Source: a virus
Reading direction: 5' to 3' (one strand)
Virus record (IMG/VR): IMGVR_UViG_3300006810_000040
Coordinates: 1 to 64,000 of that record
Length of the DNA: 64,000 nucleotides
Of this stretch, positions 1-64,000 are shown one piece after another. The position numbers were made by a program, and so were the translations under genes. Numbering within the stretch: the stretch's first letter is position 1; each line of letters opens with the position of its first letter. Under the pieces are notes generated by a model. The model was not told the DNA's origin and did no database searches. It worked only from the letters and a program-made list of their open reading frames with translations.

Positions 1-3000
1 GACCCCGACGCCTACAGCTACAGCGGCGGGATCTACGTCGATCACCCCAGCGGCGAGACCGAGGAGGAGCACGTCAAGGCGTGGGTCTACCAGGGCAAGA
101 CCCTGCGCGAGGCCCACACCAACATCCGCCCCAAGAAGGCGAAAATCACCTACGACGCCCTGCGTCGCGCTGGGTACTCGGAGATCCGCCGGCTCTACAG
201 CGGCGACGGCGAGCCCACCCAGTACCGGCTGGTCAAGAAGGACGACGCCATGCGCGCCACCTACCGCGGCTATGCCGACGCGATGGGGGCGCGGTTCACC
301 AAGGGCGTCGTGCGGCTGACGCGCAGCAAGAGCGTTCCCGCGTTCCACGGCAAGGTCCTGCCCAAGGCCGGCACCATCGAGCGCGCGGACGACTGGAGCT
401 GGGCCGACAAGAAGGCATCGACGGGCAAGGGCAAGAGCACGCGCTGGAAGCGCCACGTCGGAAAGGAGGTCAAGCGCAGGGGGCCGGAGATCACCGGCAA
501 GGTGGACGAGGCCCGCATGCTGGGCGACTTCCACCTGCGCGCGGTGCAGTTCGGCAACTGGGTGAACGACGAGGACGCACGCGCCAACCTCAAGAACTGC
601 CACGCGGCCCTGACCGACCTGGCCGAGATCATCGGCATCCCCACGCAGGCCATCGCTCACGGCAACCGACTGGGCCTGGCCTTTGGGGCCCGTGGCAGCG
701 GCAACGCGTCGGCGCACTACGAGGGGTCTCAGCTCGCCATCAACCTCACCAAGACCAAGGGCGGGGGCTCCCTGGCCCATGAGTGGGGGCACTTCATGGA
801 CCACGTCCTGACCGGCACCGTCCGCGGCGTGGGCGACGTGGAGCTCAAGCAGGACGGCAACCGGCTGCGGGTTCACTTCCTGTCCCACTACGAGGGGCAC
901 CCGGCCGTGCCGCCCAAGGTGGCCGAGGCCGTGCGCAACGTCATGGCCTCGATCAAGCACGGCGACCCGAAGATGGTGGACATCGCCACCGAAGAGGCCG
1001 CGCTCAAGGCCGACTGGGACGAGTGGGGCGCGCGGGTCAGCAAGTTCAACGTCGCACCCCGACCCAAGACCCCTGCGGAGCGGGACAAGTTCGCGGCGGA
1101 TCGCAAGGCCATCGTGCGGGCCCGGGACGAGCTGAAGCGCCGGCAGAAGGACCTGTCAGGCAAGCGGGCCGGCAAGTCCGATTACACGCGCCACGCGGAA
1201 GCCCTGGGCGACTACTGGGGCCGCCCCCACGAGATGTTCGCCAGGGCCTTTGAGTCGTTCGTGGAGGACGAGCTCGCCAACGCTGGGCGCGAGAACACCT
1301 ACCTGGTGACGGGCACTCAGAAGCAGTACAGCGTGCAGCGCGCGAACATCAAGACGCCCCTCGAGCCGTACCCGCAAGGCGCGGAGCGGGCCCGCATCAA
1401 CAAGGCAATGCGCGCGTTCTGCGACGCCCTGGCCGAGACCTCCGCGCTGCGGAAGGCCCTGGACGCCATCGCAGTGCAGTCCGCTCAGCGTGAGCAACAG
1501 CGAAGCGGGGCGACGGGCTGGGTGCCGCTGAACAAAGGACGCCCTGGGTTGGTCCTGGTGCCGTCGAAGTCCAACCCGCAGATCAAGCGCTGGCAGCGCC
1601 AGGGGGGCCCTGCGCCCTCTCAGCAGCGCCGCCGAGCTGCACGTCCCGACGCAAGGGCCGCTCGCCGAACGCGGCAGGAGCAGCCAGCGGCGAAGCCCCA
1701 GGCCCACGCTGGCGCATCCGCAACGGGCAAGGTCCACGACGAGCCCATGCCGAAGCTACCCGAGGGCTTCAACGACATGAGCAAGCGCGAGCGCGCGAAG
1801 CTCACCAGCGACTGGGGCCAGGTCCAGAAGGAGATGGACGCCCGCTACGAGCGCCCGACCATCGGCAGCGCCGCGGACGGCACGGCCTACCTGGAGAAGA
1901 TGGCGAAGGACGGCTGGATCAGCCCGCACAACGTCGAGTGGGGCACGGTCTGCTTTGAGTCCCTGGGCCGGCAGCTGGAGGCCGCGGGGGCCTCTCCAGA
2001 GGACACCACCGAGCTGATGAGCATGGCTGCGCAGAAGCTCATTCACCAGGAGCACGAGAGCGTCCGCCGCACCCTGGGCGACCACGGCCTGCGCCACATC
2101 GGGCGCAACATCATGCAGATGGACTCCATCCTCGACGCCCTCGACGAGGGCGGGCTGGCCGCGGAGCCTGCCGAGCGGGCCGCTGCCGTCCTGGCCATGA
2201 TCACCCACGACATGGGCTACACGATCCCCGCCATCGCCCGCGGCGGGTTCGATGTGAAGGACAACTACTACCACCCCAACGCCAGCATGGAGCTCTGGCG
2301 GACGGAGGTGGGCGAGAGCCACGCCCTGCAGCGCGTCCTGGGGTCCACCCTCACCAACAAGGCCGCGGGCTGGATTGTGTCGCACTCCAGCTCGCACATC
2401 GACTGGGAGCGCGACGGCGTCGGCACGGCCATCCGCCTGGCCGACAACACGCACCTGTTCGCGGACAAGATGCCAGAGGTGCTGTACAACCAGCCCCAGG
2501 CCGCTGAGCTCATGGCCAAGATCGCCATCGCCAAGAAGGAGGGCGTGGCCATCGACGGGCTCAAGGCCCAGCTGGTCGCGCACATTGAGCGCCGTACCGA
2601 CATCGGCGAGCCCCAGAAGTCCGCGCTCAGGCAGGCCGCGGGCGAGATCTCCAAGCGCACCCCGAAGTTCCTGGCCTCGCGCCTGGCCGGTCGTGACGCC
2701 AAGTTCAGCTTCGACCGCGCCAGCCTCACCATGAAAGTGGACGTGGAGCGCAGCCCCCTGCGCGAGGCCATCGGCCAGACCTTCGGGGCCGACGCGAAAG
2801 ACAAGCAGTTCATCAAGATGCTGGGCGACTTCGGGGTCAAGGCCGAGAGCGTTGAGGACCGCACCCGGCTCGAGGGCGACCGCGGGGCCATCGAGTTGGC
2901 CTGGGTGGACTCCAAGCCCCCGCCCAACGACATGGAGAAGAGCTACGCCGACGCCCTGGGTCGCGTCCAGAAGCAGTGGGGGCGCATCAGCCAGCGCGGA

Positions 3001-3699
3001 AAGAAGGGCCGCGACACGTACCGGTTCTTCCACGTCCTCAAGAAGGGCGTGCGCTTCACGTTCCTCCTGGATCTGGCGAAGGCCGTGGTTCGCAACAGGA
3101 ACTACGAGGCCCGCCGTGGGCTTCGCCCGCCCGGCACCGGGTGGGAGCCCATCCCCCGCACCGCGCGGCGTGGCTGGCGGAAGCCCAAGGGCAAAGGCTT
3201 CGACTACTGGTATCCGCAGCTGGACAAGAAGCCGCAGAACGTGCGGGAGCACGCGGTGCGCCTGGCCAACGACCTTGGCGAGCTGCTACGCGCCGGCTGG
3301 GACCGGCTGGAGCACTCGGCCAAACACACGTTCGCGGAGTTCCCCGCGGCGGCCAAGGCCCTGACGCGGCTCGCGGGTGGTGAGACGTTGTCACGCGAGG
3401 ACAAGATGAAGGTGCTGAGCGTTGGGATCACGCTTGGCCATGTAGCGCTGGCGCTGGTTTCAAAGGGCGCGGCCCCCGCCATCGCCAAGCTGGGCCAGAA
3501 GCTGCTGACCCACACGGTGGTGGAAGCGGTCTCCAGCCACCTGACGAAGGTGTACCTGGGCAAGGCGGGCCTGGAGCTGGTCGGCAAGGCCGTGGACCTG
3601 GTGAAGGCTGGGGAGCTGACGGCCGAACAGGCGAAGTTCACGCGCGGCATCGTGCAGGCCGTCGCGGACGAGCTGGTGCGCACGCAGCGTGCCCCATGA
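1..3699 (+). CDS. Large polyvalent protein: LPD1-type metallopeptidase-like domain plus HD domain (5' end missing)
   Basis: The reading frame is open from the first base, so the true start lies left of the window; 1,232 residues are visible. Around residues 181-265 it carries the LPD1/antirestriction-type signature (AVQFGNWVND, GLAFGARGSG, then SLAHEWGHFMDH with an HEWGH metallopeptidase-like centre). Around residues 695-770 there is an HD-phosphohydrolase pattern (H, ITHDMGYT, YYHPNA). Residues about 1139-1177 are hydrophobic. Such multidomain proteins are known in phages and conjugative elements as polyvalent proteins delivered with the DNA to counter host defence; that role is inferred here. 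It overlaps the next gene by ATGA. Confidence 0.85.
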   Translation, partial: DPDAYSYSGGIYVDHPSGETEEEHVKAWVYQGKTLREAHTNIRPKKAKITYDALRRAGYSEIRRLYSGDGEPTQYRLVKKDDAMRATYRGYADAMGARFTKGVVRLTRSKSVPAFHGKVLPKAGTIERADDWSWADKKASTGKGKSTRWKRHVGKEVKRRGPEITGKVDEARMLGDFHLRAVQFGNWVNDEDARANLKNCHAALTDLAEIIGIPTQAIAHGNRLGLAFGARGSGNASAHYEGSQLAINLTKTKGGGSLAHEWGHFMDHVLTGTVRGVGDVELKQDGNRLRVHFLSHYEGHPAVPPKVAEAVRNVMASIKHGDPKMVDIATEEAALKADWDEWGARVSKFNVAPRPKTPAERDKFAADRKAIVRARDELKRRQKDLSGKRAGKSDYTRHAEALGDYWGRPHEMFARAFESFVEDELANAGRENTYLVTGTQKQYSVQRANIKTPLEPYPQGAERARINKAMRAFCDALAETSALRKALDAIAVQSAQREQQRSGATGWVPLNKGRPGLVLVPSKSNPQIKRWQRQGGPAPSQQRRRAARPDARAARRTRQEQPAAKPQAHAGASATGKVHDEPMPKLPEGFNDMSKRERAKLTSDWGQVQKEMDARYERPTIGSAADGTAYLEKMAKDGWISPHNVEWGTVCFESLGRQLEAAGASPEDTTELMSMAAQKLIHQEHESVRRTLGDHGLRHIGRNIMQMDSILDALDEGGLAAEPAERAAAVLAMITHDMGYTIPAIARGGFDVKDNYYHPNASMELWRTEVGESHALQRVLGSTLTNKAAGWIVSHSSSHIDWERDGVGTAIRLADNTHLFADKMPEVLYNQPQAAELMAKIAIAKKEGVAIDGLKAQLVAHIERRTDIGEPQKSALRQAAGEISKRTPKFLASRLAGRDAKFSFDRASLTMKVDVERSPLREAIGQTFGADAKDKQFIKMLGDFGVKAESVEDRTRLEGDRGAIELAWVDSKPPPNDMEKSYADALGRVQKQWGRISQRGKKGRDTYRFFHVLKKGVRFTFLLDLAKAVVRNRNYEARRGLRPPGTGWEPIPRTARRGWRKPKGKGFDYWYPQLDKKPQNVREHAVRLANDLGELLRAGWDRLEHSAKHTFAEFPAAAKALTRLAGGETLSREDKMKVLSVGITLGHVALALVSKGAAPAIAKLGQKLLTHTVVEAVSSHLTKVYLGKAGLELVGKAVDLVKAGELTAEQAKFTRGIVQAVADELVRTQRAP

Positions 3700-5201
3700 G
3701 TGGCCCCCGCTTCCTGGTCAAGGCCGACCAGCTCAACCTGTTCGGCGGCAAGACCACCGTGAAGGCCCACGTCCGCCGCACGCCGAAGAAGGCGACGCCG
3801 GTCAAGCAGCACACGCGCAAGCGCAAGCCGTCGAAGCCACGCACGTTCGCCCAGTCCTACTACCCACCGAAGCGGAAGGACCGGCCCACGCTCTGGGGAG
3901 CCAACGGGCCCGACGACAAGACCGTCAAGCAGTGCAGCTGGTGCGGCATCAGCGACACGCCCGGAGCCCAGCGCCCCAGCCCTGGCCACGAGAGCGTCAC
4001 CTACCTGGGCCTGTCCGAGCGGACGCACTGCCCGACATGCCGGATCTCGCCCACCGACCCCCAGGCTGCGCTCGACGACATCCTGGAGCGCCTGGAGCGC
4101 ACCGACCTCAAGGCGAAGCCACGCCGCGAGCTCGAGGCCGCCCGCGACCGCATGGAGGCCGCCAAGCGGCGCGAGGCCCCGACCAACGAGGAGTGGAGGG
4201 CCGCGCACTGGCTGCCCGACGGCGAGCCCACACACCCGGGCTGGGTGACGGGTGCCTACTGGGAGACCACGGGCACACCGTCACCGGAGAAGGGCTTCCT
4301 GCACCTGGTGCGGGGTCCCGACGACCCGGCCCGCATCAGCCGGAAGGAGCGGCAGGCCGCGAGCTCCACCAGCGCAGTGGACTGGCGCGCGGCGTTAAAG
4401 GACACGAAGGAGGGCTGGAAAGCCAGGATCCTCAAGGTCCTACATGAGGCCGACGCGCCGGGGCTGACGTTCAACGCCATCGTGCTGGCCATGACCGGTG
4501 GCAACTACACCGCCGACATGGTCCACATGACCGAGGCGACCCAGGCCCTATGGGGGCTGGTCGAGGCCCGCGTGCTCGCGCACAGCGCTACCCAGGTCCC
4601 GCTCTACTTCGCCCTGGTCCCCGAAGGCATCGAGCCCAAAGGGCCCGCCTGGAACAGCGTAGCCAACTGGCGGTTCGACCACTGCGGCAAACGCCACTAC
4701 TGCGGCGCGAAGGGCCCGGCCGTCGAGGCGTGCGAACTCTGCGGCACCAAGGTCCACCGCCCGGAGCCCCAGAAGCCCGTGGCCCTGCACTGGGATGCGC
4801 CCTGGCCGCTGGAGCCCCCAGAGGCCCAGCTGACCCCGCAGCAGGAAGCCCTGGACGAGGACGACCGCCAGCGCCGGCTGATGGCCGGCGTGGACCCCGA
4901 ACCGGGTGCCGTCCACGAACTTGGGCGGGTTCTGTGGGCCCTTGACCGAGCCATTGAGGAGACGGACGGCTACGGGCGGGACTGGCTTCGAAGCCTCCGA
5001 ACCAACACCCGCGATGTGTGGAAGATCAACAAGCGCAAGGGGTTCGCCACTGACAACGTCAACAACGCCGTCCAGGATGTCCTGGGCGGGTTGGCGGCGA
5101 ACACGCTGGCAGCAGCGTCGGGGCGGGGCGTCCACAAGAAGATGACGGCAGCCGCGGCGGCAGCGGCAATCCTCGCTCACCACATGAAGGGGGCGTCATG
5201 A
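3696..5201 (+). CDS. Polyvalent-cassette protein with two zinc-binding cysteine clusters
   Basis: 501 aa, function unrecognised. The first ~45 residues (QLNLFGG at 11-17, then VKAHVRRT and PVKQHTR) are nearly the same as the start of the next gene, although the rest of the two proteins is unrelated. There are two cysteine clusters: CSWC near residue 80 with HCPTC near 110, and HYCG...CELCG near 335-350, suggesting zinc ribbons. The C-terminus is alanine-rich. The ATGA overlap upstream and a 4-nt overlap downstream place it in one translationally coupled operon with the metallopeptidase-like protein and the methyltransferase, so a co-injected anti-defence or DNA-binding role is plausible but not shown. 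Confidence 0.8.
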   Translation: MSGPRFLVKADQLNLFGGKTTVKAHVRRTPKKATPVKQHTRKRKPSKPRTFAQSYYPPKRKDRPTLWGANGPDDKTVKQCSWCGISDTPGAQRPSPGHESVTYLGLSERTHCPTCRISPTDPQAALDDILERLERTDLKAKPRRELEAARDRMEAAKRREAPTNEEWRAAHWLPDGEPTHPGWVTGAYWETTGTPSPEKGFLHLVRGPDDPARISRKERQAASSTSAVDWRAALKDTKEGWKARILKVLHEADAPGLTFNAIVLAMTGGNYTADMVHMTEATQALWGLVEARVLAHSATQVPLYFALVPEGIEPKGPAWNSVANWRFDHCGKRHYCGAKGPAVEACELCGTKVHRPEPQKPVALHWDAPWPLEPPEAQLTPQQEALDEDDRQRRLMAGVDPEPGAVHELGRVLWALDRAIEETDGYGRDWLRSLRTNTRDVWKINKRKGFATDNVNNAVQDVLGGLAANTLAAASGRGVHKKMTAAAAAAAILAHHMKGAS

Positions 5202-6931
5202 TCCGCTTCCTGCTCAAGAGCCAGCTGGGCCTCTTCGGCCCGCGCAAGGCCGAGGTCAAGGCCCACGTCCGCAAGACCACCAAGGGCGTCGTGCCCGTCC
5301 AGCAGCACCAGCGCCAGACCAAGGGGCGCAAGCCGCCCACGACCGTCCACCAGGCCATGAAGCGCGCCGGCAAGGCCATCGAGCAGGTCTACGGCGTCCC
5401 CTGGGGCCAGGTCGGGGCCTACCTCAACTTCTACGCGGCGTTCGGCACCAGCGGCCCCGATGCGGCCAAGCACGATGGCGGCCACGACCTGGTGCTCAAG
5501 CTCGAGGACAGCGGCCTGGTCCGCGCGCGGCGCGTCAGCGGCTGGGATCCGCAGGCCGACGGTGGCCCGGCCTACCGGATCGACAAGCAGGTGGGGACGG
5601 CGCAGCTCGACCTGAGCGACCCAGGCAGCTGGGAGGGGCGCATCCAGGGCCTGGTCGAGAGCCTGCTGCTGTCCGATGGCCGCCCCACTGTCCTCGAGCT
5701 CTACGCTGGTATGGGCGGGCTGGCCCATGGGGCGAAGCGCGCGGGCTTCCGCGTCGTGGGCATGGCCGAGCGCGACCCGCACGCGCTCAAGACCCTGGAG
5801 CTCAACAAGCAGGACGACCTGCTCGAGGGGCGCATCTACGACGTGGACCTGTCCAAGCCCCCGCCGTTCGCGCACCTGCGCGGGAAGGTGGACGTGGTCA
5901 CCGGGGGGCCCCCGTGCCAGCCGTTCAGCCGGGGCGGCGATGCGGCTGGCCAGTTCGACAAGCGCGACGGGTGGCCCCACCTGCTGCGCGTCGTGGAGCA
6001 GGTCCAGCCTGGCTACGTCGTGGCCGAGAACGTCCGCGGGCTGATGGACACGAAGTTCCAGGGCTACCGCGACCTGATCCAGCAGGAGCTGGCCTACCGG
6101 CACTACGCGAGCAAGTGGGTGCGCGCGTCGGGGCCCGACTTCGGGGTGGCCCAGGACCGCGAGCGCGTGTTCCTGCTCGCGTGGCGCAAGGGCAGCGCCC
6201 CCTACCGCGAACCCGTCCACACCACGGAGTGGGACGCCCCAGACCTGGCCGATGTCATCGACGAGTGGGGCGAGATGCGCGCCGAGGAGATGCGGGCCCC
6301 GGTCCCCAGCGCCCTGACCGACAAGTGGCTCAAGAAGCACCCACCCAGCGACCCCGCGGCGAAGACCACCGCCTTCACCATGGTGGCCCGGCACGGGGCT
6401 GGGTCGGTCAACCTGGTCCGAGTCCCGGCCTACAAGGTGGGTGGTCCCGTCCTGGTAGACGACCGGGGTGAGAGCGGCATGGAGCAGGCCCTCGCCCGCG
6501 AGCTCGAGGCGCAGCTGGACCAGCCGGAGATCACCTACTTCGAAGCCGCGGCGCTGGTGGACCAGCAGGGAGGCGCGGCCGCGGTCTCCGCGCTCCTGGA
6601 CAAGGTCATGGCCCGGCACGGCGACACATGGGGCCGCGGCGTCATCGACGGCACCATCACCCGCGTGGACGGCGACGCTGTGTGGGTGTCCACACCGGGC
6701 GCGGGGGAACAGCGATTCGCCCGCCGGCACGTCTACCCCTACGCCCAGGACGTGAAGCGGATGCCCACGTCGATGATGGCGGCCGTGCAGGACTTCCCGC
6801 CGAACTACAAGGTCAGCGGGGGCCTGAACGCCCGGGGCCGCCAGATCGGCAACGCTGTGGCCCCCGGTATGGGCGCTGGCATCATGCTGGGGCTGCCCAT
6901 CGCCCCCGAGCTGGTGGACCTGGAGATCTGA
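5198..6931 (+). CDS. DNA (cytosine-5) methyltransferase with polyvalent-type N-terminal tag
   Basis: 577 aa. Canonical C5-methyltransferase motifs are in order: motif I ELYAGMGGLAHG (~166), catalytic motif IV GGPPCQPFSRGG (~237, Cys in PCQ), motif VI AENVRG (~276), motif VIII QDRERV (~318), and C-terminal FPPNYKV with GNAVAP (~533-555). Enzymes of this family transfer a methyl group from S-adenosylmethionine to cytosine C5. About 160 residues precede motif I, more than the family needs; they include the QLGLFGP/VKAHVRKT tag shared with the preceding gene. The long stretch between motif VIII and the C-terminus would hold the target-recognition region. Likely protects phage DNA from host restriction. 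Confidence 0.93.
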   Translation: MIRFLLKSQLGLFGPRKAEVKAHVRKTTKGVVPVQQHQRQTKGRKPPTTVHQAMKRAGKAIEQVYGVPWGQVGAYLNFYAAFGTSGPDAAKHDGGHDLVLKLEDSGLVRARRVSGWDPQADGGPAYRIDKQVGTAQLDLSDPGSWEGRIQGLVESLLLSDGRPTVLELYAGMGGLAHGAKRAGFRVVGMAERDPHALKTLELNKQDDLLEGRIYDVDLSKPPPFAHLRGKVDVVTGGPPCQPFSRGGDAAGQFDKRDGWPHLLRVVEQVQPGYVVAENVRGLMDTKFQGYRDLIQQELAYRHYASKWVRASGPDFGVAQDRERVFLLAWRKGSAPYREPVHTTEWDAPDLADVIDEWGEMRAEEMRAPVPSALTDKWLKKHPPSDPAAKTTAFTMVARHGAGSVNLVRVPAYKVGGPVLVDDRGESGMEQALARELEAQLDQPEITYFEAAALVDQQGGAAAVSALLDKVMARHGDTWGRGVIDGTITRVDGDAVWVSTPGAGEQRFARRHVYPYAQDVKRMPTSMMAAVQDFPPNYKVSGGLNARGRQIGNAVAPGMGAGIMLGLPIAPELVDLEI

Positions 6932-8478
6932 TGAGCGACTGGAAGCCGCACTGGCGGCAGTGCAAGACCAGCGGCAACGCGATCTGGACCCTCAACTGCG
7001 ACAAGCAGGGCGACGAGGTGCGCGTGCGCGTGCCCTGGTCGCGCCGGCACGACTCCGCGGGCTGGCCTCGAGGCGAGAAGTCCCGCGTGCGCTACCGCCA
7101 TGAGGGGCGGGAGTACAGCGGCCTGCACGTCAGCAGCGGCGACGAGGGCATCACCGTGCTCAGCCACGACGGCAAGGTCCACCGCCTCAAGCACGGGCGC
7201 TATACCCACAGCGCCGGAGCGAAGCCCCAGGACCCCAAGGCGGCGACCGGCACGAAGCAGGACAAGGCGGCACCGACCGGCACGAAGCAGGACAAGGCGG
7301 CACCGACCAGCACGAAGCAGGACAAGGCGGCACCGACCGGCACGGACCTGCTCAAGGCCGCATGGGGCGAGCTGATCCTCCTGGTCAAGGGCGAAGACCC
7401 ACCCACGGCCGAGCGCTTCCAGGACTCCAAGAAAGGCGCACAGAAGCCCTCCAAGCTCATCGACCGGGTGCGCGGGGCCGCTGCCCGGCAGGACGCCGCC
7501 AAAGCCAAGGGAGGCGGCGCGGAGGGCATCCCTGGGGCCAAGAAGGCCGCCCCGGACAAGTCCCGCGAGGTCAGCAAGGGCAAGGGCGGCAAGTACCCGG
7601 CGCTCAAGCCTGGCCAGCGCTGGATCACCGTCCACCCCAACGGCAGCGACGAGAAGGGTGTCCCGATCCTGCTGGACCCTGAGCCCGATGGGTCCTTCCG
7701 CGTGGTCGGTGGGGCTGGCGGCAAGCTGAACCACCTGATCCTGACCGGCGTGAAGTCCGAGTCCGAGTACAAGGCCAAGGCCAAGGCCAAGCGTGAGGCC
7801 AAGAAGGCCGCCGAGAAAGAGCGTCGGGCTGCGATGACCCCTGACGAGCGCAAGGCCGAGAGGGCCGAGAAGACCGCCCGGAAGCAGGCCGTCACCGCGG
7901 CTGAGCGCAAGTTCATCGACGACGTGCAGAACCGCATGGGCGGCGTCGACGACGAACTCCCGGAGGAGGAGCTGGACAAGCTGAGCCCCAGCGTGCGTCA
8001 CAAGAAGGAGCGCAGCCACCACCGCAAGCGCCTGCGGCAGGCTCAGAAGCGCGTGCGCGAGGTCAGCGACCAGCTGGTCGAAGAGGGGATCCGCTCGCCC
8101 GAGATGGCCGAGGCCATCCGCAGCGCCCTGGACGAACGCCCCGAGGTCCTGGCAGAGGCCCAGGAGATGGCCAGGAGGTCATGGACGCGGTCGCGGTCGA
8201 GAAGGCCGCGAGGGAGGCCAACCGCGCCAGCACCACGCGGCGCAAGCTCAACCCTGGCGTCAGTGCCCTGGTCGAGGCCGCCGAGGACGCCCTGGACAAC
8301 CTGGAGAGCTTGGAGGGCGAACTCGGCGAAGTGCCCGAGGAGTCCGAGACCGTCACCGAGCTGCCCAGCGTGGCCACCAAGCAGGAGGCCAGGGCGCACA
8401 TCGAGCAGGCCCGCCTACTGCAACAGATCGCGACCGGCGAGGCCGACATCACCGACGACGGTGTGCGCGAGGCCATGA
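6931..8478 (+). CDS. N-terminal part of giant polyvalent helicase protein (frameshifted after ~8172)
   Basis: Starts in a TGATG overlap with the methyltransferase. Up to about nt 8172 (414 codons) the product looks like protein: a 10-residue tandem repeat (GTKQDKAAPT) near residues 106-138, RWITVHPNG near 229 and GGAGGKLN near 260 (motifs I associate with phage methylase/helicase polyvalent proteins), then a charged coiled coil. Beyond 8172 this frame becomes Arg/Ser/Pro-rich, typical of out-of-frame reading, while the -1 frame continues with sensible sequence into the 8181 gene. Joining the frames at 8172 would give a single protein of about 1,881 aa ending at 12,575. Either a one-base loss in the assembly or a real break. 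Confidence 0.75.
   Translation: MSDWKPHWRQCKTSGNAIWTLNCDKQGDEVRVRVPWSRRHDSAGWPRGEKSRVRYRHEGREYSGLHVSSGDEGITVLSHDGKVHRLKHGRYTHSAGAKPQDPKAATGTKQDKAAPTGTKQDKAAPTSTKQDKAAPTGTDLLKAAWGELILLVKGEDPPTAERFQDSKKGAQKPSKLIDRVRGAAARQDAAKAKGGGAEGIPGAKKAAPDKSREVSKGKGGKYPALKPGQRWITVHPNGSDEKGVPILLDPEPDGSFRVVGGAGGKLNHLILTGVKSESEYKAKAKAKREAKKAAEKERRAAMTPDERKAERAEKTARKQAVTAAERKFIDDVQNRMGGVDDELPEEELDKLSPSVRHKKERSHHRKRLRQAQKRVREVSDQLVEEGIRSPEMAEAIRSALDERPEVLAEAQEMARRSWTRSRSRRPRGRPTAPAPRGASSTLASVPWSRPPRTPWTTWRAWRANSAKCPRSPRPSPSCPAWPPSRRPGRTSSRPAYCNRSRPARPTSPTTVCARP
7246..7344 (+). repeat. 30-bp in-frame tandem repeat (3.3 copies)
   Basis: Three consecutive 30-bp units start at 7246, 7276 and 7306, followed by 9 bp of a fourth. 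The units are almost identical (one substitution in the third) and encode the decapeptide GTKQDKAAPT, a charged linker between the N-terminal segment and the GGAGGK region of the polyvalent helicase protein. Near-perfect DNA identity points to recent expansion by slippage. Confidence 0.9.
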
Positions 8479-11400
8479 AGGACGCTGGCGTCTACAGCCT
8501 GGACGACCTGGACGACGACGAGGTCCAGGACAACCTGCGCGCGGCCGCCGTGGCCGCGACCGACAGGGCGCTCACCAGCATGGCGCAATCCAGCCGATTC
8601 GAAGCGCTCGAGGGCGCTGGCGAGGTGGAGAAGGCCGAGCAGATCAAGGCTCACCGCGACACCATGCAGCGCATGGCGAAGGCCATGAAGGACGAGGTGG
8701 CCGCCACCGGGCTCAACGACCTGGAGAAGGTGCCAATCCGCCGCTACGAGCTCGCCGAACTGGTCGAGGTCATGCGGTCGGAGAAGTCCCTGCGACGCGA
8801 GAAGCAGGCGCTGGCCGGCACCGTGAAGGAGGCCGAGAAGGGCCAGTATCGGGACACCCGCAAGGCGTGGGACATGGAGGTCAAGGCCGTCGGCGGGGAC
8901 GCCGCCCGGACCTACCAGGAAGAGCTGATCCGGCGCACGACCGAGAACCTGCTGGGGCTGGCCGCTCGCGGCGACAACAGCTTCCTGCAGAGCCACGCCA
9001 ACGGTGCGTTCGATGGCCTGGCCGACATCCAGCTGGGCGCGGACGGGCACCGGCACCTGTCCCGCGACGTGGTCGATGCCGTTGGCCTGCGCAACAGCGC
9101 CCTGCTCACCCGCTACGCCCTGGAGAAGGGCGGCCACGACCGGCGCAAGGTGCTCAGGGCCCTGGAGGACACCCACGTCGAGCGCGTGATGTCCAAGGCG
9201 CAGGAGGCCATCAGGGCGGCCAACGAGTACGTCCCTGGGCTGTCTGAGACGGTCACCGACGTGGGCAGCATCGAGAAGGCTCTGCAGCTGGTGGATGCGC
9301 ATGAGCGCCAGCTGGTGGAAGCTGAGCGCGCGGTCGGGGCCACCCTGGGCAGCCTGGAGGCCACCGCAGCGCTGGGCCAGGCGTTCCGCTCCAGCCGGAT
9401 GCCCGACAGTCTGGACGTGTCCATCCCGGAGAACGAGAGCATCGAGACCGGGATCAGCTGGATGCACGCTGTGGGCCTGCGGCCGGGCGAATACCAGGTC
9501 AGCGAAGAGGACGGCGTCCGCAAGATCACCGTGGCGAAGGAGCACTGGGACAAGCTCCTGACGCCCGTGGACCAGGAGGCCGTGGACCGCCGCCGCACCG
9601 TCAACGCCATCAAAGCCGGGAAGGAGGACGAGGACGGCTGGATGCCCCAGGGCTTCGCCAAGCGGACCCCCACCAGCTTCAACATGCCGGCGAAGGAGGC
9701 CCCGCGCTTCTGGGAGCCCGTGGGTGGCGTGGACAGCCTCGAGGACCACATCGGGGCCCGTGTCGCCAGCGGCGAGGGCCTGGACAGCATCGCCCGCGAC
9801 CTCATCAGCGCCGATGTCCTCAAGCAGGTGAGCGACCGCGACGGACACCTGGACAAGGTCCGGGACCTGCTGCCCCTGTACGACGACGAGGGCAAGCCGC
9901 GCCCCTTGTCCGAGCTGGGACCTCTGGCCGAGGGCTACGCCAGCGCCTACCTCAAGGGCCAGGGGCGCGAGGGCGAGGGCTACCACAGCCAGGACATCGG
10001 CGTGGACCGGCCCCAGACCCGTGAAGCCGTGTTCCGCACGTTGAGCAAGCACCCCGAGGCCGTGGCCGCGTTCAAGGGCATCAGCGACCTGACCGGCGAC
10101 GAGCGGCGCGTGATCCGGTCGAAGTTCTACGACATGGCCGGGATCGACCCGAAGGTGCGCGTGGACGAGGGCAAGTTCAAGGCTGAGCTCGAGGCCCTGG
10201 GCCCGGAGCCATCGAAGACGGGTGGCACCCAGTCCCTCTTCGGAGGGGGCGGGCCATCCGCCGAGTGGCAGGACTACCAGCGCCAGGTGGACCAGCTGGT
10301 CAAGCGCTACCCGCGCGCGGGGCTGGCCGACGCCATGAAGCGCGCCACCACCGACGAGCAGAAGGCCGACCTGCTCAAGGCCGCCCGCGAGGCCCCCACG
10401 GCTTGGGCCCGCTACGTCCAGGCGCACGGCTCGCTGCCCAACGCCATCGCCAGCATTCAGGACGCGATGCGTGGCGAGTTCGTCGAGACCTACGTCTCGA
10501 ACCAGAGCACCGTCGGCGAGCAGGGCCTGATCCGCGGCACCGCCAAGCTGACCGGCGACCAGGCACACGCCAAGTTCATGGCCAGCCCCGAAGAGCGGGC
10601 GGACATGCTGTCCAGCCTGCAGCGGACGCAGGCGCAGCTGCGCGGGCGCACCGCGGGCAAGTTCGCGGCCGAGGGCGAGGGCGCGGTCAGCGCGAAGTAC
10701 CAGCGCCACCTGGAGGCCCAGGAGACCTACAGCGCCGCGCAGGCCGGTCTCTTCGGCATGGCCCCGCCCAAGCCCGAGAGCAAGCCGAAGGACATCAAGC
10801 TGGGGCACGGGGAGCGCTGGAGCATCGGCGCTCGAGCAGAGGCGCAGCTGGCCAGCGTGATCCAGACCGTGGGCTCCGGCGTCGAGGCCCGCGACAACTT
10901 CGAAGTGTTCCCCGCCAACATGGACGGCGACCGCATCGCGCAGCAGCGCGGCATCAAGGCGCTGATGGAGAGCAAGCGCATGGTGCTGGCCTGGGGCACC
11001 GGCTCCGGCAAGACACCCGGCTCCCTGGGGGCCTTCACCGAGGCCCACGCGCGCGGCGACACGAAGCACGGCCTGTTCAGCGTGCCCAGCGCGGGCGGCA
11101 AGATGGCCCGGCAGTTCCGAGGCGAGGCCCTGTCTTTCCTCGAGCCCGGCAAGTTCAGCGTCGTGACCAGCGAGGGCAAGAGCCACGAAGAGCGCCTGGC
11201 CCTGCTCACCAACCCCAACGACCTCACGATCATGACCCACCAGGCCACCCGCGACACGGTCCTGAAGGCCATGGCGGACAAGTACGCGGACGGCGACATC
11301 GCCCGGATGAAGCGCGACCTGATCAACACCGACCTGCAGACGACCGCGAAGTGGTGGGCCGATCTCCGCGAGGAGCTGGGAGTCCCCAAGTTCTTCACCG

Positions 11401-12575
11401 CGGTGGACGAGTTCCACGGCATCACCGACCGCGGCGAGCCCAGCGGGATCGCGGCCATCCACCAGATGATCAGCCACCCGCTGAACACCACCCACTGGGC
11501 CGGGTTGAGCGCCACGCCCATCAAGAACGAAGAGGCCGAGGTCTGGAGCACCGCGCAGCTCGTAGACCCGGACAAGTACAGCAGCCGCAACGAGTTCATG
11601 CGGACCTACGGTCACGACCTGGCCCATGGCTACGAGGGCATCCGCCGCGAGCTGAGCGACCGCGTCCACAGCGTGAAGATCAACCCAGCCGGCGTCGAGC
11701 GTCAGCGCTTTGAGAACCCCATGATCCAGGACGGCCGGAAGGTCGCCGGCCACCCCCAGGGGGTCGAGCTCCAGCCGGAGCACCGCAAGCTGGTGGACCA
11801 GGTCAAGGCCGACTTCAAGATGCTCAGCAGCGTGGTGAAGGAGGACCGCGAGCCCAACAGCGCCGAGGAGCGGGCGGCCCTCGAGCGCTTCGGAGGCGAG
11901 CGCGCCCTGCGCGCCCTGGGCACCGCGAAGGAGAACGCGATGCGCAAGGCGATCTACAGCGCACCACGGGAGCACAACACCATCCTGCGGTCCATGGCCG
12001 ACGTGATCGAGCACGACGTGAACAACGGCAAGTGGGAGCTGCATGACAAGAAGGGCAAGCCGACCGGCGAGATGAAGACGGGCAAGCCGTCGATCATTTT
12101 CGTGGACCGTCACGCCGACGCGGACCTGATCACCGAAGAGCTCAAGGCCCGGGGCATCGAGTCCGCCTACTTGAGCGGGCGCAGCAACGCCGACGCCAAC
12201 GACAAGAGCCTGCAGGCGTTCAAGAGCGGCCAGATCCCCACGCTGATCGTGTCCCCCGCTGGCGAGGCCGGGATCAACATCGCAGAGGGTCGAGCCACCC
12301 ACCACTACGGCATCCCCATGACGGCGAAGAGCCACACCCAGCGCGAGGGCCGCGCCTACCGGCAGAAGGCCCGCGGCGACGTGGACGCGCACGACTGGTG
12401 GACGGCCACCGAGTTCGACCGCAACGCCCGCGCCCGCCTGCAGCGCAAGAGCAGCCTGGCCGACATTTTCGAGCAGCCGATCGGCAGCGCCGACGAGCAG
12501 GGCTTTGCCGCCCGCTACGCTGCGGAGCTCGCTGAGAAGCACGAGTCCACCGACCTCACCCACCTGGCCGCCTGA
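8181..12575 (+). CDS. SNF2-like superfamily 2 helicase, C-terminal part of giant polyvalent protein
   Basis: 1,464 aa when started at the ATG at 8181, whose AGGAGG lies only 2 nt upstream; more likely it continues the frame of the 6931 gene. The first ~900 residues are helical and charged, with two LFG-containing segments (TQSLFGGG, QAGLFGM). The helicase core has Walker A GTGSGKT (~938), DEFHG (~1075), the SAT motif LSATPIKN (~1109) and motif VI QREGRAYRQ (~1386), with a second RecA-like lobe containing IIFVDRHADAD and YLSGRS. This is the DEAD/SNF2 group found with methyltransferases in phage anti-restriction proteins. It probably translocates on incoming phage DNA; that is inference. Overlaps the next gene by TGATG. 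Confidence 0.88.
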   Translation: MDAVAVEKAAREANRASTTRRKLNPGVSALVEAAEDALDNLESLEGELGEVPEESETVTELPSVATKQEARAHIEQARLLQQIATGEADITDDGVREAMKDAGVYSLDDLDDDEVQDNLRAAAVAATDRALTSMAQSSRFEALEGAGEVEKAEQIKAHRDTMQRMAKAMKDEVAATGLNDLEKVPIRRYELAELVEVMRSEKSLRREKQALAGTVKEAEKGQYRDTRKAWDMEVKAVGGDAARTYQEELIRRTTENLLGLAARGDNSFLQSHANGAFDGLADIQLGADGHRHLSRDVVDAVGLRNSALLTRYALEKGGHDRRKVLRALEDTHVERVMSKAQEAIRAANEYVPGLSETVTDVGSIEKALQLVDAHERQLVEAERAVGATLGSLEATAALGQAFRSSRMPDSLDVSIPENESIETGISWMHAVGLRPGEYQVSEEDGVRKITVAKEHWDKLLTPVDQEAVDRRRTVNAIKAGKEDEDGWMPQGFAKRTPTSFNMPAKEAPRFWEPVGGVDSLEDHIGARVASGEGLDSIARDLISADVLKQVSDRDGHLDKVRDLLPLYDDEGKPRPLSELGPLAEGYASAYLKGQGREGEGYHSQDIGVDRPQTREAVFRTLSKHPEAVAAFKGISDLTGDERRVIRSKFYDMAGIDPKVRVDEGKFKAELEALGPEPSKTGGTQSLFGGGGPSAEWQDYQRQVDQLVKRYPRAGLADAMKRATTDEQKADLLKAAREAPTAWARYVQAHGSLPNAIASIQDAMRGEFVETYVSNQSTVGEQGLIRGTAKLTGDQAHAKFMASPEERADMLSSLQRTQAQLRGRTAGKFAAEGEGAVSAKYQRHLEAQETYSAAQAGLFGMAPPKPESKPKDIKLGHGERWSIGARAEAQLASVIQTVGSGVEARDNFEVFPANMDGDRIAQQRGIKALMESKRMVLAWGTGSGKTPGSLGAFTEAHARGDTKHGLFSVPSAGGKMARQFRGEALSFLEPGKFSVVTSEGKSHEERLALLTNPNDLTIMTHQATRDTVLKAMADKYADGDIARMKRDLINTDLQTTAKWWADLREELGVPKFFTAVDEFHGITDRGEPSGIAAIHQMISHPLNTTHWAGLSATPIKNEEAEVWSTAQLVDPDKYSSRNEFMRTYGHDLAHGYEGIRRELSDRVHSVKINPAGVERQRFENPMIQDGRKVAGHPQGVELQPEHRKLVDQVKADFKMLSSVVKEDREPNSAEERAALERFGGERALRALGTAKENAMRKAIYSAPREHNTILRSMADVIEHDVNNGKWELHDKKGKPTGEMKTGKPSIIFVDRHADADLITEELKARGIESAYLSGRSNADANDKSLQAFKSGQIPTLIVSPAGEAGINIAEGRATHHYGIPMTAKSHTQREGRAYRQKARGDVDAHDWWTATEFDRNARARLQRKSSLADIFEQPIGSADEQGFAARYAAELAEKHESTDLTHLAA

Positions 12576-12832
12576 TGAAGAAGAAGCTGCACGCCGCCGC
12601 CGCCGACATCGGGGCCAACCGCAAGGCCCTGCAGAAGGCCCGCCAGGACCTGGTCGCGCGAGCTCGCGCACAGCTCGACACGGTCCACGGCCCCATCGAA
12701 GCTGGAGCGAAGGCCCTGGACAAGGGCAAGGGTGGCGTCCTGCACCACCGCTACGTCCGCACGCGCTCCAACGAACGGGACCGCCTGCGCGCCGTCGTGG
12801 CCGAATACCCCAGCCCCGCCAAGGGCGAATGA
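12575..12832 (+). CDS. Small basic helical protein, unknown
   Basis: 85 aa, starting in the TGATG overlap with the helicase stop and ending in an ATGA overlap with the next gene. Lysine/arginine- and alanine-rich, probably helical, with no recognised motif. Its position at the end of the polyvalent cassette and its coupling to both neighbours support it being real. Confidence 0.65.
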   Translation: MKKKLHAAAADIGANRKALQKARQDLVARARAQLDTVHGPIEAGAKALDKGKGGVLHHRYVRTRSNERDRLRAVVAEYPSPAKGE

Positions 12833-13083
12833 GCCAGCCGCGACCCGCGACCCACCCGGTCACTTGCCCAACCTGTGGCGCTGACCTGTTCCGCGACAGC
12901 GAGGGCGAGACCACCATCAGGGCGCGCGTGCTGGTGCTGCGGGCTGGCGACGTGGTGGCCAAGTGCCCCAAAGGGAAGTGTCGCGGCGAGGCCGTTGTGC
13001 CCTTCCTGCAGGTCCAGGACACCCCGCCTGCCCGCCGGTTTGTGGTCCGCAGCGGGTTGACAGGCCGGAACCCGGGCTCATAG
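12829..13083 (+). CDS. Com-like zinc-ribbon protein
   Basis: 84 aa. CPTCGADLF near the N-terminus and KCPKGKC about 35 residues later form a two-knuckle zinc site with the layout of the Com/zinc-ribbon proteins of Mu-like phages (Mu Com activates translation of the mom DNA-modification gene). Here it follows a cytosine methyltransferase cassette, so a post-transcriptional or DNA-associated role is conceivable but not demonstrated. Start is in an ATGA overlap. Confidence 0.75.
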   Translation: MSQPRPATHPVTCPTCGADLFRDSEGETTIRARVLVLRAGDVVAKCPKGKCRGEAVVPFLQVQDTPPARRFVVRSGLTGRNPGS

Positions 13084-13129
13084 CTTGCCAACAGCGGCAC
13101 GCGCGGCCCAGTCAACCACGAGGACCCGC

Positions 13130-14035
13130 GTGCAAGAAGACCTGCTGGATGCAGCCGTGAGTGAGGCCCTGGCCGCCGAGGCCCGCGACTTCCGCCTCTA
13201 CGGCTCTGTCTCCCCGCTGCTGGAGAAGGCCGTGGTCACGGGCTACCGCCCCCGCCGACGGCTGGGTGGCTGGCTGGCCACGTTCGGGAAGATCGGACCC
13301 AACGGCGGCATCGTGCCCACCGTGGACCGCGACGGGCACGTCTTCGCGGCCGCGCGCCAGCTGGGCCTTGTGGACTGGTCGGCCTACCTCGAGAAGGGCC
13401 TATGGAATGACCGGCACTTCGACGGGCTGATCCACAAGCCCGAGACCATCGTGGGCATCGCGGACACCCTGGAGTTCGCGGACGAGCACACCAGCCTGGG
13501 TCAGGCCCACCGCAAGGTCGGGTTTTTCACCACCGGGCACCTGTTCGACCGCGCCGACCCCCGCAGCTGGGAGGGCCTGGGACGCACGCCACGCCCCCAC
13601 GAGCTCGCCAAGTCCGACGAATACTGGGAGCTGGCCCAGCTGTTGGACGGCACCCCCCGCGAGCTGGGGTTCAGCGCCCACGGCAAGATGGCCCTGGGTC
13701 AGGACGGGTGCAGCATCGCCTACGCGAAGATTTCGCAGTGCGCCATCGCCCAGCTTCCGAAGAACCCCGACGCCACGGTGCAGCTGCTCAGCAAGGCGTG
13801 CGCGGCCGGGCCGATCTCCGACCTGGCCAAGGCCGTCACCGCTGACAACCCGCTGGGACGCGCCATCGTCCCCGAGGACCTGGAGGCGACCCCGGATCGT
13901 TCCAGCAGCGAGCAGGAAGCCGTGCAGCGCATCCTGCAGCGCCTGATGGACCGCTACAACCTCTCCAAGGCTCAGGCGCAGCGCGCGCTGAACGCCTGGC
14001 TCCGCAAGAACCGACCCGCCAACATGGAGGCTTAG
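13130..14035 (+). CDS. Putative prohead maturation protease (HK97/XkdF-like serine protease)
   Basis: 301 aa from the GTG at 13130, chosen because GAGGA lies 7-8 nt upstream; a TTG at 13085 is the in-frame alternative. The layout matches phage prohead proteases: VDRDGHVF, a His in DGLIHKPETIVG (~102), a strand ending TTGHLF, and a Ser in ELGFSAHGK (~181) as candidate catalytic residues. The location immediately before an acidic scaffold-like protein and the capsid gene supports the call. It would cleave scaffold and capsid precursors inside the prohead. The C-terminal ~60 residues are helical. Confidence 0.72.
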   Translation: MQEDLLDAAVSEALAAEARDFRLYGSVSPLLEKAVVTGYRPRRRLGGWLATFGKIGPNGGIVPTVDRDGHVFAAARQLGLVDWSAYLEKGLWNDRHFDGLIHKPETIVGIADTLEFADEHTSLGQAHRKVGFFTTGHLFDRADPRSWEGLGRTPRPHELAKSDEYWELAQLLDGTPRELGFSAHGKMALGQDGCSIAYAKISQCAIAQLPKNPDATVQLLSKACAAGPISDLAKAVTADNPLGRAIVPEDLEATPDRSSSEQEAVQRILQRLMDRYNLSKAQAQRALNAWLRKNRPANMEA

Positions 14036-14041
14036 AGCCGC

Positions 14042-14845
14042 ATGCCCACCGAAGATCAGACTCAGACCCCGCGCCTTGACTCGCTCATCACTGAGATGGA
14101 GGCCGCGGGACGCCGCGAAGACGACATCCTGCTCAACCTGGCCAAGGGCGTCCAGACCGGTTTCTCCGACCTCCGCGACCTGCTCAAGGGCGACGAGGAG
14201 GAGATGGACACGGACGACATGTCCGACGTGAACCAGATGGCCGGCGACGGTGGTGACGGCGACGCCGACAAGAAGGCCAACAAGAAGGCCAAGGGCATGG
14301 AGGGCGACGAGGACGACGAGGACGACGACACCGACGGCTCGCCTGGCTTCGACGACATGGAGAAGGGCTCCCTGGAGTTCGATGTCACCGAGTTCGTCCT
14401 GGGCCTGGACGAGAAGCTGTCCAAGCTGGACATGCTGGACGAGATGGACGCGCGCCTGGCAAAGGCCGAGAAGGACAACGCCGAGCTGCGCCAGCTGGTC
14501 GGCAAGTACATCGCGGCCGACATGGACGCGACCGAGATGTTGACCAAGGCGGTCGTCACCTCCGGCATGGGCATCGAGGCCATCCCGACCGGTCGCCAGC
14601 GCCCCGGCGCTCACCAGGTCCGCACCGCGCAGCTGCGCCACGCCGACGAGAACCAGCAGGGCAAGCCCCGCGCCACCGAGTTGCACGACTGCAACGTCCA
14701 GCAGCTGGCCAAGGCCCGGTCGGCCGAGCTGATCAGCGCCTCTGAGCTGCGGAGCTACCGCAAGACCGGTGCCTTCGACAACGAGGACAGCGTTCGCAAC
14801 GCCGACCTGGTCAAGACCGTCAGCGCCATCAACTTCGACGACTGA
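14042..14845 (+). CDS. Putative capsid scaffold protein
   Basis: 267 aa, strongly acidic between residues ~55 and 105 (runs of D/E), then a coiled-coil-like segment at ~130-170. High charge and coiled coil between the protease and major capsid genes are typical of scaffolds, which guide shell assembly and are removed by the protease. The C-terminal ~80 residues are less charged and may contact the capsid. No family was recognised from sequence alone. Confidence 0.7.
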   Translation: MPTEDQTQTPRLDSLITEMEAAGRREDDILLNLAKGVQTGFSDLRDLLKGDEEEMDTDDMSDVNQMAGDGGDGDADKKANKKAKGMEGDEDDEDDDTDGSPGFDDMEKGSLEFDVTEFVLGLDEKLSKLDMLDEMDARLAKAEKDNAELRQLVGKYIAADMDATEMLTKAVVTSGMGIEAIPTGRQRPGAHQVRTAQLRHADENQQGKPRATELHDCNVQQLAKARSAELISASELRSYRKTGAFDNEDSVRNADLVKTVSAINFDD

Positions 14846-14860
14846 GCCCCCACGGGGGCT
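14845..14860 (+). terminator. Short GC hairpin after scaffold gene
   Basis: A 6-7 bp GC-only stem (AGCCCC/GGGGCT) begins at the last base of the scaffold stop codon. There is no T-run after it, so it could be a weak terminator or an mRNA-stabilising hairpin ahead of the capsid gene. Confidence 0.35.
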
Positions 14861-14929
14861 TCGGCCCCTCCCTACACCAGCGCACGCGGCGACGGCCACC
14901 CCCTTCACTGACTTCCTGGGAGACCCCCC

Positions 14930-16471
14930 ATGACCGCGCACATCAACTACCTCGAGCAGCTCGACCTGCTGGAGAAGGCCGTCGCCACCGACACGATCAC
15001 CGCCATCGTCCCCGAGGACCTGGAGATCGAGGCCCACAACACCCTGTGGAACGAGTCCGAGCCCGGCGAGCTCACCCTGCTCAAGTACCTGCCCAGCGTC
15101 AACGCCACGCAGGTGAACCACGAGTACACCCGGATCACCGGCTTCGGTCGTGGCCACAAGCGCCGCAGCTACGGGTTCTTCGGCGAGAAGAGCCTCCCGC
15201 CCGAGAGCAACTTCAAGAGCCAGCGCGTCGTCAACGTCATCCGCCTGATGGGCGAGATCGGCCCGACGTTCCTGCTGGCCGCCTTGGAGAAGACCCAGCG
15301 GGCCCTTGGGACCACGGGCGCGGCCAACATCGAGGCCGTCGGTCTGCAGCGCGCCGTGCTGTGGCAGAAGAACCGCGCGCTCTACATGAGCGACACCCGC
15401 GACACGAACAGCGAGCTCCGGTACAAGGGCCTGTACCAGCTGATCGAGGAGGGCACCGACTCCACCGCCTCCGGTTTCTCCGGCGTCGGCGGCAAGGGCT
15501 CTCCCTTCGGCAGCCACATCATCGACATGCGGGGCGAGCCCCTGACCGTGGACACCGTCCGCGAGCGCATGGCTGAGAGCGCCATCCTGTTCGGGCAGAT
15601 CAACTGCCTGTTCATGGACCCGCTGGTGCGCGCCGACTTCGAAGGCTCCATGGACAGCGCCCAGCGCCTGCCCCTGGCCATCCAGGCCCGCCCGTACATG
15701 CTCGGCCAGAACATCGGCGGCATCCAGACCAACGGCGGAACGGTCTACTTTGAGTCCGACAACACCCTGAGCGGCATCTACAGCCGCCCGCAGTACCAGG
15801 ACGAGCGCGAGTCCGGTGGCCCCTCCACCCGGCCCACGGTCGCCGCGAGCGCGGTGGCCGGTGGCACCAGCGGCAACACCAGCCTCTGGAACAGCTCCTA
15901 CGCGGGTGACGTGTACTACCAGGTCACCGAGGTGAAGGACGACCTGGAGAGCAAGGGCCAGCGCGCGCCGGCGACGGCCTCGACCTACCTGACGGTGGCG
16001 AGCGGCCAGGAGGTCCAGCTCGACATCACCCCCGGCGACCCCACGGTGGACAGCTTCCGGGTGTACCGCGGCACCGACTCCGACGCCTCGGACGAAGACG
16101 CCTGGTTCATCTACGAGGTGGCCAACGACGGCGGAGGCTCCACGGTCACCAGCTACGACTGGAACAAGTGGATCCCCAACACCACCTGGGCCTTCGGCCT
16201 GCGGGTCTTGAGCGCCAGCCAGCGCTCGCTGCAGAACGGCCAGGTCAACGCCTACTGGGCCGCGAAGGACAAGAGCGCCAGCTTCCTGCGCGCCGGTGAG
16301 AAGAAGGGCAACACCGTGGCCGTGGCCGAACTCGGTCCGAGCATGGGCATCATGGAGCTGGCCTCTGTGCTGGCCGAGGTGCGCCGCCCGCTGGTCTACA
16401 GCGCTCACTGCCCCCAGATCCGCAACCCCTGGCAGAACTTCTGCTTCACCAACGTGGGTCGCGCGGACTGA
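14930..16471 (+). CDS. Major capsid protein with Ig/FN3-like insertion
   Basis: 513 aa; GGGAGA 5-10 nt before the ATG. The N-terminal part (WNESEPGELTLLKYLP, HEYTRITGFGRG, LPPESNFKSQRV) and central part (HIIDMRG, INCLFMDPLVRADFEG) have the feel of the HK97-fold capsid proteins of large myoviruses, and the gene sits directly after protease and scaffold. Residues ~300-410 are a separate beta-rich domain (DVYYQVTEV, DSFRVYRGT, TSYDW) resembling fibronectin-III/Ig-like modules, after which the capsid fold resumes. Such domains usually project from the shell surface. Should be the most abundant virion protein. Confidence 0.85.
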   Translation: MTAHINYLEQLDLLEKAVATDTITAIVPEDLEIEAHNTLWNESEPGELTLLKYLPSVNATQVNHEYTRITGFGRGHKRRSYGFFGEKSLPPESNFKSQRVVNVIRLMGEIGPTFLLAALEKTQRALGTTGAANIEAVGLQRAVLWQKNRALYMSDTRDTNSELRYKGLYQLIEEGTDSTASGFSGVGGKGSPFGSHIIDMRGEPLTVDTVRERMAESAILFGQINCLFMDPLVRADFEGSMDSAQRLPLAIQARPYMLGQNIGGIQTNGGTVYFESDNTLSGIYSRPQYQDERESGGPSTRPTVAASAVAGGTSGNTSLWNSSYAGDVYYQVTEVKDDLESKGQRAPATASTYLTVASGQEVQLDITPGDPTVDSFRVYRGTDSDASDEDAWFIYEVANDGGGSTVTSYDWNKWIPNTTWAFGLRVLSASQRSLQNGQVNAYWAAKDKSASFLRAGEKKGNTVAVAELGPSMGIMELASVLAEVRRPLVYSAHCPQIRNPWQNFCFTNVGRAD

Positions 16472-16474
16472 TAG

Positions 16475-16529
16475 GACGGGAGGGGTAGCACCGGGGCACT
16501 TGTCCTGGGGCTACCCTTTCCCCCCCGTC
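16475..16529 (+). terminator. Long imperfect hairpin downstream of capsid gene
   Basis: GACGGG (16475-16480) and GGGGTAGC (16482-16489) can pair with GCTACCC (16510-16516) and CCCGTC (16524-16529) around a ~20-nt loop. It begins 4 nt after the capsid stop codon. No T-run follows, so it may act as an attenuator or 3'-end stabiliser of the capsid mRNA rather than a classical terminator. Confidence 0.5.
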
Positions 16530-16552
16530 AGACCTGCAGCCGGAGCACCGCC

Positions 16553-17521
16553 GTGATCATCACTCGACCCAACCCCCGCGGACGCGCGAGCGCCACCAGC
16601 ATCATGCTGGGCGTCAGCGTCCTGTTCACCAGCACCCTGCTGGCCAACGGAGAGCGGACCCTGGTGGCCCACGTCCCCGACGAGCCCGAGGACAAGGCGA
16701 AGCGCGTTCGGTATCAGGCCGAGAAGATGGACTACCTCACGGTGTACTCCGACGAGGAGTGGGCGGCCTCTGGGCTGACCGAGGAGCCGCCTCTCTTCGT
16801 CGCCAACCCCCCCGCTGGCCCCCGGGCCGACAACATGCCCCCAGCCGCCACCGCCGACGAAGGGGCGATCGACATGCTGCGCCGCCAGGCCGTGATGCAG
16901 GGCTGGACCGCCGAGGACCTGGCCAGCTGGCCGACCAGCACCGCCGAGTTCAACGCCGAGTTCACCGCCGCTGGCTACTCCGACGAGTCCCAGATGCTGC
17001 TCAACACCCGCGGCGAGCGCACCGGCCTTCTCCTGGCAGAGATGGCCATGACCCAGCCCCCCGAGCTGTGGGCTGAGAACGCCGCGCACAGCTACCCCTG
17101 GGACGACTCCGACTGGAAGCGCCCTGGCGTCGGTGCGGCCTGGAAGACCCCCATGGTCCCGCCCAAGGCGCAGCCCGACGACGACGACACGAAGCTCGAC
17201 CCCGACCCGACCCCGCCCGAACCGGGAACGATCGACGCCCCCAAGGCCGCGGGCACCATCACGGAGCTCGACCCCGACGACCCGAACGCATCGGGCGGCC
17301 TGGACGACCCGGGCGGCGTGGACACCGCGCTGCTGGTCGAGCACTGGGGCGACGACCTGGACGGCGTGGTCGAAGTGTTCAACGCCCACCGCACCGAGGG
17401 CGGGGATCCGCCGTCGATGTCGAAGCTCAACTACTGGCTGCCGAAGTCCGACCTGCCGCGCGCCCGCAAGGCCACATTCCCGGCGCTGGTCGCCTACGTG
17501 GCCTCTCTCCCCGTTCCCTGA
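16553..17521 (+). CDS. Unknown structural-module protein with proline/aspartate-rich linker
   Basis: 322 aa, GTG start with GGAG ~10 nt upstream. The N-terminal ~80 residues look folded (LVAHVPDEP, MDYLTVYSDEEW); residues ~200-245 are rich in D, P and T and probably a flexible linker; the C-terminal ~60 residues (VEHWGDDLDGVVEVFNAHR) form a helical domain. Lies between the capsid and neck genes, so a virion or assembly role is likely. No family recognised. Confidence 0.7.
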   Translation: MIITRPNPRGRASATSIMLGVSVLFTSTLLANGERTLVAHVPDEPEDKAKRVRYQAEKMDYLTVYSDEEWAASGLTEEPPLFVANPPAGPRADNMPPAATADEGAIDMLRRQAVMQGWTAEDLASWPTSTAEFNAEFTAAGYSDESQMLLNTRGERTGLLLAEMAMTQPPELWAENAAHSYPWDDSDWKRPGVGAAWKTPMVPPKAQPDDDDTKLDPDPTPPEPGTIDAPKAAGTITELDPDDPNASGGLDDPGGVDTALLVEHWGDDLDGVVEVFNAHRTEGGDPPSMSKLNYWLPKSDLPRARKATFPALVAYVASLPVP

Positions 17522-17546
17522 CCCCACCCACTGGAGGCCCTGACTC

Positions 17547-18056
17547 ATGGCCGAACTGAACAACTCCGCTGCCATCGGCAACTTCCTCGTCCTCCCCGGC
17601 TACGACGACCTCGACAACGGCGACGAGGGCCGCGCCAGCAAGCTGTCCCGCTACGACAAGGTCGGTCCCGCCGTGGGCCATGACCGGATGCACGTCTACC
17701 CGGCGTCCTTCTACCAGATCGACATCTACATTTCCGCGCCGGTGGCCTCGACCACTGCGGACAGCTGCCGGCAGAAGGCTCCCTGGCCTCTCAAGGTGTG
17801 GGCTGCCGATCTGGGCTGCGAGTCCTCGGGCGGCTCCGCGGCCACCGTGGACCTCTACACCGACGACGGCACGACCGACGCCAGCATCCTGGACGCCGCG
17901 GAGGACGTTCACACCGCAGCCGGCGAGGCCGCGCGCGTGGCTCCCGAGGACGGCAGCGAGGACGTGGAGTACGACTCCGACATCTACATCAAGTGCGTGG
18001 CGACGGGTGGCACCGTCGAGGGGGCCCAGGCCCACCTGTACGTGCAGCGCCGCTGA
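17547..18056 (+). CDS. Putative head decoration or minor capsid protein
   Basis: 169 aa with GGAGG upstream. Predominantly beta-type sequence (FYQIDIYISAPVAS, LKVWAADLGCESSG, AHLYVQRR) with an acidic pI by inspection. Position two genes after the capsid and before the neck cluster fits a capsid-associated protein, but no homologous family was recognised, so the role is inference. Confidence 0.65.
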   Translation: MAELNNSAAIGNFLVLPGYDDLDNGDEGRASKLSRYDKVGPAVGHDRMHVYPASFYQIDIYISAPVASTTADSCRQKAPWPLKVWAADLGCESSGGSAATVDLYTDDGTTDASILDAAEDVHTAAGEAARVAPEDGSEDVEYDSDIYIKCVATGGTVEGAQAHLYVQRR

Positions 18057-18080
18057 GCGGGACCACCAACCGTTAGGCTG

Positions 18081-18110
18081 GGAGCGTCCGGGGGCAACCT
18101 CGGGCGCTCC
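18081..18110 (+). terminator. Hairpin between decoration-like and neck genes
   Basis: GGAGCG (18081-18086) pairs with CGCTCC (18105-18110), with partial pairing inside. It lies 25 nt after the preceding stop and is followed by TGCTGT rather than a clean T-run, so termination would be weak. Confidence 0.4.
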
Positions 18111-18127
18111 TGCTGTATGGAGAGCCG

Positions 18128-19048
18128 ATGCCTGGAACGACCTACCGCGACCTCGGGCTCAGCGTCCCCGTCACCGAGGCCGTGGATCCGAAGCTGTGGC
18201 GCGAGCGCTACGCCTGGGGGCTCCCTGTCGGCAAGGACCCGCACGACCCCAGCGACCCCTGCCGCAAGAAGCTCAAGGTGCTGTCTGGCTCCCTGCCCGA
18301 CAAGGTCATCGGCTGGCACCTGCGCGCGGCGCTGAGCGAGCTCGAGGGCAAGCTGGGGCTGCCCCTGGCGTGCGAGCGCGTCCTGATGCCGGAGATCGAC
18401 ACGGGCGAAGTCAAGGGCGTGACCTACGACCGGGTCATGACTCGGATGCCCTTCACCCGCGACCAACCCCAGAACTGGTTTCGCATCGACCTTCCCCCGG
18501 GCGTGATCAGCATCGAGCGCGTGCGCTTCTACTTCTACGGCGCGCTGGCCTGGGAGCTGAGCGAGGCCCAGAACAACATCGACCAGGTCAAGCTGGAGTG
18601 GGGCCGGCAGGGGATCGCCCACATCCTGCCGCTGAGCTTCCAGCACTGGATCGTGACCCAGGGCGGGGCCTTCTACTCCAACGTCTGGCACACCATCAAC
18701 TACCACCGGACGCCGCTGCCCGATGCGTGGGCCGTGGACTTCACGCGCGGCCCGGTGTCCCGCCATGGGGGCGAGGCCGGCAAGCTCGAGGCCGTCCTGG
18801 TGGCCTGGTGCTACGCCCGCGCCGGCAAGACCCTGCTGAGCATGAGCGGCCTGGCGCAGTCCCAAGGGCTCACCAGCACGTCCATCAGTCTGGACGGCGT
18901 CAGCCGGTCGCTGTCCCTGCAGGCGTCCGCCATCTACGGGCTGAACAGCGCCCTGGAGAAGGCGCTCGAGGACAGCAACAAGTCCATCAACTGGAAGCAG
19001 ATGCGGGCCTGGAAGCGCGGCATCCGGGTCAAGCCCTACGGGCACTGA
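18128..19048 (+). CDS. Putative neck/head-tail connector structural protein
   Basis: 306 aa, AGAG upstream of the ATG. The pattern of an N-terminal amphipathic helix (AALSELEGKLGLPLACERVLMPE), PPGVISIERVRFYFYG, AILPL-like ILPLSFQHW, WAVDFTRGPV and a C-terminal 'SLDGVSRSLSLQAS' segment matches, from memory, a family found in the head-to-tail region of myovirus genomes. Location between capsid and tail genes agrees. It would contribute to the connector between portal and tail. Confidence 0.6.
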   Translation: MPGTTYRDLGLSVPVTEAVDPKLWRERYAWGLPVGKDPHDPSDPCRKKLKVLSGSLPDKVIGWHLRAALSELEGKLGLPLACERVLMPEIDTGEVKGVTYDRVMTRMPFTRDQPQNWFRIDLPPGVISIERVRFYFYGALAWELSEAQNNIDQVKLEWGRQGIAHILPLSFQHWIVTQGGAFYSNVWHTINYHRTPLPDAWAVDFTRGPVSRHGGEAGKLEAVLVAWCYARAGKTLLSMSGLAQSQGLTSTSISLDGVSRSLSLQASAIYGLNSALEKALEDSNKSINWKQMRAWKRGIRVKPYGH

Positions 19049-19056
19049 GGCACAGC

Positions 19057-19845
19057 ATGGCCAAGAACCTGAGCATCGAGATCTCGCTGGGCAACTTCGC
19101 GCGGCTCCCGCTGGATCCTGAGCTCTACGACGAGCTGATCGAGACCGAGGGGATCGAGGTCACCGTGCGCCGGGCCGTCCCCTGCCCCTGCGTCTGCATC
19201 GAGACCCTGCGCAGCCGCGTGCGGTGCCCCCACTGCAACGGCCTGCGCTGGACGTACCCGCGCGAACTCGAGCTCGAGCTGGTGGCCCTGGTGCTCAACC
19301 GCAGCCCCAAGCGGGTCCTGCAGGCCCCCGGCGAGATCGTGACCGGGACGGTCACCTGCACCTTCACCCGCGAGTACATCCCGGGCGCGGGCGACCTGGT
19401 GCTGCCCCAGAGAGAGCGGCACGTCGTCACGCAGACGCTGATCCACAAGGAGAACCAGCACCGCCTGGCCGCCCTACGCCAGCAGGAGCGCGCGCGCGCC
19501 GTCCCCCAGGAGCTACTGCCCAAGCCCGACGTGCCCGGCGACCGCCTGCTCTACAGCAACCCGCTCAGCATCGACTACGTCGCGTTCATCGACGGCGGCC
19601 GTCTGGTGTTGGGCAGGGACGGTGTCCACTGGCGTCTGGTGGACGGCTGTCTGGAGTGGACCGACCTGGCCGGGCTGCAGCCGGGAGACGCCTACAGCGT
19701 TCGCTACACCGCGCCCGCGGCGTACATGCTCAACCCCGGCGAACCGGTCGCCCGCGCTGGCGTGGATGGCTTCCTGCCGTACCGGTGCCAAGGGATGCGC
19801 CTGGACCGCTGGAGCAGCGTGGACCTGCTCGACAACCGGACGTGA
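19057..19845 (+). CDS. Structural-module protein with zinc-type cysteine cluster
   Basis: 262 aa from the ATG at 19057, 9 nt after the preceding stop. A cysteine cluster at ~residues 44-59 (CPCVC ... RCPHC) suggests a bound zinc. The middle part is beta-rich (TVTCTFTREYIPGAGDLVL), followed by a basic helix and a C-terminal domain (SIDYVAFIDG, YSVRYTAPAAYM). It is in the neck region and likely virion-associated; similar zinc-motif proteins occur beside connector genes in other myoviruses, but I cannot name the family with confidence. Confidence 0.65.
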   Translation: MAKNLSIEISLGNFARLPLDPELYDELIETEGIEVTVRRAVPCPCVCIETLRSRVRCPHCNGLRWTYPRELELELVALVLNRSPKRVLQAPGEIVTGTVTCTFTREYIPGAGDLVLPQRERHVVTQTLIHKENQHRLAALRQQERARAVPQELLPKPDVPGDRLLYSNPLSIDYVAFIDGGRLVLGRDGVHWRLVDGCLEWTDLAGLQPGDAYSVRYTAPAAYMLNPGEPVARAGVDGFLPYRCQGMRLDRWSSVDLLDNRT

Positions 19846-19846
19846 A

Positions 19847-20010
19847 ACCGCCAGCTCACCGCCAGGGGACCGCCAGCTCACCGCCAGCCCACCGCCAGGA
19901 GACGCCAGTGGGTCCACCGCGATTTCAACGCCATACGCCACGGGACCGACAGGGGACCGCCAGGGGACCGACAGGGGACCGCCAGGCCGCCGCCAGTCCG
20001 CCGCCAGTGG
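19847..20010. repeat. Array of 11-bp direct repeats (ACCGCCAG + 3 nt)
   Basis: About 12 copies of an 11-bp unit, core ACCGCCAG followed by CTC, GGG, CCC or similar, start at 19847, 19858, 19869, 19880, 19891 and 19902, then after a gap at 19945, 19956, 19967, 19978, 19989 and 20000. Some copies read ACCGACAG or GCCGCCAG. The array fills the whole gap between two neck genes and runs into the ribosome-binding site of the 20018 gene. The period is not a multiple of three and there is no coding sense. Confidence 0.85.
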
Positions 20011-20017
20011 AGGTCTG

Positions 20018-20980
20018 ATGCTGCTGCCCGCGCTGATCCAGATCCGCATGGACATCGACGGCGTGCCAGGCGAAGCCGAGAGCATGGACGGCTTCGAAGC
20101 CGCGCTGGAGACCGGTGCGTTCTACGGGGCCCAGTACATCCAGAGCGTGTGGATCGCCCTGACCCAGGCCGACGGCGTCACCGACACGGGCGAGTACCTG
20201 CGCCACCTGCGCGCGGAGGGGGCCATCCGGCGCGTGCGCCAGTCGGGCTTTCAGGGCGGCGAGGACGGCAACGACCGCTACGAGCTGGTGTTCGACATCA
20301 GCTGTGACGCTCCGCACGCGGCCATCGTGGAGTACGGCCACGGGGGCTTTCACCTGCCCGACCGGATCCAGTGGGGCGCGACCCCCAAGGTCAAGTTCAC
20401 CGAGGACGGCCGCCCCTACATCAACATCCCGTTCCGGCACTACACGCCCGCCCAGGCCGGCGCGGGGTCCACCAACACGGCCAAGCGCCAGATGATGCCG
20501 ATCCACATCCACAAAGAGGCCAAGCGCCTGGCCTTGCGGATCCGCCAGAACGCGGGCCACCAGTGGCACGGCAAGCCCGTGAAGAAAGGCCGCTACCGCG
20601 GCCGGAAGCGGCTGCGGGCCGTGGACAAGTACAGCTGGCAGGGCAGCAGCCCCTTGCGCCTGGACCGGTCTGACCCGCGGCGCTGGGTCCAGGGCGAGCA
20701 CTCCGGCCCCCGGAGCAGCCTGTCCAACCCGCCGAAAGAGCAGCCTGGTTGGACCACGTCCAAGTACGACGGCATGTTCAAGACCGGCCCCAAGGGGCAT
20801 GAATCGTACATGACCATCCGCACCATCACGCCCGACAGCGAGGGCTGGAATATCCCCGCCCAGCAGGGACGCTTCCTGGCCCAGAAGACGGTCGAGCGGA
20901 TCCAGCGTCAGATGCACTACTTCGAAGAGGTGGTGCTCGCGGGCATCATGGAATCCCTCACCGGCGAGGTCCCCGAATGA
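20018..20980 (+). CDS. Putative virion morphogenesis/tail-completion protein
   Basis: 320 aa from the ATG at 20018, which has GGAGGT 4 nt upstream, immediately after the 11-bp repeat array. The segment CDAPHAAIVEYGHGGFHLP and the following FRHYTP resembles the gp10/HK97-type head-tail joining proteins ('YAxxVEFGT' signature). The middle is very basic (KKGRYRGRKRLRAV). Position between neck and tail-terminator-like genes supports a completion role. Overlaps the next gene by ATGA. Confidence 0.6.
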   Translation: MLLPALIQIRMDIDGVPGEAESMDGFEAALETGAFYGAQYIQSVWIALTQADGVTDTGEYLRHLRAEGAIRRVRQSGFQGGEDGNDRYELVFDISCDAPHAAIVEYGHGGFHLPDRIQWGATPKVKFTEDGRPYINIPFRHYTPAQAGAGSTNTAKRQMMPIHIHKEAKRLALRIRQNAGHQWHGKPVKKGRYRGRKRLRAVDKYSWQGSSPLRLDRSDPRRWVQGEHSGPRSSLSNPPKEQPGWTTSKYDGMFKTGPKGHESYMTIRTITPDSEGWNIPAQQGRFLAQKTVERIQRQMHYFEEVVLAGIMESLTGEVPE

Positions 20981-21723
20981 GCACGCCCACAGGCCCCATC
21001 GGGGCTGGACACAACCTCAGCCCCGTCTTTCTGCTGCGTCAGCGGCTCATGGAGGAGCTGCTGGTGCTTGCCGGCGACGAACCCAGGCTCGATGAGCTGT
21101 TCGCGCGCAGCGACAACCTGCTGCAGGGGAGCCAGGACGCCCGGCCGAAGTCCCACCGCGTGAGCTACGTGGACGAGCTCAAGACCCACCTGAAGATCCT
21201 GGTCCAGGCCGGCGACGTGCCCGTGCGCCTGTCCCACCCGCAGGCCGACGCCAGGCTGCCCTGGATCTCGGTCATGCCCGAGCGTGGTGGCGAGGACCCT
21301 GGTGGGGCCGTCGCTGGCCAGCTGCTGGATCAGAAGCTCGAGGCCATCGGCCCGCTGCCCACGTCCGAGGAGTACATCGAGACGGGTGGCCAGGTGGCCC
21401 GTCGGCTGATCCGGCACCGCATCGAGGGCACGGAGTGGAATACGACCGTGTCGGTGGGCTGCTGGGCCACCAGCGGCGAAGAGGCTGAGCTGCTGGCGTC
21501 GGTGGTGCGCCACCTGGTCTTTCGCGTCCAGGGCCAGCTCGCGGACGCTGGCGTCTACGACATCGCCCTGAGCGAGTCGGGCTTTGAGCCAGACACCCGG
21601 ATGCACCCCCGCACGATGTGGGTGCCCACGGTGCAGTGTCGGATCCGCTGGCAGTTCAAGCAGACACGCCGGCAGCGAGTCCCCTACGCGATCACGGTGG
21701 GTGCGGGGTCGTTCTCCAACTGA
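20977..21723 (+). CDS. Putative tail terminator/completion protein
   Basis: 248 aa, ATGA overlap with the previous gene. The C-terminal half (WNTTVSVGCWATSGEEAELLASVVRH, then ALSESGFEPDTRM and VQCRIRWQF) has the alternating strand-helix layout of tail-terminator proteins that cap the tail tube at the head side. Located directly before sheath and tube. Call rests on position and fold impression, not on a diagnostic motif. Confidence 0.55.
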   Translation: MSTPTGPIGAGHNLSPVFLLRQRLMEELLVLAGDEPRLDELFARSDNLLQGSQDARPKSHRVSYVDELKTHLKILVQAGDVPVRLSHPQADARLPWISVMPERGGEDPGGAVAGQLLDQKLEAIGPLPTSEEYIETGGQVARRLIRHRIEGTEWNTTVSVGCWATSGEEAELLASVVRHLVFRVQGQLADAGVYDIALSESGFEPDTRMHPRTMWVPTVQCRIRWQFKQTRRQRVPYAITVGAGSFSN

Positions 21724-21781
21724 CGGGCTATGCTCACCCAATGCACGGGGCGTCGGCCCGCGAACCCAACGAGGTCCCCCC

Positions 21782-22036
21782 ATGCACGCGTCCACCTACT
21801 TCAGCCGCCTGCCTGCCCCCAAGGGCAAGCGTGCCGAGCGCACCCGCCGCTCTGCCGTGCGGTCTGTGCAGGCCGTCGAGGCCATCCACAGCAAGCGCCT
21901 CGACCTGCGCAAGGCTGAGTGGCCCGCGCTGCTCGACCGCCTGGCCGGGTTCAACGAGTCGGACTGGGCCGCGCTCAAGCGCAAGGGGTTCGACTACCTC
22001 CTCCCCCTCGTCCCGCCGCCTGAGCCGGAGTCCTGA
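21782..22036 (+). CDS. Small basic protein, unknown
   Basis: 84 aa from the ATG at 21782. Basic N-terminal half (KGKRAERTRRSAVRSVQ), then a short helical segment ending in a proline-rich tail. It is coupled to the sheath gene by TGATG. A structural-module accessory gene of unknown function. Confidence 0.6.
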   Translation: MHASTYFSRLPAPKGKRAERTRRSAVRSVQAVEAIHSKRLDLRKAEWPALLDRLAGFNESDWAALKRKGFDYLLPLVPPPEPES

Positions 22037-23793
22037 TGCCTGCGTTCACCGCCCCTGATGGGACCACCAAGTACGTCCCCCGCGTCTACAGCACCTTCGA
22101 AGTCATCGACCTGCTGCCCGGCGCGGTCCCCGCCTTTCACGTCCCCGTGCTTGTGGGCGATGCCGAGCGCGGCATCCCGTACAACTTCAACGACCTGAAG
22201 GAGAACCACGAACCCAACCGGCTGCCCCTGCAGCTGGCCAACACGTCCAGCCGCGTGGGCGACCTGTACGGCTACGACAGCGAGCTCTACGAGGCGATGC
22301 GCGTGGCCAAGCGGCACGGCCTGCCCACCACCTACGTCGTGGTCATCAACGCGCTGACACGCGCCAGCGTGATCGCTGAGAGCGGCACCGGCGCGGTGCA
22401 GGAGGCCAAGGTCTTCGCCCGCAGCTTCGGCACCGAGGGCGGCTGGCACAAGGTCTCTCTGGCCACCAACGTGCTCACCATCACGCCGACCAAGCACTTC
22501 ACCCACATCACGGCCAACGTCGGGGCCTCCGACACCCGGATCACCGTGAAGGACAACAGCTGGTGCAGCGTCGGCCTGGCCGTCGAGGTGGGCGACAACG
22601 CCAACGCCAACGTGCCCCTCACCATCGTGGACTGGGGCACGGAGATCGACAGCAACAACCAGGAAACCTACTGGGTGGAGCTCAGCTCCGCGCCTGGCGC
22701 GCTGACCACCGCGCAGTACGCGGCGCTGGCGGCCTACGACAGCACGGCCCAGGAGGTCAGCCCGACCGCCAGCACCGGCCAGGACCTGGTGGACTGGCTG
22801 CGCGACACCAGCCAGATCCTGGACGTGGCGAAGGAAGGCACCTTCAGCGACGTGCTTTGGGATCCCATCGTCGGGGCGGCCCTGAAGGACCTGTCGGCCC
22901 TCACCCCAGTGGGGGGCACCAGCCCCGCCGGTACGGTCACCGAGCACGACGACTTCATCGGCGACCTGGACGCGTCCGTGTGGGACGACTTCGTCATGGA
23001 CCAGGAGCAGGTCCCGCGGGCGTTCCACGTCGTGAGCTCCAGCAGCAGCATCCACAGCAGCTGGCGCGACTGGGCCATCAGCAAGCGCACCGAGGGCTAC
23101 CCCATCTACGTGGTTGCCGGCGCGGCCTGGGGCGACGTGGTCCTGGACGCTGGCGACGACACCGATCCCAAGTTCCGAACGGGCAACCTGGACAGCCAGG
23201 ACTTCGCGCTGGTCGTGGGCGGCTGGAACCGCGTAGGGGCCTACAAGAGCACCGCGACCGCGGTGTGGGCCATGCGCGTCGCTGGTGGCGTGGTCCACAA
23301 CCTCACCAACGACCCGTTCCGCCTCGAGGGCGAGCCCGAGGTCAAGTGGGACGAGCGCAACAGCGGAGAGCTCACCGCGCTGCTGCGCGCCGGCTGCGTG
23401 ACCTACAAGGCCGTCATCAGCAACGACGTGTTCTGGGGTGTGTCGCAGGGCCTGAGCACCCTGCAGCAGAACAGCAAGAGCTGGAACGCCGACACCAAGA
23501 CCACCCCGCTGACCATGCAGCGCGACATCGCCGACGCCGTGGACGCCTACATGCGGACGGGCCTCGAGGTGTCCGCCATCGGGGCCGACGAGGTCAGCAC
23601 CCTGACCGTGGGCGCAGAGCTTTCCACCCGCGGGGACCACATGGAGTTCATCGGTTGGGTTCAGCCTGGCAGCTTCGCTGTCACCGCCAACGGCCTGGAT
23701 GCGTCAGGCAACGGCATCAACGCCAGCTACAGCGTGAAGCTGCCGCTGACCAACGACTTCATCGGTCTGACCGCTCAGATCGTCATCGGTTGA
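22036..23793 (+). CDS. Contractile tail sheath protein
   Basis: 585 aa, CGGAG 6-7 nt before the ATG. The N-terminus (PRVYSTFEVIDLLPG) and the C-terminal portion (GAYKSTATAVWAMRVAGGVVH, LLRAGCVTYKAVI, PLTMQRDIADAVDAYMRTGLE) show the sheath-family arrangement; the last ~150 residues are the conserved part that forms the inner ring around the tube. It polymerises around the tail tube and contracts on infection. Immediately upstream of the tube gene, as in other myoviruses. Confidence 0.85.
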   Translation: MPAFTAPDGTTKYVPRVYSTFEVIDLLPGAVPAFHVPVLVGDAERGIPYNFNDLKENHEPNRLPLQLANTSSRVGDLYGYDSELYEAMRVAKRHGLPTTYVVVINALTRASVIAESGTGAVQEAKVFARSFGTEGGWHKVSLATNVLTITPTKHFTHITANVGASDTRITVKDNSWCSVGLAVEVGDNANANVPLTIVDWGTEIDSNNQETYWVELSSAPGALTTAQYAALAAYDSTAQEVSPTASTGQDLVDWLRDTSQILDVAKEGTFSDVLWDPIVGAALKDLSALTPVGGTSPAGTVTEHDDFIGDLDASVWDDFVMDQEQVPRAFHVVSSSSSIHSSWRDWAISKRTEGYPIYVVAGAAWGDVVLDAGDDTDPKFRTGNLDSQDFALVVGGWNRVGAYKSTATAVWAMRVAGGVVHNLTNDPFRLEGEPEVKWDERNSGELTALLRAGCVTYKAVISNDVFWGVSQGLSTLQQNSKSWNADTKTTPLTMQRDIADAVDAYMRTGLEVSAIGADEVSTLTVGAELSTRGDHMEFIGWVQPGSFAVTANGLDASGNGINASYSVKLPLTNDFIGLTAQIVIG

Positions 23794-23803
23794 GGGATAC
23801 ACC

Positions 23804-24286
23804 ATGGGCTACACCGACTTCCAGGGCAGCGAGGTCTACCCGTCCAAGCGGGCGGGCGCTTCGGTCGAGATCCTGCTGTTCGACGAGGCAGACCTCACGT
23901 CCCCCATCATCGGGGCGGCGTCTGGCCTGAGCTACAGCGACGACTACGAAAAGCCCCCGGTGGAGGAGGCCGGCAACGAGCTGGTCACCGAGCACACCGA
24001 CGGGCGGCACAGCGGCTCCGGCAGCATCAACGCATTCTGGAGCCCCCAGTACAACGACGGGCTGCCCAGCCCCTCGGAGTTCATCGGCAAGCGGTACGTG
24101 ATCGTCCAGCGCGTGGGCCCCAACTACCCGCAGGCCGGCACGGTGCTCAACGCCTTCACCAAGGTGGCCATCAGCCGCGTGGGCGGCTCGCAGGGCGCGC
24201 GCGGGAACATGACCCAGGACGTGGGCTTCAGCTACAAGAAGCGCTGGACCGGGGCCGAGTGGGCAGCCCGCACCGGCACGCTCTGA
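23804..24286 (+). CDS. Tail tube protein
   Basis: 160 aa. Follows the sheath gene by 10 nt, and its size and beta-rich composition (ASVEILLFDEADL, NELVTEHTDGRHSGSGSINAFW, VGFSYKKRW) fit the tail tube of contractile-tailed phages, the inner conduit for DNA. Sheath-tube-chaperone-tape measure order is the canonical one, which strengthens the call. Confidence 0.82.
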   Translation: MGYTDFQGSEVYPSKRAGASVEILLFDEADLTSPIIGAASGLSYSDDYEKPPVEEAGNELVTEHTDGRHSGSGSINAFWSPQYNDGLPSPSEFIGKRYVIVQRVGPNYPQAGTVLNAFTKVAISRVGGSQGARGNMTQDVGFSYKKRWTGAEWAARTGTL

Positions 24287-24316
24287 TAGCGTCCCTGCAC
24301 TACAGCGAGAGCCACC

Positions 24317-24892
24317 ATGCCGAGCAAGCCGACCGACCCGAAGGGTCGCCCCCTCACCGTGTTCAAGGTCCGCCTGGGCGAGTCCGCCGACGCCCAGCCC
24401 CAGTGGTTGGGCGTGGACTGCAAGCCCACCACCGACGAGGCCCAAGCCGTCGAGTTTCGGATCTACGAGCGCCCCACCATCGGTGAGAGCACCCGCGTGG
24501 AGTTCGAAGTCCACGAACTGGCGGGTGGCCTGCCTGCGTACCTGGACATCCAGGTGGGCAGCTCCCGCACCCGTGAGGCCGCGGTGCGCCAGCTCAAGGC
24601 CGACCTGGGCCTGCCCGAGCTCGACGCCGAGGACCGCGACGGGCTCGCGCAGCAGGCCAAGCTCCTCGAGGCCGCCTGGGAGCAGTGGGACCACGCCCTC
24701 AAGCGGATGACCGTCCAGCTGCAGAACCAGGTCGAACGCCTCTGGTTCCTCGGTCGCTGGAAGATCTGCGGCTACCAGCACCCGGAGGGCTGGGAGGACC
24801 TGGCCAACCACCCCAACGCCGAGCCCTTCTACGTGTCCATCCTGATGGCCTACGGGCTGGCAAAGGCTGGGGCCGCGCCGGGAAAAGCGTAG
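24317..24892 (+). CDS. Tail assembly chaperone, upstream product (G-type)
   Basis: 191 aa. Sits between tube and tape measure, where tail assembly chaperones lie. The last codons contain G GGA AAA (24880-24886) read in the zero frame (ccG GGA AAA gcg tag), the canonical slippery heptamer for -1 frameshifting, 3 nt before the stop. The 0-frame product is the G-like chaperone; slipping gives a longer fusion with the 24886-25293 frame. Chaperones of this kind coat the tape measure before tube polymerisation and are not in the virion. Confidence 0.85.
   Translation: MPSKPTDPKGRPLTVFKVRLGESADAQPQWLGVDCKPTTDEAQAVEFRIYERPTIGESTRVEFEVHELAGGLPAYLDIQVGSSRTREAAVRQLKADLGLPELDAEDRDGLAQQAKLLEAAWEQWDHALKRMTVQLQNQVERLWFLGRWKICGYQHPEGWEDLANHPNAEPFYVSILMAYGLAKAGAAPGKA
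24880..24886 (+). promoter_or_regulatory. Programmed -1 ribosomal frameshift site (GGGAAAA)
   Basis: The heptamer G GGA AAA is positioned exactly in the zero frame of the chaperone gene, and the -1 frame stays open from here to 25293 with good coding sense (GKSVAARALLMADLEG). In phage lambda and most tailed phages the G/GT chaperones are made this way. The fusion protein would be 190 + 135 = about 325 aa. No obvious strong downstream hairpin was identified by eye. Confidence 0.88.
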
Positions 24893-24909
24893 CCGCTCGC
24901 GCCCTGCTG

Positions 24910-25293
24910 ATGGCCGACCTCGAGGGACGGCCCGGCAAGGTGGACCCACCCTTGGTGGAGCATGCGCGAGCGGAGGCCAGGTCCATGCGCTCGATCTGGC
25001 GTCGGCACTACAACCTGCCCCCCAACGACCCGCGCTTCCTGTCGATGACCGACGACGAGCTGCAGTGGGACCTGCTCCAGATCGCCATCCACGCGACCGA
25101 CGAGAAGCGGCAGATGGAGGCCGACCGCCAGACCGTGCTGGACCTGCAGAAGGACATGAAGGGCATCGCTGACATGGTGGACCGCTCCAACGACTTCACG
25201 CAGGCCAAGACCACGCAGAAGGCGTTGATGGCCGTACTGGGCCGAGAGAAGCCCGCCACGCGCATCGAGCGGATTACCCTGACCATGGACTAA
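24910..25293 (+). CDS. Tail assembly chaperone, downstream (T-type) part of frameshift fusion
   Basis: The coding sense of this frame begins at the slip site (24886) and the ATG at 24910 is only the first methionine; there is no good ribosome-binding site for independent initiation, so it is probably made only as the G-T fusion. It holds a short helix-rich domain (SIWRRHYNLPPNDPRFLSMTDDE) and a charged C-terminal helix. In other phages the T domain binds the tail tube protein while G binds the tape measure. Confidence 0.82.
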   Translation: MADLEGRPGKVDPPLVEHARAEARSMRSIWRRHYNLPPNDPRFLSMTDDELQWDLLQIAIHATDEKRQMEADRQTVLDLQKDMKGIADMVDRSNDFTQAKTTQKALMAVLGREKPATRIERITLTMD

Positions 25294-25301
25294 GAGGCCC
25301 A

Positions 25302-27119
25302 ATGGCTGGACCGGACAAGACTTCGACGATCCGCTTCCGCACCCTCGCGGAGATCGGGCAGCTACGCCAGTACACGGCAGCGATGCGCGAGTACCGCGGC
25401 GAGCTCGACCAGCTGACCCGTGTCGCTGAGCGCTACCAGGGCGTGGCAGGTGGCGGTGGTGGCGGTGGTGGTGGCGGTGCTCCTGGGGACGGGGCCGGGT
25501 CTGGTTCCCCCCCTCCGGTCGGGCCCGCACCAGGTGGTGGTGGTCAGGGGCCCGAGGGCGGCAAGCCCCCGCCCGTCCCCCCGCCTGCCCCTGGCGGTGG
25601 CGGTGGGAGCAAGCCCGGACTGGGCCAACGCATCGCCAGCGGCGCGATGTCCCTGGGCTTGAAGGGCGCGGCCATCGGTGCCGGCCTGGCGCTGGGTGGC
25701 GGCCTGCTCAGCTTCTTCACCGCGCGCGCCAACCACTTCATGCAGCTGTCCAGCGTCATGGCGCAGCTCAACCGGCGCTTCCGCGAGGGAGAGGGCGCGG
25801 TCCACGGGTGGGGCAGCGCGATGGCGTTCACCGTGGGGCAGACCGCCCAGATGATGGAGCTGATGGGCTCCAACGTGAACGACCCGACCAAGGCCCAGTT
25901 CCAGAGCTTCGCGGGCATCCAACGCAACTACGGGTTGGGGGGCGACGCCATCGGCGGCCTGAGCTCCATCGAGAAGTACACCCACGGCAGCAGCCCAGGG
26001 CTGGGTGTGGACCGCACCGGCTTGGCCCAGATCATCGGCCGAGCTGTCACCACCGGCATGGACGGCGGACGCCTGGCCGAGCACATCCGCACCATCGCGT
26101 CGGTCAGCGAGGAGACGTTTCGGCGCACGGGCAAGTCGTCGGTCACCGGCGCGCTGGCCACGACGGCCATCCCTGGCCTGATCTTCGGGCCGGGCGACGA
26201 ACGGGGCAGGGGCCAGATGGGCGTGGAGTTCATGGCCCGCCTGAACGCGGGCGCGGACAACCCCGCCATGCAGACCCTGCTGATGCGCGCCATGGGCTAC
26301 GGGCAGCCTGGTGGTCCTGGCTACATCGGTATGCGGATGCAGTCCGAGGCCGGGTTCTACGGCGAGGCCGGCGTCCAGAACCTGGGCTACCTGCACCAGG
26401 AGTTCTCTGCACGCGGCGCGGACAAACAGTACGCGTTCCGCGCGCTTGAGACCACCATGCCTGGGTTGCGGGCGCACGAGCTGGACAAGCTCGCCGCGTT
26501 CCTGACCAACCCCGAGATGCAGCCCATGCTGGACAAGCTGTCCGGGGTCGAGGACCTGGACGCGTTCTACGGCGGACTGAGTCAGAAGGAGCGCGCCGCG
26601 TTCGACGAGAGCGGGTTCGCCGGCATGGCCGGGCTGGCTGGTCGAGCGGGTGCCGGCGACTGGCGACAGGTCCAGATGGAGGGCCTGTCCATGCGCTACG
26701 GGCCCGCCATGGCTGAGACGCTGATGAAGCTGACCGACACGGCGGATCAGACCCTGCAGGCGTTCCAGAAGCTGACGGGCGTGGACTGGGGCACCATGCT
26801 GGTCAAGCTGGTCAGCGCCATCAACCGGCTCTCACGCGCGCTGAACAAGTGGGGCGACAAGGGCAGCCTGAACGATCAGTACGGCGGTGGCCTGTACGGC
26901 GAGATCGCAACAGACACGAAGAGAAACTGGGACGCATCCATGCGCGGTGAGACGGGCTACGGCCCGGCCATGGCTGGCGCTGCCCAGATCATCCAGGTCA
27001 GCCCCCAGGGCAAGATCCTGCTGATGGCCCTCGAGCAGGCTGGCTTCGACGGGCTGTTCAGCGACACGACGGCCGGGCGCTACCAAGAGCAGTACGTGGG
27101 CGGCAGTGATGGCGAGTGA
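25302..27119 (+). CDS. Tape measure protein
   Basis: 605 aa, GAGG upstream, directly after the chaperones. The N-terminal helix (residues ~15-48) is followed by a Gly run (~50-60) and a Gly/Pro-rich linker to ~residue 105, then a hydrophobic segment (~115-140, AAIGAGLALGGGLLSFF) and a long helical/soluble part. Tape measure proteins set tail length and pass with DNA into the cell; at about 1.5 angstrom per residue this one would suit a tail of roughly 90 nm (rule of thumb, not measured). Its last 11 nt overlap the hub gene. Confidence 0.75.
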   Translation: MAGPDKTSTIRFRTLAEIGQLRQYTAAMREYRGELDQLTRVAERYQGVAGGGGGGGGGGAPGDGAGSGSPPPVGPAPGGGGQGPEGGKPPPVPPPAPGGGGGSKPGLGQRIASGAMSLGLKGAAIGAGLALGGGLLSFFTARANHFMQLSSVMAQLNRRFREGEGAVHGWGSAMAFTVGQTAQMMELMGSNVNDPTKAQFQSFAGIQRNYGLGGDAIGGLSSIEKYTHGSSPGLGVDRTGLAQIIGRAVTTGMDGGRLAEHIRTIASVSEETFRRTGKSSVTGALATTAIPGLIFGPGDERGRGQMGVEFMARLNAGADNPAMQTLLMRAMGYGQPGGPGYIGMRMQSEAGFYGEAGVQNLGYLHQEFSARGADKQYAFRALETTMPGLRAHELDKLAAFLTNPEMQPMLDKLSGVEDLDAFYGGLSQKERAAFDESGFAGMAGLAGRAGAGDWRQVQMEGLSMRYGPAMAETLMKLTDTADQTLQAFQKLTGVDWGTMLVKLVSAINRLSRALNKWGDKGSLNDQYGGGLYGEIATDTKRNWDASMRGETGYGPAMAGAAQIIQVSPQGKILLMALEQAGFDGLFSDTTAGRYQEQYVGGSDGE

Positions 27120-28752
27120 CCCGGGCCACCAGCGCGGTCAGGCCAAGGTTGTGGCCTGGGTAGGCGACGACGGGGCCGACAAGATCGACCTGAGCGCCGA
27201 GGTGGTCTCGTTCACCGTCGCGCGCGACATCCGCCAGCCCACGGCGTCTTTCTCGTTGACCCTTCTGCCCCGGCAGGGGGGCGTGGGGGATCAGACCCCG
27301 TCGGACATCCGGCGCACGGCCGAGCTCTACAAGCGGCTCAGGGCCAACACGGTGGTCGCCATCGGCTTTGAGCAGCACGGCGGCATCATGGCGGGTTTAG
27401 TCGGCAAGCGGAACAAGCAGGTGCGCATGAGCGGGCCCCAAGCCGGCTACGGGCTGACCATCACCGGCAAGTGCATCGGCAAGGGCCTGGTCAACGACCA
27501 CGTCGTGCTGCCCATCCTGGGCGGGCCCGGCTTCGACAAGTGGGTCACGGCCGTGCGCGCGGCCTTCGGCGAGGGCCACCCGCTGGAGTCCATGATCTTC
27601 CGGCTCATGGGCCCCGAGGTGCCCGACGAGACCGCGACAAGCGGCGTCACCAGGTCCTGGGTCGGCGTCCGGGTCCAGGACGTGGTGGACTACCTCCTGG
27701 AGGAGGCCACGACCATGCGCGTGCCTCTGCTGTCCAAGCTCCTGGGCGGCGACGGGCGACTGTCCGACTACATCGAGACTGAGGACACCGTCACCACCTG
27801 GCACGACGACCGGGTCTACAACGAGGGGATGCAGTCCGCCAGCGGCTCTGTCATGGGGCTGATCTCGCAGATCCTCGACCGGGACTTCTACGAGATCCGC
27901 GTGGACTACATCCCATCGGAGGACCGTGAGCTCCCGCGCGCCGTGCTCATCGTGAGGCCCAAGCCCTTTGACGAGGAGCTGATGAAGCGGGCCCCGGTCA
28001 CCACCAGCCCCGGGAACAGCTGGGAGGACATGCGCTGTTTGGTGACGGGCGAGCCGTTCCACACCATCGAGCTCAACGACGTGATCCAGGCCAACCTGGG
28101 CGTGGCCGACGACGAGGGCTACGCGCTGTTCGTCGCCCAATCGCGGCGCTCCCTGATCGGCAACCCGTCCGAGTTCCAGAACCGCCTGGGCTACCCGCTG
28201 CTCGACCTGTGGGCGGCCCGGAAGTTCGGCCTGCAGGCGTACAACACCAGCCTGAACCTGGTGGGCAGCAACACCGAGCTGCAGCGCGAGAGCCCCAGCG
28301 AGTACGACCGCATCCTGGGCGAGGAGGTGGCCGACGCGCGCAACCGCCTGTTCAACTGGTACGGCCCGCTCAGCGAGCTCGAGGCTGGCAACGTGGTGGT
28401 GCGAGGGCGCGACCACTACCGCGTGGGCGACAAGGTCCGCCTGCCGTGGTCAGACGCCCCCCGCGGGGACAGCCGGGGCCTCGACTACTACACGCTGGGC
28501 GTCACGCACCAGTGGACCTTCGGCAACCCCTACCTCTGCACGCTGGCGCTGGCGCGCGGGCACAACGCGGAGATGACCCAGGACTGGCTGCAGGAGGTCA
28601 ACGACGCGGTCCCCGACGTGCCCGGGTCCTACGTGGACATCAGCATCCTGGACGGTGCGCCGCCGAACCCCGATGCGCTGGGCAGTGACATCACGTTCCG
28701 AACCACGGCCGCAGACATCACCCGACCGGGCAAGTTCGGCGAGAACAGCTGA
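27109..28752 (+). CDS. Putative baseplate hub protein (gp27/gpD-like)
   Basis: 547 aa from the ATG at 27109; a GTG three nucleotides earlier is an equally possible start. Begins with a beta-rich domain (AKVVAWVGDDGADKIDL, VVSFTVARDIRQPTASFSL) typical of hub proteins, has an internal domain near residues 280-400, and ends with LPWSD...YYTLGVTHQW, a pattern seen at the C-terminus of hub proteins. Lies between tape measure and baseplate genes. It would form the trimeric adaptor between tube and spike. Confidence 0.7.
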   Translation: MASDPGHQRGQAKVVAWVGDDGADKIDLSAEVVSFTVARDIRQPTASFSLTLLPRQGGVGDQTPSDIRRTAELYKRLRANTVVAIGFEQHGGIMAGLVGKRNKQVRMSGPQAGYGLTITGKCIGKGLVNDHVVLPILGGPGFDKWVTAVRAAFGEGHPLESMIFRLMGPEVPDETATSGVTRSWVGVRVQDVVDYLLEEATTMRVPLLSKLLGGDGRLSDYIETEDTVTTWHDDRVYNEGMQSASGSVMGLISQILDRDFYEIRVDYIPSEDRELPRAVLIVRPKPFDEELMKRAPVTTSPGNSWEDMRCLVTGEPFHTIELNDVIQANLGVADDEGYALFVAQSRRSLIGNPSEFQNRLGYPLLDLWAARKFGLQAYNTSLNLVGSNTELQRESPSEYDRILGEEVADARNRLFNWYGPLSELEAGNVVVRGRDHYRVGDKVRLPWSDAPRGDSRGLDYYTLGVTHQWTFGNPYLCTLALARGHNAEMTQDWLQEVNDAVPDVPGSYVDISILDGAPPNPDALGSDITFRTTAADITRPGKFGENS

Positions 28753-29495
28753 TGGACCAGGGCGTCACCAAGCAAAAGCCCAAGGGCTACCGCGGTCCCC
28801 GCATGGGCCGCCTCGAGCAGGGCAGCGGCCGGCGTGTGTTCCTGCGTGGGACGAACGGCGACCGGATCCCGTTGGACCAGGTCTCCTTCATGGTGGGCAC
28901 ATGGGGCGGGGGCACCGAGGGCGTCAGCAAGCTCCCTCGACCGTGGCAGTTCACGCGCACCGGCGAGGTCAAGGTCGCTGGCGACCTGCTGGTCTACGAC
29001 AAGGTGGACGGGCGCGTGGTGGTCATGGGCGCGGTCCAACAGACCAGCAGCGCCGACGACCAGGTCGGCCGGGTCCTGAGCGACGTGGCCGACGCCGACG
29101 CCCTGTTCCTCAAGCTCAAGCCCGCCGCGGGCGGCGAGGTTCGGATCTCGGCGGGCCACACCACCAAGACCCCAGGCCAGCCCGCGACCGCTGGTGTCCT
29201 CGAGGTGGCCGCCACCCATCAGCTGCGACTGCTCCTGGCCAGCAACCTGGACCAGCTGGCCGCCGCTCTGCGGGTGGACCTGAGCGACAGCACCGCCAAG
29301 GTCTCAGCCGGTGGGCCCGTGTTCCGCCTGATGACCTCGACCGGCCTCACCGCGCTGGCACTGGGCCTGGCCGAGGTCCTGGCGTTCATGTCCGCGATGG
29401 GCGTGGCCGGGCCCAACCTGTCCACGTTCGTCACCGCGGCGCAGCTCCCGGACGCGACGAACCCGTACCTGACCCAGAAACTGGAGAGCGAGTAG
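28752..29495 (+). CDS. Putative baseplate/spike-associated protein
   Basis: 247 aa, one-base overlap with the hub stop. N-terminal region basic, then a beta-type segment (VVVMGAVQQTSSADDQVGRVL), later an alanine/leucine-rich helical C-terminus (~residues 190-225). The hub-adjacent position is where spike (gpV/gp5-like) proteins occur, but the OB-fold spike signature is not obvious, so only a baseplate role is proposed. Confidence 0.55.
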   Translation: MDQGVTKQKPKGYRGPRMGRLEQGSGRRVFLRGTNGDRIPLDQVSFMVGTWGGGTEGVSKLPRPWQFTRTGEVKVAGDLLVYDKVDGRVVVMGAVQQTSSADDQVGRVLSDVADADALFLKLKPAAGGEVRISAGHTTKTPGQPATAGVLEVAATHQLRLLLASNLDQLAAALRVDLSDSTAKVSAGGPVFRLMTSTGLTALALGLAEVLAFMSAMGVAGPNLSTFVTAAQLPDATNPYLTQKLESE

Positions 29496-30416
29496 ATGGC
29501 GGTCGATCCCATCGAGGTCCGAGACGAGATGGACGCCCAGATGGCTGATGCCGTGGGGTCGGACTACGCGGATCCCACGCGCGCCGCGTTCAAGACCGGG
29601 CTGCTGCTGGCCCTGGCCAAGGTCGTGGACCTGGTCCTGGACGGGGGCACCGGTCTCACCAAGGTGTGGGACGCCTTCGGTGGTGGCGGTGGCACCAGCG
29701 ACCACGCCGGCCTGACGAACCTGGAGTGGGGCGACAGCGCGCACCGAGGCGACGAGGCCATTGTGCCCGCGACAAAGCTGGCTGGCTTCAACGCCGACGG
29801 CGACCCGGTGCTGGCGGACCTGGTTGGTGCGCCGGGCCCGCAGGGCGACCCAGGGCCGACCGGAGCGACTGGGCCCCAGGGCGACCCGGGGGCTACGGGC
29901 GCGACAGGGGCCACAGGGGCCACAGGGCCCACAGGGCCAGCTGGCGCGGACGGGGCGGACGGGGTCAGCGCTGGCGATCTGCCCATGGTCCAACTCGTGC
30001 GGACCACGGTCCAGGCCGGGTTCACCGGCACAGCTCAGACCGTACTCTGGGACGGCACGGCCGACATCATCGACGCCAGCGACTTCACCTATGCCAGCGG
30101 CACCGGGCTGATCACCATCCTGAACACCGGCAGGATCCGCGTGGACCTGGACCTGACCTTCGAGAACAGCAGCGGCGTCGGCCGCTCAGACGTGGCGTCG
30201 TACATCGAGATCAACAGCGTGGAGGTGCCCGGGACGCGCCGTCGCTACTACTGCCGCCAGGCCGACCACGGGGCGAGCGCTTCGGTCTCCGGCCGCATCA
30301 TCAGCGTGACCGCGAACGACGTGCTGCGCGTGCGCGGTGTGCGCTCTCTTGGCGCGGGCACAATCCGAACCACTGCCGACGGGTGCCACCTAAACATCCA
30401 GGCCCTGGGAGCGTAG
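29496..30416 (+). CDS. Collagen-like tail fibre protein with C1q/TNF-like head domain
   Basis: 306 aa. An N-terminal ~110 residues likely attach to the baseplate. Residues ~111-150 are a short collagen-like tract of Gly-X-Y triplets (GPQGDPGPTGATG ... GADGADG). The C-terminal ~150 residues (FTYASGTGLITILNTGRIRVDLDLTFENS, SYIEINSVEVPGTRRRYYC) resemble the trimeric C1q/TNF-like beta-sandwich often found after phage collagen stems. Probably a short trimeric fibre or adhesin. The stop of the previous gene abuts the start. Confidence 0.7.
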   Translation: MAVDPIEVRDEMDAQMADAVGSDYADPTRAAFKTGLLLALAKVVDLVLDGGTGLTKVWDAFGGGGGTSDHAGLTNLEWGDSAHRGDEAIVPATKLAGFNADGDPVLADLVGAPGPQGDPGPTGATGPQGDPGATGATGATGATGPTGPAGADGADGVSAGDLPMVQLVRTTVQAGFTGTAQTVLWDGTADIIDASDFTYASGTGLITILNTGRIRVDLDLTFENSSGVGRSDVASYIEINSVEVPGTRRRYYCRQADHGASASVSGRIISVTANDVLRVRGVRSLGAGTIRTTADGCHLNIQALGA

Positions 30417-32126
30417 ATGCCCGCGACCGTCAACAACACCGGCCAACTGAACCTGCTGCTGTTCGAAGTGGTCCGGGTCCGCCGCACCTTCACCCCGCAA
30501 GGCGCGGCCACCGCGCTGGTCAACACCATCGCGCTCCACCCCCTGGTGATCAGCCCCAACAACTGGCGCTGGACGGACACGTCCAGGTCCACCGTCATGG
30601 AGACCGGTGGCGACCGAACCGTCCACACCAAGGCCGGTCGCGCCCTGCGCATGGGCCGCTTCGCTGGCTCCTTCGGCGTGGCGTCCGCTGGCCTGGGTCC
30701 GTACATCGGGACGGGCGAGATCCGCCGACAGCGCTTCTACAACGAGGTGGTCCGCCTGAGCGATGCACTGACCAAGCACGCGGTCGAGGAGGCCATCAAC
30801 CTGCTCAGCGGCAGCCCCCAGATCAGCTTCCTGCTGGCCGACTACAACGAGGACACCGACCTCTTCGCCATCAACCTCTACGACCTGTGGCACCAGCTGG
30901 CCTTTGAGGTCCAGATCCAGAGCTTTGAGTTCATCCGCACGGCCAAGAGCGCCGACGGGCGCAGCGACTACAACCTGCTGGTGAAAGAGGCCGGGCCGCT
31001 GGTGCAGGCGGGCGGGTTCCAGGCCGTGCTGTCGAAGCTGATGTCTGGCCTGGTCGCGTGGGACACCGCCAACGAGCTGGTCAAGGGGACCACCCTCGAG
31101 GACACGCTCAACGCGCACGCAAACGCGCTGGGCGTCGGCATCGGCGAGCTCGCGGACACGTCTCAGGCTGTGGCTGGCCAGGTCGATGCCGCCACCCGCC
31201 TGTTCAGCGGGGACACCCGCGGCAGCTTCGCCAGCGTGGCGGCCAACGAGGGGATCAGCAACCTGCTGGGCAACGCCAAGCGTGCGGTCCAGGGCATGGA
31301 GGACGTGGCCGGTGTCCTGCGCCGGCAGGGCGTCTCTGCGGCCGACTTCACCGGAACCCCGCCAGACCCGACCCCGCGCGTGCGGTCTGACGGGGCCATC
31401 GTGGTGCCCGACGGCACGGACGACATCGCCGAGCTCCGCGCGTTCGACGAGCTCAGCGCGTTCTTGGACGTGCGGGACGCCATGGCCCAGCAGGACAGCA
31501 TGGGGCGGCTGTTCGGCATGTCCGACGCCGAGTTCAGCGAGTACCTGAGCGGGGGCTCCACCAAGGGGCACCGGCGACCCGAGATCGCGGGCAGCTCCGA
31601 GTACGTGGTGCTGCTGTCGGACACCCCGGCGGGGCTCCAGCGCGCCTTTGGTGTGCCCTTTGAGCGGATCGTGGAGGCCAACCAGAAGACCCCGGACGAG
31701 CTGCTGCGGCCTGGCACCACGATCGACATCCCCGTGCGCCGGTCCAGCGGCCCCCAGTCCATCGACGGCCTGCCCACCTTCGACAGCCACATCGGCAAGA
31801 CCGCGTGGGGGCGCGACCTCAGCACAGACTTCGACGTGGACGAGCAGGGCGACCTGGCCGTCGTCAGCGAGGACGACGTGCTCACGCAGGGCGCGGCCCT
31901 GTTGATCGCTGACATCGAGGCCGAGCTCCTGCGGACGACCCAGGGCTACGGCGACCTCATCCGCACCCGCTTCCTGAGCGCCCGCGTGAGCACCGAGCTG
32001 ACCACGGACCCACGCATCCAGGCCGTCACCCAGATCGACCTGCTCGAGGACGGCGGTGGGGGCGTGGGGCTGTCTGTGACCCTGCGAGCCATCAACGGCG
32101 TCACGCTGCGGACGGGCGGCCCCTGA
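30417..32126 (+). CDS. Baseplate wedge protein with LysM and gp25-like domains
   Basis: 569 aa, GGGAG upstream. The N-terminal ~200 residues form a separate domain ending in a membrane-neutral helix; residues ~402-441 (GLQRAFGVPFERIVEANQKTPDELLRPG) look like a LysM-type fold, as in gp53-like proteins. The C-terminal ~110 residues (TAWGRDLSTDFDVDEQGDLAVVSE, LLRTTQGYGDLIRTRF) are the gp25/W baseplate family. In T4, gp53 and gp25 are separate wedge proteins; here they appear fused. Followed by the baseplate J gene, the usual order. Confidence 0.75.
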   Translation: MPATVNNTGQLNLLLFEVVRVRRTFTPQGAATALVNTIALHPLVISPNNWRWTDTSRSTVMETGGDRTVHTKAGRALRMGRFAGSFGVASAGLGPYIGTGEIRRQRFYNEVVRLSDALTKHAVEEAINLLSGSPQISFLLADYNEDTDLFAINLYDLWHQLAFEVQIQSFEFIRTAKSADGRSDYNLLVKEAGPLVQAGGFQAVLSKLMSGLVAWDTANELVKGTTLEDTLNAHANALGVGIGELADTSQAVAGQVDAATRLFSGDTRGSFASVAANEGISNLLGNAKRAVQGMEDVAGVLRRQGVSAADFTGTPPDPTPRVRSDGAIVVPDGTDDIAELRAFDELSAFLDVRDAMAQQDSMGRLFGMSDAEFSEYLSGGSTKGHRRPEIAGSSEYVVLLSDTPAGLQRAFGVPFERIVEANQKTPDELLRPGTTIDIPVRRSSGPQSIDGLPTFDSHIGKTAWGRDLSTDFDVDEQGDLAVVSEDDVLTQGAALLIADIEAELLRTTQGYGDLIRTRFLSARVSTELTTDPRIQAVTQIDLLEDGGGGVGLSVTLRAINGVTLRTGGP

Positions 32127-32183
32127 CCCAGGTCCGGTGGTTCACTACCTTCGTGCGCCTTATCCTACGCGAGGAGTTCACCA

Positions 32184-33584
32184 ATGGCCGTGCCCCCCGT
32201 CCTTCAGGACCGCGACACCCTCGCACAGCGCTTCATCCGCACCACGATGGCCTACTGCGACCAGCTGACCTGGTATGGGCGCAACAGCCTGACCCGGGCG
32301 CTGGCGTTCGCGGCCGCGGGCGTGGCCGAGATCGGGCAACAGCTCTACGTGGCTCTGCTGCGCCGCACGACCCTGCTGGGCGCTCAGGGCGAGTTCCTGA
32401 GCCAGGTGATGCAGGAGCACGGCGTCGAGCGGCTGAAGACCAGCAACGCCAAGCTGCTGCTGGTGGTGAAGCCCGAGGCCACCACCGTGACCGCGGTCAC
32501 CACCGGAGCCACCGACCTGATCGAGGTGGAGGACAGCGGCGGCTTCGACGTGGGCATGGACATGGTGATCCGCAGCGCCGACGGGTCCGACAGCGAGGCA
32601 ACCGGGGCCATCATCGCCATCACCAGCGGCACCGGCCCCAACAGCGGCGACGAACTCGAGGTGGCCACCCTCACCAACAGCTACAGCCCAGGGTCGGAGA
32701 ACGTCGAGGTCCTGGCCCGCATCACCCTGGCCGCGGACACGCTGGTCAACACCGAGGACGGCGTGCAGTTCGGCCTGACCGAGTCGGTGACCACCGGGGC
32801 CGCCAACCCGGTCCTGAGCGGCGAGGGCAGCGCTGTGGGCCTCCTGGACCGCGTTTGGTGCGAGGCCGTGTCCGCTGGCTCCAGCGGCAACGTGCAGGCA
32901 TACAGCGTCACCGACCTGGCCATCGGCGTGGACGGCATCGCTGCCGTGTACAACCCCGAACCAGCGACGGGCGGCGAGGACGTGGAGGCCGACTACGCGG
33001 GCCGGCGACGGGCGGCCCAGTGGGGCGCGGCCGCATCGCAGGAGACCGAGCTCTGGTTGGGTGCCATCGCCAACGCGGCCGACGAGCGGGTGCTGCGTGC
33101 CATCCGCGACAGCGACACCAGCGTGGCGCGGACCATGAAGGCCAAGGTCCTACAGCGCAACGGGTCATCGTTCACCGCGGCCGAGCTCACCGCCATCGAG
33201 GAGTACTTGGAAGCGCGCACGCGGGCGGGCCTCGAGGTCAGCCTGTCCAACGTCTCGCTGACCAGCGTCGAGATCGAGGCCGAGATCACCCTGGCCCCCG
33301 GCTTCACCCTCCAGGAGGTCTACCGCTCGATGGCCTCGCGCCTGGCCACCTACCTGGACTGGCGGCGCTGGACCTTCGGCAACGACGTGGAGGAGGCCGA
33401 CCTGATTGTGCTGGTCCGCCAGACCACCGGCGTGCAGTCCCTGACCACCGAGACCTTCACCCCGTTGGCCGATGTCGGCGTGGCGGACGACAGCTTGCCC
33501 GTGCTGGCCCGCCTGTCCCTGACCGACACCGCGACCGGCGATGTCATCAACGCGACCCTGACCACCAGCTTCGCCACCAGCTGA
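32184..33584 (+). CDS. Baseplate J-like protein (gp6 family)
   Basis: 466 aa with GAGGAG 9 nt before the ATG. Has the J-family layout: N-terminal helices (ALAFAAAGVAEIGQQLYVAL), central beta-rich repeats (TTVTAVTTGATDLIEVEDSGG, TTGAANPVLSGEGSAVG), then ADYAGRRRAAQWGAA and a C-terminal region (VSLTSVEIEAEITLAPGF, LATYLDWRRWTFGNDVEEADL). These proteins join baseplate wedges into the ring. The 57-nt upstream gap contains no convincing promoter. Confidence 0.82.
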   Translation: MAVPPVLQDRDTLAQRFIRTTMAYCDQLTWYGRNSLTRALAFAAAGVAEIGQQLYVALLRRTTLLGAQGEFLSQVMQEHGVERLKTSNAKLLLVVKPEATTVTAVTTGATDLIEVEDSGGFDVGMDMVIRSADGSDSEATGAIIAITSGTGPNSGDELEVATLTNSYSPGSENVEVLARITLAADTLVNTEDGVQFGLTESVTTGAANPVLSGEGSAVGLLDRVWCEAVSAGSSGNVQAYSVTDLAIGVDGIAAVYNPEPATGGEDVEADYAGRRRAAQWGAAASQETELWLGAIANAADERVLRAIRDSDTSVARTMKAKVLQRNGSSFTAAELTAIEEYLEARTRAGLEVSLSNVSLTSVEIEAEITLAPGFTLQEVYRSMASRLATYLDWRRWTFGNDVEEADLIVLVRQTTGVQSLTTETFTPLADVGVADDSLPVLARLSLTDTATGDVINATLTTSFATS

Positions 33585-33599
33585 GCACCGTGGAGCCCC

Positions 33600-35612
33600 A
33601 TGACGGCGCGTGACTTCAACCTGGCCTACTGGCACTCGGACGAGGGCGTCGAGCCCGACGACGCCAGCCTGCAGGCCCCCTGGACGCTGACCGACACCGC
33701 CAGCGCGCCCCCGACGTACACCCTGGCCAAGGGCGTGGTGCTCAACTGCGCCAGCGGAGACCAGCACTACAGCCGGCCCCTGGTGCCCAGCGAGGCCACC
33801 AGCGGGGTCAAGCGCGGCCGGGACAGCTTCTATCTGCAGTTCCAGGTCCAGGTCCTGACCGAGGCCAGCGGGCGGCTGGTGGTCCACATGGACGACCGTG
33901 AGCGCTACGCGGCCGTGCGGCTGGACAAGCAGACCGGGGCCTTTGAGTGGGTGGACAGCTCCGGCACCACCATCAAGACCATCAGCCTGACCTGGCCGTA
34001 CCTGGCCGACGCCGTCATCTACCTGTTTAAGCGCGCGCGCAGCGTGTTTGAGCTGTGGGTCAACGGACAGCTGATCTCCCAGCTGGCCTATGCCCGGGGC
34101 GAGGCATCGACGGCGCTCACATCGACGGCCGGCGTTGGGTGGTTCGGTTGCACGACCGCGTCGGCGGCGCGCGTGGACGCCCTCGAGCTGAGCATCAACA
34201 CCACGCTGCCGCACGACTTCCGCTATCAGCGCGTGGTCCTGAACCTGCCCGCGCTGGTCCAGCAGCGCCTGAACGCCCGGCACCGGGCCGTCATCCGGTC
34301 GATGCTGGGGCTGTTCGAAGCCGGCCTGGACGGCATGACCTCCTACCAGGACCAGCGCAACGCCCTGCGCCTGCCCCTGGAGGACGCGCTCGAGGCCCAC
34401 GGCGAGGTCCTGCCCAGCGACGAGGACGACCGCTTCACAGAGAGCGGCACGGTGTCCATCGTGCGCGAGTGGGTGCGCCTGGACGGCACCACGGCCCGCA
34501 TCGAGGCCACGCCCGACGTGGACTTCATCGACCAGGGCGGGATGGCCTGCAGCTTCACCGTGCGCGTGCGCCGGCCCTCCCCGACCCCGGACAACGCGGG
34601 CCGGTTGCTGATCGTGCGCATGGACACCGAGGACAAGCGCCCTGGCGCTACCCTGTACGAGGCTGGCGGCCTGGGCACCGATCAGTGGGCGTGGGTCATC
34701 GACGACGACGGCATCGACCCGTCCGGGGCCGTGCCCGTGGTCCCGCTGGGCGAGACCTGGCCGGTCAACCCGTTCAGCGAGCACCGCGTCAGCCTGGTGT
34801 GCCTGCGGCCCGACACCCTGCTGCTGATCGTGGACGGGGCCATCGTGGACCGCGTGGCCTACTCCGCGCTGAGCAAGTCGAGCTCTACGACCCGGATCCG
34901 CATCCAGACGCCGGCAACGGTCGCCAACGGGCTGGTCGAGCTGCGCGACATCAAGATCGAGACGTGGCGCGCGGACCTGGCCACCCGCACGCTGCTGCTG
35001 CGCTGGCTGGGGCAGCACAACGTGCCCAGTGGGGGCTGTGAGCGCTCCGACGAGATGGAGCTGGTGCAGAACAACCGGGCGGGCGTCATGGGCCTGCGCG
35101 GCACCGAGGCCGGCATCCTGGCCGAGCTCAAGCGCATGGCCTGCGAGAACGACGAAGTGGACGTGGTCCAGGAGACCGACCAGCTGGGGTGGTTCCTGAA
35201 CGTCAGCTTTCCCACGGTCACGCCCGTGTTCCTGAACGTGCAGGGCTCCCTGGCGCGGATCTACGTCGAGTTCCCGATCACCGGCCTGGAGAGCTTCACC
35301 TACCAGCAGCTGGCCGACTGGGTCGCGATGCACCTGGTGCCCCTGTCCACGCTGGAGCTGCAGTACGAAGTGGGCCTGGTCTCCTACATGACGGGCAGCA
35401 GCTCCGTCGTCGGCAGCGACACGCGCCTGACCGTGAAGGACACCACCGGCTTCGAAGTCGGCGACGGCGTCACCGTGCGCAACGCCGCGAACACCACCTA
35501 CGAGAACGTCACCGTCACCCAGGTGGTCAGCAGCACCCAACTCGACGTAGAGCAGACCGTCGCAACCTGGGTGTCTGGCGACGTGGTACGCAAGACGCTC
35601 GCTACTTCCTGA
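33600..35612 (+). CDS. Tail/baseplate protein with two LamG-like (concanavalin-fold) domains
   Basis: 670 aa. Two beta-sandwich regions, at ~20-200 (FYLQFQVQVLTEASGRLVVH, YAAVRLDKQTGAFEWVD, FELWVNGQLI) and ~290-450 (CSFTVRVRRPSP, LVCLRPDTLLLIVDGAI), read like laminin-G/concanavalin-type carbohydrate-binding folds. Between and after them are helical and strand-rich parts. Positioned after baseplate J where tail proteins I and fibre-attachment proteins lie. Likely a receptor-contact or fibre-anchor protein; the sugar specificity cannot be told. Confidence 0.65.
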   Translation: MTARDFNLAYWHSDEGVEPDDASLQAPWTLTDTASAPPTYTLAKGVVLNCASGDQHYSRPLVPSEATSGVKRGRDSFYLQFQVQVLTEASGRLVVHMDDRERYAAVRLDKQTGAFEWVDSSGTTIKTISLTWPYLADAVIYLFKRARSVFELWVNGQLISQLAYARGEASTALTSTAGVGWFGCTTASAARVDALELSINTTLPHDFRYQRVVLNLPALVQQRLNARHRAVIRSMLGLFEAGLDGMTSYQDQRNALRLPLEDALEAHGEVLPSDEDDRFTESGTVSIVREWVRLDGTTARIEATPDVDFIDQGGMACSFTVRVRRPSPTPDNAGRLLIVRMDTEDKRPGATLYEAGGLGTDQWAWVIDDDGIDPSGAVPVVPLGETWPVNPFSEHRVSLVCLRPDTLLLIVDGAIVDRVAYSALSKSSSTTRIRIQTPATVANGLVELRDIKIETWRADLATRTLLLRWLGQHNVPSGGCERSDEMELVQNNRAGVMGLRGTEAGILAELKRMACENDEVDVVQETDQLGWFLNVSFPTVTPVFLNVQGSLARIYVEFPITGLESFTYQQLADWVAMHLVPLSTLELQYEVGLVSYMTGSSSVVGSDTRLTVKDTTGFEVGDGVTVRNAANTTYENVTVTQVVSSTQLDVEQTVATWVSGDVVRKTLATS

Positions 35613-35621
35613 GAGGGCCCC

Positions 35622-37601
35622 ATGTCCGACTCCCCTGGCGTCAAGTACATCGATTCGCTTCGCATCGGCTTCGACGAGCTCGCCTGGCTGCAGTCCTTCA
35701 ACGACGACGAGGTCAAGGCCGCCCGGCTGGCTGGTAGCCGCACCACGGGCCTGGTGTGCGACGTGGAACCCGGTGGCCGACTGGGTGGGCGCTGGGCGCT
35801 CGAGGACGACGGGAGCGGCACCGTGGCGTTCCTGGGCGCGACCGTGCCCCAGATGCTGGTGGACGAAGACGGCAGCGCGGCCGTGTGGGATCCCGCGGAG
35901 TTTGAGAGCAACCTGCCGGCGGTGCCCGACGACGCGGTCTGGTACACGCTGGTCTGCCGCATCAAGCTGTCCGAGTACGCGCGCGGCACCATCGACTTCA
36001 CGACCGGCAGCGCGGCCCTGGCCGGCACAGACACCCGGCTGACCCGACACAGCGGGGCGACGAGCGGCGGGGACAACGGCGGGCTGGGCACCAAGATCCG
36101 GGTCGAGGCCGCGGACAGCGCCAACGGCAACGATGGCGACTACCAGCTGGACACCATCACCGACGACACCAACGCCACGATGACCAGCAACGCCCTGGGA
36201 ACCACCGAGACCGGCGTGCCCTACAAGGTGATCGGCAGCTTCTTTGCCGCCACCCCCAGCGCCGCCGAGATCCACCTGCGCCCGGTCGTCGAGTTCGAAC
36301 TGGTCACCCGGACCCGGACCCCCGCGGCCGGTGACCTGGTCCTGGCGGACGTGATGTATGACACCGGCAGCAGCGCCGACGTGCAGATCATCGACCGCCG
36401 TCTCCAGAACGTGTGGCGGCCCATGGTCCCGTCGGAGGGCCAGCAGGGCCTCATGCTCGCGCACCGCTTCCGCCTGCAGACCAAGGCGTCTGGTGCCAGC
36501 TGGACCATCCAGCCCGACATCGACGAGCTCTACACGACCGGCGCTGGCACCATGGGCCAGTCCGCGGCGGCCTTGAACCAGGACGGGGCCCACGCCCTGG
36601 TGTGGGACCGCGGGGGCACCATCTACAGCGCGGAGGTGAACCGCAACCGGGGCCAGCTCACCGCGCCGGCCAGCTTCGGCGGGGGCACGGCCCCGTGCGT
36701 GGTGAGGTCTCCGCGACGCGACGCGACCAGCGGAGAGCTCGAGATGCTGATGTTCTACGTCAGCGCCAACGCGATCTGGATGTCGATCAGCACCGACAGC
36801 GGCGCGACCTGGGGCGCGGGGGCCAAGAAGTTCGACCCCACCAACGTGGACGCGCTGGACACCGCCAACGACCCCTGCGCCGTGTTCCTGCCCAACGGGC
36901 GGCTGGTCGTGGCCTGCAGCTACTTCGACAACAGCGCCGGCACCAACACCATCGTGAGCTTCTACAGCGACGACTACGGCGACAACTTCGTCGTCAACGG
37001 CGACGCTGGATACGCCCTGGTCACCACCGACGGCAACGTGGATCCCGCGCTTTGGGTGGCTCCGGGCGGCAACCTGCTGGTCCTGGTCTGCGAGGGCGCG
37101 TTCAACGGCCTGAGCATTTTCTGGGGACTCGGCAGCGACGCCGACGGCATCACCGCCCTGGGCAGCGCGACCGGCCTGACCATCCTGGGCGGCTTGTCCT
37201 ACGCCGATTTCGGCATCGCCACCGACGTTCACCTGGACCCCAGCATCATCGGCGATGCGCAGGGCAACCTGGCCATCGTGGCAGGCGCAAAGGAGACCCT
37301 GTCCAACGACAGCTGGCTGACCGTGTTCCACGTCAGCATCACCGAGACCCGCGACACCGACGGGTCACTGGTCGGCCGCCTGGACTACGGGCTGGCCGAG
37401 GACCTGGTGGAGATCGACAGCGGCGGCAACAGCATGGAGGCCCTACCGGTCGTGCTGCTCAACGTGGACGGCACCGTGACCATCTACAGCGCGTGGGACG
37501 ACACCAACGCCGGGACCACCACCACACTGGCGGCTGCGCGCATGAGCGCCGTGAAGACGGCCGCGCCCGTGCTGGCAGACCTGGACCACAACTACAGCTG
37601 A
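35622..37601 (+). CDS. Sialidase-like beta-propeller tail fibre protein
   Basis: 659 aa, GAGAGGG upstream. The C-terminal half carries Asp-box-type repeats: STDSGATWG (~390-398) and a degenerate copy SDDYGDNF (~448-455), in blocks such as CAVFLPNGRLVVACSYFD and HLDPSIIGDAQGNLAIV, consistent with a sialidase/neuraminidase-type six-bladed propeller. The N-terminal ~200 residues are a separate beta domain for attachment. A complete set of catalytic arginines was not verified, so it may bind rather than cleave host glycans. Last structural gene of the plus-strand late region apart from the lipoprotein. Confidence 0.68.
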   Translation: MSDSPGVKYIDSLRIGFDELAWLQSFNDDEVKAARLAGSRTTGLVCDVEPGGRLGGRWALEDDGSGTVAFLGATVPQMLVDEDGSAAVWDPAEFESNLPAVPDDAVWYTLVCRIKLSEYARGTIDFTTGSAALAGTDTRLTRHSGATSGGDNGGLGTKIRVEAADSANGNDGDYQLDTITDDTNATMTSNALGTTETGVPYKVIGSFFAATPSAAEIHLRPVVEFELVTRTRTPAAGDLVLADVMYDTGSSADVQIIDRRLQNVWRPMVPSEGQQGLMLAHRFRLQTKASGASWTIQPDIDELYTTGAGTMGQSAAALNQDGAHALVWDRGGTIYSAEVNRNRGQLTAPASFGGGTAPCVVRSPRRDATSGELEMLMFYVSANAIWMSISTDSGATWGAGAKKFDPTNVDALDTANDPCAVFLPNGRLVVACSYFDNSAGTNTIVSFYSDDYGDNFVVNGDAGYALVTTDGNVDPALWVAPGGNLLVLVCEGAFNGLSIFWGLGSDADGITALGSATGLTILGGLSYADFGIATDVHLDPSIIGDAQGNLAIVAGAKETLSNDSWLTVFHVSITETRDTDGSLVGRLDYGLAEDLVEIDSGGNSMEALPVVLLNVDGTVTIYSAWDDTNAGTTTTLAAARMSAVKTAAPVLADLDHNYS

Positions 37602-37654
37602 GGCTACTGTCCATGGGCAGCACCGGCTGCTACAACGAGCTCGACGGAGACACC

Positions 37655-38089
37655 ATGCGACACCTTGCCCTCGCCCTCTCCCTCGCTTCCGCCCTGGTGG
37701 CCTGCAGCGAGCCCTACAGCGTCCCGGACGCCGACGACCTCACCGTCACGCTGGAGATGCCGCAGACGCCCACCGGCACCGGCTGGGGGGCCATCTACCG
37801 CACCGGCTACGCCGCGACGGACACCGGCGACTGCGCCGCGCACGTTGGGCCGGTCTCCCGGGCCCGGCTACTGCTCGACAGCACCGAGTGGTGGCCCGCC
37901 GCCGACGGCAGCCAGACCCCGTGGGCCGTGGCCACCAACGAGTGCGTTGTCCTCTTCGCCCACCACGCGGAGCCGGGGTTCAGTTCCGGCGTCTGGTGTA
38001 CGGGCGGACAACCCATCTACGCCGACGGCAGCGTGGGCGTGGTCCTGCCCAGCATCCAGTGCGGGCCGCTCCTGGATCCGGCGCTGTGA
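37655..38089 (+). CDS. Predicted outer-membrane lipoprotein
   Basis: 144 aa from the ATG at 37655, with the CTCGACGGAG ribosome-binding motif shared by other genes in this genome. The first 20 residues are a signal sequence ending in a lipobox (ALVAC, Cys near 21). The mature part has four further cysteines that could form disulfides in the periplasm or outside the cell. No family recognised. Placement at the end of the fibre operon suggests superinfection exclusion, receptor masking or a lysis-related role; all are inference. Confidence 0.68.
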   Translation: MRHLALALSLASALVACSEPYSVPDADDLTVTLEMPQTPTGTGWGAIYRTGYAATDTGDCAAHVGPVSRARLLLDSTEWWPAADGSQTPWAVATNECVVLFAHHAEPGFSSGVWCTGGQPIYADGSVGVVLPSIQCGPLLDPAL

Positions 38090-38137
38090 GCCCGGCGCTG
38101 CTGCGGTAGCATCCCAGCGGTTGAGACTAACCAGAGG

Positions 38138-38172
38138 GCCGGCGCTGCCAATTCGGGTGGCGTCGGCTTTTC
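38138..38172 (+). terminator. Rho-independent terminator of late structural operon
   Basis: A stem of about 12 bp with G-U pairs (GCCGGCGCTGCC against GGTGGCGTCGGC) and a short loop is followed by TTTTCT. It lies between the last plus-strand structural gene (stop 38089) and the convergent minus-strand gene ending at 38189. Confidence 0.85.
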
Positions 38173-38188
38173 TACGTGGCGATGGCCG

Positions 38189-38518
38189 TCACCAGCCCGC
38201 CTTCCCGACCGCGCGATCGACGGCCGCCTGCAGCATGACCAGCCTGGACGCCACCGATTCGTCGATGCGCCCCACGGCCTTGATCTCCCATTCGCGCTTG
38301 CCAGGGACCTTGCGGATCCAGACCTCGGTCTCAGCCAGGCGCATGTCCTCGAGCGTGCCCTTGAGCAGCCTGGGGTGCCCGCGGCCCCCGGACATGAACG
38401 CGACCACGGTCGGGACCGTCACAAGCTCGCGGCAGGGCACCAGGTCGCTCAGCATCAGCTCGCGGTTCCGCGGCATGGCTGCGCCTCGGACGTTGTCCCG
38501 GGTCAGGCGTAGGAGCAT
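38189..38518 (-). CDS. Small unknown protein at end of minus-strand operon
   Basis: 109 aa from the CAT at 38516-38518, chosen because a purine-rich GAGGGGG lies upstream and the longer reading frame is Arg/Ser/Pro-rich shadow sequence. Mixed alpha/beta composition with a basic centre (WIRKVPGKREWEIKAV). Downstream of the RuvC-like gene by 28 nt, so it is probably the last gene of that operon. Confidence 0.65.
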   Translation of the reverse strand: MLLRLTRDNVRGAAMPRNRELMLSDLVPCRELVTVPTVVAFMSGGRGHPRLLKGTLEDMRLAETEVWIRKVPGKREWEIKAVGRIDESVASRLVMLQAAVDRAVGKAGW

Positions 38519-38546
38519 CACGCTGGCCCCCTCTGTTTGTCGGTCG

Positions 38547-39386
38547 TCATCGGCTCGTCGCTCCCCAATGGGCAATCCACACGGCTTCGGCTGCGTCGGC
38601 GACCCCACTGTACTCCGCTGCGTGCAGCTTGCCCTTCCGGGCCCGGCCTTGCGCGCGCTCGAGGACGGGGACCAGCAGACCAGGCCAGAGCGCTTCGCAC
38701 CCGTCGTAGGCCATGCGCTTCCACACGATCCCGACCGCGTGCTGCGGCTTGTAGTTCCCCGTACAGGTCGGGCACCAGTTGGGACGGCGACGCAAGTGGG
38801 CCAGGTCACGGCACTTGTAGGTGTGCCCGCACTTCACGTAGCGGATGATGACGGCCAGTCCTGCGCGGCTGTCTACCTCGACCTTGTCGGCCGGCACGAA
38901 GGGGCCCGGCATCAGCATCCGCATGGCCCCCTTCTTGGTCGGCTTGCGGTAGTCCAGGCCGTGGGCGTTGGCGGTCTGCAGGAAGCGGCTGCGCCAGCTG
39001 GACACGCCCGCCTTGCGGACCTCGACCACGACGTCCGGGCCGTAGACCTCCCGCAGCATCAGCTCGATGCGCAGCGACGCCTGAGCAGCGGACCAGCCCA
39101 GCCGCCAGGCTATTAGCCCGTCGTTGCCGCGCGCCATGGTGAACGTGTGCTGCTCGATTGCGATCACGAACGCCGGGTTTGCAAGATCCGGCGACTTGTC
39201 GAGCGCTTCAATTTCAAGGGCTTGGCGGATCGCCACCACCAGCTTGTCCATGTCCCTTAACTCCGCCCCTGCCGCCACGGGGACCTGCTCGACTGCCAGG
39301 GCCCACCCCACCCAGGTGGTGGACGGGTCAACACCGATGACGACGGGGCGGCTCATGCTTCTGTGGGCGTGGTCAGGGTCAGACAT
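38547..39386 (-). CDS. RuvC-like Holliday junction resolvase with zinc-ribbon insertion
   Basis: 279 aa, AAGAGGAA 7 nt before the start. RuvC-fold acidic residues are visible: Asp20 in VVIGVDPSTTWVGWAL, Glu78 in VIAIEQHTF, Asp264 in GVADAAEAVWIAHW. Unusually, a zinc-ribbon-like insert (Cys186, Cys192, Cys205, Cys208; CGHTYKC ... WCPTC) lies between the second and last acidic positions. RuvC enzymes cut four-way junctions; phages use them to resolve recombination intermediates and debranch DNA before packaging. Adjacent to recombination genes. Confidence 0.8.
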   Translation of the reverse strand: MSDPDHAHRSMSRPVVIGVDPSTTWVGWALAVEQVPVAAGAELRDMDKLVVAIRQALEIEALDKSPDLANPAFVIAIEQHTFTMARGNDGLIAWRLGWSAAQASLRIELMLREVYGPDVVVEVRKAGVSSWRSRFLQTANAHGLDYRKPTKKGAMRMLMPGPFVPADKVEVDSRAGLAVIIRYVKCGHTYKCRDLAHLRRRPNWCPTCTGNYKPQHAVGIVWKRMAYDGCEALWPGLLVPVLERAQGRARKGKLHAAEYSGVADAAEAVWIAHWGATSR

Positions 39387-39416
39387 CGGCGTTCCTCTTC
39401 TTGATGGGGTTGCGGC

Positions 39417-39647
39417 TCATTTCGTCAGCTCCAGAAGCTCGCGGGCGATGTCGATGGCGGGCACGTCGGGCCGCGCGCGGCGGATGCCCCGGGCCGACCT
39501 CACGGGGTCACCGGCGGTGGCCTGCACCAGGTGCGGGCGCTTGTGTCCCGGCTTCAACCAGCAGCGCCGGCCGTCTACTGGGTGGGTGCCCTCGCACCGC
39601 GGGTAGGAGGGCGCTGGCGCGTCAGCGTCTACGGTGGGTTGGTTCAT
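39417..39647 (-). CDS. Small protein with Cys/His cluster, unknown
   Basis: 76 aa from the ATG complement at 39645-39647. Residues ~17-40 contain C, H, C, H, H (RCEGTHPVDGRRCWLKPGHK), a possible small zinc finger. Start overlaps the stop of the upstream 40102 gene by 4 nt, which supports this start and a coupled operon. No family recognised. Confidence 0.6.
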   Translation of the reverse strand: MNQPTVDADAPAPSYPRCEGTHPVDGRRCWLKPGHKRPHLVQATAGDPVRSARGIRRARPDVPAIDIARELLELTK

Positions 39648-40102
39648 GGTGCAATCTCCTGGAGCCCGACCTCGAGCTCGCTGGTGAAGTGACGGAGGAC
39701 CAAGCGGGCATGCTTCACCCGCTCCGCTGGGCGGTAGTTGATGCGCAGGTACTCGCCGACGACGACCAGCCCCTCCGCAGTGGCGTAGAACAGCAGGTTG
39801 GTGGCCGTCTGGTCTGAGGTGTCTCCCTCCGGCGGCAGGGCCCCCACGCCCTCCCAGAAGCGCGCCAGGGCCGCCTGCGCGCCCCGGTGCGCGATGGCGT
39901 AGGGGCTCTCGCGATGCCAGCCGACGCGGGCCCACAGCATGAGGACCGAGCGCGTGAGCCACCAGCGCGTGGCGCGCGCCCAGCCCCAGCCCCGCGCGCG
40001 GATCAGCTTGGCGGACCCCAGGGGCTCAACCAGCAGCGGGCGCAGGCGAACCTGTACATCCATGTTCATGCCAGGCGCGATCTGGAGCCGAACCCACCCC
40101 AT
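39644..40102 (-). CDS. Unknown protein of minus-strand operon
   Basis: 152 aa if started at 40102; internal ATGs at 40069 and 40063 are alternatives, none with a clear ribosome-binding site. The N-terminal region is basic and tryptophan-rich (GWGWARATRWWLTR), the rest mixed alpha/beta. No recognised domain. The 75 nt between this gene and the nuclease gene upstream hold nothing recognisable. Confidence 0.55.
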   Translation of the reverse strand: MGWVRLQIAPGMNMDVQVRLRPLLVEPLGSAKLIRARGWGWARATRWWLTRSVLMLWARVGWHRESPYAIAHRGAQAALARFWEGVGALPPEGDTSDQTATNLLFYATAEGLVVVGEYLRINYRPAERVKHARLVLRHFTSELEVGLQEIAP

Positions 40103-40177
40103 CAGAACAACCCGGGCGAGGAGGTCGCCCTCAAGGTCTCCATCGAGCAGCGCTCCCCAGACGGCGATCAGTCTTGG

Positions 40178-40726
40178 TCATGGTTCCCCCAAATGGTGCC
40201 AAGCGTTGCGCCAACCTGGGCGCTCTCGCAAAAGTGAGGCGCATGTCTTTGGGACGAGCGCATCCGGCGCGATGTAGATCCTTGGCGGCTTTCCTGCCTC
40301 GATCGCGATGAACACGTACACCTCACACCGGTGCTTTGTGGCGATACGCCATGTCCACTGCATTCCGTGACCATAGTCACGGCCTGTCGCCATCTTCACG
40401 TCGACCGTTCGGCCGTTGATTCTCAGGTCCCACGGGGAGTTACGCCGCTCTGCACGGATGACATTATGCCCCCGCGACTCAGCCATTTCGGCGAACCACA
40501 CCTCCCACTCCCACCCGCGACGGGAGTCGTGCATCGCGCGAGCCAGGCCGAGTTTGTCAGCCCACCCATCGAAACCAAGGGTTCGCGAAATCTTGGAGGT
40601 TAACGGGCCGTCGCCGCATTGAAGAATCTCATTCCGAGTGGGCATTCGCTGAAGCCCGAGAGAGGCGACTACCCGCCGCACTCTCTCCTCAACCAATTCA
40701 TCTGTCCATCGAGTGCGACGCGCCAT
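40178..40726 (-). CDS. PD-(D/E)XK nuclease with helix-turn-helix, homing-endonuclease-like
   Basis: 182 aa. The N-terminal ~65 residues (MPTRNEILQCGDGPLTSKI, GWADKLGL) look like the HTH segment found in small free-standing endonucleases; the C-terminal part has Glu75 and Asp100 followed by Asp109-Val-Lys111 (SPWDLRINGRTVDVKMA), a PD-(D/E)XK active-site pattern. Base composition is visibly less GC-rich than its neighbours, and it has its own promoter and a GAGGAG ribosome-binding site, both signs of recent acquisition. Likely a selfish endonuclease; a repair nuclease is the alternative. Confidence 0.75.
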   Translation of the reverse strand: MARRTRWTDELVEERVRRVVASLGLQRMPTRNEILQCGDGPLTSKISRTLGFDGWADKLGLARAMHDSRRGWEWEVWFAEMAESRGHNVIRAERRNSPWDLRINGRTVDVKMATGRDYGHGMQWTWRIATKHRCEVYVFIAIEAGKPPRIYIAPDALVPKTCASLLRERPGWRNAWHHLGEP

Positions 40727-40757
40727 TGGTGGCTCCTCGTTAGAACTAACCGCATCA

Positions 40758-40786
40758 TCTATAGGATGGCGCAGTACTCAAGTCCA
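40758..40786 (-). promoter_or_regulatory. Candidate sigma70-type promoter for the PD-(D/E)XK nuclease
   Basis: On the minus strand TGGACT (complement of 40781-40786) and TATAGA (complement of 40758-40763) are separated by 17 bp, in the only AT-rich stretch of this area and 32 nt upstream of the nuclease start. The rest of the gap 40787-40911, down to the endolysin stop, shows nothing I can name. Confidence 0.55.
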
Positions 40787-40911
40787 GTTGGGATCGCGGT
40801 CATAGACCACGCTGTGCACGACACCAGAAACGCAAACGGTAGGTCAGCCAACCCCGCCGCCGCCATCCTGCTGGTCTCGGAGCTCGCTTGCCTCTGCGGA
40901 CATGCGTGGGT

Positions 40912-41769
40912 TCACGCCTCCCCCAGGGCCCGCAGCATGGCCTCCCGCGTGTTGGCACCCCAGCGGCCGTCGGCGGCCAGGCCCTGCTTGCGCTGGAAGT
41001 TCACCAGCGCGGCCCTGGTCTTGGGCCCGAACGTGCCATCGACCGTGAGCTCGTAGCCCAGGGAGTTCAGGCCGATCTGGCGCTGCCGCCAGGTTTCCAA
41101 GCTGATCACGGCCTTGGCGATGCCGAGCTGGGTGTGCGCGTTGAGCGCGCGCACGATGGCGGACAGCGTCCCCCCCGGGCAGGCCGGCTTGCCGAAGTGG
41201 TGGTGCGCGGCCAGGCGCGGCGCGCGGTCCTGGGCAGCCGCCAGCACCGGCTCGATGGCCCGCACCCAGAGCCCGATGGCGACCTCGAGCTGCGACACCG
41301 TCGGCTCGACCCCCTCGGGGTTGTGTTCGCTGGCGAAGTTGCCCATGAAGAGCACGCCCAGGTAGTCGCTGTTCTCGTCGCCGCGCGTGTACCGGTCGCC
41401 CTGCGACCACGTCCGCACGTCCCAGTCCCAGCACAACCAGATGCCGCCTTCCGGGTCCACGACCAGCCAGTAGGCGATGCCCGGGGCCCCGCCGTCCTTC
41501 AGGTGACTGTCCGGGCCGCAGTGGTAGCGCGCGATGCGCTGCACGGCCTGCCACCACTCGTTCCGCTCATGCTCATGGTCGCGGCCTGTTTGGACAGACG
41601 TGCGCGTCGGGGTCGCGGCCTGGTGGTGGTAGCAGGCCCCGCGGGGCTTGTTGCGGCGTTGGCCGTACTTGCGGGTCGCGTGGACCGGCAGGTGGCCCCG
41701 CACGTCGTGGAACGCGACGCCGAGCTCCGCGGCCAGTGCCTTGAGGGCTTCGATCAGCTGCTTGTTCAT
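40912..41769 (-). CDS. Endolysin: N-acetylmuramoyl-L-alanine amidase with peptidoglycan-binding domain
   Basis: 285 aa from the ATG complement at 41767-41769, which has GGAGAT 5-6 nt upstream; the longer frame would read through the iteron repeats. Residues ~20-205 are an amidase-2/PGRP-type domain (His48/49 in YHHQAA, IAYWLVVDPEGGIW, HHHFGKPACPGG as zinc and catalytic region). The last ~60 residues (LTVDGTFGPKTRAALVNFQ) are a PG_binding_1 domain. It cleaves the amide bond between MurNAc and L-alanine to lyse the host. No signal peptide, so a holin is needed; none was identified with certainty. Confidence 0.9.
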   Translation of the reverse strand: MNKQLIEALKALAAELGVAFHDVRGHLPVHATRKYGQRRNKPRGACYHHQAATPTRTSVQTGRDHEHERNEWWQAVQRIARYHCGPDSHLKDGGAPGIAYWLVVDPEGGIWLCWDWDVRTWSQGDRYTRGDENSDYLGVLFMGNFASEHNPEGVEPTVSQLEVAIGLWVRAIEPVLAAAQDRAPRLAAHHHFGKPACPGGTLSAIVRALNAHTQLGIAKAVISLETWRQRQIGLNSLGYELTVDGTFGPKTRAALVNFQRKQGLAADGRWGANTREAMLRALGEA

Positions 41770-41804
41770 GGGGATCTCCAAGGGGTCAGGGACCGCCGAC
41801 AGTG

Positions 41805-41947
41805 CGGACGGTAGTGCGGACGGTAGTGCGGCAGAAGTGCGGACATAAGTGCAGACATTTTTCGGCCAAGTAGCCGGAATCACTCAGGGTGGGTGCAGAC
41901 AGACTGCGGACACAAGTGCGGACATTCCGCGGACACAAGTGCGGACA
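41805..41947. repeat. 143-bp iteron-bearing inverted repeat, left arm
   Basis: The reverse complement of this segment matches 45858-46000. The inner 107 bp (41805-41911 against 45894-46000) differ at 3 positions by my reading; the outer 36 bp at about 8. It contains multiple TCCGCACTACCG-like 12-bp iterons (as complement) and a 19-bp direct repeat GCGGACACAAGTGCGGACA at 41906-41924 and 41929-41947. On the minus strand it lies 36 bp upstream of the endolysin start. Confidence 0.93.
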
Positions 41948-41956
41948 CGGCGGCTT

Positions 41957-43009
41957 TCAACCACGGCCACAGAGGCCGCGGAAATCGCAGGTCGTGCAGG
42001 CGCGGGCTCCCTCATCCAACGGAGGGAAGGCCGAGGCCGGCAAGGGTTCGTTGCGGGTGGTGTCGCCATCGACGATCAGCGCGGCGAGACGCCCCGCGTC
42101 CTTCTGCAGCTTGTCCCACGCGCGCTGGCGGCTGGCCTTGGTGGGTTGGGCCACTTCGATCCAGGGCCACGGCCCGGAGCCATCAGGGCGCTGCTTGTAC
42201 TGGCCGACGTAGTGCAGCGCCATGTCCATGGACTCAGGCGGGCACCCGTAGTGAGCGCCAGCCCAGAGGGCGTACAGGTCCACCTGGGCCTTGTCGGCCT
42301 TGATGATGGCCGCGGCCTTGTCCGCGTCGTAGCGCTCCAGCGGCGAGGTTTTCCAGTCGATGATGCGCAGCCGGTTGTGCGGCTTCGCCACCCGGTGCAG
42401 GACAGCGTCGGCGGACACCCAGACCACGACCTTGCCCACGCCGGGCATGGTGAGCTCACGCCGAAACCGCTGCTCGTTGCTGAGCAGGATGATGCGCTTG
42501 TCGATGATCGACGCCGTCAGCGCCGCGACCTGGCCGTTGACAGCCTCGATCAGGGTCCGAAGGCGCGCGCGTGCCTTCTCCAGCTTCTCCGGGGTGTCCG
42601 GGTCGTTGTAGTAGATCTCTGCGAGCGGCGGGCACTTCTTGGGGTTGCCCTGCCACAGGCGGGCCTCGGTGTTGTGGACGGCCAGGTCCAAGCCGCGCAG
42701 AGCGCGCTCCACCTGCGTCTCGACCGGGGCGGGCCGGTAGCCGTTGGCGGCGTCGCGCAGCGCCTTGGAAGCCGCCGCGTGGACCTCGAGGCCGATGAAG
42801 GCGGCCAGACCCCGCACCTTGGACTCGACGTAGGCCCGCCGACGCCAGCTGTCCGAGGGCGCATCCCAGCCACCCCAGGCCGCGTACCGCTTGAAGAACA
42901 CAGCCCGCGTGCAGATGCCGAGCTGCTTGACGGCCGACGCCGAGATCGTGAACTCGGGCCACGGGCCCAGGTCCCCCTGGTACGGCTTGAGGTGCAGGTC
43001 CTGGCTCAC
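41957..43009 (-). CDS. RecB/Cas4-like PD-(D/E)XK exonuclease
   Basis: 350 aa from a GTG at 43009 with AGGAG 7 nt upstream. Opens with FTISASAVKQLGICTRAVFFKRY (Cys33), the usual start of Cas4/PDDEXK_1 nucleases; Asp201 and Asp218-Trp-Lys220 (IIDWKTS) are the catalytic core; the C-terminus has CTTCDFRGLC. The four cysteines are arranged like the iron-sulfur cluster site of the AddB/Cas4 group. It probably resects DNA ends for phage recombination. Overlaps the upstream gene by TGA/GTG. Confidence 0.85.
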   Translation of the reverse strand: MSQDLHLKPYQGDLGPWPEFTISASAVKQLGICTRAVFFKRYAAWGGWDAPSDSWRRRAYVESKVRGLAAFIGLEVHAAASKALRDAANGYRPAPVETQVERALRGLDLAVHNTEARLWQGNPKKCPPLAEIYYNDPDTPEKLEKARARLRTLIEAVNGQVAALTASIIDKRIILLSNEQRFRRELTMPGVGKVVVWVSADAVLHRVAKPHNRLRIIDWKTSPLERYDADKAAAIIKADKAQVDLYALWAGAHYGCPPESMDMALHYVGQYKQRPDGSGPWPWIEVAQPTKASRQRAWDKLQKDAGRLAALIVDGDTTRNEPLPASAFPPLDEGARACTTCDFRGLCGRG

Positions 43010-43356
43010 TGGTGGCTCCTGGTCTGGCGTGGTTCGACCCAGCGCGTCCAGCGCAGCTCGGCCACCAGCTGGTTGGGGCTCCAGCTGATGACCTCGCACA
43101 GCACCCAGATCGGGAAGTGCCGCGCCCAGTCCATGCGCTCCTGCGTCTCCGCGCCGCCCTGGAACAGGGCCAGCATTTTCGGCTCAGCTGCGTTGCGCCG
43201 CCAACTGCGCCCAGGGGGCCAGGTGTCCGGGGACATGGTGGGCATCGTCTGCGTGTACTCGGGCAGCGCCTTCATGGCGCGCGCGCTCAGGAACCGCGGG
43301 GGCAGAGCCCCCGTTGTCTCCTCGATGCGCTCGTACCAGTCCAAGTCACCGCTCAT
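43006..43356 (-). CDS. Unknown small protein coupled to the RecB-like nuclease
   Basis: 116 aa from the ATG complement at 43354-43356. Tryptophan-rich (WPPGRSW, WARHFPIWVLCEVISW) with no recognised domain. The stop overlaps the nuclease start and the start overlaps the end of the 44254 gene, so it belongs to the same transcript and may be a partner of the nuclease. Confidence 0.6.
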   Translation of the reverse strand: MSGDLDWYERIEETTGALPPRFLSARAMKALPEYTQTMPTMSPDTWPPGRSWRRNAAEPKMLALFQGGAETQERMDWARHFPIWVLCEVISWSPNQLVAELRWTRWVEPRQTRSHQ

Positions 43357-44254
43357 CGACTGGGTTCTCCTCGAGCCATGATGCGACGGCGTCCGCGAGC
43401 TCGTCTTCGTAGCGCTCAGCGAGCGCTTCGCTGGCCACCTGGCCAAGGCTGATCGGTTCGCAGACCGCATCGGCCAGATAGGCCCGCACGACGAAGTCGG
43501 GCTCGTCGCCGATCTCCCAGGCGTCCGGGCCCCCGCTGGTCTTCGCGTCCTTTCCCCGGTCGGTCACCGTCACCCGCAGGACCACGGCGTCGTCCATCAC
43601 GACGTGCTCAAAGTCGTAGTGGTCGCCCAACGCGATGACCTCAATCAACTCGGCCACGTCCGAGTTCAGCGAGGCCGCCGGCACCCAGTCCCAGGTCAGG
43701 TCAGCCGGTAGGACCTCGATGGGGTAGTGCTGCTGCGGGCCGAAGTTCAGGTCCAGCACCACCTTCTCGGTGCTCCGGCGCGTCCAGCCGTCCCGCTCCT
43801 CGAGCTTGGGCCGGGTGAACGTCATGCGGACGCGCCAATGCAGGACCCAGCTGGCCCGCAGGCCGCCGCCGCCTGCCGCGAGCAGCGGGCCAAGTACGGC
43901 ATCCGTCAGGGTCCACGCCATAGTCACAGTCCACATGCCCATGCGCAGCGCGCCGGGGCCGGTTGCCGAGCGAGACCAGCGCCGCCCCTGGCCATCCAGG
44001 TGATGGACGACCTCATCGTCCTGCTCGCGGAGAGCATCCATCAGCTCGTCGATCCGACGCAGGACCTGCACCTCCCCGCCGAAGGTGCCGGGCGAGATGG
44101 GCCACCAGCTGGGCGGGGTCTCTCCCGTGCTGACCAGGTGCTTCAGGTGGCGGCTGAACCAACCGAACCAGGCGGCCGGTGTCCGAGCGTAGAGCTTGAC
44201 CCCGTCACCGAAGATGAAGTCGTTGTCCGCGGTGAAGCGGTTGATCGTAGGCAT
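43346..44254 (-). CDS. Unknown protein, first gene behind a conserved phage promoter
   Basis: 302 aa. Mixed alpha/beta; contains a Gly-rich hydrophobic stretch (AVLGPLLAAGGGGLRASWVL) near residues 120-140 and an acidic C-terminus. No family recognised. It is preceded by one of three copies of the conserved promoter/leader of this genome, which makes it probable that it is made early together with the downstream nuclease. Confidence 0.65.
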   Translation of the reverse strand: MPTINRFTADNDFIFGDGVKLYARTPAAWFGWFSRHLKHLVSTGETPPSWWPISPGTFGGEVQVLRRIDELMDALREQDDEVVHHLDGQGRRWSRSATGPGALRMGMWTVTMAWTLTDAVLGPLLAAGGGGLRASWVLHWRVRMTFTRPKLEERDGWTRRSTEKVVLDLNFGPQQHYPIEVLPADLTWDWVPAASLNSDVAELIEVIALGDHYDFEHVVMDDAVVLRVTVTDRGKDAKTSGGPDAWEIGDEPDFVVRAYLADAVCEPISLGQVASEALAERYEDELADAVASWLEENPVDER

Positions 44255-44258
44255 GTTT

Positions 44259-44313
44259 CCTCCGTCGAGGCGTTCGATGGTGCGAGCGTAAGCGACGCGC
44301 TCAGGGCCGTCAA
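44259..44313 (-). promoter_or_regulatory. Conserved promoter/leader, copy C
   Basis: Read on the minus strand: TTGACG (44308-44313), 16 bp, TTACGC (44286-44291), then the 17-nt leader GAACGCCTCGACGGAGG (44259-44275) containing the ribosome-binding site, 4 nt before the 44254 start. The same arrangement occurs at 48926-48980 and 61573-61630. Confidence 0.75.
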
Positions 44314-44762
44314 GTCCCTCGGCGCAGCGACTGGTCGCGACGGGTCAGCTCGCGACTGAGCGCCTTGTAGCGTGCCTCGTAGCCGCTGAAGATGGCGCTG
44401 AGCAGCTTGTAGCGCGCGGTGTGGACATCCAGCCGCTCGCCGGCCGCTATGACGGCGGGGTTTCCTTTGGCCGCCTCCCGTCGCTCAGTGACGTTGCCGG
44501 TCGCCTGCAGGAAGCACCGGGTGCTGTTGACCTTGACCTCGGCCTCGTAGGACGTGCGCTCAACGTCGGCGAGCGCCACCTGGTAGCCGGCGTAAGCGAC
44601 CTGAGCCGCATACCAACCGAGCTGGTGGCTGAGCTCCTGGTCCACCAGGTCCGCCATGTTGGCGGGCCAGTGGGGTTCAGGCCCCGGGGCCTGCGTCGGG
44701 ATGGGTAGACCGGTCTGGCGCACGTAGGCCATCGCGGCCTTCGTCGCGGGATGCTCTGCCAT
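44310..44762 (-). CDS. Unknown helical protein, possible recombination mediator
   Basis: 150 aa, AGAGG 7 nt upstream. Almost entirely helical (QLGWYAAQVAYAGYQVALADVERTS ... GYEARYKALSRELTRR). Small helical phage proteins of this type include UvsY-like ssDNA/recombinase mediators; here it is near RecB-like and annealing genes, so that is a reasonable but weak guess. Its stop lies just inside promoter copy C. Confidence 0.55.
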   Translation of the reverse strand: MAEHPATKAAMAYVRQTGLPIPTQAPGPEPHWPANMADLVDQELSHQLGWYAAQVAYAGYQVALADVERTSYEAEVKVNSTRCFLQATGNVTERREAAKGNPAVIAAGERLDVHTARYKLLSAIFSGYEARYKALSRELTRRDQSLRRGT

Positions 44763-45534
44763 GTGGAAACCTCTTCACAGGTTGCGTGGGGTCTACCACG
44801 GCATCCGGGAGGATGTCCTCCACCAGCTGCTGAAAGCTCACAGGGTCCTGGCCCTCAAGCCGCGCCAGCTCCGCGTGGACGCGGGATCCGTACACGTCGA
44901 TCCAGTCCCGGGCGATCCGCTCGCTGTAGGTGTGCCAGCCGCTCTCAGGTCCCAGTCTGCGCGTGCGGATTCGGAACCGCACGCCGTCCGGGCGCTCGAG
45001 GACCGTGCGGCCAGTGCGGCCTGGCCCGATCACCAGGTACGGCCCGACCCAGCCCTCGGCCCGACGCCACCAAAGCCGGTTCTGTGGCTCGATGCGCTCG
45101 CGCACGACATCCTCGTCGTGCCGCCAGTAGGCCACGCCTGGCACCCGCATCAGCTGCTGCTCCTCGCGCGTCAGCTGGAGTTCGCCCCGCGCGACCAGTC
45201 GGCGGATCACGTCGCGGACCCGGACAACCAGCCGATCCGCGCGCATGACCTCATGGTCAACCTCCATCAACAGGGCCAGCATCCTGGCTTCCGCTGTGCG
45301 GACGCGGTCGCGGACGATGTAGTCCACGACGCCAACGAAGTCGGAGGCCCGGACACCCGCACGTTTCAGCCGGCCATTGAGCGTAGACCGTGGCACGCCC
45401 AGAGCATCGGCCACGTCGTCGGTGCTGTAGCGCATCTGACGCCGACGCCGACGTGGAGGCTCAGGCACCGGTGTGCGCTCCTCCCAGATCCGCCGCTCAG
45501 GGGGCGGAAGCCTACCGGCCGTCGATTTTGACAT
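44677..45534 (-). CDS. Helix-turn-helix protein, possible regulator
   Basis: 285 aa from the ATG complement at 45532-45534. Residues ~33-60 (YSTDDVADALGVPRSTLNGRLKRAG) form a clear HTH. A later part (VGPYLVIGPGRTGRTVLERPDGVRFRIRTRRLG) looks like a small beta-barrel. The last 86 nt overlap the 44762 gene, and the C-terminal ~28 residues are low-complexity, so the true end may be earlier if a base is missing. Starts inside the end of the KH gene. Could control the divergent iteron region; unproven. Confidence 0.65.
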   Translation of the reverse strand: MSKSTAGRLPPPERRIWEERTPVPEPPRRRRRQMRYSTDDVADALGVPRSTLNGRLKRAGVRASDFVGVVDYIVRDRVRTAEARMLALLMEVDHEVMRADRLVVRVRDVIRRLVARGELQLTREEQQLMRVPGVAYWRHDEDVVRERIEPQNRLWWRRAEGWVGPYLVIGPGRTGRTVLERPDGVRFRIRTRRLGPESGWHTYSERIARDWIDVYGSRVHAELARLEGQDPVSFQQLVEDILPDAVVDPTQPVKRFPHGRASRDEGRDGLRAPDRSTHPDAGPGA

Positions 45535-45778
45535 CCAGCTTCGCGTCCCAGCCCACAGCCCTGGCCATGCCACGCGCCAAGCGGCGGATGGCGTCGATGG
45601 TCTTGCCCCCGCGGCCGAGCAGGTAGCCCTTCACGGAGTCGGCGCACTCCAAGTAGAACAGGGCCTCGCCACGCGGGCCCTCGGCGTAGGTCACGTTCAA
45701 GGGCTCGCCAGCATCCAGCTGGCCCTTGGCGATGGTCGCGATGTAGGCCCGCACGTCATCGGCGTGGGTAGTCGGCAC
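45512..45778 (-). CDS. KH-domain RNA-binding protein 1 (KhpA-like)
   Basis: 88 aa from a GTG at 45778 with TGGAG 8 nt upstream; the longer frame would translate the iteron repeats. The sequence VKGYLLGRGGKTIDAIRRLARGMARAVGW has the GxxG loop (GRGG) and flanking helices of a KH domain, the layout of bacterial KhpA. KH proteins bind single-stranded RNA or DNA. A second KH protein is encoded at 61639-61947. First gene of the minus-strand operon, transcribed away from the right inverted-repeat arm. Confidence 0.82.
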   Translation of the reverse strand: MPTTHADDVRAYIATIAKGQLDAGEPLNVTYAEGPRGEALFYLECADSVKGYLLGRGGKTIDAIRRLARGMARAVGWDAKLDVKIDGR

Positions 45779-45857
45779 GGCGTGTCTCCAGGACCCCCCA
45801 GGTGTAGCACGCCAACACCACGACGCGAAGCCCGCGGCCTGTACTCGACCCCCAAAT

Positions 45858-46000
45858 GTCCGCACTACCGTCCGCGGGGTGTCGGCACTTTCGTCCGCAG
45901 TCTGTCGGCACCCACCCTGAGTGATTACGGCTACTTGGCCGAAAAATGTCTGCACTTATGTCCGCACCTCTGCCGCACTACCGTCCGCACTACCGTCCGA
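45858..46000. repeat. 143-bp iteron-bearing inverted repeat, right arm
   Basis: Inverted copy of 41805-41947. Repeats of the TCCGCACTACCG type are seen at about 45860-45903 and 45956-46000. The arm ends ~20 bp before the most AT-rich stretch of the intergenic region and ~200 bp before the replication operon. Together, 45779-46202 is a 424-bp gene-free region holding this arm, an AT-rich tract (46009-46037), a palindrome, a promoter and a hairpin. Confidence 0.93.
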
Positions 46001-46047
46001 CACGCGCGTAGTAGAACATCTACATAGACATCTAGAACCCCCCTAAA

Positions 46048-46063
46048 GGCCCCCCAGGGGGCC
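46048..46063. promoter_or_regulatory. 16-bp GC palindrome upstream of replication promoter
   Basis: GGCCCCC and GGGGGCC flank a 2-nt centre. It lies 5 bp upstream of the -35 box at 46069 and could be an operator or a terminator for transcription arriving from the left. Confidence 0.5.
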
Positions 46064-46068
46064 AGAGT

Positions 46069-46098
46069 TTGACAGCTGGGGATCTTCCGAAGTAGAAC
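46069..46098 (+). promoter_or_regulatory. Candidate sigma70-type promoter of the replication operon
   Basis: Perfect -35 TTGACA (46069-46074), 18-bp spacer, -10-like TAGAAC (46093-46098). It precedes a structured leader and the first replication gene at 46203. Confidence 0.6.
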
Positions 46099-46110
46099 CC
46101 CAAACACACC

Positions 46111-46141
46111 GACGGCCCGCGTGTGAAGCATGCGAGCCGTC
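46111..46141 (+). promoter_or_regulatory. Hairpin in 5' leader of replication operon
   Basis: GACGGC (46111-46116) pairs with GCCGTC (46136-46141), with further pairing inside (CGC/GCG). No T-run follows, so it is more likely a leader structure than a terminator. Confidence 0.45.
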
Positions 46142-46202
46142 TCATCGGACCCGAAAGGCCCGGCAGGCTCGGAGTTTAGCCCATGCAGAGGACCGCCTCA
46201 AC

Positions 46203-47198
46203 ATGAAGCCATGGGGCACCATCGACTGGAAGCATTGGCCAGCCAAGCGGCACTGGCTGCTGGCGCTGCGGGTTCCATGGCACGAGTCAGACGTGATCAC
46301 CGACCTCCGCTACTGGGACGAGGTCAGGCGAGCGGCAGCCGACGGCGAGCACTTGCCGAAGCCACCTGGCTACCGCCGGCTGATGGCTGACTGGAGCTGG
46401 GGCGAGCGGCGCACCAGGTCGATGATGGCCAACGAGGGCCGGTGGAAGGACTCCCTGCACCGCCGCCAGGAGGACACCCCGGTGGTCCAGGCCGCCAAGC
46501 GGCGCGTGGCCGCCCTGGAGCGCAAGCTCGCCGCTCTGGAGCAGCAGCTCGACGACCAAGGCGGCGCTGGCGACGCGCCCAGCGCCGATGCGCGTGCGCG
46601 GCTGGTGGACGACTGCGTCGCTGAGCTGCAGAAGGTCTACCCGAAGCTGGCGAAGGAGGTCCTGGGCAAGAAGGTGGGGGCCACCTGGGGCCGTGGCGAC
46701 GCCTTCCGCCAGCGCGTGACCCGGGCGATCGGCAAGACCCAGCGCTTCGCCAAGACCACAGGCCGCGAGCTCGACCCGGTCAACGTGTTCGTCATCCTGG
46801 CCGAGTGGGTGTTCTACGCCCCCGCGATGGAGGCCCAGGGCTACCGCGGCACCGCGGATCCCATCGACGGCGTGCTGCGGCCGACGAAGCTGGAGCGCAA
46901 CATCCAGGCCGCGCTCGACTGGCGCACCAACGGCAGCACGCGCGCTGAGCTCACCCCCAGCGGCCTGAGCAGCGAACAGAAGGCCAAGATGGCCGAGGCG
47001 TTCGCCCTGACCCTGCGCGCCTTGAGCAAGGGCCGCACCCACCGCATCACAGACGCGGACTTCGTTGGCCGAGAGGACGCCGAAGCCCTTGTCTCTGCAA
47101 GCCGCGCCATCGCCCAGCAGTCCTATGCGGGCGACGACCCCAAGTTCCTCAAGAAGACCTGGCTGGGCGTCTACGCGCAGCACCGGAGTGACGCATGA
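46203..47198 (+). CDS. Putative replication initiation/helicase-loading protein
   Basis: 331 aa, AGAGGA ~9 nt upstream. N-terminal region (WGTIDWKHWPAKRHWLLALRVP, GYRRLMADWSWGERRTRSMM) looks like a winged-helix DNA-binding domain as in phage O/DnaD-like proteins; a coiled coil (~95-115) and a helical C-terminal domain follow. Coupled by ATGA to the DnaB helicase gene, the classic place for a loader. If the upstream iterons are an origin, this would be the natural candidate to bind them; that is inference. Confidence 0.68.
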   Translation: MKPWGTIDWKHWPAKRHWLLALRVPWHESDVITDLRYWDEVRRAAADGEHLPKPPGYRRLMADWSWGERRTRSMMANEGRWKDSLHRRQEDTPVVQAAKRRVAALERKLAALEQQLDDQGGAGDAPSADARARLVDDCVAELQKVYPKLAKEVLGKKVGATWGRGDAFRQRVTRAIGKTQRFAKTTGRELDPVNVFVILAEWVFYAPAMEAQGYRGTADPIDGVLRPTKLERNIQAALDWRTNGSTRAELTPSGLSSEQKAKMAEAFALTLRALSKGRTHRITDADFVGREDAEALVSASRAIAQQSYAGDDPKFLKKTWLGVYAQHRSDA

Positions 47199-48559
47199 GC
47201 GACGAGCGCACCTTCCCCCAGTCCCTGGACGCAGAGCGCGCGTGGCTGGGCGGCATCATGCTGATGGCGACCGCCGACAACATGGGCCCGGTCCTGGACC
47301 GCCTTGAGGGCTTCGACGGCGAGGACTTCTACGTCGCGGGGCACCAGCGGCTGCACGAGCTGATGCTGCACATGGCGCGCAAGGGCCAGCCCCCTGAGAT
47401 GCTGGGCCTGGTTGACGAGATCATGGCCCGCGGCATCGTGGAAGCGGTCGGCGGCCTGGCCTACGTGTCCCAGCTGCCTGAGCTGGTGCCCAGCAGCGAG
47501 AACCTGAACTACTACGCGGACCTGGTCCGGGAGAAGGCCGCACGCCGTCGGGTGCTGGCGTTCGCGGCTAGCCTGACCGAGGCTGCCCACCGCGGCGACG
47601 AGGACATCAGCACCAGCCTGGACGCCGCCGAGGCCGGGTTCATGGCCCTGCGTGGCTGGGAGAAGCAGGGCGGCACCATGCTGAACGCCTCCCAGCTGTT
47701 CGCCAAGACCTACAACTGGGGCCGCGACAACTGGGAGCGGCAGAACCGCATCCGGTCTCACTGGTGGGAGCTCAACCGGGACCTGGTCACCCTCCGGCCT
47801 ACGTCCCTGGTCATCCTCGCGGCCCGGCCTGCGATGGGCAAGACCGCGTTCGCCCTGCAGCTCGTAGATGCCGCGGCCCGGCCCGAGATCAACCCCGACA
47901 TGCACGGGGCCGGCGTGTTCAGCCTGGAGATGATGTCTGAGGCCCTGGGTGGGCGGATGGTCGCCCAGAACAGCAAGGTGCCCGGTCTCGCGATCATGAG
48001 CGGCCTGAAGGAGCAGCACCTACGCGACCGCTTCGACCAGGTCACCGCCGAGCTGGGCAACACCCTGATCATGGCCATCGACGACGACCCCAACCTGAGC
48101 ATGGGCACGTTCCGCACCAAGTGCCGCAAGATGAAGGCGATGCTGAAGGGGCAGATGGCCCTGGTGGTGGTGGACTACCTGCAGCTGTTCAGCTTGCCCA
48201 GCGGCTCCGAGAACACATCGACCAAGGTGGGCATGGTCAGCCGGATGCTCAAGCTCGTCGCGAAGGAGATGAACGTCTGCGTCCTGTGCCTGTCGCAGCT
48301 CAACCGGAAGTGCGAGACGCGCGGCGACAGGCGGCCGATGATCTCCGACCTCCGCGACTCCGGGGCCATCGAGCAGGACGCCGACGCCATCCTGTTCCTC
48401 TACCGGGACGAGTACTACAACGCGAGCACCGAGGAGCCGGGCGTCTGCGAGGTCATCATCGCCAAGCAGCGCGGAGGCCCCACCGGCACCATCAAGCTGC
48501 ACTGGAACGGACCCGCTACACGCTTCAGCGACCTGGTCGCGCCGCCCAGGGACCAATGA
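47195..48559 (+). CDS. dnaB: Replicative DNA helicase (DnaB family)
   Basis: 454 aa. Short N-terminal domain (DAERAWLGGIMLMA), then the RecA-type core with Walker A ARPAMGKTAF (~209-218), Walker B-like VVVDYLQLF (~324) and C-terminal RGGPTGTIKLHW, all as in DnaB/gp41-type hexameric helicases. It unwinds the phage replication fork 5'-3'. Overlaps the loader-like gene by ATGA and the next gene by TGA/ATG. Confidence 0.93.
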   Translation: MSDERTFPQSLDAERAWLGGIMLMATADNMGPVLDRLEGFDGEDFYVAGHQRLHELMLHMARKGQPPEMLGLVDEIMARGIVEAVGGLAYVSQLPELVPSSENLNYYADLVREKAARRRVLAFAASLTEAAHRGDEDISTSLDAAEAGFMALRGWEKQGGTMLNASQLFAKTYNWGRDNWERQNRIRSHWWELNRDLVTLRPTSLVILAARPAMGKTAFALQLVDAAARPEINPDMHGAGVFSLEMMSEALGGRMVAQNSKVPGLAIMSGLKEQHLRDRFDQVTAELGNTLIMAIDDDPNLSMGTFRTKCRKMKAMLKGQMALVVVDYLQLFSLPSGSENTSTKVGMVSRMLKLVAKEMNVCVLCLSQLNRKCETRGDRRPMISDLRDSGAIEQDADAILFLYRDEYYNASTEEPGVCEVIIAKQRGGPTGTIKLHWNGPATRFSDLVAPPRDQ

Positions 48560-48942
48560 TGAAGACGGACGCCCAGCTGCGCGCCAAGATCCGACGCTTG
48601 CGCTACGGCGAGTGGCCGGAGCCCCAGGCCGTCAGCGTGGACAGCATCGACCAGGGCGAGGCCGTGGCCATCCCCTACATCGTGCTGGCCTACCTGCGCG
48701 AGCCCTGGGAGTACCTGGCCGCGGTCTGGCTGTTCGCACGCGCCCCGCGCCGGGCCATCACGGTCAAGCACCTCGGCGGCTACCTCGGCGAGGTATGGGG
48801 CTGCTCGTCCACCGAGGCCCGCGACTTCCTGCGCAGGATGGACGCCCTGGGCGTCATCGAGCTGCGCAGCATCACCCAGAAGGGCCACCGCTACGTGTGG
48901 CGGATCACCTTCGGCCGCGAGACAGTGGACGCCGCCGACTGA
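48556..48942 (+). CDS. Small winged-helix-like protein, unknown
   Basis: 128 aa from the first of two adjacent ATGs (48556 and 48559), overlapping the helicase stop. The C-terminal ~60 residues (TVKHLGGYLGEVWGCSSTEARDFLRRMDALGVIELR) have the helix-helix-wing pattern of a winged HTH. Likely DNA-binding and linked to replication; last gene before an internal promoter. Confidence 0.65.
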   Translation: MMKTDAQLRAKIRRLRYGEWPEPQAVSVDSIDQGEAVAIPYIVLAYLREPWEYLAAVWLFARAPRRAITVKHLGGYLGEVWGCSSTEARDFLRRMDALGVIELRSITQKGHRYVWRITFGRETVDAAD

Positions 48943-48980
48943 CTTGCTTACACTCGGGACACTGAACGCCTCGACGGAGG
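48926..48980 (+). promoter_or_regulatory. Conserved promoter/leader, copy A
   Basis: TGGACG (48926-48931), 16 bp, TTACAC (48948-48953) and the 17-nt leader GAACGCCTCGACGGAGG (48964-48980), 6 nt before the XRE gene. It starts inside the end of the preceding gene. Confidence 0.75.
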
Positions 48981-48986
48981 AACCCT

Positions 48987-49466
48987 ATGCAGCTCGACCC
49001 CACTGATGTCCGCGTGCGCTTGCGGGAGCAGCGAGAACGCAGCGGCCTCAGCTTCCAGGACCTGGCCGACTTCGGCTGTCCGCGCGCCAGCGTGGTCCAG
49101 CTCGAGAGCGGGCGCAACCGCCTGCTGTTGGATCTGGTGGTTCGGATGGCCCATGCCTACGGCACGACGCTGGAGCACCTGCTCTATGGCGACGCGGACA
49201 TGGCCACGGCCCCACCCGGCTACTGGCCCGACGACTTCGACGAGTTCGTGGACGGCTACCTGGACCAGGTCCGGGCCCGCCTGGATGCCGCAGTCCGGGC
49301 GTCGGCAAGAACGAAGACCTACCTGAGCAGCGAAGCCGGGTTCGGGAACCACCGCATGAGTCTGTACTTCGTAGTGCGTGGCGAACGACCGCTGCGCGTG
49401 CCCCCGCTGGTCGCCCTGGCCACGCTGGAAGACCTGGACCCCATGGACCTGTTGAGGATTAGCTGA
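48987..49466 (+). CDS. XRE-family (Cro/CI-like) transcriptional regulator
   Basis: 159 aa. Residues ~10-66 (VRLREQRERSGLSFQDLADFG, SVVQLESGRNRLLLDLVVRMAHAYGTTLEHLLYG) are a textbook XRE helix-turn-helix. The C-terminal ~80 residues lack the Ser-Lys protease of CI repressors, so it is probably a Cro-like or stand-alone regulator. Its own promoter copy A and position within the early region suggest it controls early transcription. Confidence 0.85.
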   Translation: MQLDPTDVRVRLREQRERSGLSFQDLADFGCPRASVVQLESGRNRLLLDLVVRMAHAYGTTLEHLLYGDADMATAPPGYWPDDFDEFVDGYLDQVRARLDAAVRASARTKTYLSSEAGFGNHRMSLYFVVRGERPLRVPPLVALATLEDLDPMDLLRIS

Positions 49467-49879
49467 TGCCCAAGTACCGAGTGCTCTATGTGCCCCGTGG
49501 GTCGTGGGAATGCGTTGTGGACGCCGCCGACGCCGCCGAGGCCGCCACCGCGGCCGAAACCGCGTTCTACGCCGAGTGCGACCACGACGGCGACTGGGAT
49601 CCTGGCAAGCCATGCCTGGTTTCTGATGACACCGCCGTCACGCATACGGGCGAGGCCGCCACCGCGGCGTTCTACGCCGACGGCGAGTGGGATCCTGGCA
49701 AGCCATGCGACGCCGAGGCGGCATTCCGCGCGAAGTTCGCGCGCGCGATGGCCATGATGGACGGCCCGCCCATCGTGGTGCTCGATGATCCAGCCCCAAG
49801 GGCAAAGCGCGTGTCCCTTGACGACTTGAGGCCCCCAACGCCCGATGCGGACAGCTGCATCGGCAGCCACCGCCCATGA
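49466..49879 (+). CDS. Small protein with internal duplication, unknown
   Basis: 137 aa, coupled to the XRE gene (TGATG) and to the next gene (ATGA). Two copies of a module EAATAA-FYA-DWDPGKPC occur at ~residues 25-52 and ~62-82; the DNA copies are nearly identical, a recent internal duplication. No recognised family. Confidence 0.65.
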   Translation: MPKYRVLYVPRGSWECVVDAADAAEAATAAETAFYAECDHDGDWDPGKPCLVSDDTAVTHTGEAATAAFYADGEWDPGKPCDAEAAFRAKFARAMAMMDGPPIVVLDDPAPRAKRVSLDDLRPPTPDADSCIGSHRP

Positions 49880-51162
49880 GCGGCCCCCTGATCCTGGACA
49901 AGACCGCCATCCGACTTCCCTCCGACTTGAGGCTCAAGCTGGTCATGGAGGACCCGGAGGCCCTGGCCCTGGCCCTCCTCGAGGCGCTGGGTGACATCGG
50001 TGAGTTTGCGGAGCCCCAGAACGACAACTTCGCTCTGCGCGCGGCGCTGTTCCGCGCGTGCGAGCTCGCCATCGCGCACCGCAAGGCGGACGTGCGGGTC
50101 CTGGGGACCGCTGAGGCGTTCGTCCGGTCCTTCGGCGAAGACGGGATGCTGGAGCAGGTCATCCGCGGCGTGTCGCTGAGCCTGCACGACGGCACGCTGT
50201 ACCAGCGCACCAAGCGCGTCCACAACGGCAACGAGTGGGTCGAAGAGGTGGAGCCCAGCCCACACCGAGCGTTCCTCAAGGCCGCGGCCTACGACCGCCT
50301 GAACGGGACCGCTGGCTGCACCGTGGTCATGCCTAAACGGGTCGCCTACGACGGCGAAGAGGTGCCCAACCCCCACCGGGTGCGGCTGCGCCGCGGCGAC
50401 GGACGCCTGGGTGAGGTGGAACTGGTCGTCATGGCTGTGCGGGTCATCGGAATGAGCCCCATGACGGGTGCCCCTGCGGTCCTGGACTACACCCTGGAGT
50501 ACCAGCCGATGGTCGAGCTGCGCGCCGCCCTGCAGGAGCTCAGCGAGTCCGCGATCCACGCCGAGAGCGCGGCCGTTCAGATGGTGAGCGAGGACGACCT
50601 ACGCCGGCAACCCGGCTGGCGCTACATCCCGCTGGCAGGGGGCGTTGGGTACGTCTGCCAGCTCAGCCATGCAGCAGTGCGTCGGTGCTTCACCCGGTAC
50701 GCACGCACCAACGCCGACGCCATCCGTTGGGCCAGCACCTACGCCCGGCGCAACGCGCTGCGCGCTCACCCGGCGTTCGCTGGGGTGTCCAACGTCGCCA
50801 TCGACCGCAACGGGCACGCCCTGGTCCCGATGGTGGGGTGGACGGGCGACGCCGCGGCGATGACTGCGTGGCAGCGGCTGGTCCAGGCCCTGGTCGCAGG
50901 CGAGGCCCCGCCTGCGGACGTGGAACACGTCGAACTGCAGGAGCAAGTCGAGCTCACGGACGTGGAGCCCGAGACGGCCGCGCCGATCACGACCCCAGAG
51001 GAGCAGGAGATGCTGCGCAAGAACGCCCTGATCGAGCAGATCGATGCGCTGATGATCAGGCTGCCCGCCTCCCGGCTTCGGGCGGCCATCCCCCCCGGCT
51101 ACCCCGCGGACCTGTCGGAAGACGACCTGGCCGCCCTTCTCTCCAGCCTTCAGGAGGACTGA
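49876..51162 (+). CDS. Unknown protein, possible single-strand annealing protein
   Basis: 428 aa. The central part (DDLRRQPGWRYIPLAGGVGYVCQLSHAAVRRCFTRYARTNADAIRWASTYARRNALRAHP) has a helix with 'ARRNA' spacing reminiscent of RecT/ERF-type annealing proteins, and the gene is followed shortly by an SbcC-like ATPase and helicases, a common recombination context. No diagnostic motif was found, so the function is a hypothesis. The C-terminal ~70 residues are acidic with a leucine-rich tail. Confidence 0.55.
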   Translation: MSGPLILDKTAIRLPSDLRLKLVMEDPEALALALLEALGDIGEFAEPQNDNFALRAALFRACELAIAHRKADVRVLGTAEAFVRSFGEDGMLEQVIRGVSLSLHDGTLYQRTKRVHNGNEWVEEVEPSPHRAFLKAAAYDRLNGTAGCTVVMPKRVAYDGEEVPNPHRVRLRRGDGRLGEVELVVMAVRVIGMSPMTGAPAVLDYTLEYQPMVELRAALQELSESAIHAESAAVQMVSEDDLRRQPGWRYIPLAGGVGYVCQLSHAAVRRCFTRYARTNADAIRWASTYARRNALRAHPAFAGVSNVAIDRNGHALVPMVGWTGDAAAMTAWQRLVQALVAGEAPPADVEHVELQEQVELTDVEPETAAPITTPEEQEMLRKNALIEQIDALMIRLPASRLRAAIPPGYPADLSEDDLAALLSSLQED

Positions 51163-52013
51163 TGCCCAGATCCACCCGCGAACGCATGATCGACAACATG
51201 GTGAAGACCTACGGGGCAGCGCGGGCTGCCGCGTTCATCCGGGGGCTCGAGGAAGGACGCTCTGCAGCCTCGCTGGCGACTGAGCTGGGTGTCACCCGCC
51301 AGCGCGCCAACCAGTGGGCCGACGCCTTCGGGACGCGCGTCACCATCTACACGCCCCATCCCGAGGTCACCGAAGCGCTCAAGCGCGCCGCAATGAGTTC
51401 GCGTCGCGCCATCCCCGAGTATGAGGGGTTGTACGAGGTCAGCACGGACGGTGTCGTTCATTCCTTGGAGCGCACCGTGCAGCGCACCGACGGAAGCACT
51501 CAGCGTGTCCGTGGGCGGGCTCTACGGGCAACCACCAACGGTGACGGTTACCTCATGGCTTCACGTTGGGTGATGCAACGGGTGGTAGACCCACAGCGGG
51601 GAGACTGCTACCGCGCAGCAGTTGCGTCGGCGCTGGGGCTTGCACTTGACTCTGTCCCAGAGAGTGTGGGCGAGCCGGGTGAATTCGCCGAGTTCCTACG
51701 TGTTCTTGGTCTCTGCGGGGTGACGTTGAGGGACAGCCACCTCAAAGCCGAGCCCCCCGGCTATGGTGGCGTCAATTGGGATGCGCGAGTCTTGGTCCAA
51801 TATGACCACGCTCAGGGTTCACTCGCCCTGGCAAGCGTCCCATCTCAGCGGTATCCTGGGCAATGGCACGCCATTGTGGTTGGATTCGTTCTTCAGACTG
51901 GAGGATGGGTCGAGGTTAAGTGCCTTCACGACCCCAACCCCAGCAATAAGCCCTACGACATGTCCACCACAAGGATCCGGAGACTCACGTTTATACTTCC
52001 GGCGGCCAAGTAG
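51162..52013 (+). CDS. HTH protein fused in frame to NUMOD4 half of a split homing endonuclease (open to the insert's stop)
   Basis: The frame has three parts. Residues 1-75: a helix-turn-helix (GRSAASLATELGVTRQRANQWADAFG), probably the original phage gene. Residues ~78-134 (51392-51563): a NUMOD4-type start of an HNH homing endonuclease (IPEYEGLYEVSTDGVVHSLERTV ... GYLMAS), with a possible own ATG at 51392. From 51564 on: an inserted sequence coding the separate 51573 gene. The matching HNH half lies at 52079-52429. So the frame as it stands is a chance fusion of pieces with different histories. Confidence 0.7.
   Translation: MPRSTRERMIDNMVKTYGAARAAAFIRGLEEGRSAASLATELGVTRQRANQWADAFGTRVTIYTPHPEVTEALKRAAMSSRRAIPEYEGLYEVSTDGVVHSLERTVQRTDGSTQRVRGRALRATTNGDGYLMASRWVMQRVVDPQRGDCYRAAVASALGLALDSVPESVGEPGEFAEFLRVLGLCGVTLRDSHLKAEPPGYGGVNWDARVLVQYDHAQGSLALASVPSQRYPGQWHAIVVGFVLQTGGWVEVKCLHDPNPSNKPYDMSTTRIRRLTFILPAAK
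51573..52013 (+). CDS. Inserted gene: small papain/C39-like cysteine-peptidase-type phage protein
   Basis: 146 aa from the ATG at 51573. Pattern GDCYRAAVASALGLALDSVP at the N-terminus, then WHAIVVGFV and HDPNPSNKPYD, has the Cys...His...Asp order of a large group of small phage proteins with a papain-like fold; whether it is an active peptidase is unknown. It starts with a natural-looking N-terminus (MQRVVDP) although the frame is also open upstream. Base composition is less GC-rich than neighbours, consistent with recent import into the homing endonuclease gene. Confidence 0.68.
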   Translation: MQRVVDPQRGDCYRAAVASALGLALDSVPESVGEPGEFAEFLRVLGLCGVTLRDSHLKAEPPGYGGVNWDARVLVQYDHAQGSLALASVPSQRYPGQWHAIVVGFVLQTGGWVEVKCLHDPNPSNKPYDMSTTRIRRLTFILPAAK

Positions 52014-52072
52014 ATGGGCTGGTCTGGGTCCTTTGATGCGGCGTTGGCTGCGGGTGGCAAGCCCCGGTTCTG

Positions 52073-52429
52073 GTGAGCCTAAGCAAGGGCGGCGTTCGTA
52101 GCCCACGCTACGTTCATCACCTCGTGCTGCTCGCCCACGAAGGCGAGCGCCCAGACGGCCAACAGGTCCGCCACCTGGACGGCAACCCAGCCAACAACCA
52201 GCTGGCCAACCTCTGCTACGGCACGCCCCGCGAGAACCAGGCGGACCGGGTCCGCCACGGCACTCACTGCCGCGGCTCGCAGCATCCCCAGTCCAAACTC
52301 ACCGAGGAGGATGTGGCCGAGATTCGCCGCCTGGGCGACCAGCGCCACGCTGCGCTCGCCAAGCGCTTCGGGGTCCAGCGCAACACCATCTCCAGAATAC
52401 TCCAACGCAAGAGTTGGACCCACGTTTGA
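52073..52429 (+). pseudogene. HNH half of split homing endonuclease
   Basis: GTG at 52073 gives 118 aa. From 52079: SKGGVRSPRYVHHLVLLAHEG, then VRHLDGNPANNQLANLCYGTPRENQADR, the HNH motif of NUMOD4-HNH homing endonucleases, followed by an HTH (LAKRFGVQRNTISRILQ). On its own it lacks the NUMOD4 domain, which ends at 51563. Joining 51563 to 52079 restores the family's usual order (GYLMAS + LSKGG...VHHLV). It might still be expressed as a separate chain. Confidence 0.78.
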
Positions 52430-52486
52430 CTTCACCCTCAGCTTACAGTAGCACTACGCACAGCCGTGTACCGCCGGAGGCATGAA

Positions 52487-54979
52487 ATGCACCTCACCAC
52501 CATCAGAGCGCGCCACATCCACAACGCGCTCAGCTACGAGATCGAACTGGGCCAGCGCGTAATGCTGGCGGTCGGCCCCAACGAGGCCGGCAAGTCCTCG
52601 TTGCTGGGGCTGGCTGGGCTCGCCCTGGTCGGGCCCCGGGGCAGCAACTGGCCTGTCCTGGGCACATCGCCCGACTACGACTTTAGCGTCACCGCCACGT
52701 TCGCCCACGACGGTCGCCTGTCCATCCTGGACCGGGCGCTGGTGCGCGGGAAGCACACGGGCCGGCTCAACGGGCGCAAACTCGGCCTGGCCGCCTTCAA
52801 CGCGGAGTGCGGGCGCATCGGCGGCCCGCCGTCGCGCTTCCGAATCGGCGACTGGCTCAACCTGTCGCCTGCCAAGAAGTTCAACGAGATCCGGGGGCTG
52901 CTGCCCGACGAGGCCGTCAACACCGGCGCGCTTCACGCGCTGCTGCAGCGCACCGAGGTGCTGGGGCCGCTGACGGCCCTGTTCCAGGACAAGCGCACCT
53001 GGTGGGATCAGATGGACGCTCCCGCGACCGCCACGCTGGAGCGCATCGACACCGACCTGCACAACCTGTGGCTGCGGAGCAACCAGGACGCTGTGCGCCT
53101 GACCGCGACGGTCGAGCAGGGGCTCCAGGACCTGGCGGCGCGGGGCGAGGTAGTGGGCACCCCCGCCGCGCTGCAGGCGAAGATCGACGCCGTCGAGGAG
53201 TCCATCCGGGCGCTGCGCGAGAAGCTGGGCGAGGGCACCGGCATGGCCGAGGGGCGGGCCGCCCTCGAGCGTCGCATCGCCGAGTTGGAGCGGCCGATCC
53301 CCATGCCGTCCGGACAGTCTGACGACCTGGACGCTCTGGACGCGGCCGTTGATGGGCTTCGCCAGGAGGTCCAGGACCTGCGCACGAACCTGGGGGAGGC
53401 CGAGATCCAGCTGGAGGCTGCCCGCCAGCGCGCGCGTGTGGCCCAGGACGCACTGAACGCCGGCCAGGCCGCCGCTGGTGCGTGGACCACGTACAACACC
53501 GGCGTCGAGGCGCGTGCCCAGCTCAAGCGAGCCGAGCAGCAGCAGCTCGAGCGTGTCGAGCGAGCCACCGGACAAGCCCGGGATGTTGGGCAGGTAAAGG
53601 CCGAGCTCTACGAGAGCTACATGGAGGCCGACGCCGCCTGGGGGCAGGCCACCCGCGGAATGGACGCCGCGCGCGCCGAGGTGGGCAAGGCCCTGGCAGC
53701 GTCGAAGGCCGACCTGCTGGAGACCGAGCTGTACCGCTTGGTGCGGTCGCTCGCCGACATGGAGGACCTGGTCGTGTACACGCCCGACGACGACAACGGG
53801 TCCATCGTGTGGAGCCAGGTTGTAGACGAAATCGACGCCATCACCACCAGCACCCAGACCACCAAGGCTGTGCGCGCTGCTCACGCGGACGCCAAGAAGG
53901 CCGAGCGGGTGGCGTTCGAAGCGAACAGCCAGGCCCGCAGCGCCTACCAGGAGGTCCTACGTCGGACGAAGGACGCCCAACGGGCCCTGGAAGATGCCCA
54001 GCGCGACCTGGATGGCGTCCAGGACAAACTGCAGGCCCTCCCGCCCCTGGAGCGGCCAGAGGGCACCCAGCCCGACCTGGTCGCGCTCCGGGCGGACCTG
54101 GATGCAGAGATCAGCGTCGGCCGTCAGGTGGCCGACGCCCGCACCCGGGCCTACGAGCGTCTGAACGCTGCCGCCAAGCGCACGCGAACGGCCGAGCGCA
54201 ACCTGGAGCGGACCCGCGCCGCGGCCACCAGCTACGAGAAGCAGCGCGCGCGGATCGAGGGCGAGAACGCCAACCGCGTCCGCGAACTGGAGAGCGCCCG
54301 CCAAGAACTGGCGCAGCTCGCCGACATGGTGGACGTTGAGATGCTGGCGGAAGCCATCGACGGCGCGAAGGCTGAGAAGGCCCAGCTGGTCACCAGGCTG
54401 CAGAAGCTCGAGGATGCTGCCCACGCAAAGGCCGCGTCGAGGGAGCACCAGGCCCAGCTGGAGATGGCCCGTCAGACCAGGTCGGACGCCCGCGCCCTGC
54501 GCGACCGCACACGCGAGCTCGCACAGCAGCTCTACCGCGAGGCCATCGAGGCCCTGATGGACCCCGCCAGCCGTATGTGCCAGCGGGTTCTGGGGGCTGA
54601 GCTTCTGCTGCTGCCCGACAGCTCCGGGTCCAGCCAGGGCATCGGCGTGTTCCTGCAGCGTGAGCGGGACGGGCACAACGAGCAGATCCCGTTTGCCACC
54701 GCGAGCCGGAGCCAACAGACCATCGTGGCCAGCGCCCTGAAGATCGCCATGCAGGTCCGCATGATGGAGCAGGACGCGGGCTGGCGCGCGCTGGTGGTGG
54801 ACGACCTGGAGAACCTGAGCGGCATGGCCTCCGACCATGAGAGCCGCCGTGATGCCTTCGTCGGCGCGCTGTGCGACCTGGTCGAGGCCGGGCTGCTCGA
54901 CAACGTGTTCATCGCCTGCGTGGATGATGGCTGGCGGCCTGCGGACGAGCGCGTCCACGTCGAGGAGCTGACCAAATGA
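52487..54979 (+). CDS. SbcC/Rad50-like SMC-type ATPase
   Basis: 830 aa from the ATG at 52487 with GGAGG 6 nt upstream. Walker A GPNEAGKSS at residues 30-38, Walker B-type ALVVDDLENL near 768, and between them two long coiled coils (~200-390, ~470-720) with a central non-coiled region; this is the Rad50/SbcC plan. Such ATPases work with an SbcD/Mre11 nuclease to process DNA ends; no partner nuclease is visible in the window. TTGACT (52426-52431) with TAGCAC 17 bp on is a weak promoter candidate upstream. Confidence 0.88.
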   Translation: MHLTTIRARHIHNALSYEIELGQRVMLAVGPNEAGKSSLLGLAGLALVGPRGSNWPVLGTSPDYDFSVTATFAHDGRLSILDRALVRGKHTGRLNGRKLGLAAFNAECGRIGGPPSRFRIGDWLNLSPAKKFNEIRGLLPDEAVNTGALHALLQRTEVLGPLTALFQDKRTWWDQMDAPATATLERIDTDLHNLWLRSNQDAVRLTATVEQGLQDLAARGEVVGTPAALQAKIDAVEESIRALREKLGEGTGMAEGRAALERRIAELERPIPMPSGQSDDLDALDAAVDGLRQEVQDLRTNLGEAEIQLEAARQRARVAQDALNAGQAAAGAWTTYNTGVEARAQLKRAEQQQLERVERATGQARDVGQVKAELYESYMEADAAWGQATRGMDAARAEVGKALAASKADLLETELYRLVRSLADMEDLVVYTPDDDNGSIVWSQVVDEIDAITTSTQTTKAVRAAHADAKKAERVAFEANSQARSAYQEVLRRTKDAQRALEDAQRDLDGVQDKLQALPPLERPEGTQPDLVALRADLDAEISVGRQVADARTRAYERLNAAAKRTRTAERNLERTRAAATSYEKQRARIEGENANRVRELESARQELAQLADMVDVEMLAEAIDGAKAEKAQLVTRLQKLEDAAHAKAASREHQAQLEMARQTRSDARALRDRTRELAQQLYREAIEALMDPASRMCQRVLGAELLLLPDSSGSSQGIGVFLQRERDGHNEQIPFATASRSQQTIVASALKIAMQVRMMEQDAGWRALVVDDLENLSGMASDHESRRDAFVGALCDLVEAGLLDNVFIACVDDGWRPADERVHVEELTK

Positions 54980-55101
54980 GCAAGCAACCTGCTGCCTACA
55001 ACCTGGGCCGTGTCCTGGTCTGGCTCGCCGCTGGTGGGGTCGTCCTGACCGCGCTGGCGTGCGCCGGCCTGGGCTTCGCCTACCTCGCTGGAGCCCTCTG
55101 A
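54976..55101 (+). CDS. 41-residue single-span membrane protein
   Basis: ATG at 54976 in an ATGA overlap with the SbcC-like gene; stop TGA at 55099-55101 overlaps the next ATG. The sequence is a short polar N-terminus (MSKQPAAYNLGR) followed by a ~27-residue hydrophobic stretch (LVWLAAGGVVLTALACAGL...). The tight coupling on both sides makes it likely to be real. Function unknown; very small for a holin. Confidence 0.7.
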   Translation: MSKQPAAYNLGRVLVWLAAGGVVLTALACAGLGFAYLAGAL

Positions 55102-55961
55102 TGGCTAACGACCTCAAACTGAACCTGGACGGCCTGCAGCTGGAGCTGGGCCGCGACATGCACACCCTGCGCCTCGAGGCGTGGGCCGCCGCCGCGCGCG
55201 CCCACTGCGCCGAGCGCGAGAACTGGGTCTACCCGCAGCGCGGCGAGACCGTCGAGCGCCCGCCCCACAGCGATGTCTGCGTCATGCGCTTCAGCAGCTC
55301 TGGGTCGAAGGAGAGCCGCATCAAAGTGGTCTACGGCGTGGACGCGGTCCACACCGGCGAAGTCTGGATGGCCTACGAGCACCTGAGCGTTCAGATGAGC
55401 CTCCCGGTGGCCCTGACCCAGGGCGAGGTCAACGGGATGACCGAGCGCGTGCTGCAGCTCATGGACCCCATCGTGCGGACGGTCTGGCCGGTGGCTGGTC
55501 ACGACGGTGAGCTCTACATCAGCCACACCATCAAGGCGTCACCGCCGATCCCAGTGCTGGTGGGCCGCCAGGCCGTGGCGCGCACGCCGATCACGGCGCA
55601 CTTCTTTCGCGACACTGGGACCCCGTCATGGGACGAGCCCAGCCCCGTACCGGAGCCCGCGCAGGAGGCCGTGGTCACGGGTCGCCCGCTGGACTTCGGG
55701 AAGGACCCGGTCCTGCCCTGGGTCGAGCACCCGGGCAGCCGCCTGCTCTACTGGAAGCCCATCCGCAACGGACCGCCCGGCCTGGCTGCGGTCTGCTACC
55801 TGCAGAGCACCGGTGGGTGGGCCGTGGCGGTCTTTCGGACCCAGAAGAACCAGCGGCGCTTCCTGACAGGCAACTGCCGGGATGCGCAGCACGCCGCCCG
55901 GGTGGCCGAGGGCCACGTCTCCAAGATCATCGAGTCCGGTGACGCTGCAAAGCGGCAGTAG
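55101..55961 (+). CDS. Unknown alpha/beta protein
   Basis: 286 aa starting at the ATG that overlaps the preceding stop. Mixed alpha/beta with conserved-looking segments (RIKVVYGVDAVHTGEVWMAYEHLSV, RLLYWKPIRNGPPG, GGWAVAVFRTQKNQRR). No family recognised. It belongs to the recombination/replication operon by position only. Confidence 0.65.
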   Translation: MANDLKLNLDGLQLELGRDMHTLRLEAWAAAARAHCAERENWVYPQRGETVERPPHSDVCVMRFSSSGSKESRIKVVYGVDAVHTGEVWMAYEHLSVQMSLPVALTQGEVNGMTERVLQLMDPIVRTVWPVAGHDGELYISHTIKASPPIPVLVGRQAVARTPITAHFFRDTGTPSWDEPSPVPEPAQEAVVTGRPLDFGKDPVLPWVEHPGSRLLYWKPIRNGPPGLAAVCYLQSTGGWAVAVFRTQKNQRRFLTGNCRDAQHAARVAEGHVSKIIESGDAAKRQ

Positions 55962-55989
55962 ACTCCCACCCCCAAGCCGAGGGCTGCCG

Positions 55990-56340
55990 ATGCCAAAGAT
56001 GACGACCGAGGAGCGTTTCGAGCGCTTCCACCAAGAAAACCCCCGTCTTTACCGGGAGCTACGCAGCAGGGCTGTAGCTCTCCACGCCGTTGGTGCGACC
56101 CGCACCAGCACCAAGGCCCTGGTCGAGGTCGTGCGCTACGACCACGCCATCAGAACCCGCGGCGAGGAGTTCAAGGTCAACAACAGCTTCACGGCGTTCT
56201 ACGCCCGCGTGCTGGTCGCTGACCGTCCCGAACTCGCCAGCATCCTGACCATGCGAGCCATGAACCCGGAGTACGTCCCCGACCTGGTCAATCTCGGCCT
56301 GCGGGCGAAGTTCGACGGCGCTCAAGCGCGGCTGGTATGA
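55990..56340 (+). CDS. Conserved small phage protein (unknown function)
   Basis: 116 aa from the ATG at 55990. The pattern ERFERFHQENPRLYRELRSRA ... FKVNNSFTAFYARVLVADRPELASI corresponds to a widespread small phage protein of unknown function that I recognise by its 'FHxxNPxxY' and 'NNxFxAxYAR' parts. Overlaps the UvrD-like gene by ATGA. Confidence 0.72.
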   Translation: MPKMTTEERFERFHQENPRLYRELRSRAVALHAVGATRTSTKALVEVVRYDHAIRTRGEEFKVNNSFTAFYARVLVADRPELASILTMRAMNPEYVPDLVNLGLRAKFDGAQARLV

Positions 56341-58093
56341 GCGTCGCAGGCCCCCTGGAGGCCATGCTGGCCCAGGCGAACGACGCCCAGCGCCAGGCCA
56401 TCGAGACCCGAGGCCGGCGCGTCCTGGTGGTCGCCGGGGCCGGCACCGGGAAGACCTACACCCTGGTCGGCCACGCCGCATCGCTCCTGGTCGAGGGCGT
56501 GCCCGCCGAGCGCATCCTCTGCGTCACCTTCACCAACAAGGCCGCCGACGAGATGCGCGAGCGCCTGACGGCCCTGCTGCCCGGCTACGAGCTGCCCGCG
56601 ATCCGCACCTTGCACAGCTTCTGCGGCGAGCTGCTGCGTCAGGAGGCCGATGCCCTGGGGCGCGACGCCGACTTCTCCATCTACGACGACTACGACTACA
56701 TCGCCCTGTTGCGCGCTGCTTCGCGGAACCTCGGCGACGCCAAGTGGAAGAGCCGGCGCGTGAAGACGCTGGAGAAGACCAAGACGGTCACCACCCTGGT
56801 GAGGGGCTGGCTGGACGAGTCCAACGCCTTCACGTTCAGCGACCTCGAGGCCCGCGCCTTGCGTCTGTTGAAGGAAGACCCCGAGGTCCACGCGCGCTGG
56901 CTGGGTCGGTACGAGCACCTGCTGATGGACGAGACCCAGGACACCAGCGCCGCGCAGTACCTGATCGTCGAGCGCCTGGAGCCCGCCCACACCTTCTATG
57001 TCGCAGATCCCCGACAGCGGATCTATGGCTGGCGTGGTGCCGACGGCCAGAAGCTGGTGGAGCTCAGCAACGACGGCGACACCGTCGTGATCCGCCTGCG
57101 CACCAACTACCGGAGCACGCCGGAGATCGTCGATGTCGGCAACCGACTGGCGACTGGCGACTGGGGCGACCTGGAGGCCGCTGTCGGCACCCAGGAGCAC
57201 ACCCCGCGCGTCCTGCAGGCCCAGACGGCTGGAGAGACCGCTGAGGCCGCTGTGCGCGCCCTGGGCAGCCTGGAGGGCAAGACTGTGGCCGTGCTGGGCC
57301 GGCGCTGGGCCGATCTGCGCGAGATCAGCGCCCGCTTCCACGCGGTCGGGATCCCTCACCTGATCTACGACCCCAGCACCGACGACGCCTGGAGCAGCCG
57401 TATCGGCCGGCGCACCGTGCGGGCGCTGGGCCTGGTCCAGAACCCTGCGGACAACGTCGCAGCCCGGTCGCTGGCCAACTGGGGCGAGCAGCGGTGGAGC
57501 CACCTGGAGCTGATGACCCTCGAGGCCCGCGCCACGCGGGAGCGCACCCACCTGTTTGAGCTGCTGGGCGAGGCAGCCCGGCTTGGATGCGGATCTACAC
57601 CGCCGTCCTCGAGGCCAAGGCCGCAGACACGCCGGGCCGCCCCTGTGACTGGGCGGATCTGTTCTTTCGGGAGCTCGATTGCGTCAGCCACCAGGCCGGC
57701 ACCGACATCGTGGACACGCTCCGCAACTGGGGCACCATCCCGGGCTTCCTGCGCTGGTGGGTCGAGCGGTCGGTCCAGGAACGGGTGCAGTGGGACAGCC
57801 CCGTCGTCCACCTGCTCACGGTCCACGCCAGCAAGGGCCTGGAGTTCGACTACGTCGTGGTCGCCAACGTCGTGGACGGCAGCTACCCCAGCAGCCGGAA
57901 GGACGCAGACCCCGACGAAGATCAGCGCGTGCTGTATGTCGCCTGCACGCGAGCTCGAGAGCGCCTGCTGCTCACCGTCCCCAAGGTCAAGCGCGTCAGC
58001 TGGGGGGCCGGCGTCACCAACCTGGACCCCAGCCCCTTCCTGGGCCACCTTCCCCACCCAATCGAGAGCTGGCCTTGCACCCCAAAGAAGTAG
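56337..58093 (+). CDS. UvrD/PcrA-like DNA helicase, interrupted by a -1 frameshift at ~57584
   Basis: The first frame has all N-terminal SF1 motifs: Walker A AGAGTGKT, CVTFTNKAADEM, TLHSFC, LLMDETQD, DPRQRIYGWRG, LRTNYRST. At about 57584 coding sense moves to the -1 frame (MRIYTAVLEAK from 57587), which carries TVHASKGLEFDYVVV and VLYVACTRARERL (motifs V and VI) and stops at 58093. The original frame stays open by chance to 59729 but is Arg/Ser/Pro-rich. An extra T after CTT near 57584 would restore one ~585-aa helicase. No slippery sequence is present, so an assembly error or an inactivating mutation is more likely than programmed slippage. Confidence 0.82.
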
Positions 58094-58284
58094 AGCTGGG
58101 CCGTCGCGTGGCTGTCCGCAACGGCAGCGCGCGCCAGGTCGGCATCATCGCGGCCGTTCTCGATGCGCGGATCTGGTTCAAGCAGGACCTGCCCCAGAAC
58201 ATCACCCTTCAGACCCGTGTCCGGGTCGAGTTCGACGACGGCGCGACGCTGGAGCGGACTGTCGCCAACCTCCTGGAGCCCTGA
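58075..58284 (+). CDS. Small beta-barrel-like protein, unknown
   Basis: 69 aa from a TTG at 58075 with GAGAG ~8 nt upstream; a GTG at 58108 is the alternative. Sequence GRRVAVRNGSARQVGIIAAVLDARIWF ... VRVEFDDGATLERTV reads like a small SH3/KOW-type barrel. Overlaps the helicase C-terminus by 19 nt and the next gene by one base. Confidence 0.6.
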   Translation: MHPKEVELGRRVAVRNGSARQVGIIAAVLDARIWFKQDLPQNITLQTRVRVEFDDGATLERTVANLLEP

Positions 58285-59729
58285 TGCCCTTCCCCTTTGA
58301 CCTCAAGTCGCCCATCTACGCCTTTGAGCTCCGCGGGCCGGAGGGCTGGACGGTCCCCCGGATCAGCCTGCCGGCGCTGCGTGATGCCATCCAGGACACG
58401 GTCCTGGGGCCTGGCATGCTGCCGGAGGCCCCCAGCCCCGACGACATGCGCAGCGACTATCTTGAGAAGCGTGGCTGGGCCTGGCTGGACGACCAGGACG
58501 TGGTCAGCGTCAACGAGTGGCTGTGTTTCGCGGCGCGGCGCTACATCAAGAAGGTGCCCGCCAAGACGCTCAAGGCCCTGGTCGCCAGGCAGCAGCGGCT
58601 CATCGAGGAGGGCGGAGGCAAGTTCACCCGCGAAGAGCGCAAGGTGTTCCGGGAGAACCTGGAGCGCGAGCTGCTGATGCGTGCGCCCCCCGATGTCTCC
58701 GAGACCCCCGTGCTCTACGACTGCCACGCTGGCGTCTTCTACCTGTTTACGTCCTCCGAGAACGTGCGGAAGGCGATGGTGGAGTCGGTCATGCGCATCC
58801 TGCGCCAGGTGTACGACGAGAACAGGCTCTGGCCCGAGGAGCAGACCCTCACCCGCTTCCTGGACTACACGCGCCCTGGGGCCGTCCTGCCGGGCGAGTT
58901 CGATCTGCGCTTCCTCACCTGGACCAGTCAACAGGCCCTGCATGGCCGCTTCATGCACGACGGCATCGAGCGCGGGATCGGACTGGAGCTGCTGAGCAAG
59001 CTGGACCTGGAGATCGACAGCGACAAGCTCAAGGTCACCGGCCACAAGAGCGTCGAGCGGTTCGTCCTGACCGAGACCGAGAGGGAGGATGGCGTCGGCA
59101 AGGTCACCAGCGTCGAGATGCGGATCCACGTCGCACCCGACGCTACCTACGAGGTCACCATCGACACCGAGGGCCGACTCAAGCGCGCCGAGTTCACCTA
59201 TCCCGGCCTGCCCAAGGTCGGCAGGAGCGAGTGGGAAGAGGCCATCCTGCTGTGCGGCAGCCGCGTCAAGCAGCTCGTGCAGGCCCTGCACTGGCTCTAC
59301 CGCGCCTTCGACGGCACCTGGCTGTCCGACGCGATGGAAGAGGAGCCCCAGGAGCAGTTTTTCCCCGGCGCACCGCTGGCCGTCCAGGTCGATGACGCAC
59401 AGCCGGAGTGGTGGGTTCTCCTCGAGGCCAACGCACGCGAGGGCGAAGCCCGCGACGCCGACCGCCGAGCTGGCCAGACCAGCCTGCACGACGCCATCGA
59501 GGACCTGCGCAACGACCCGGCCCCGCTCAGCGCGTTCCAGCTGGCCTGCGAGCAGGACAAGGGCCGCGCCACCGCCATCAAGCTGCGCAAGATGCTGGAG
59601 GCCGCCATCGGCCAAGGCCCCTTGTCCCTGACCAACTGCGTGGACCACATCGAGGACCAGCACGGGATCCCCGGCGACCTGTATGGACAGGCAGAGGCCA
59701 TGTACGCGCTCACCGGTTCGGAGGAGTGA
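58284..59729 (+). CDS. RdgC-like recombination-associated protein
   Basis: 481 aa from the ATG at 58284 overlapping the previous stop; it is in the same frame as the false extension of the UvrD-like gene but separate from it. Residues ~90-175 (KKVPAKTLKALVARQQRLIEEGGGKFTREERKVFRENLERELLMRAPP, LYDCHAGVFYLFTSS) follow the RdgC pattern of a Lys/Glu-rich helix, 'LL.RA' and a strand beginning with D. RdgC binds duplex DNA as a ring and inhibits RecA. The C-terminal ~150 residues are acidic and less RdgC-like, so call it RdgC-related. Confidence 0.62.
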   Translation: MPFPFDLKSPIYAFELRGPEGWTVPRISLPALRDAIQDTVLGPGMLPEAPSPDDMRSDYLEKRGWAWLDDQDVVSVNEWLCFAARRYIKKVPAKTLKALVARQQRLIEEGGGKFTREERKVFRENLERELLMRAPPDVSETPVLYDCHAGVFYLFTSSENVRKAMVESVMRILRQVYDENRLWPEEQTLTRFLDYTRPGAVLPGEFDLRFLTWTSQQALHGRFMHDGIERGIGLELLSKLDLEIDSDKLKVTGHKSVERFVLTETEREDGVGKVTSVEMRIHVAPDATYEVTIDTEGRLKRAEFTYPGLPKVGRSEWEEAILLCGSRVKQLVQALHWLYRAFDGTWLSDAMEEEPQEQFFPGAPLAVQVDDAQPEWWVLLEANAREGEARDADRRAGQTSLHDAIEDLRNDPAPLSAFQLACEQDKGRATAIKLRKMLEAAIGQGPLSLTNCVDHIEDQHGIPGDLYGQAEAMYALTGSEE

Positions 59730-60400
59730 GCCGCGCCCGCGCGAAGGCCGACCGCAACCCGGACGACCTCTACGTCACGCCCCGCGAGTGCGCCGAGACC
59801 CTGATCCAGACCATTCCACTCAAGCCCGACTGGCGCATCCTGGAGCCCAGCGCGGGCGACGGGGCCTGGCTACGCGCGCTGGCCATCCACCCTGGGTTCG
59901 GTGGGCGCGTTGACTGCGTCGAGATCCGACCCGAGGCCGAGGAACCCCTGCGCGAGCTCTACCTGGAGCTGGGCCTGGTGGGCGAGGTCTACGTCGCAGA
60001 CTTCACCGCGGTCACCCGGCGGCTGGTGCCAGGTGGCTACGATCTGACCGTTGGCAACATGCCCTACAGCCTGGGTCGCGAGTTCATCCGTCACATGCTG
60101 TTCCACACCCGACGGAACGGCGTGGTGGCCAACCTCCTTCGGCAGGGCATCCTGCACACCCAGGGCCGGCGCAGGTTCAACCGCGCCCACCCGTGCTGGC
60201 TCAACTACCGGCTGGACGAGCGCCCCCCGTTCGCCAACGACAGCACCGACAGCGCCGAGTACGGATGGCTGCTCTGGCGCAAGGGGCACCGCGGGCGGAC
60301 GCTGGAGCGGAATCTCAGCTGGACTGACGATTCGCCGTGTCGAACAAGAGACCTCGAGCTCGTCCGCGCTGAGGACTGGCCTCTCTGGTCTGCTGTCTGA
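59726..60400 (+). CDS. SAM-dependent N6-adenine methyltransferase-like protein
   Basis: 224 aa, GTG start in a GTGA overlap with GAGGA just upstream. Motif I ILEPSAGDGAWLRAL and catalytic NMPY (DLTVGNMPYSLG) identify a class I N6-methyltransferase; the NxPY form is closer to KsgA/Erm-type rRNA enzymes than to the DPPY/NPPY of most DNA enzymes, but phage DNA methylases with variants exist. Preceded by DDLYVTPRECAETLIQTIP, which is typical of phage DNA methyltransferases. Its end overlaps the convergent minus-strand gene by 86 nt. Confidence 0.75.
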   Translation: MSRARAKADRNPDDLYVTPRECAETLIQTIPLKPDWRILEPSAGDGAWLRALAIHPGFGGRVDCVEIRPEAEEPLRELYLELGLVGEVYVADFTAVTRRLVPGGYDLTVGNMPYSLGREFIRHMLFHTRRNGVVANLLRQGILHTQGRRRFNRAHPCWLNYRLDERPPFANDSTDSAEYGWLLWRKGHRGRTLERNLSWTDDSPCRTRDLELVRAEDWPLWSAV

Positions 60401-60551
60401 CCCGCTGGAGCACGGCTCGCTGCTCGTCTGTCACCATGCAGGCGTCGGCTTGGATGTCTACCCCCAACTCGGCGAACAAGCGCTCTCCATCCACGGCCAC
60501 CCTGGCCAGGGCTTCACTCAACGGACTTGGGGTCTCTGGACTCTTCGGCAT
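60315..60551 (-). CDS. Small unknown protein, convergent with methyltransferase
   Basis: 78 aa if started at 60551; there is no good ribosome-binding site, and a TTG at 60521 next to the upstream stop is an alternative. Helical, charged, no recognised motif. The 86-nt tail-to-tail overlap with the plus-strand methyltransferase lowers confidence. Confidence 0.42.
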   Translation of the reverse strand: MPKSPETPSPLSEALARVAVDGERLFAELGVDIQADACMVTDEQRAVLQRVRQQTREASPQRGRARGLLFDTANRQSS

Positions 60552-61059
60552 TCGGCGGATCCTCGGCTTCGTCTACCGCGTGATGCGGCGCGTTGATTGT
60601 TGCGCGGTGCGATGCGTTCCAAGTAGCGAATCCACCGCCGCCGAGGCCCGTAGCCGCGAGAATCCACGGCCCCCAACGGACAACCGCGGGCCACAACGTC
60701 GCCGTGAACCACGACCACCGCAGGATCTTGAGCTCCAACCGGACTGCCTCGACATCGGTGTCAGTGACCGTTTGTTCGTCATCGATCGACTCATCCGGGT
60801 CATCGAAAGCCGGGGCTGTGATGTCCGACTGTACCGCACATTCCAGCGCGGTAATGCGAGCCCGAACGAGACGGAGCTCTGCCCTGCGCCCCTCCACGTC
60901 CCCCTGCAGTTCCTTCACATCGTCGTGCAAAGCCCGCACGGCAGCGGTGTTTGCTTCCAGCGCCGCCGACACCGACGCAGCGTGGCGAAGGCCGTCTTTG
61001 TAGACATTCGCCAACGCCAGTACGGTCTTCTCCGACAGAATCAGATCTCCACCTGCCAT
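60514..61059 (-). CDS. Membrane protein with N-terminal coiled coil
   Basis: 181 aa. Residues ~25-85 are a coiled-coil-like helix (VSAALEANTAAVRALHDDVKELQGDVEGRR), then an acidic stretch, and a hydrophobic span near 118-150 (WFTATLWPAVVRWGPWILAATGLGGGG), leaving a short C-terminal tail. It may be a lysis or membrane-anchoring protein; a spanin would normally have its span at the N-terminus. The DNA is less GC-rich than neighbours. Confidence 0.65.
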   Translation of the reverse strand: MAGGDLILSEKTVLALANVYKDGLRHAASVSAALEANTAAVRALHDDVKELQGDVEGRRAELRLVRARITALECAVQSDITAPAFDDPDESIDDEQTVTDTDVEAVRLELKILRWSWFTATLWPAVVRWGPWILAATGLGGGGFATWNASHRATINAPHHAVDEAEDPPNAEESRDPKSVE

Positions 61060-61084
61060 GCCACCACCTTAACGAGGGCCATGC

Positions 61085-61108
61085 CCTCGCCTGGATGGTA
61101 GGGCGAGG
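61085..61108 (-). terminator. Hairpin directly after the 61525 gene
   Basis: CCTCGCC (61085-61091) pairs with GGCGAGG (61102-61108), adjacent to the minus-strand stop at 61109. A second small hairpin GAGGGC/GCCCTC lies at 61072-61086. No T-run, so termination is uncertain. Confidence 0.45.
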
Positions 61109-61525
61109 TCATCGCTGGCTACGACTGCCCACACTGACTTTGCGCCGGCCACGGAGTCGTTCCACCAGCCTCTTCGGGGCCGTGATCACCCCCGCGGCCT
61201 CCAAGAGCTCGCCCGCGAGCTTGAGATGGTAAAGCGTCTCGACCTGGCCGAGGATGGCTCCCTTCACGTGGTACAGGAAGTCATCGCGCTGGGCCTCGCT
61301 GAGCTTGCTGTTCCAGCCGGGCACATGGTCGTCGAGCGCGTCCGCCACGTCCTCGAGCTCGTCCGCGATCAGCTTGGCCTTGGTCGGGCCGTCCACGGCC
61401 TCCCAGTCCGCCTTGCGCAGTTCGTCGATGGCCTCGCGCAGCTCCGGCCACACGGCCAGCACAACGGCGAGGAGTTCAGGGGCAACCCCGGCAGCCTTCG
61501 CTGCCAGCTTCATTCCACGGGACAT
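61109..61525 (-). CDS. Unknown helical protein, possible lysis-module gene
   Basis: 138 aa from the ATG complement at 61523-61525, which has a strong AAGGAGG 7 nt upstream. Amphipathic/hydrophobic N-terminus (MKLAAKAAGVAPELLAVVLAVW), then charged helices (KLIADELEDVADALDDHV) and a basic C-terminus. No family recognised. Forms a three-gene minus-strand unit with the coiled-coil membrane protein. Confidence 0.65.
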   Translation of the reverse strand: MSRGMKLAAKAAGVAPELLAVVLAVWPELREAIDELRKADWEAVDGPTKAKLIADELEDVADALDDHVPGWNSKLSEAQRDDFLYHVKGAILGQVETLYHLKLAGELLEAAGVITAPKRLVERLRGRRKVSVGSRSQR

Positions 61526-61572
61526 CGGCGTCCTCCTTTCGGGTTCAACCAGAGCGTAGCCCGATCGCCAGC

Positions 61573-61630
61573 TTGACGTGATGCACCCCATATGCTTACA
61601 TGGGCACCATACCGAACGCCTCGACGGAGG
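61573..61630 (+). promoter_or_regulatory. Conserved promoter/leader, copy B
   Basis: TTGACG (61573-61578), 17 bp, TTACAT (61596-61601, preceded by an extended TG), then the leader GAACGCCTCGACGGAGG (61614-61630) 8 nt before the KH gene. Divergent from the minus-strand 61525 gene, whose start lies 48 bp away. Confidence 0.78.
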
Positions 61631-61638
61631 GACAACAC

Positions 61639-61947
61639 ATGAAGCCCGACCCCATCACCACCAACACCGACGCGCGCCAGCACCCCAACGGGGACCAGGT
61701 CGTCGCCTACATGCGCTCGCTCCTGGAGCCAATCCTCGACCCCGAGCACATCCCAGAGCTGACAACCGATCACTACTTCGTCAGGGCTGGGCAGTACGTC
61801 GTGGTGCTGGACTGCCCAGAGCGCTGGAAAGGGCTGCTCATGGGCAGCGGCGGCCGGACCATCGGCGCGATTCGGACGCTGGCGTCGGCCTACGCTCGAC
61901 GCATCGGGTGGGGCGTTCGGCTGGAGGTCTGTATCGCTGGTCGTTGA
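61639..61947 (+). CDS. KH-domain RNA-binding protein 2 (KhpA-like)
   Basis: 102 aa from the ATG at 61639. The C-terminal region (WKGLLMGSGGRTIGAIRTLASAYARRIGW) has the GxxG loop (GSGG) and helices of a KH domain and aligns with KH protein 1 at 45512-45778, including the end (LEVCIAGR vs LDVKIDGR). Driven by promoter copy B. Likely binds single-stranded nucleic acid, perhaps phage mRNA leaders; the target is unknown. Confidence 0.82.
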   Translation: MKPDPITTNTDARQHPNGDQVVAYMRSLLEPILDPEHIPELTTDHYFVRAGQYVVVLDCPERWKGLLMGSGGRTIGAIRTLASAYARRIGWGVRLEVCIAGR

Positions 61948-61971
61948 CCGCGCCCCCGCATAGCCTTTTCT

Positions 61972-62042
61972 GGCCGGGACCTCGCCCTCGCACGGGTGCT
62001 TCCAATCCCCCCCCCCTTCGCACCCCCCGGCGAGGCCCGGCC
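61972..62042 (+). promoter_or_regulatory. Long structured RNA element (bulged 14-bp stem plus inner 6-bp stem)
   Basis: GGCCGGG (61972-61978) and CCTCGCC (61980-61986) pair with CCCGGCC (62036-62042) and GGCGAGG (62029-62035), with one bulged A; inside, GGGTGC (61994-61999) pairs with GCACCC (62020-62025). The apical loop has a run of ten C. It fills most of the gap between the KH gene and the 62068 gene and ends at that gene's leader. May be an attenuator or a binding site for the adjacent KH protein. Confidence 0.65.
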
Positions 62043-62070
62043 TTTCCCACGACTCGACGGAGTATCCATG
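62041..62070 (+). repeat. 30-bp leader repeat, copy 1 (copy 2 at 62356-62385)
   Basis: An identical 30-bp sequence, containing ACTCGACGGAG and ending in the start codon, precedes both the 62068 and 62383 genes. A short CCCCGCATAGCCTTT-type sequence precedes it in both places (about 61954-61969 and 62346-62360). It shares the CTCGACGGAG ribosome-binding core with the three conserved promoter leaders. Confidence 0.85.
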
Positions 62071-62355
62071 CAATCCGACATCACCACCGACGCCGACGCC
62101 CGCTTCCGTCCCGCAATGGAGGACCTGAAGCTCCTGGGCATCGAGCCCGCCCACTACACCATCGCGACGGGCAAGCCCATCACGGTGAACGTGTGGGGCG
62201 GCGCTGCCGCAGCGCGGCTGCTGGAAGCTGCTGGCCACACCGTCAAGTGGGACGAGCCCACCCGCGAGTTCGGCCACGACTTCAGCTTTTTCCGGTGCTC
62301 GGCCTACGGCCTGACCATCATCGGCGGCGACTACGCCCGGAACGTCCCCGCATAG
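62068..62355 (+). CDS. Small unknown protein
   Basis: 95 aa. Its N-terminus (SDITTDADAR) resembles the start of KH protein 2 (DPITTNTDAR), suggesting a shared origin of the leader and first codons. The remainder is mixed alpha/beta (ITVNVWGGAAAARLLEAAGHTVKWDE); no recognised family. Read from the first of two identical 30-bp leaders. Confidence 0.65.
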   Translation: MQSDITTDADARFRPAMEDLKLLGIEPAHYTIATGKPITVNVWGGAAAARLLEAAGHTVKWDEPTREFGHDFSFFRCSAYGLTIIGGDYARNVPA

Positions 62356-62382
62356 CCTTTCCCACGACTCGACGGAGTATCC

Positions 62383-62892
62383 ATGCACGACATCGACCAA
62401 GCTTATGACCGCACCTACGCCCCGTTCCTGGAGCGCGTCACCCTGAAGTCCCTGCGGATGCACAGGGCGCTGAGCCGCGACTCGCAGGCGCTGACCGCGA
62501 CCGTCTACCTGGACGGCGTCCTGGTGGGCACTGCCGAGAACAACGGTGGCGGTGGTGAGACCCTGATCGACGCCCGTGGCCCTGCCCGAGAAGCGTGGGC
62601 CGAGTTCAACGCGGCCGTGCGCGCTGAGGGCGAGAAGCACGGCCTGAACTACCTGGGTGGCCACGACGTGGTCGATCAGGTCGCGCACGCCGTCAGCGAG
62701 GACAAGCGGCACCGCCGCCGCACCAGCACCCACGTCGTCTTTCAGGGTCAGGACGGCAAGACATACGAGGTCAAGTGGCCCCAGCTCGCCAAGCTCTGGC
62801 GGGCGAACCCTGCCGACGCGCGCAAGCGCTTCGAAAGCGCCATGACCGACCTGGCCGTTGCCAGCTACATCAACGACCGCTACGCGGCATAG
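62383..62892 (+). CDS. Unknown protein
   Basis: 169 aa, from the second 30-bp leader. Beta-rich N-terminal half (ALTATVYLDGVLVGTAENNGGGGETLIDARG), basic middle (KRHRRRTST) and a region beginning THVVFQGQDGKTYEVKW. No family recognised. Probably an early accessory gene by location. Confidence 0.65.
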   Translation: MHDIDQAYDRTYAPFLERVTLKSLRMHRALSRDSQALTATVYLDGVLVGTAENNGGGGETLIDARGPAREAWAEFNAAVRAEGEKHGLNYLGGHDVVDQVAHAVSEDKRHRRRTSTHVVFQGQDGKTYEVKWPQLAKLWRANPADARKRFESAMTDLAVASYINDRYAA

Positions 62893-62901
62893 GGGTTGAC
62901 C

Positions 62902-63030
62902 ATGTCGATGCTGCTGCTGCTGCTCGCTTGCTTGACTGAGCCCGCGCCTGAGCCCGCGCCGGAGTTCCCCGACCCCTGCCAGCTGGATGCGGTCGTGTGC
63001 GCCGAGGAGGCCCCACATGCTGTTGACTGA
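62902..63030 (+). CDS. 42-residue predicted lipoprotein
   Basis: ATG at 62902: five leucines then LLAC, a lipobox with Cys at residue 10, followed by a proline-rich mature part (TEPAPEPAPEFPDP) with two more cysteines. Small Pro-rich lipoproteins occur as outer-membrane spanin subunits, but the paired inner-membrane subunit is not seen here. Overlaps the next gene by 14 nt. Confidence 0.55.
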   Translation: MSMLLLLLACLTEPAPEPAPEFPDPCQLDAVVCAEEAPHAVD

Positions 63031-63397
63031 CGACGGAGTCCGCGCGCTCAAGCGGGGCGACACCGTCGAGGTGCGTGGCAAGCACGACCTGCCCTGGACA
63101 CCGGCGACGGTGGGCGTCGATGGCCTGCGCGTCGATGGGCCCGACGGTCCAGCCCCCGCTGTCCTGGTCAAGGCCGAGGCCCACGGCACCATGCTGGTCG
63201 GCCGCGGGCAGCTGCGCGTGGTGCGCCCCCTGGAGACCGAGACCACCGACAAGTGCCCCCGCTGCAGGACCGTCAGCGGCTTCACCCGGAGCGGCAGCTG
63301 CGGCAACCACCGGACGGGCTCGCGCACAGTGTGCCTGTCCTGTCGCGCCGAGGTGGGCCACCGCAACAAGTGTCACCACTGCGGCAACGAGAAGTAG
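63017..63397 (+). CDS. Zinc-ribbon protein with N-terminal small barrel
   Basis: 126 aa. The N-terminal half (LKRGDTVEVRGKHDLPWTPATVG, VLVGRGQLRVV) looks like a small beta-barrel; the C-terminal half has CPRC, CGNH, CLSC and CHHC clusters, enough for two zinc ions. Possibly nucleic-acid binding. No family recognised. Confidence 0.65.
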   Translation: MLLTDDGVRALKRGDTVEVRGKHDLPWTPATVGVDGLRVDGPDGPAPAVLVKAEAHGTMLVGRGQLRVVRPLETETTDKCPRCRTVSGFTRSGSCGNHRTGSRTVCLSCRAEVGHRNKCHHCGNEK

Positions 63398-63400
63398 ACC

Positions 63401-64000
63401 GTGCTGATCACCCACCGCCAGCTATGCCGACTGACCAGCGCCTGGATGCAGGAGCGCGGGATCGTGTGGCTGGCGTGCTGGGAGCTGGGGCTCGCTGTCG
63501 GCGTCCTGGACACCATCGGGATCTCCAGCCCCGGCACCAGCGACGAGTTGGTGGCCTACGACCGCTGGCGCACGGACGTGCTGATGGAGCGCGCCCGACG
63601 CGGGAAGCGCGGCCTGCCGGGTGCCTGGACCAGGACGACGCCCGCACAGCCGGAGATCCGCATCGCTGAGTGCAAGGTCACACGCGCGGACCTGCTGGCC
63701 GACCTGCGGGCCGGCAAGATGCTGGCCTACGAGCAGCTGGCCACCCACTGCTACCTGTCCCTGGGGCCGGATCTGGTGGCGTGGTTCGCCAAGCGGGCGA
63801 AGACGGACCTGCGCAACGGCAAGGTCTGGGCCCGACACATCCGCGAGGACCTGACCGACCGCGGCCTGCCCAAGCACTGGGGCATCGTGGTGGTCGTGCC
63901 CAACGGTCGCGGGGGCTACGACGAGCCCAAGACCATCCGCGGGGCCCGGCGCATCGCCAACCGGTCGCCCGACCTGGTCCGCTACATCGGATGGCGCATG
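63401..64000 (+). CDS. MmcB-like PD-(D/E)XK nuclease (3' end missing)
   Basis: GTG at 63401, 4 nt after the previous stop; 200 codons are visible and no stop is reached. PEIRIAECKVTRADLLAD followed by LAYEQLATHCYLSLGPDLV matches the active-site strand and the following segment of the MmcB-type PD-(D/E)XK nucleases (E-x-K then 'RADxxxD'). The N-terminal ~70 residues would hold the first acidic residue. Family members are linked to DNA repair; the role here is inferred. Confidence 0.68.
   Translation, partial: MLITHRQLCRLTSAWMQERGIVWLACWELGLAVGVLDTIGISSPGTSDELVAYDRWRTDVLMERARRGKRGLPGAWTRTTPAQPEIRIAECKVTRADLLADLRAGKMLAYEQLATHCYLSLGPDLVAWFAKRAKTDLRNGKVWARHIREDLTDRGLPKHWGIVVVVPNGRGGYDEPKTIRGARRIANRSPDLVRYIGWRM

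Follow-up and report, generated by a model that had tools for sequence, protein, structure and literature searches.

Two near-identical copies of a bipartite iteron array lie in inverted orientation around a six-gene operon in the genome of an uncultured phage, one copy ahead of the endolysin gene and the other ahead of the replication genes. The window analysed here comprises positions 1-64000 of G000, a contig of 68,351 bp from an uncultured virus. In our best reading, the right arm of this inverted repeat is a candidate replication origin or initiator operator, and the left arm is a second site for the same protein in front of the endolysin gene. At a probability of approximately one half, the arms would be two functional copies of one array, in which a phage protein, most likely a 331-aa product encoded directly before dnaB, binds the right copy at the origin or operator and the left copy before the endolysin gene, timing lysis and limiting initiation. 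We infer each of the three components of this reading, namely the identity of the protein, the right arm as an origin and the role of the left copy.

Extent and Reality of the Inverted Repeat

A repeat search placed the arms at 41805-41947 and 45857-45999, with a length of 143 nt, 92% complementarity and a separation of 3,909 nt. The 143-bp inverted repeat around approximately 3.9 kb of genes reported in the preliminary description was therefore recovered, although the right-arm coordinates given there (45858-46000) were one base too high. Alignment by BLAST lengthened the match to 41802-41947 and 45857-46003 with a 1-bp indel (E = 1.5e-52), and the arm sequence occurs in only two copies in G000. 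The mismatch counts reported previously were also reproduced, with three in a 107-bp part, located at 41836, 41877 and 41897, and eight in the remaining 36 bp, located within 41912-41947. It should be noted that the 36-bp part, formerly described as the outer end, is in fact the inner end facing the enclosed genes. A simple assembly duplication of one arm, the artefact that had been considered, is not indicated, because the two arms differ in sequence.

Large inverted repeats had been regarded as unusual in phages, which agrees well with the present survey: none of at least 50 bp was found in 538 kb of other phage loci, and none of at least 40 bp in Aeromonas phage ST4, Thermus phage Lalka27a and Pseudomonas phage Dolphis, three complete phages whose terminases are related. 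Comparison of the region or of the arm DNA with phage and plasmid records gave no similarity beyond chance, Rfam gave no matches, and no near relative bearing both arms was found. As a separate observation, the window contains a 33-bp perfect direct repeat at 62040-62086 and 62355-62399, 315 bp apart, which extends to 48 bp with small gaps.

A sister contig from another sample, G001 (IMGVR_UViG_3300007345_000035, 64,146 bp), is 99.9% identical to G000 from 41895 down to 1. It runs 22.2 kb past this match and ends in a terminase gene that is 90% identical to one at the right end of G000 (TerL, compared as DNA; L003:6172-8118 and the G001 end), so that the two contigs overlap at both ends of a joint map. 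Judged from these overlaps, the two contigs suggest a genome of approximately 90 kb. TerL is also where a third contig, L060, breaks off.

Anatomy of the Arrays and Pattern of Substitutions

The two arms and the spacer are located as follows.

41801-41947, plus strand: left arm, a bipartite iteron array that fills the gap from the nuclease stop (41957) to the endolysin start (41769)
41858-41891: spacer of 34 bp between the iteron blocks of the left arm, with one substitution relative to the right arm
45857-46003, minus strand: right arm, the same array, with 11 substitutions and one 1-bp indel relative to the left arm

Each arm consists of ten copies of the 10-bp word AGTGCGGACA, arranged as five plus five at a spacing of 11-12 bp around the 34-bp spacer. 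In the left arm, where the sense of AGTGCGGACA is on the plus strand, the iterons start at 41801, 41813, 41825, 41836 and 41848 in the first block and at 41892, 41903, 41915, 41926 and 41938 in the second, with a gap of 44 bp between the blocks from start to start. It can be observed that the ten iterons are phase-coherent with a period of about 11.3 bp, that the spacer is in register with them, and that the iterons point inward in both arms. Both arms thus present short head-to-tail repeats at approximately one helical turn, the arrangement by which iteron origins are recognized. The earlier term “iteron-rich” is well founded, since sites matching AGTGCGGACA in at least 8 of 10 positions number 8 and 7 in the two arms, versus 108 in the whole ~90-kb map. 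A 24-nt core of the spacer occurs in only one other IMG/VR contig.

The similarity between the arms ends sharply at the first and the last iteron. Moreover, none of the 11 substitutions falls within the iteron core TGC.GAC, whose columns, set from the left arm alone, make up 60 of the 147 positions; the corresponding hypergeometric P of 0.0024 is approximate, because adjacent substitutions are not independent. As the substitutions spare the core, both arms are probably retained as binding sites and the right arm is probably not an assembly copy of the left. On this pattern of change, both copies of the array look selected as putative protein-binding sites.

Genes Enclosed by and Flanking the Arrays

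The arms enclose a minus-strand operon of six genes, encoding the KH protein, the helix-turn-helix (HTH) protein, a 150-aa protein, a 302-aa protein, a short ORF and the PD-(D/E)XK exonuclease. The features in and around this operon are listed below.

40912-41769, minus strand: endolysin (amidase and peptidoglycan-binding domain), whose start codon is 32 bp away from the left arm
41957-43012, minus strand: PD-(D/E)XK (RecB/Cas4-like) exonuclease (Pfam PDDEXK_1, E = 8e-12; phrog_69)
43346-44254, minus strand: 302-aa protein, no family
44310-44762, minus strand: 150-aa protein, no family
44677-45534, minus strand: HTH protein, a second candidate binder of the array (weak HTH_23 match, E = 0.0046, below the cut-off)
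45512-45781, minus strand: KH-domain (KhpA-like) protein, the first gene of the enclosed operon (Pfam, E = 8.5e-8)
46004-46060: AT-rich stretch adjoining the right arm, with the palindromes GTAGA-ACA-TCTAC and TAGA-CA-TCTA, a candidate unwinding element or operator
46203-47198, plus strand: 331-aa protein without a known family, encoded immediately before dnaB, a candidate replication initiator by its position
47195-48559, plus strand: DnaB-like replicative helicase (Pfam DnaB_C, E = 1.9e-77; phrog_19)
48987-49466: XRE protein, a possible regulator

As had been stated, the two arms agree in polarity when each is compared with its outward genes: the endolysin gene is on the minus strand, and the 331-aa ORF and dnaB are on the plus strand. 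The right arm is also located upstream of the minus-strand KH operon. Relatives of the nuclease, the HTH protein or the 331-aa protein were found in none of the phages, plasmids or IMG/VR records searched. The AlphaFold model of the 331-aa protein had a pLDDT of 40 and was unusable, as was that of the HTH protein. Two further features of the gene content may be recorded here. A KhpA-like KH RNA-binding protein is carried by a phage, and a 1,130-aa protein encoded at 56337-59729 unusually combines an N-terminal UvrD helicase with an RdgC-like segment around residues 711-826.

The Right Array as a Candidate Origin

The distance from the right arm to dnaB, which lies downstream of it, is 1.19-1.34 kb. 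For comparison, 22 non-redundant IMG/VR loci encoding a DnaB relative were scanned, with each 200-bp window scored by its content of repeated 8-mers. In 15 of the 22 loci compared with 2.4 expected (P = 1e-10), the most repetitive window was situated upstream of dnaB at a distance of 0.2-1.6 kb. In many of the comparison loci, the repeats seemingly lie within a gene, not 200 bp before it, which counts against the origin reading. Random anchors gave 2.4 on average and a maximum of 8, while the mirror window downstream of dnaB gave 2 of 22. A single annotated case is provided by Thermus phage Lalka27a, which is distantly related through TerL and DnaB and in which an O-like gene precedes DnaB. 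Here, a GTGCAC iteron array of about 280 bp extends over and before the start of the annotated O-like initiator gene; similarity between the O-like protein and the 331-aa protein was undetectable. From the DnaB-locus comparison and the Lalka27a array, it follows that the right arm occupies the position in which phages commonly carry origin iterons, and the left arm, as a second and inverted copy, is the unusual part.

Furthermore, the region 46000-46050 has an AT content of 52% against approximately 31% for the genome, and the stretch at 46004-46060 ranks with the 60-bp windows of highest AT content in the ~90-kb map; the left arm has no AT-rich neighbour. No DnaA box was found near the right arm, no clear switch of GC3 skew was seen around the arms, and the search for a Rep-family initiator found none. 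Three AT-rich phage loci (L048, L051 and L052), which were picked by a shared 12-bp tandem word, carry that word in or beside replication-like genes, as judged by eye.

The proposed mechanism can be outlined on this basis. A phage DNA-binding protein, most likely the product of 46203-47198, would bind the right array at the origin or operator by the initiator-dnaB operon. The same protein would bind the left array, 4 kb away, before the endolysin gene, by which the lysis gene would be held down or timed. Pairing of the left and right arrays, through looping or handcuffing, would limit initiation, and the left copy may work by repression, titration or pairing. The preliminary description had offered duplicated control regions for one phage protein as the alternative to a phase switch, and of the two it is this alternative that the sequence supports better, through the sharp iteron limits, the spared core and the position of the right arm where origin iterons usually lie. 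If one array served both as an origin and as a site before a lysis gene, copy number would be tied to the timing of lysis via one DNA-binding protein. In addition, clusters of short repeats just upstream of dnaB mark likely origins in many phages, which allows simple origin placement in uncultured phage genomes, and it is this pattern that makes the second array stand out as an unusual feature.

A Third Array and the Transcriptional Alternative

One more array of this kind is present in the window.

19847-20010, plus strand: third bipartite array, with the word ACCGCCAG in 6 + 6 copies at an 11-bp period, 7 bp before the start codon of the neck/tail-completion gene

This array occupies the whole interval that separates a virion protein gene from the neck/tail-completion gene and has a start-to-start gap of 44 bp; its layout is that of the arms, and its repeat word is different. 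No other non-coding 11-12-bp arrays stand out in the ~90-kb map. Outside this genome, two low-GC prophage loci (L008:17020-17110 and L009:18480-18600) carry an 11-bp array of TGRGACAAAAW, which lies between the terminase region and a regulator that looks ArpU-like by eye. Since the third array precedes a virion gene and the prophage arrays lie near late-type genes, such arrays are not only origins.

For the same reason, a purely transcriptional role stays the main rival, a possible reading that we hold to be distinctly less probable than an even chance. The arrays would then be transcriptional or 5′-leader control sites of a regulon in which an origin is not involved: the HTH protein (44677-45534), the XRE protein (48987-49466) or another regulator, acting before the replication operon, the KH operon and the endolysin gene, would order early and late expression, and the third array would belong to a sister regulon. 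All three arrays are intergenic and upstream of a gene, and they carry CCGC in the sense orientation of the gene outward or downstream of them; in the two prophage loci the regulator is likewise of late type by eye. However, the position relative to dnaB favours replication, the word of the third array differs, and neither arm showed a promoter or a terminator in a search that covered promoters of the sigma-70 type. A wider form of the preferred reading, in which the paired arrays communicate in cis, is doubtful. In this form, the initiator at the origin array would pair with the inverted array before the endolysin gene, a related protein would act at the third array before the neck gene, and copy number would directly time both lysis and late expression.

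A scan of GTDB contigs for triple GTGCGGAC tandems gave 98 hits, which were mostly perfect 12-bp tandem repeats in coding DNA and uninformative, and a search of IMG/VR for the two-block pattern returned only one unrelated 12-bp tandem repeat. Other repeats were also noted. In Meiothermus prophages that look Mu-like (L092:3620-3670 and L131:7825-7880), a GTGCGGACA cluster beside the repressor gene may represent operator or transposase-binding sites. Small-terminase-like genes in L046, L049, L050, L058 and L083 contain inverted GTGCGGACA pairs in their coding sequence, possibly packaging-site repeats.

Inversion, Transposition and Partition

In the preliminary description, recombination between the arms was proposed as a phase switch. 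The six-gene operon would be flipped, altering read-through into the endolysin gene versus the replication genes. It is true that the arms are inverted and 92% identical, and that G001 begins at 41895, a position within the left arm and two bases away from a site that distinguishes the arms. As the chance of a random contig end within an arm is below 1%, the left arm was probably an assembly branch point in the G001 sample, for which repeat sharing, strain mixture or inversion could each be responsible, and the break is compatible with structural heterogeneity. G001 carries the left-arm alleles at both diagnostic sites that it covers, and the other junction lies outside it. However, tyrosine integrases (PF00589) and serine recombinases (PF00239) were absent from G000 and G001 in searches whose positive controls worked and whose scope was these contigs, not host enzymes. 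Opposite gene order occurred in no contig of the viral collection, in which only G000 spans the segment, and the longest exact match between the arms is approximately 40 bp. Furthermore, an equivalent array stays upstream of the KH operon after inversion, for which reason a switch of this operon is not the obvious outcome and the idea is weakened. Phase switching by inversion is consequently regarded as improbable, and a rare inversion by homologous recombination between the 147-bp arms, which are 92% identical, is possible.

A mobile element of ~4.2 kb, whose terminal repeats would be the arms and whose transposase would bind subterminal repeats as in Tn7- or Mu-like ends, is very improbable. 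An rve transposase is absent from G000 and G001, the enclosed genes include no transposase, no target-site duplication is present (flanks GACAG versus CGCGC), and the composition is unchanged. The features that recall such an element are repeated sites that face inward at either end, TG/CA close to the outer edges and a similarity that is highest at the outer end; TGCGGACA repeats are also found near the left end of the Mu-like-looking Meiothermus prophages.

A centromere-like function, by which the phage would be maintained as a plasmid through partition sites with 5 + 5 iterons as in parC of plasmid R1, is unlikely. The arms do contain the two blocks of about five 11-bp direct repeats by which parMRC sites are recognized, and the genome contains three arrays, but a ParA-type ATPase was not found and the neighbouring ORFs gave no ParM or ParR match in Pfam, PHROG or NCBIfam; the PF06406 search was uninformative, as its control was silent.

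Comparison with Known Systems

In lambda-type origins, the O iterons are located within the initiator gene, ahead of the helicase module. The present phage is similar in that the replication operon begins with direct iterons, located shortly before the helicase gene, and that AT-rich DNA adjoins the right array. It differs in that the array is outside the candidate initiator ORF, with ten asymmetric 10-bp iterons in two blocks and an inverted second copy 4 kb away.

Iteron replicons with a second control array offer another comparison, and oriR/incA of plasmid P1 is one of them. The ori2-min/ori2-inc system of Vibrio cholerae has the same organization (PMC6090056). As in these replicons, related iterons of 11-12 bp form two separate arrays at a spacing of approximately one helical turn, and the second array is a possible partner for handcuffing or titration. 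Unlike them, the arrays described here belong to a phage, are near-identical and inverted around a recombination-type operon, with one before a lysis gene, and have no detected Rep-family initiator. In the parC site of plasmid R1 (parMRC), 11-bp direct repeats form two sets of five that are separated by a short spacer (PMC4949242). This two-set layout with its spacer is shared, whereas ParM and ParR were not detected here, and the iteron word, the gene context and the presence of two inverted copies differ. The replication region of Lalka27a (PQ109076) has the same order of initiator followed by DnaB, an array of iterons where the O-like gene starts, and distantly related TerL and DnaB; its iterons are of the GTGCAC type, and it contains one array and no inverted copy.

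In layout, the arrays resemble those iteron replicons that carry a second array, and also R1 parC with its 5 + 5 repeats. Because the gene content does not support their belonging to the parC family and no Rep-family initiator was found, the arrays are classed as working like these systems, not as members of them.
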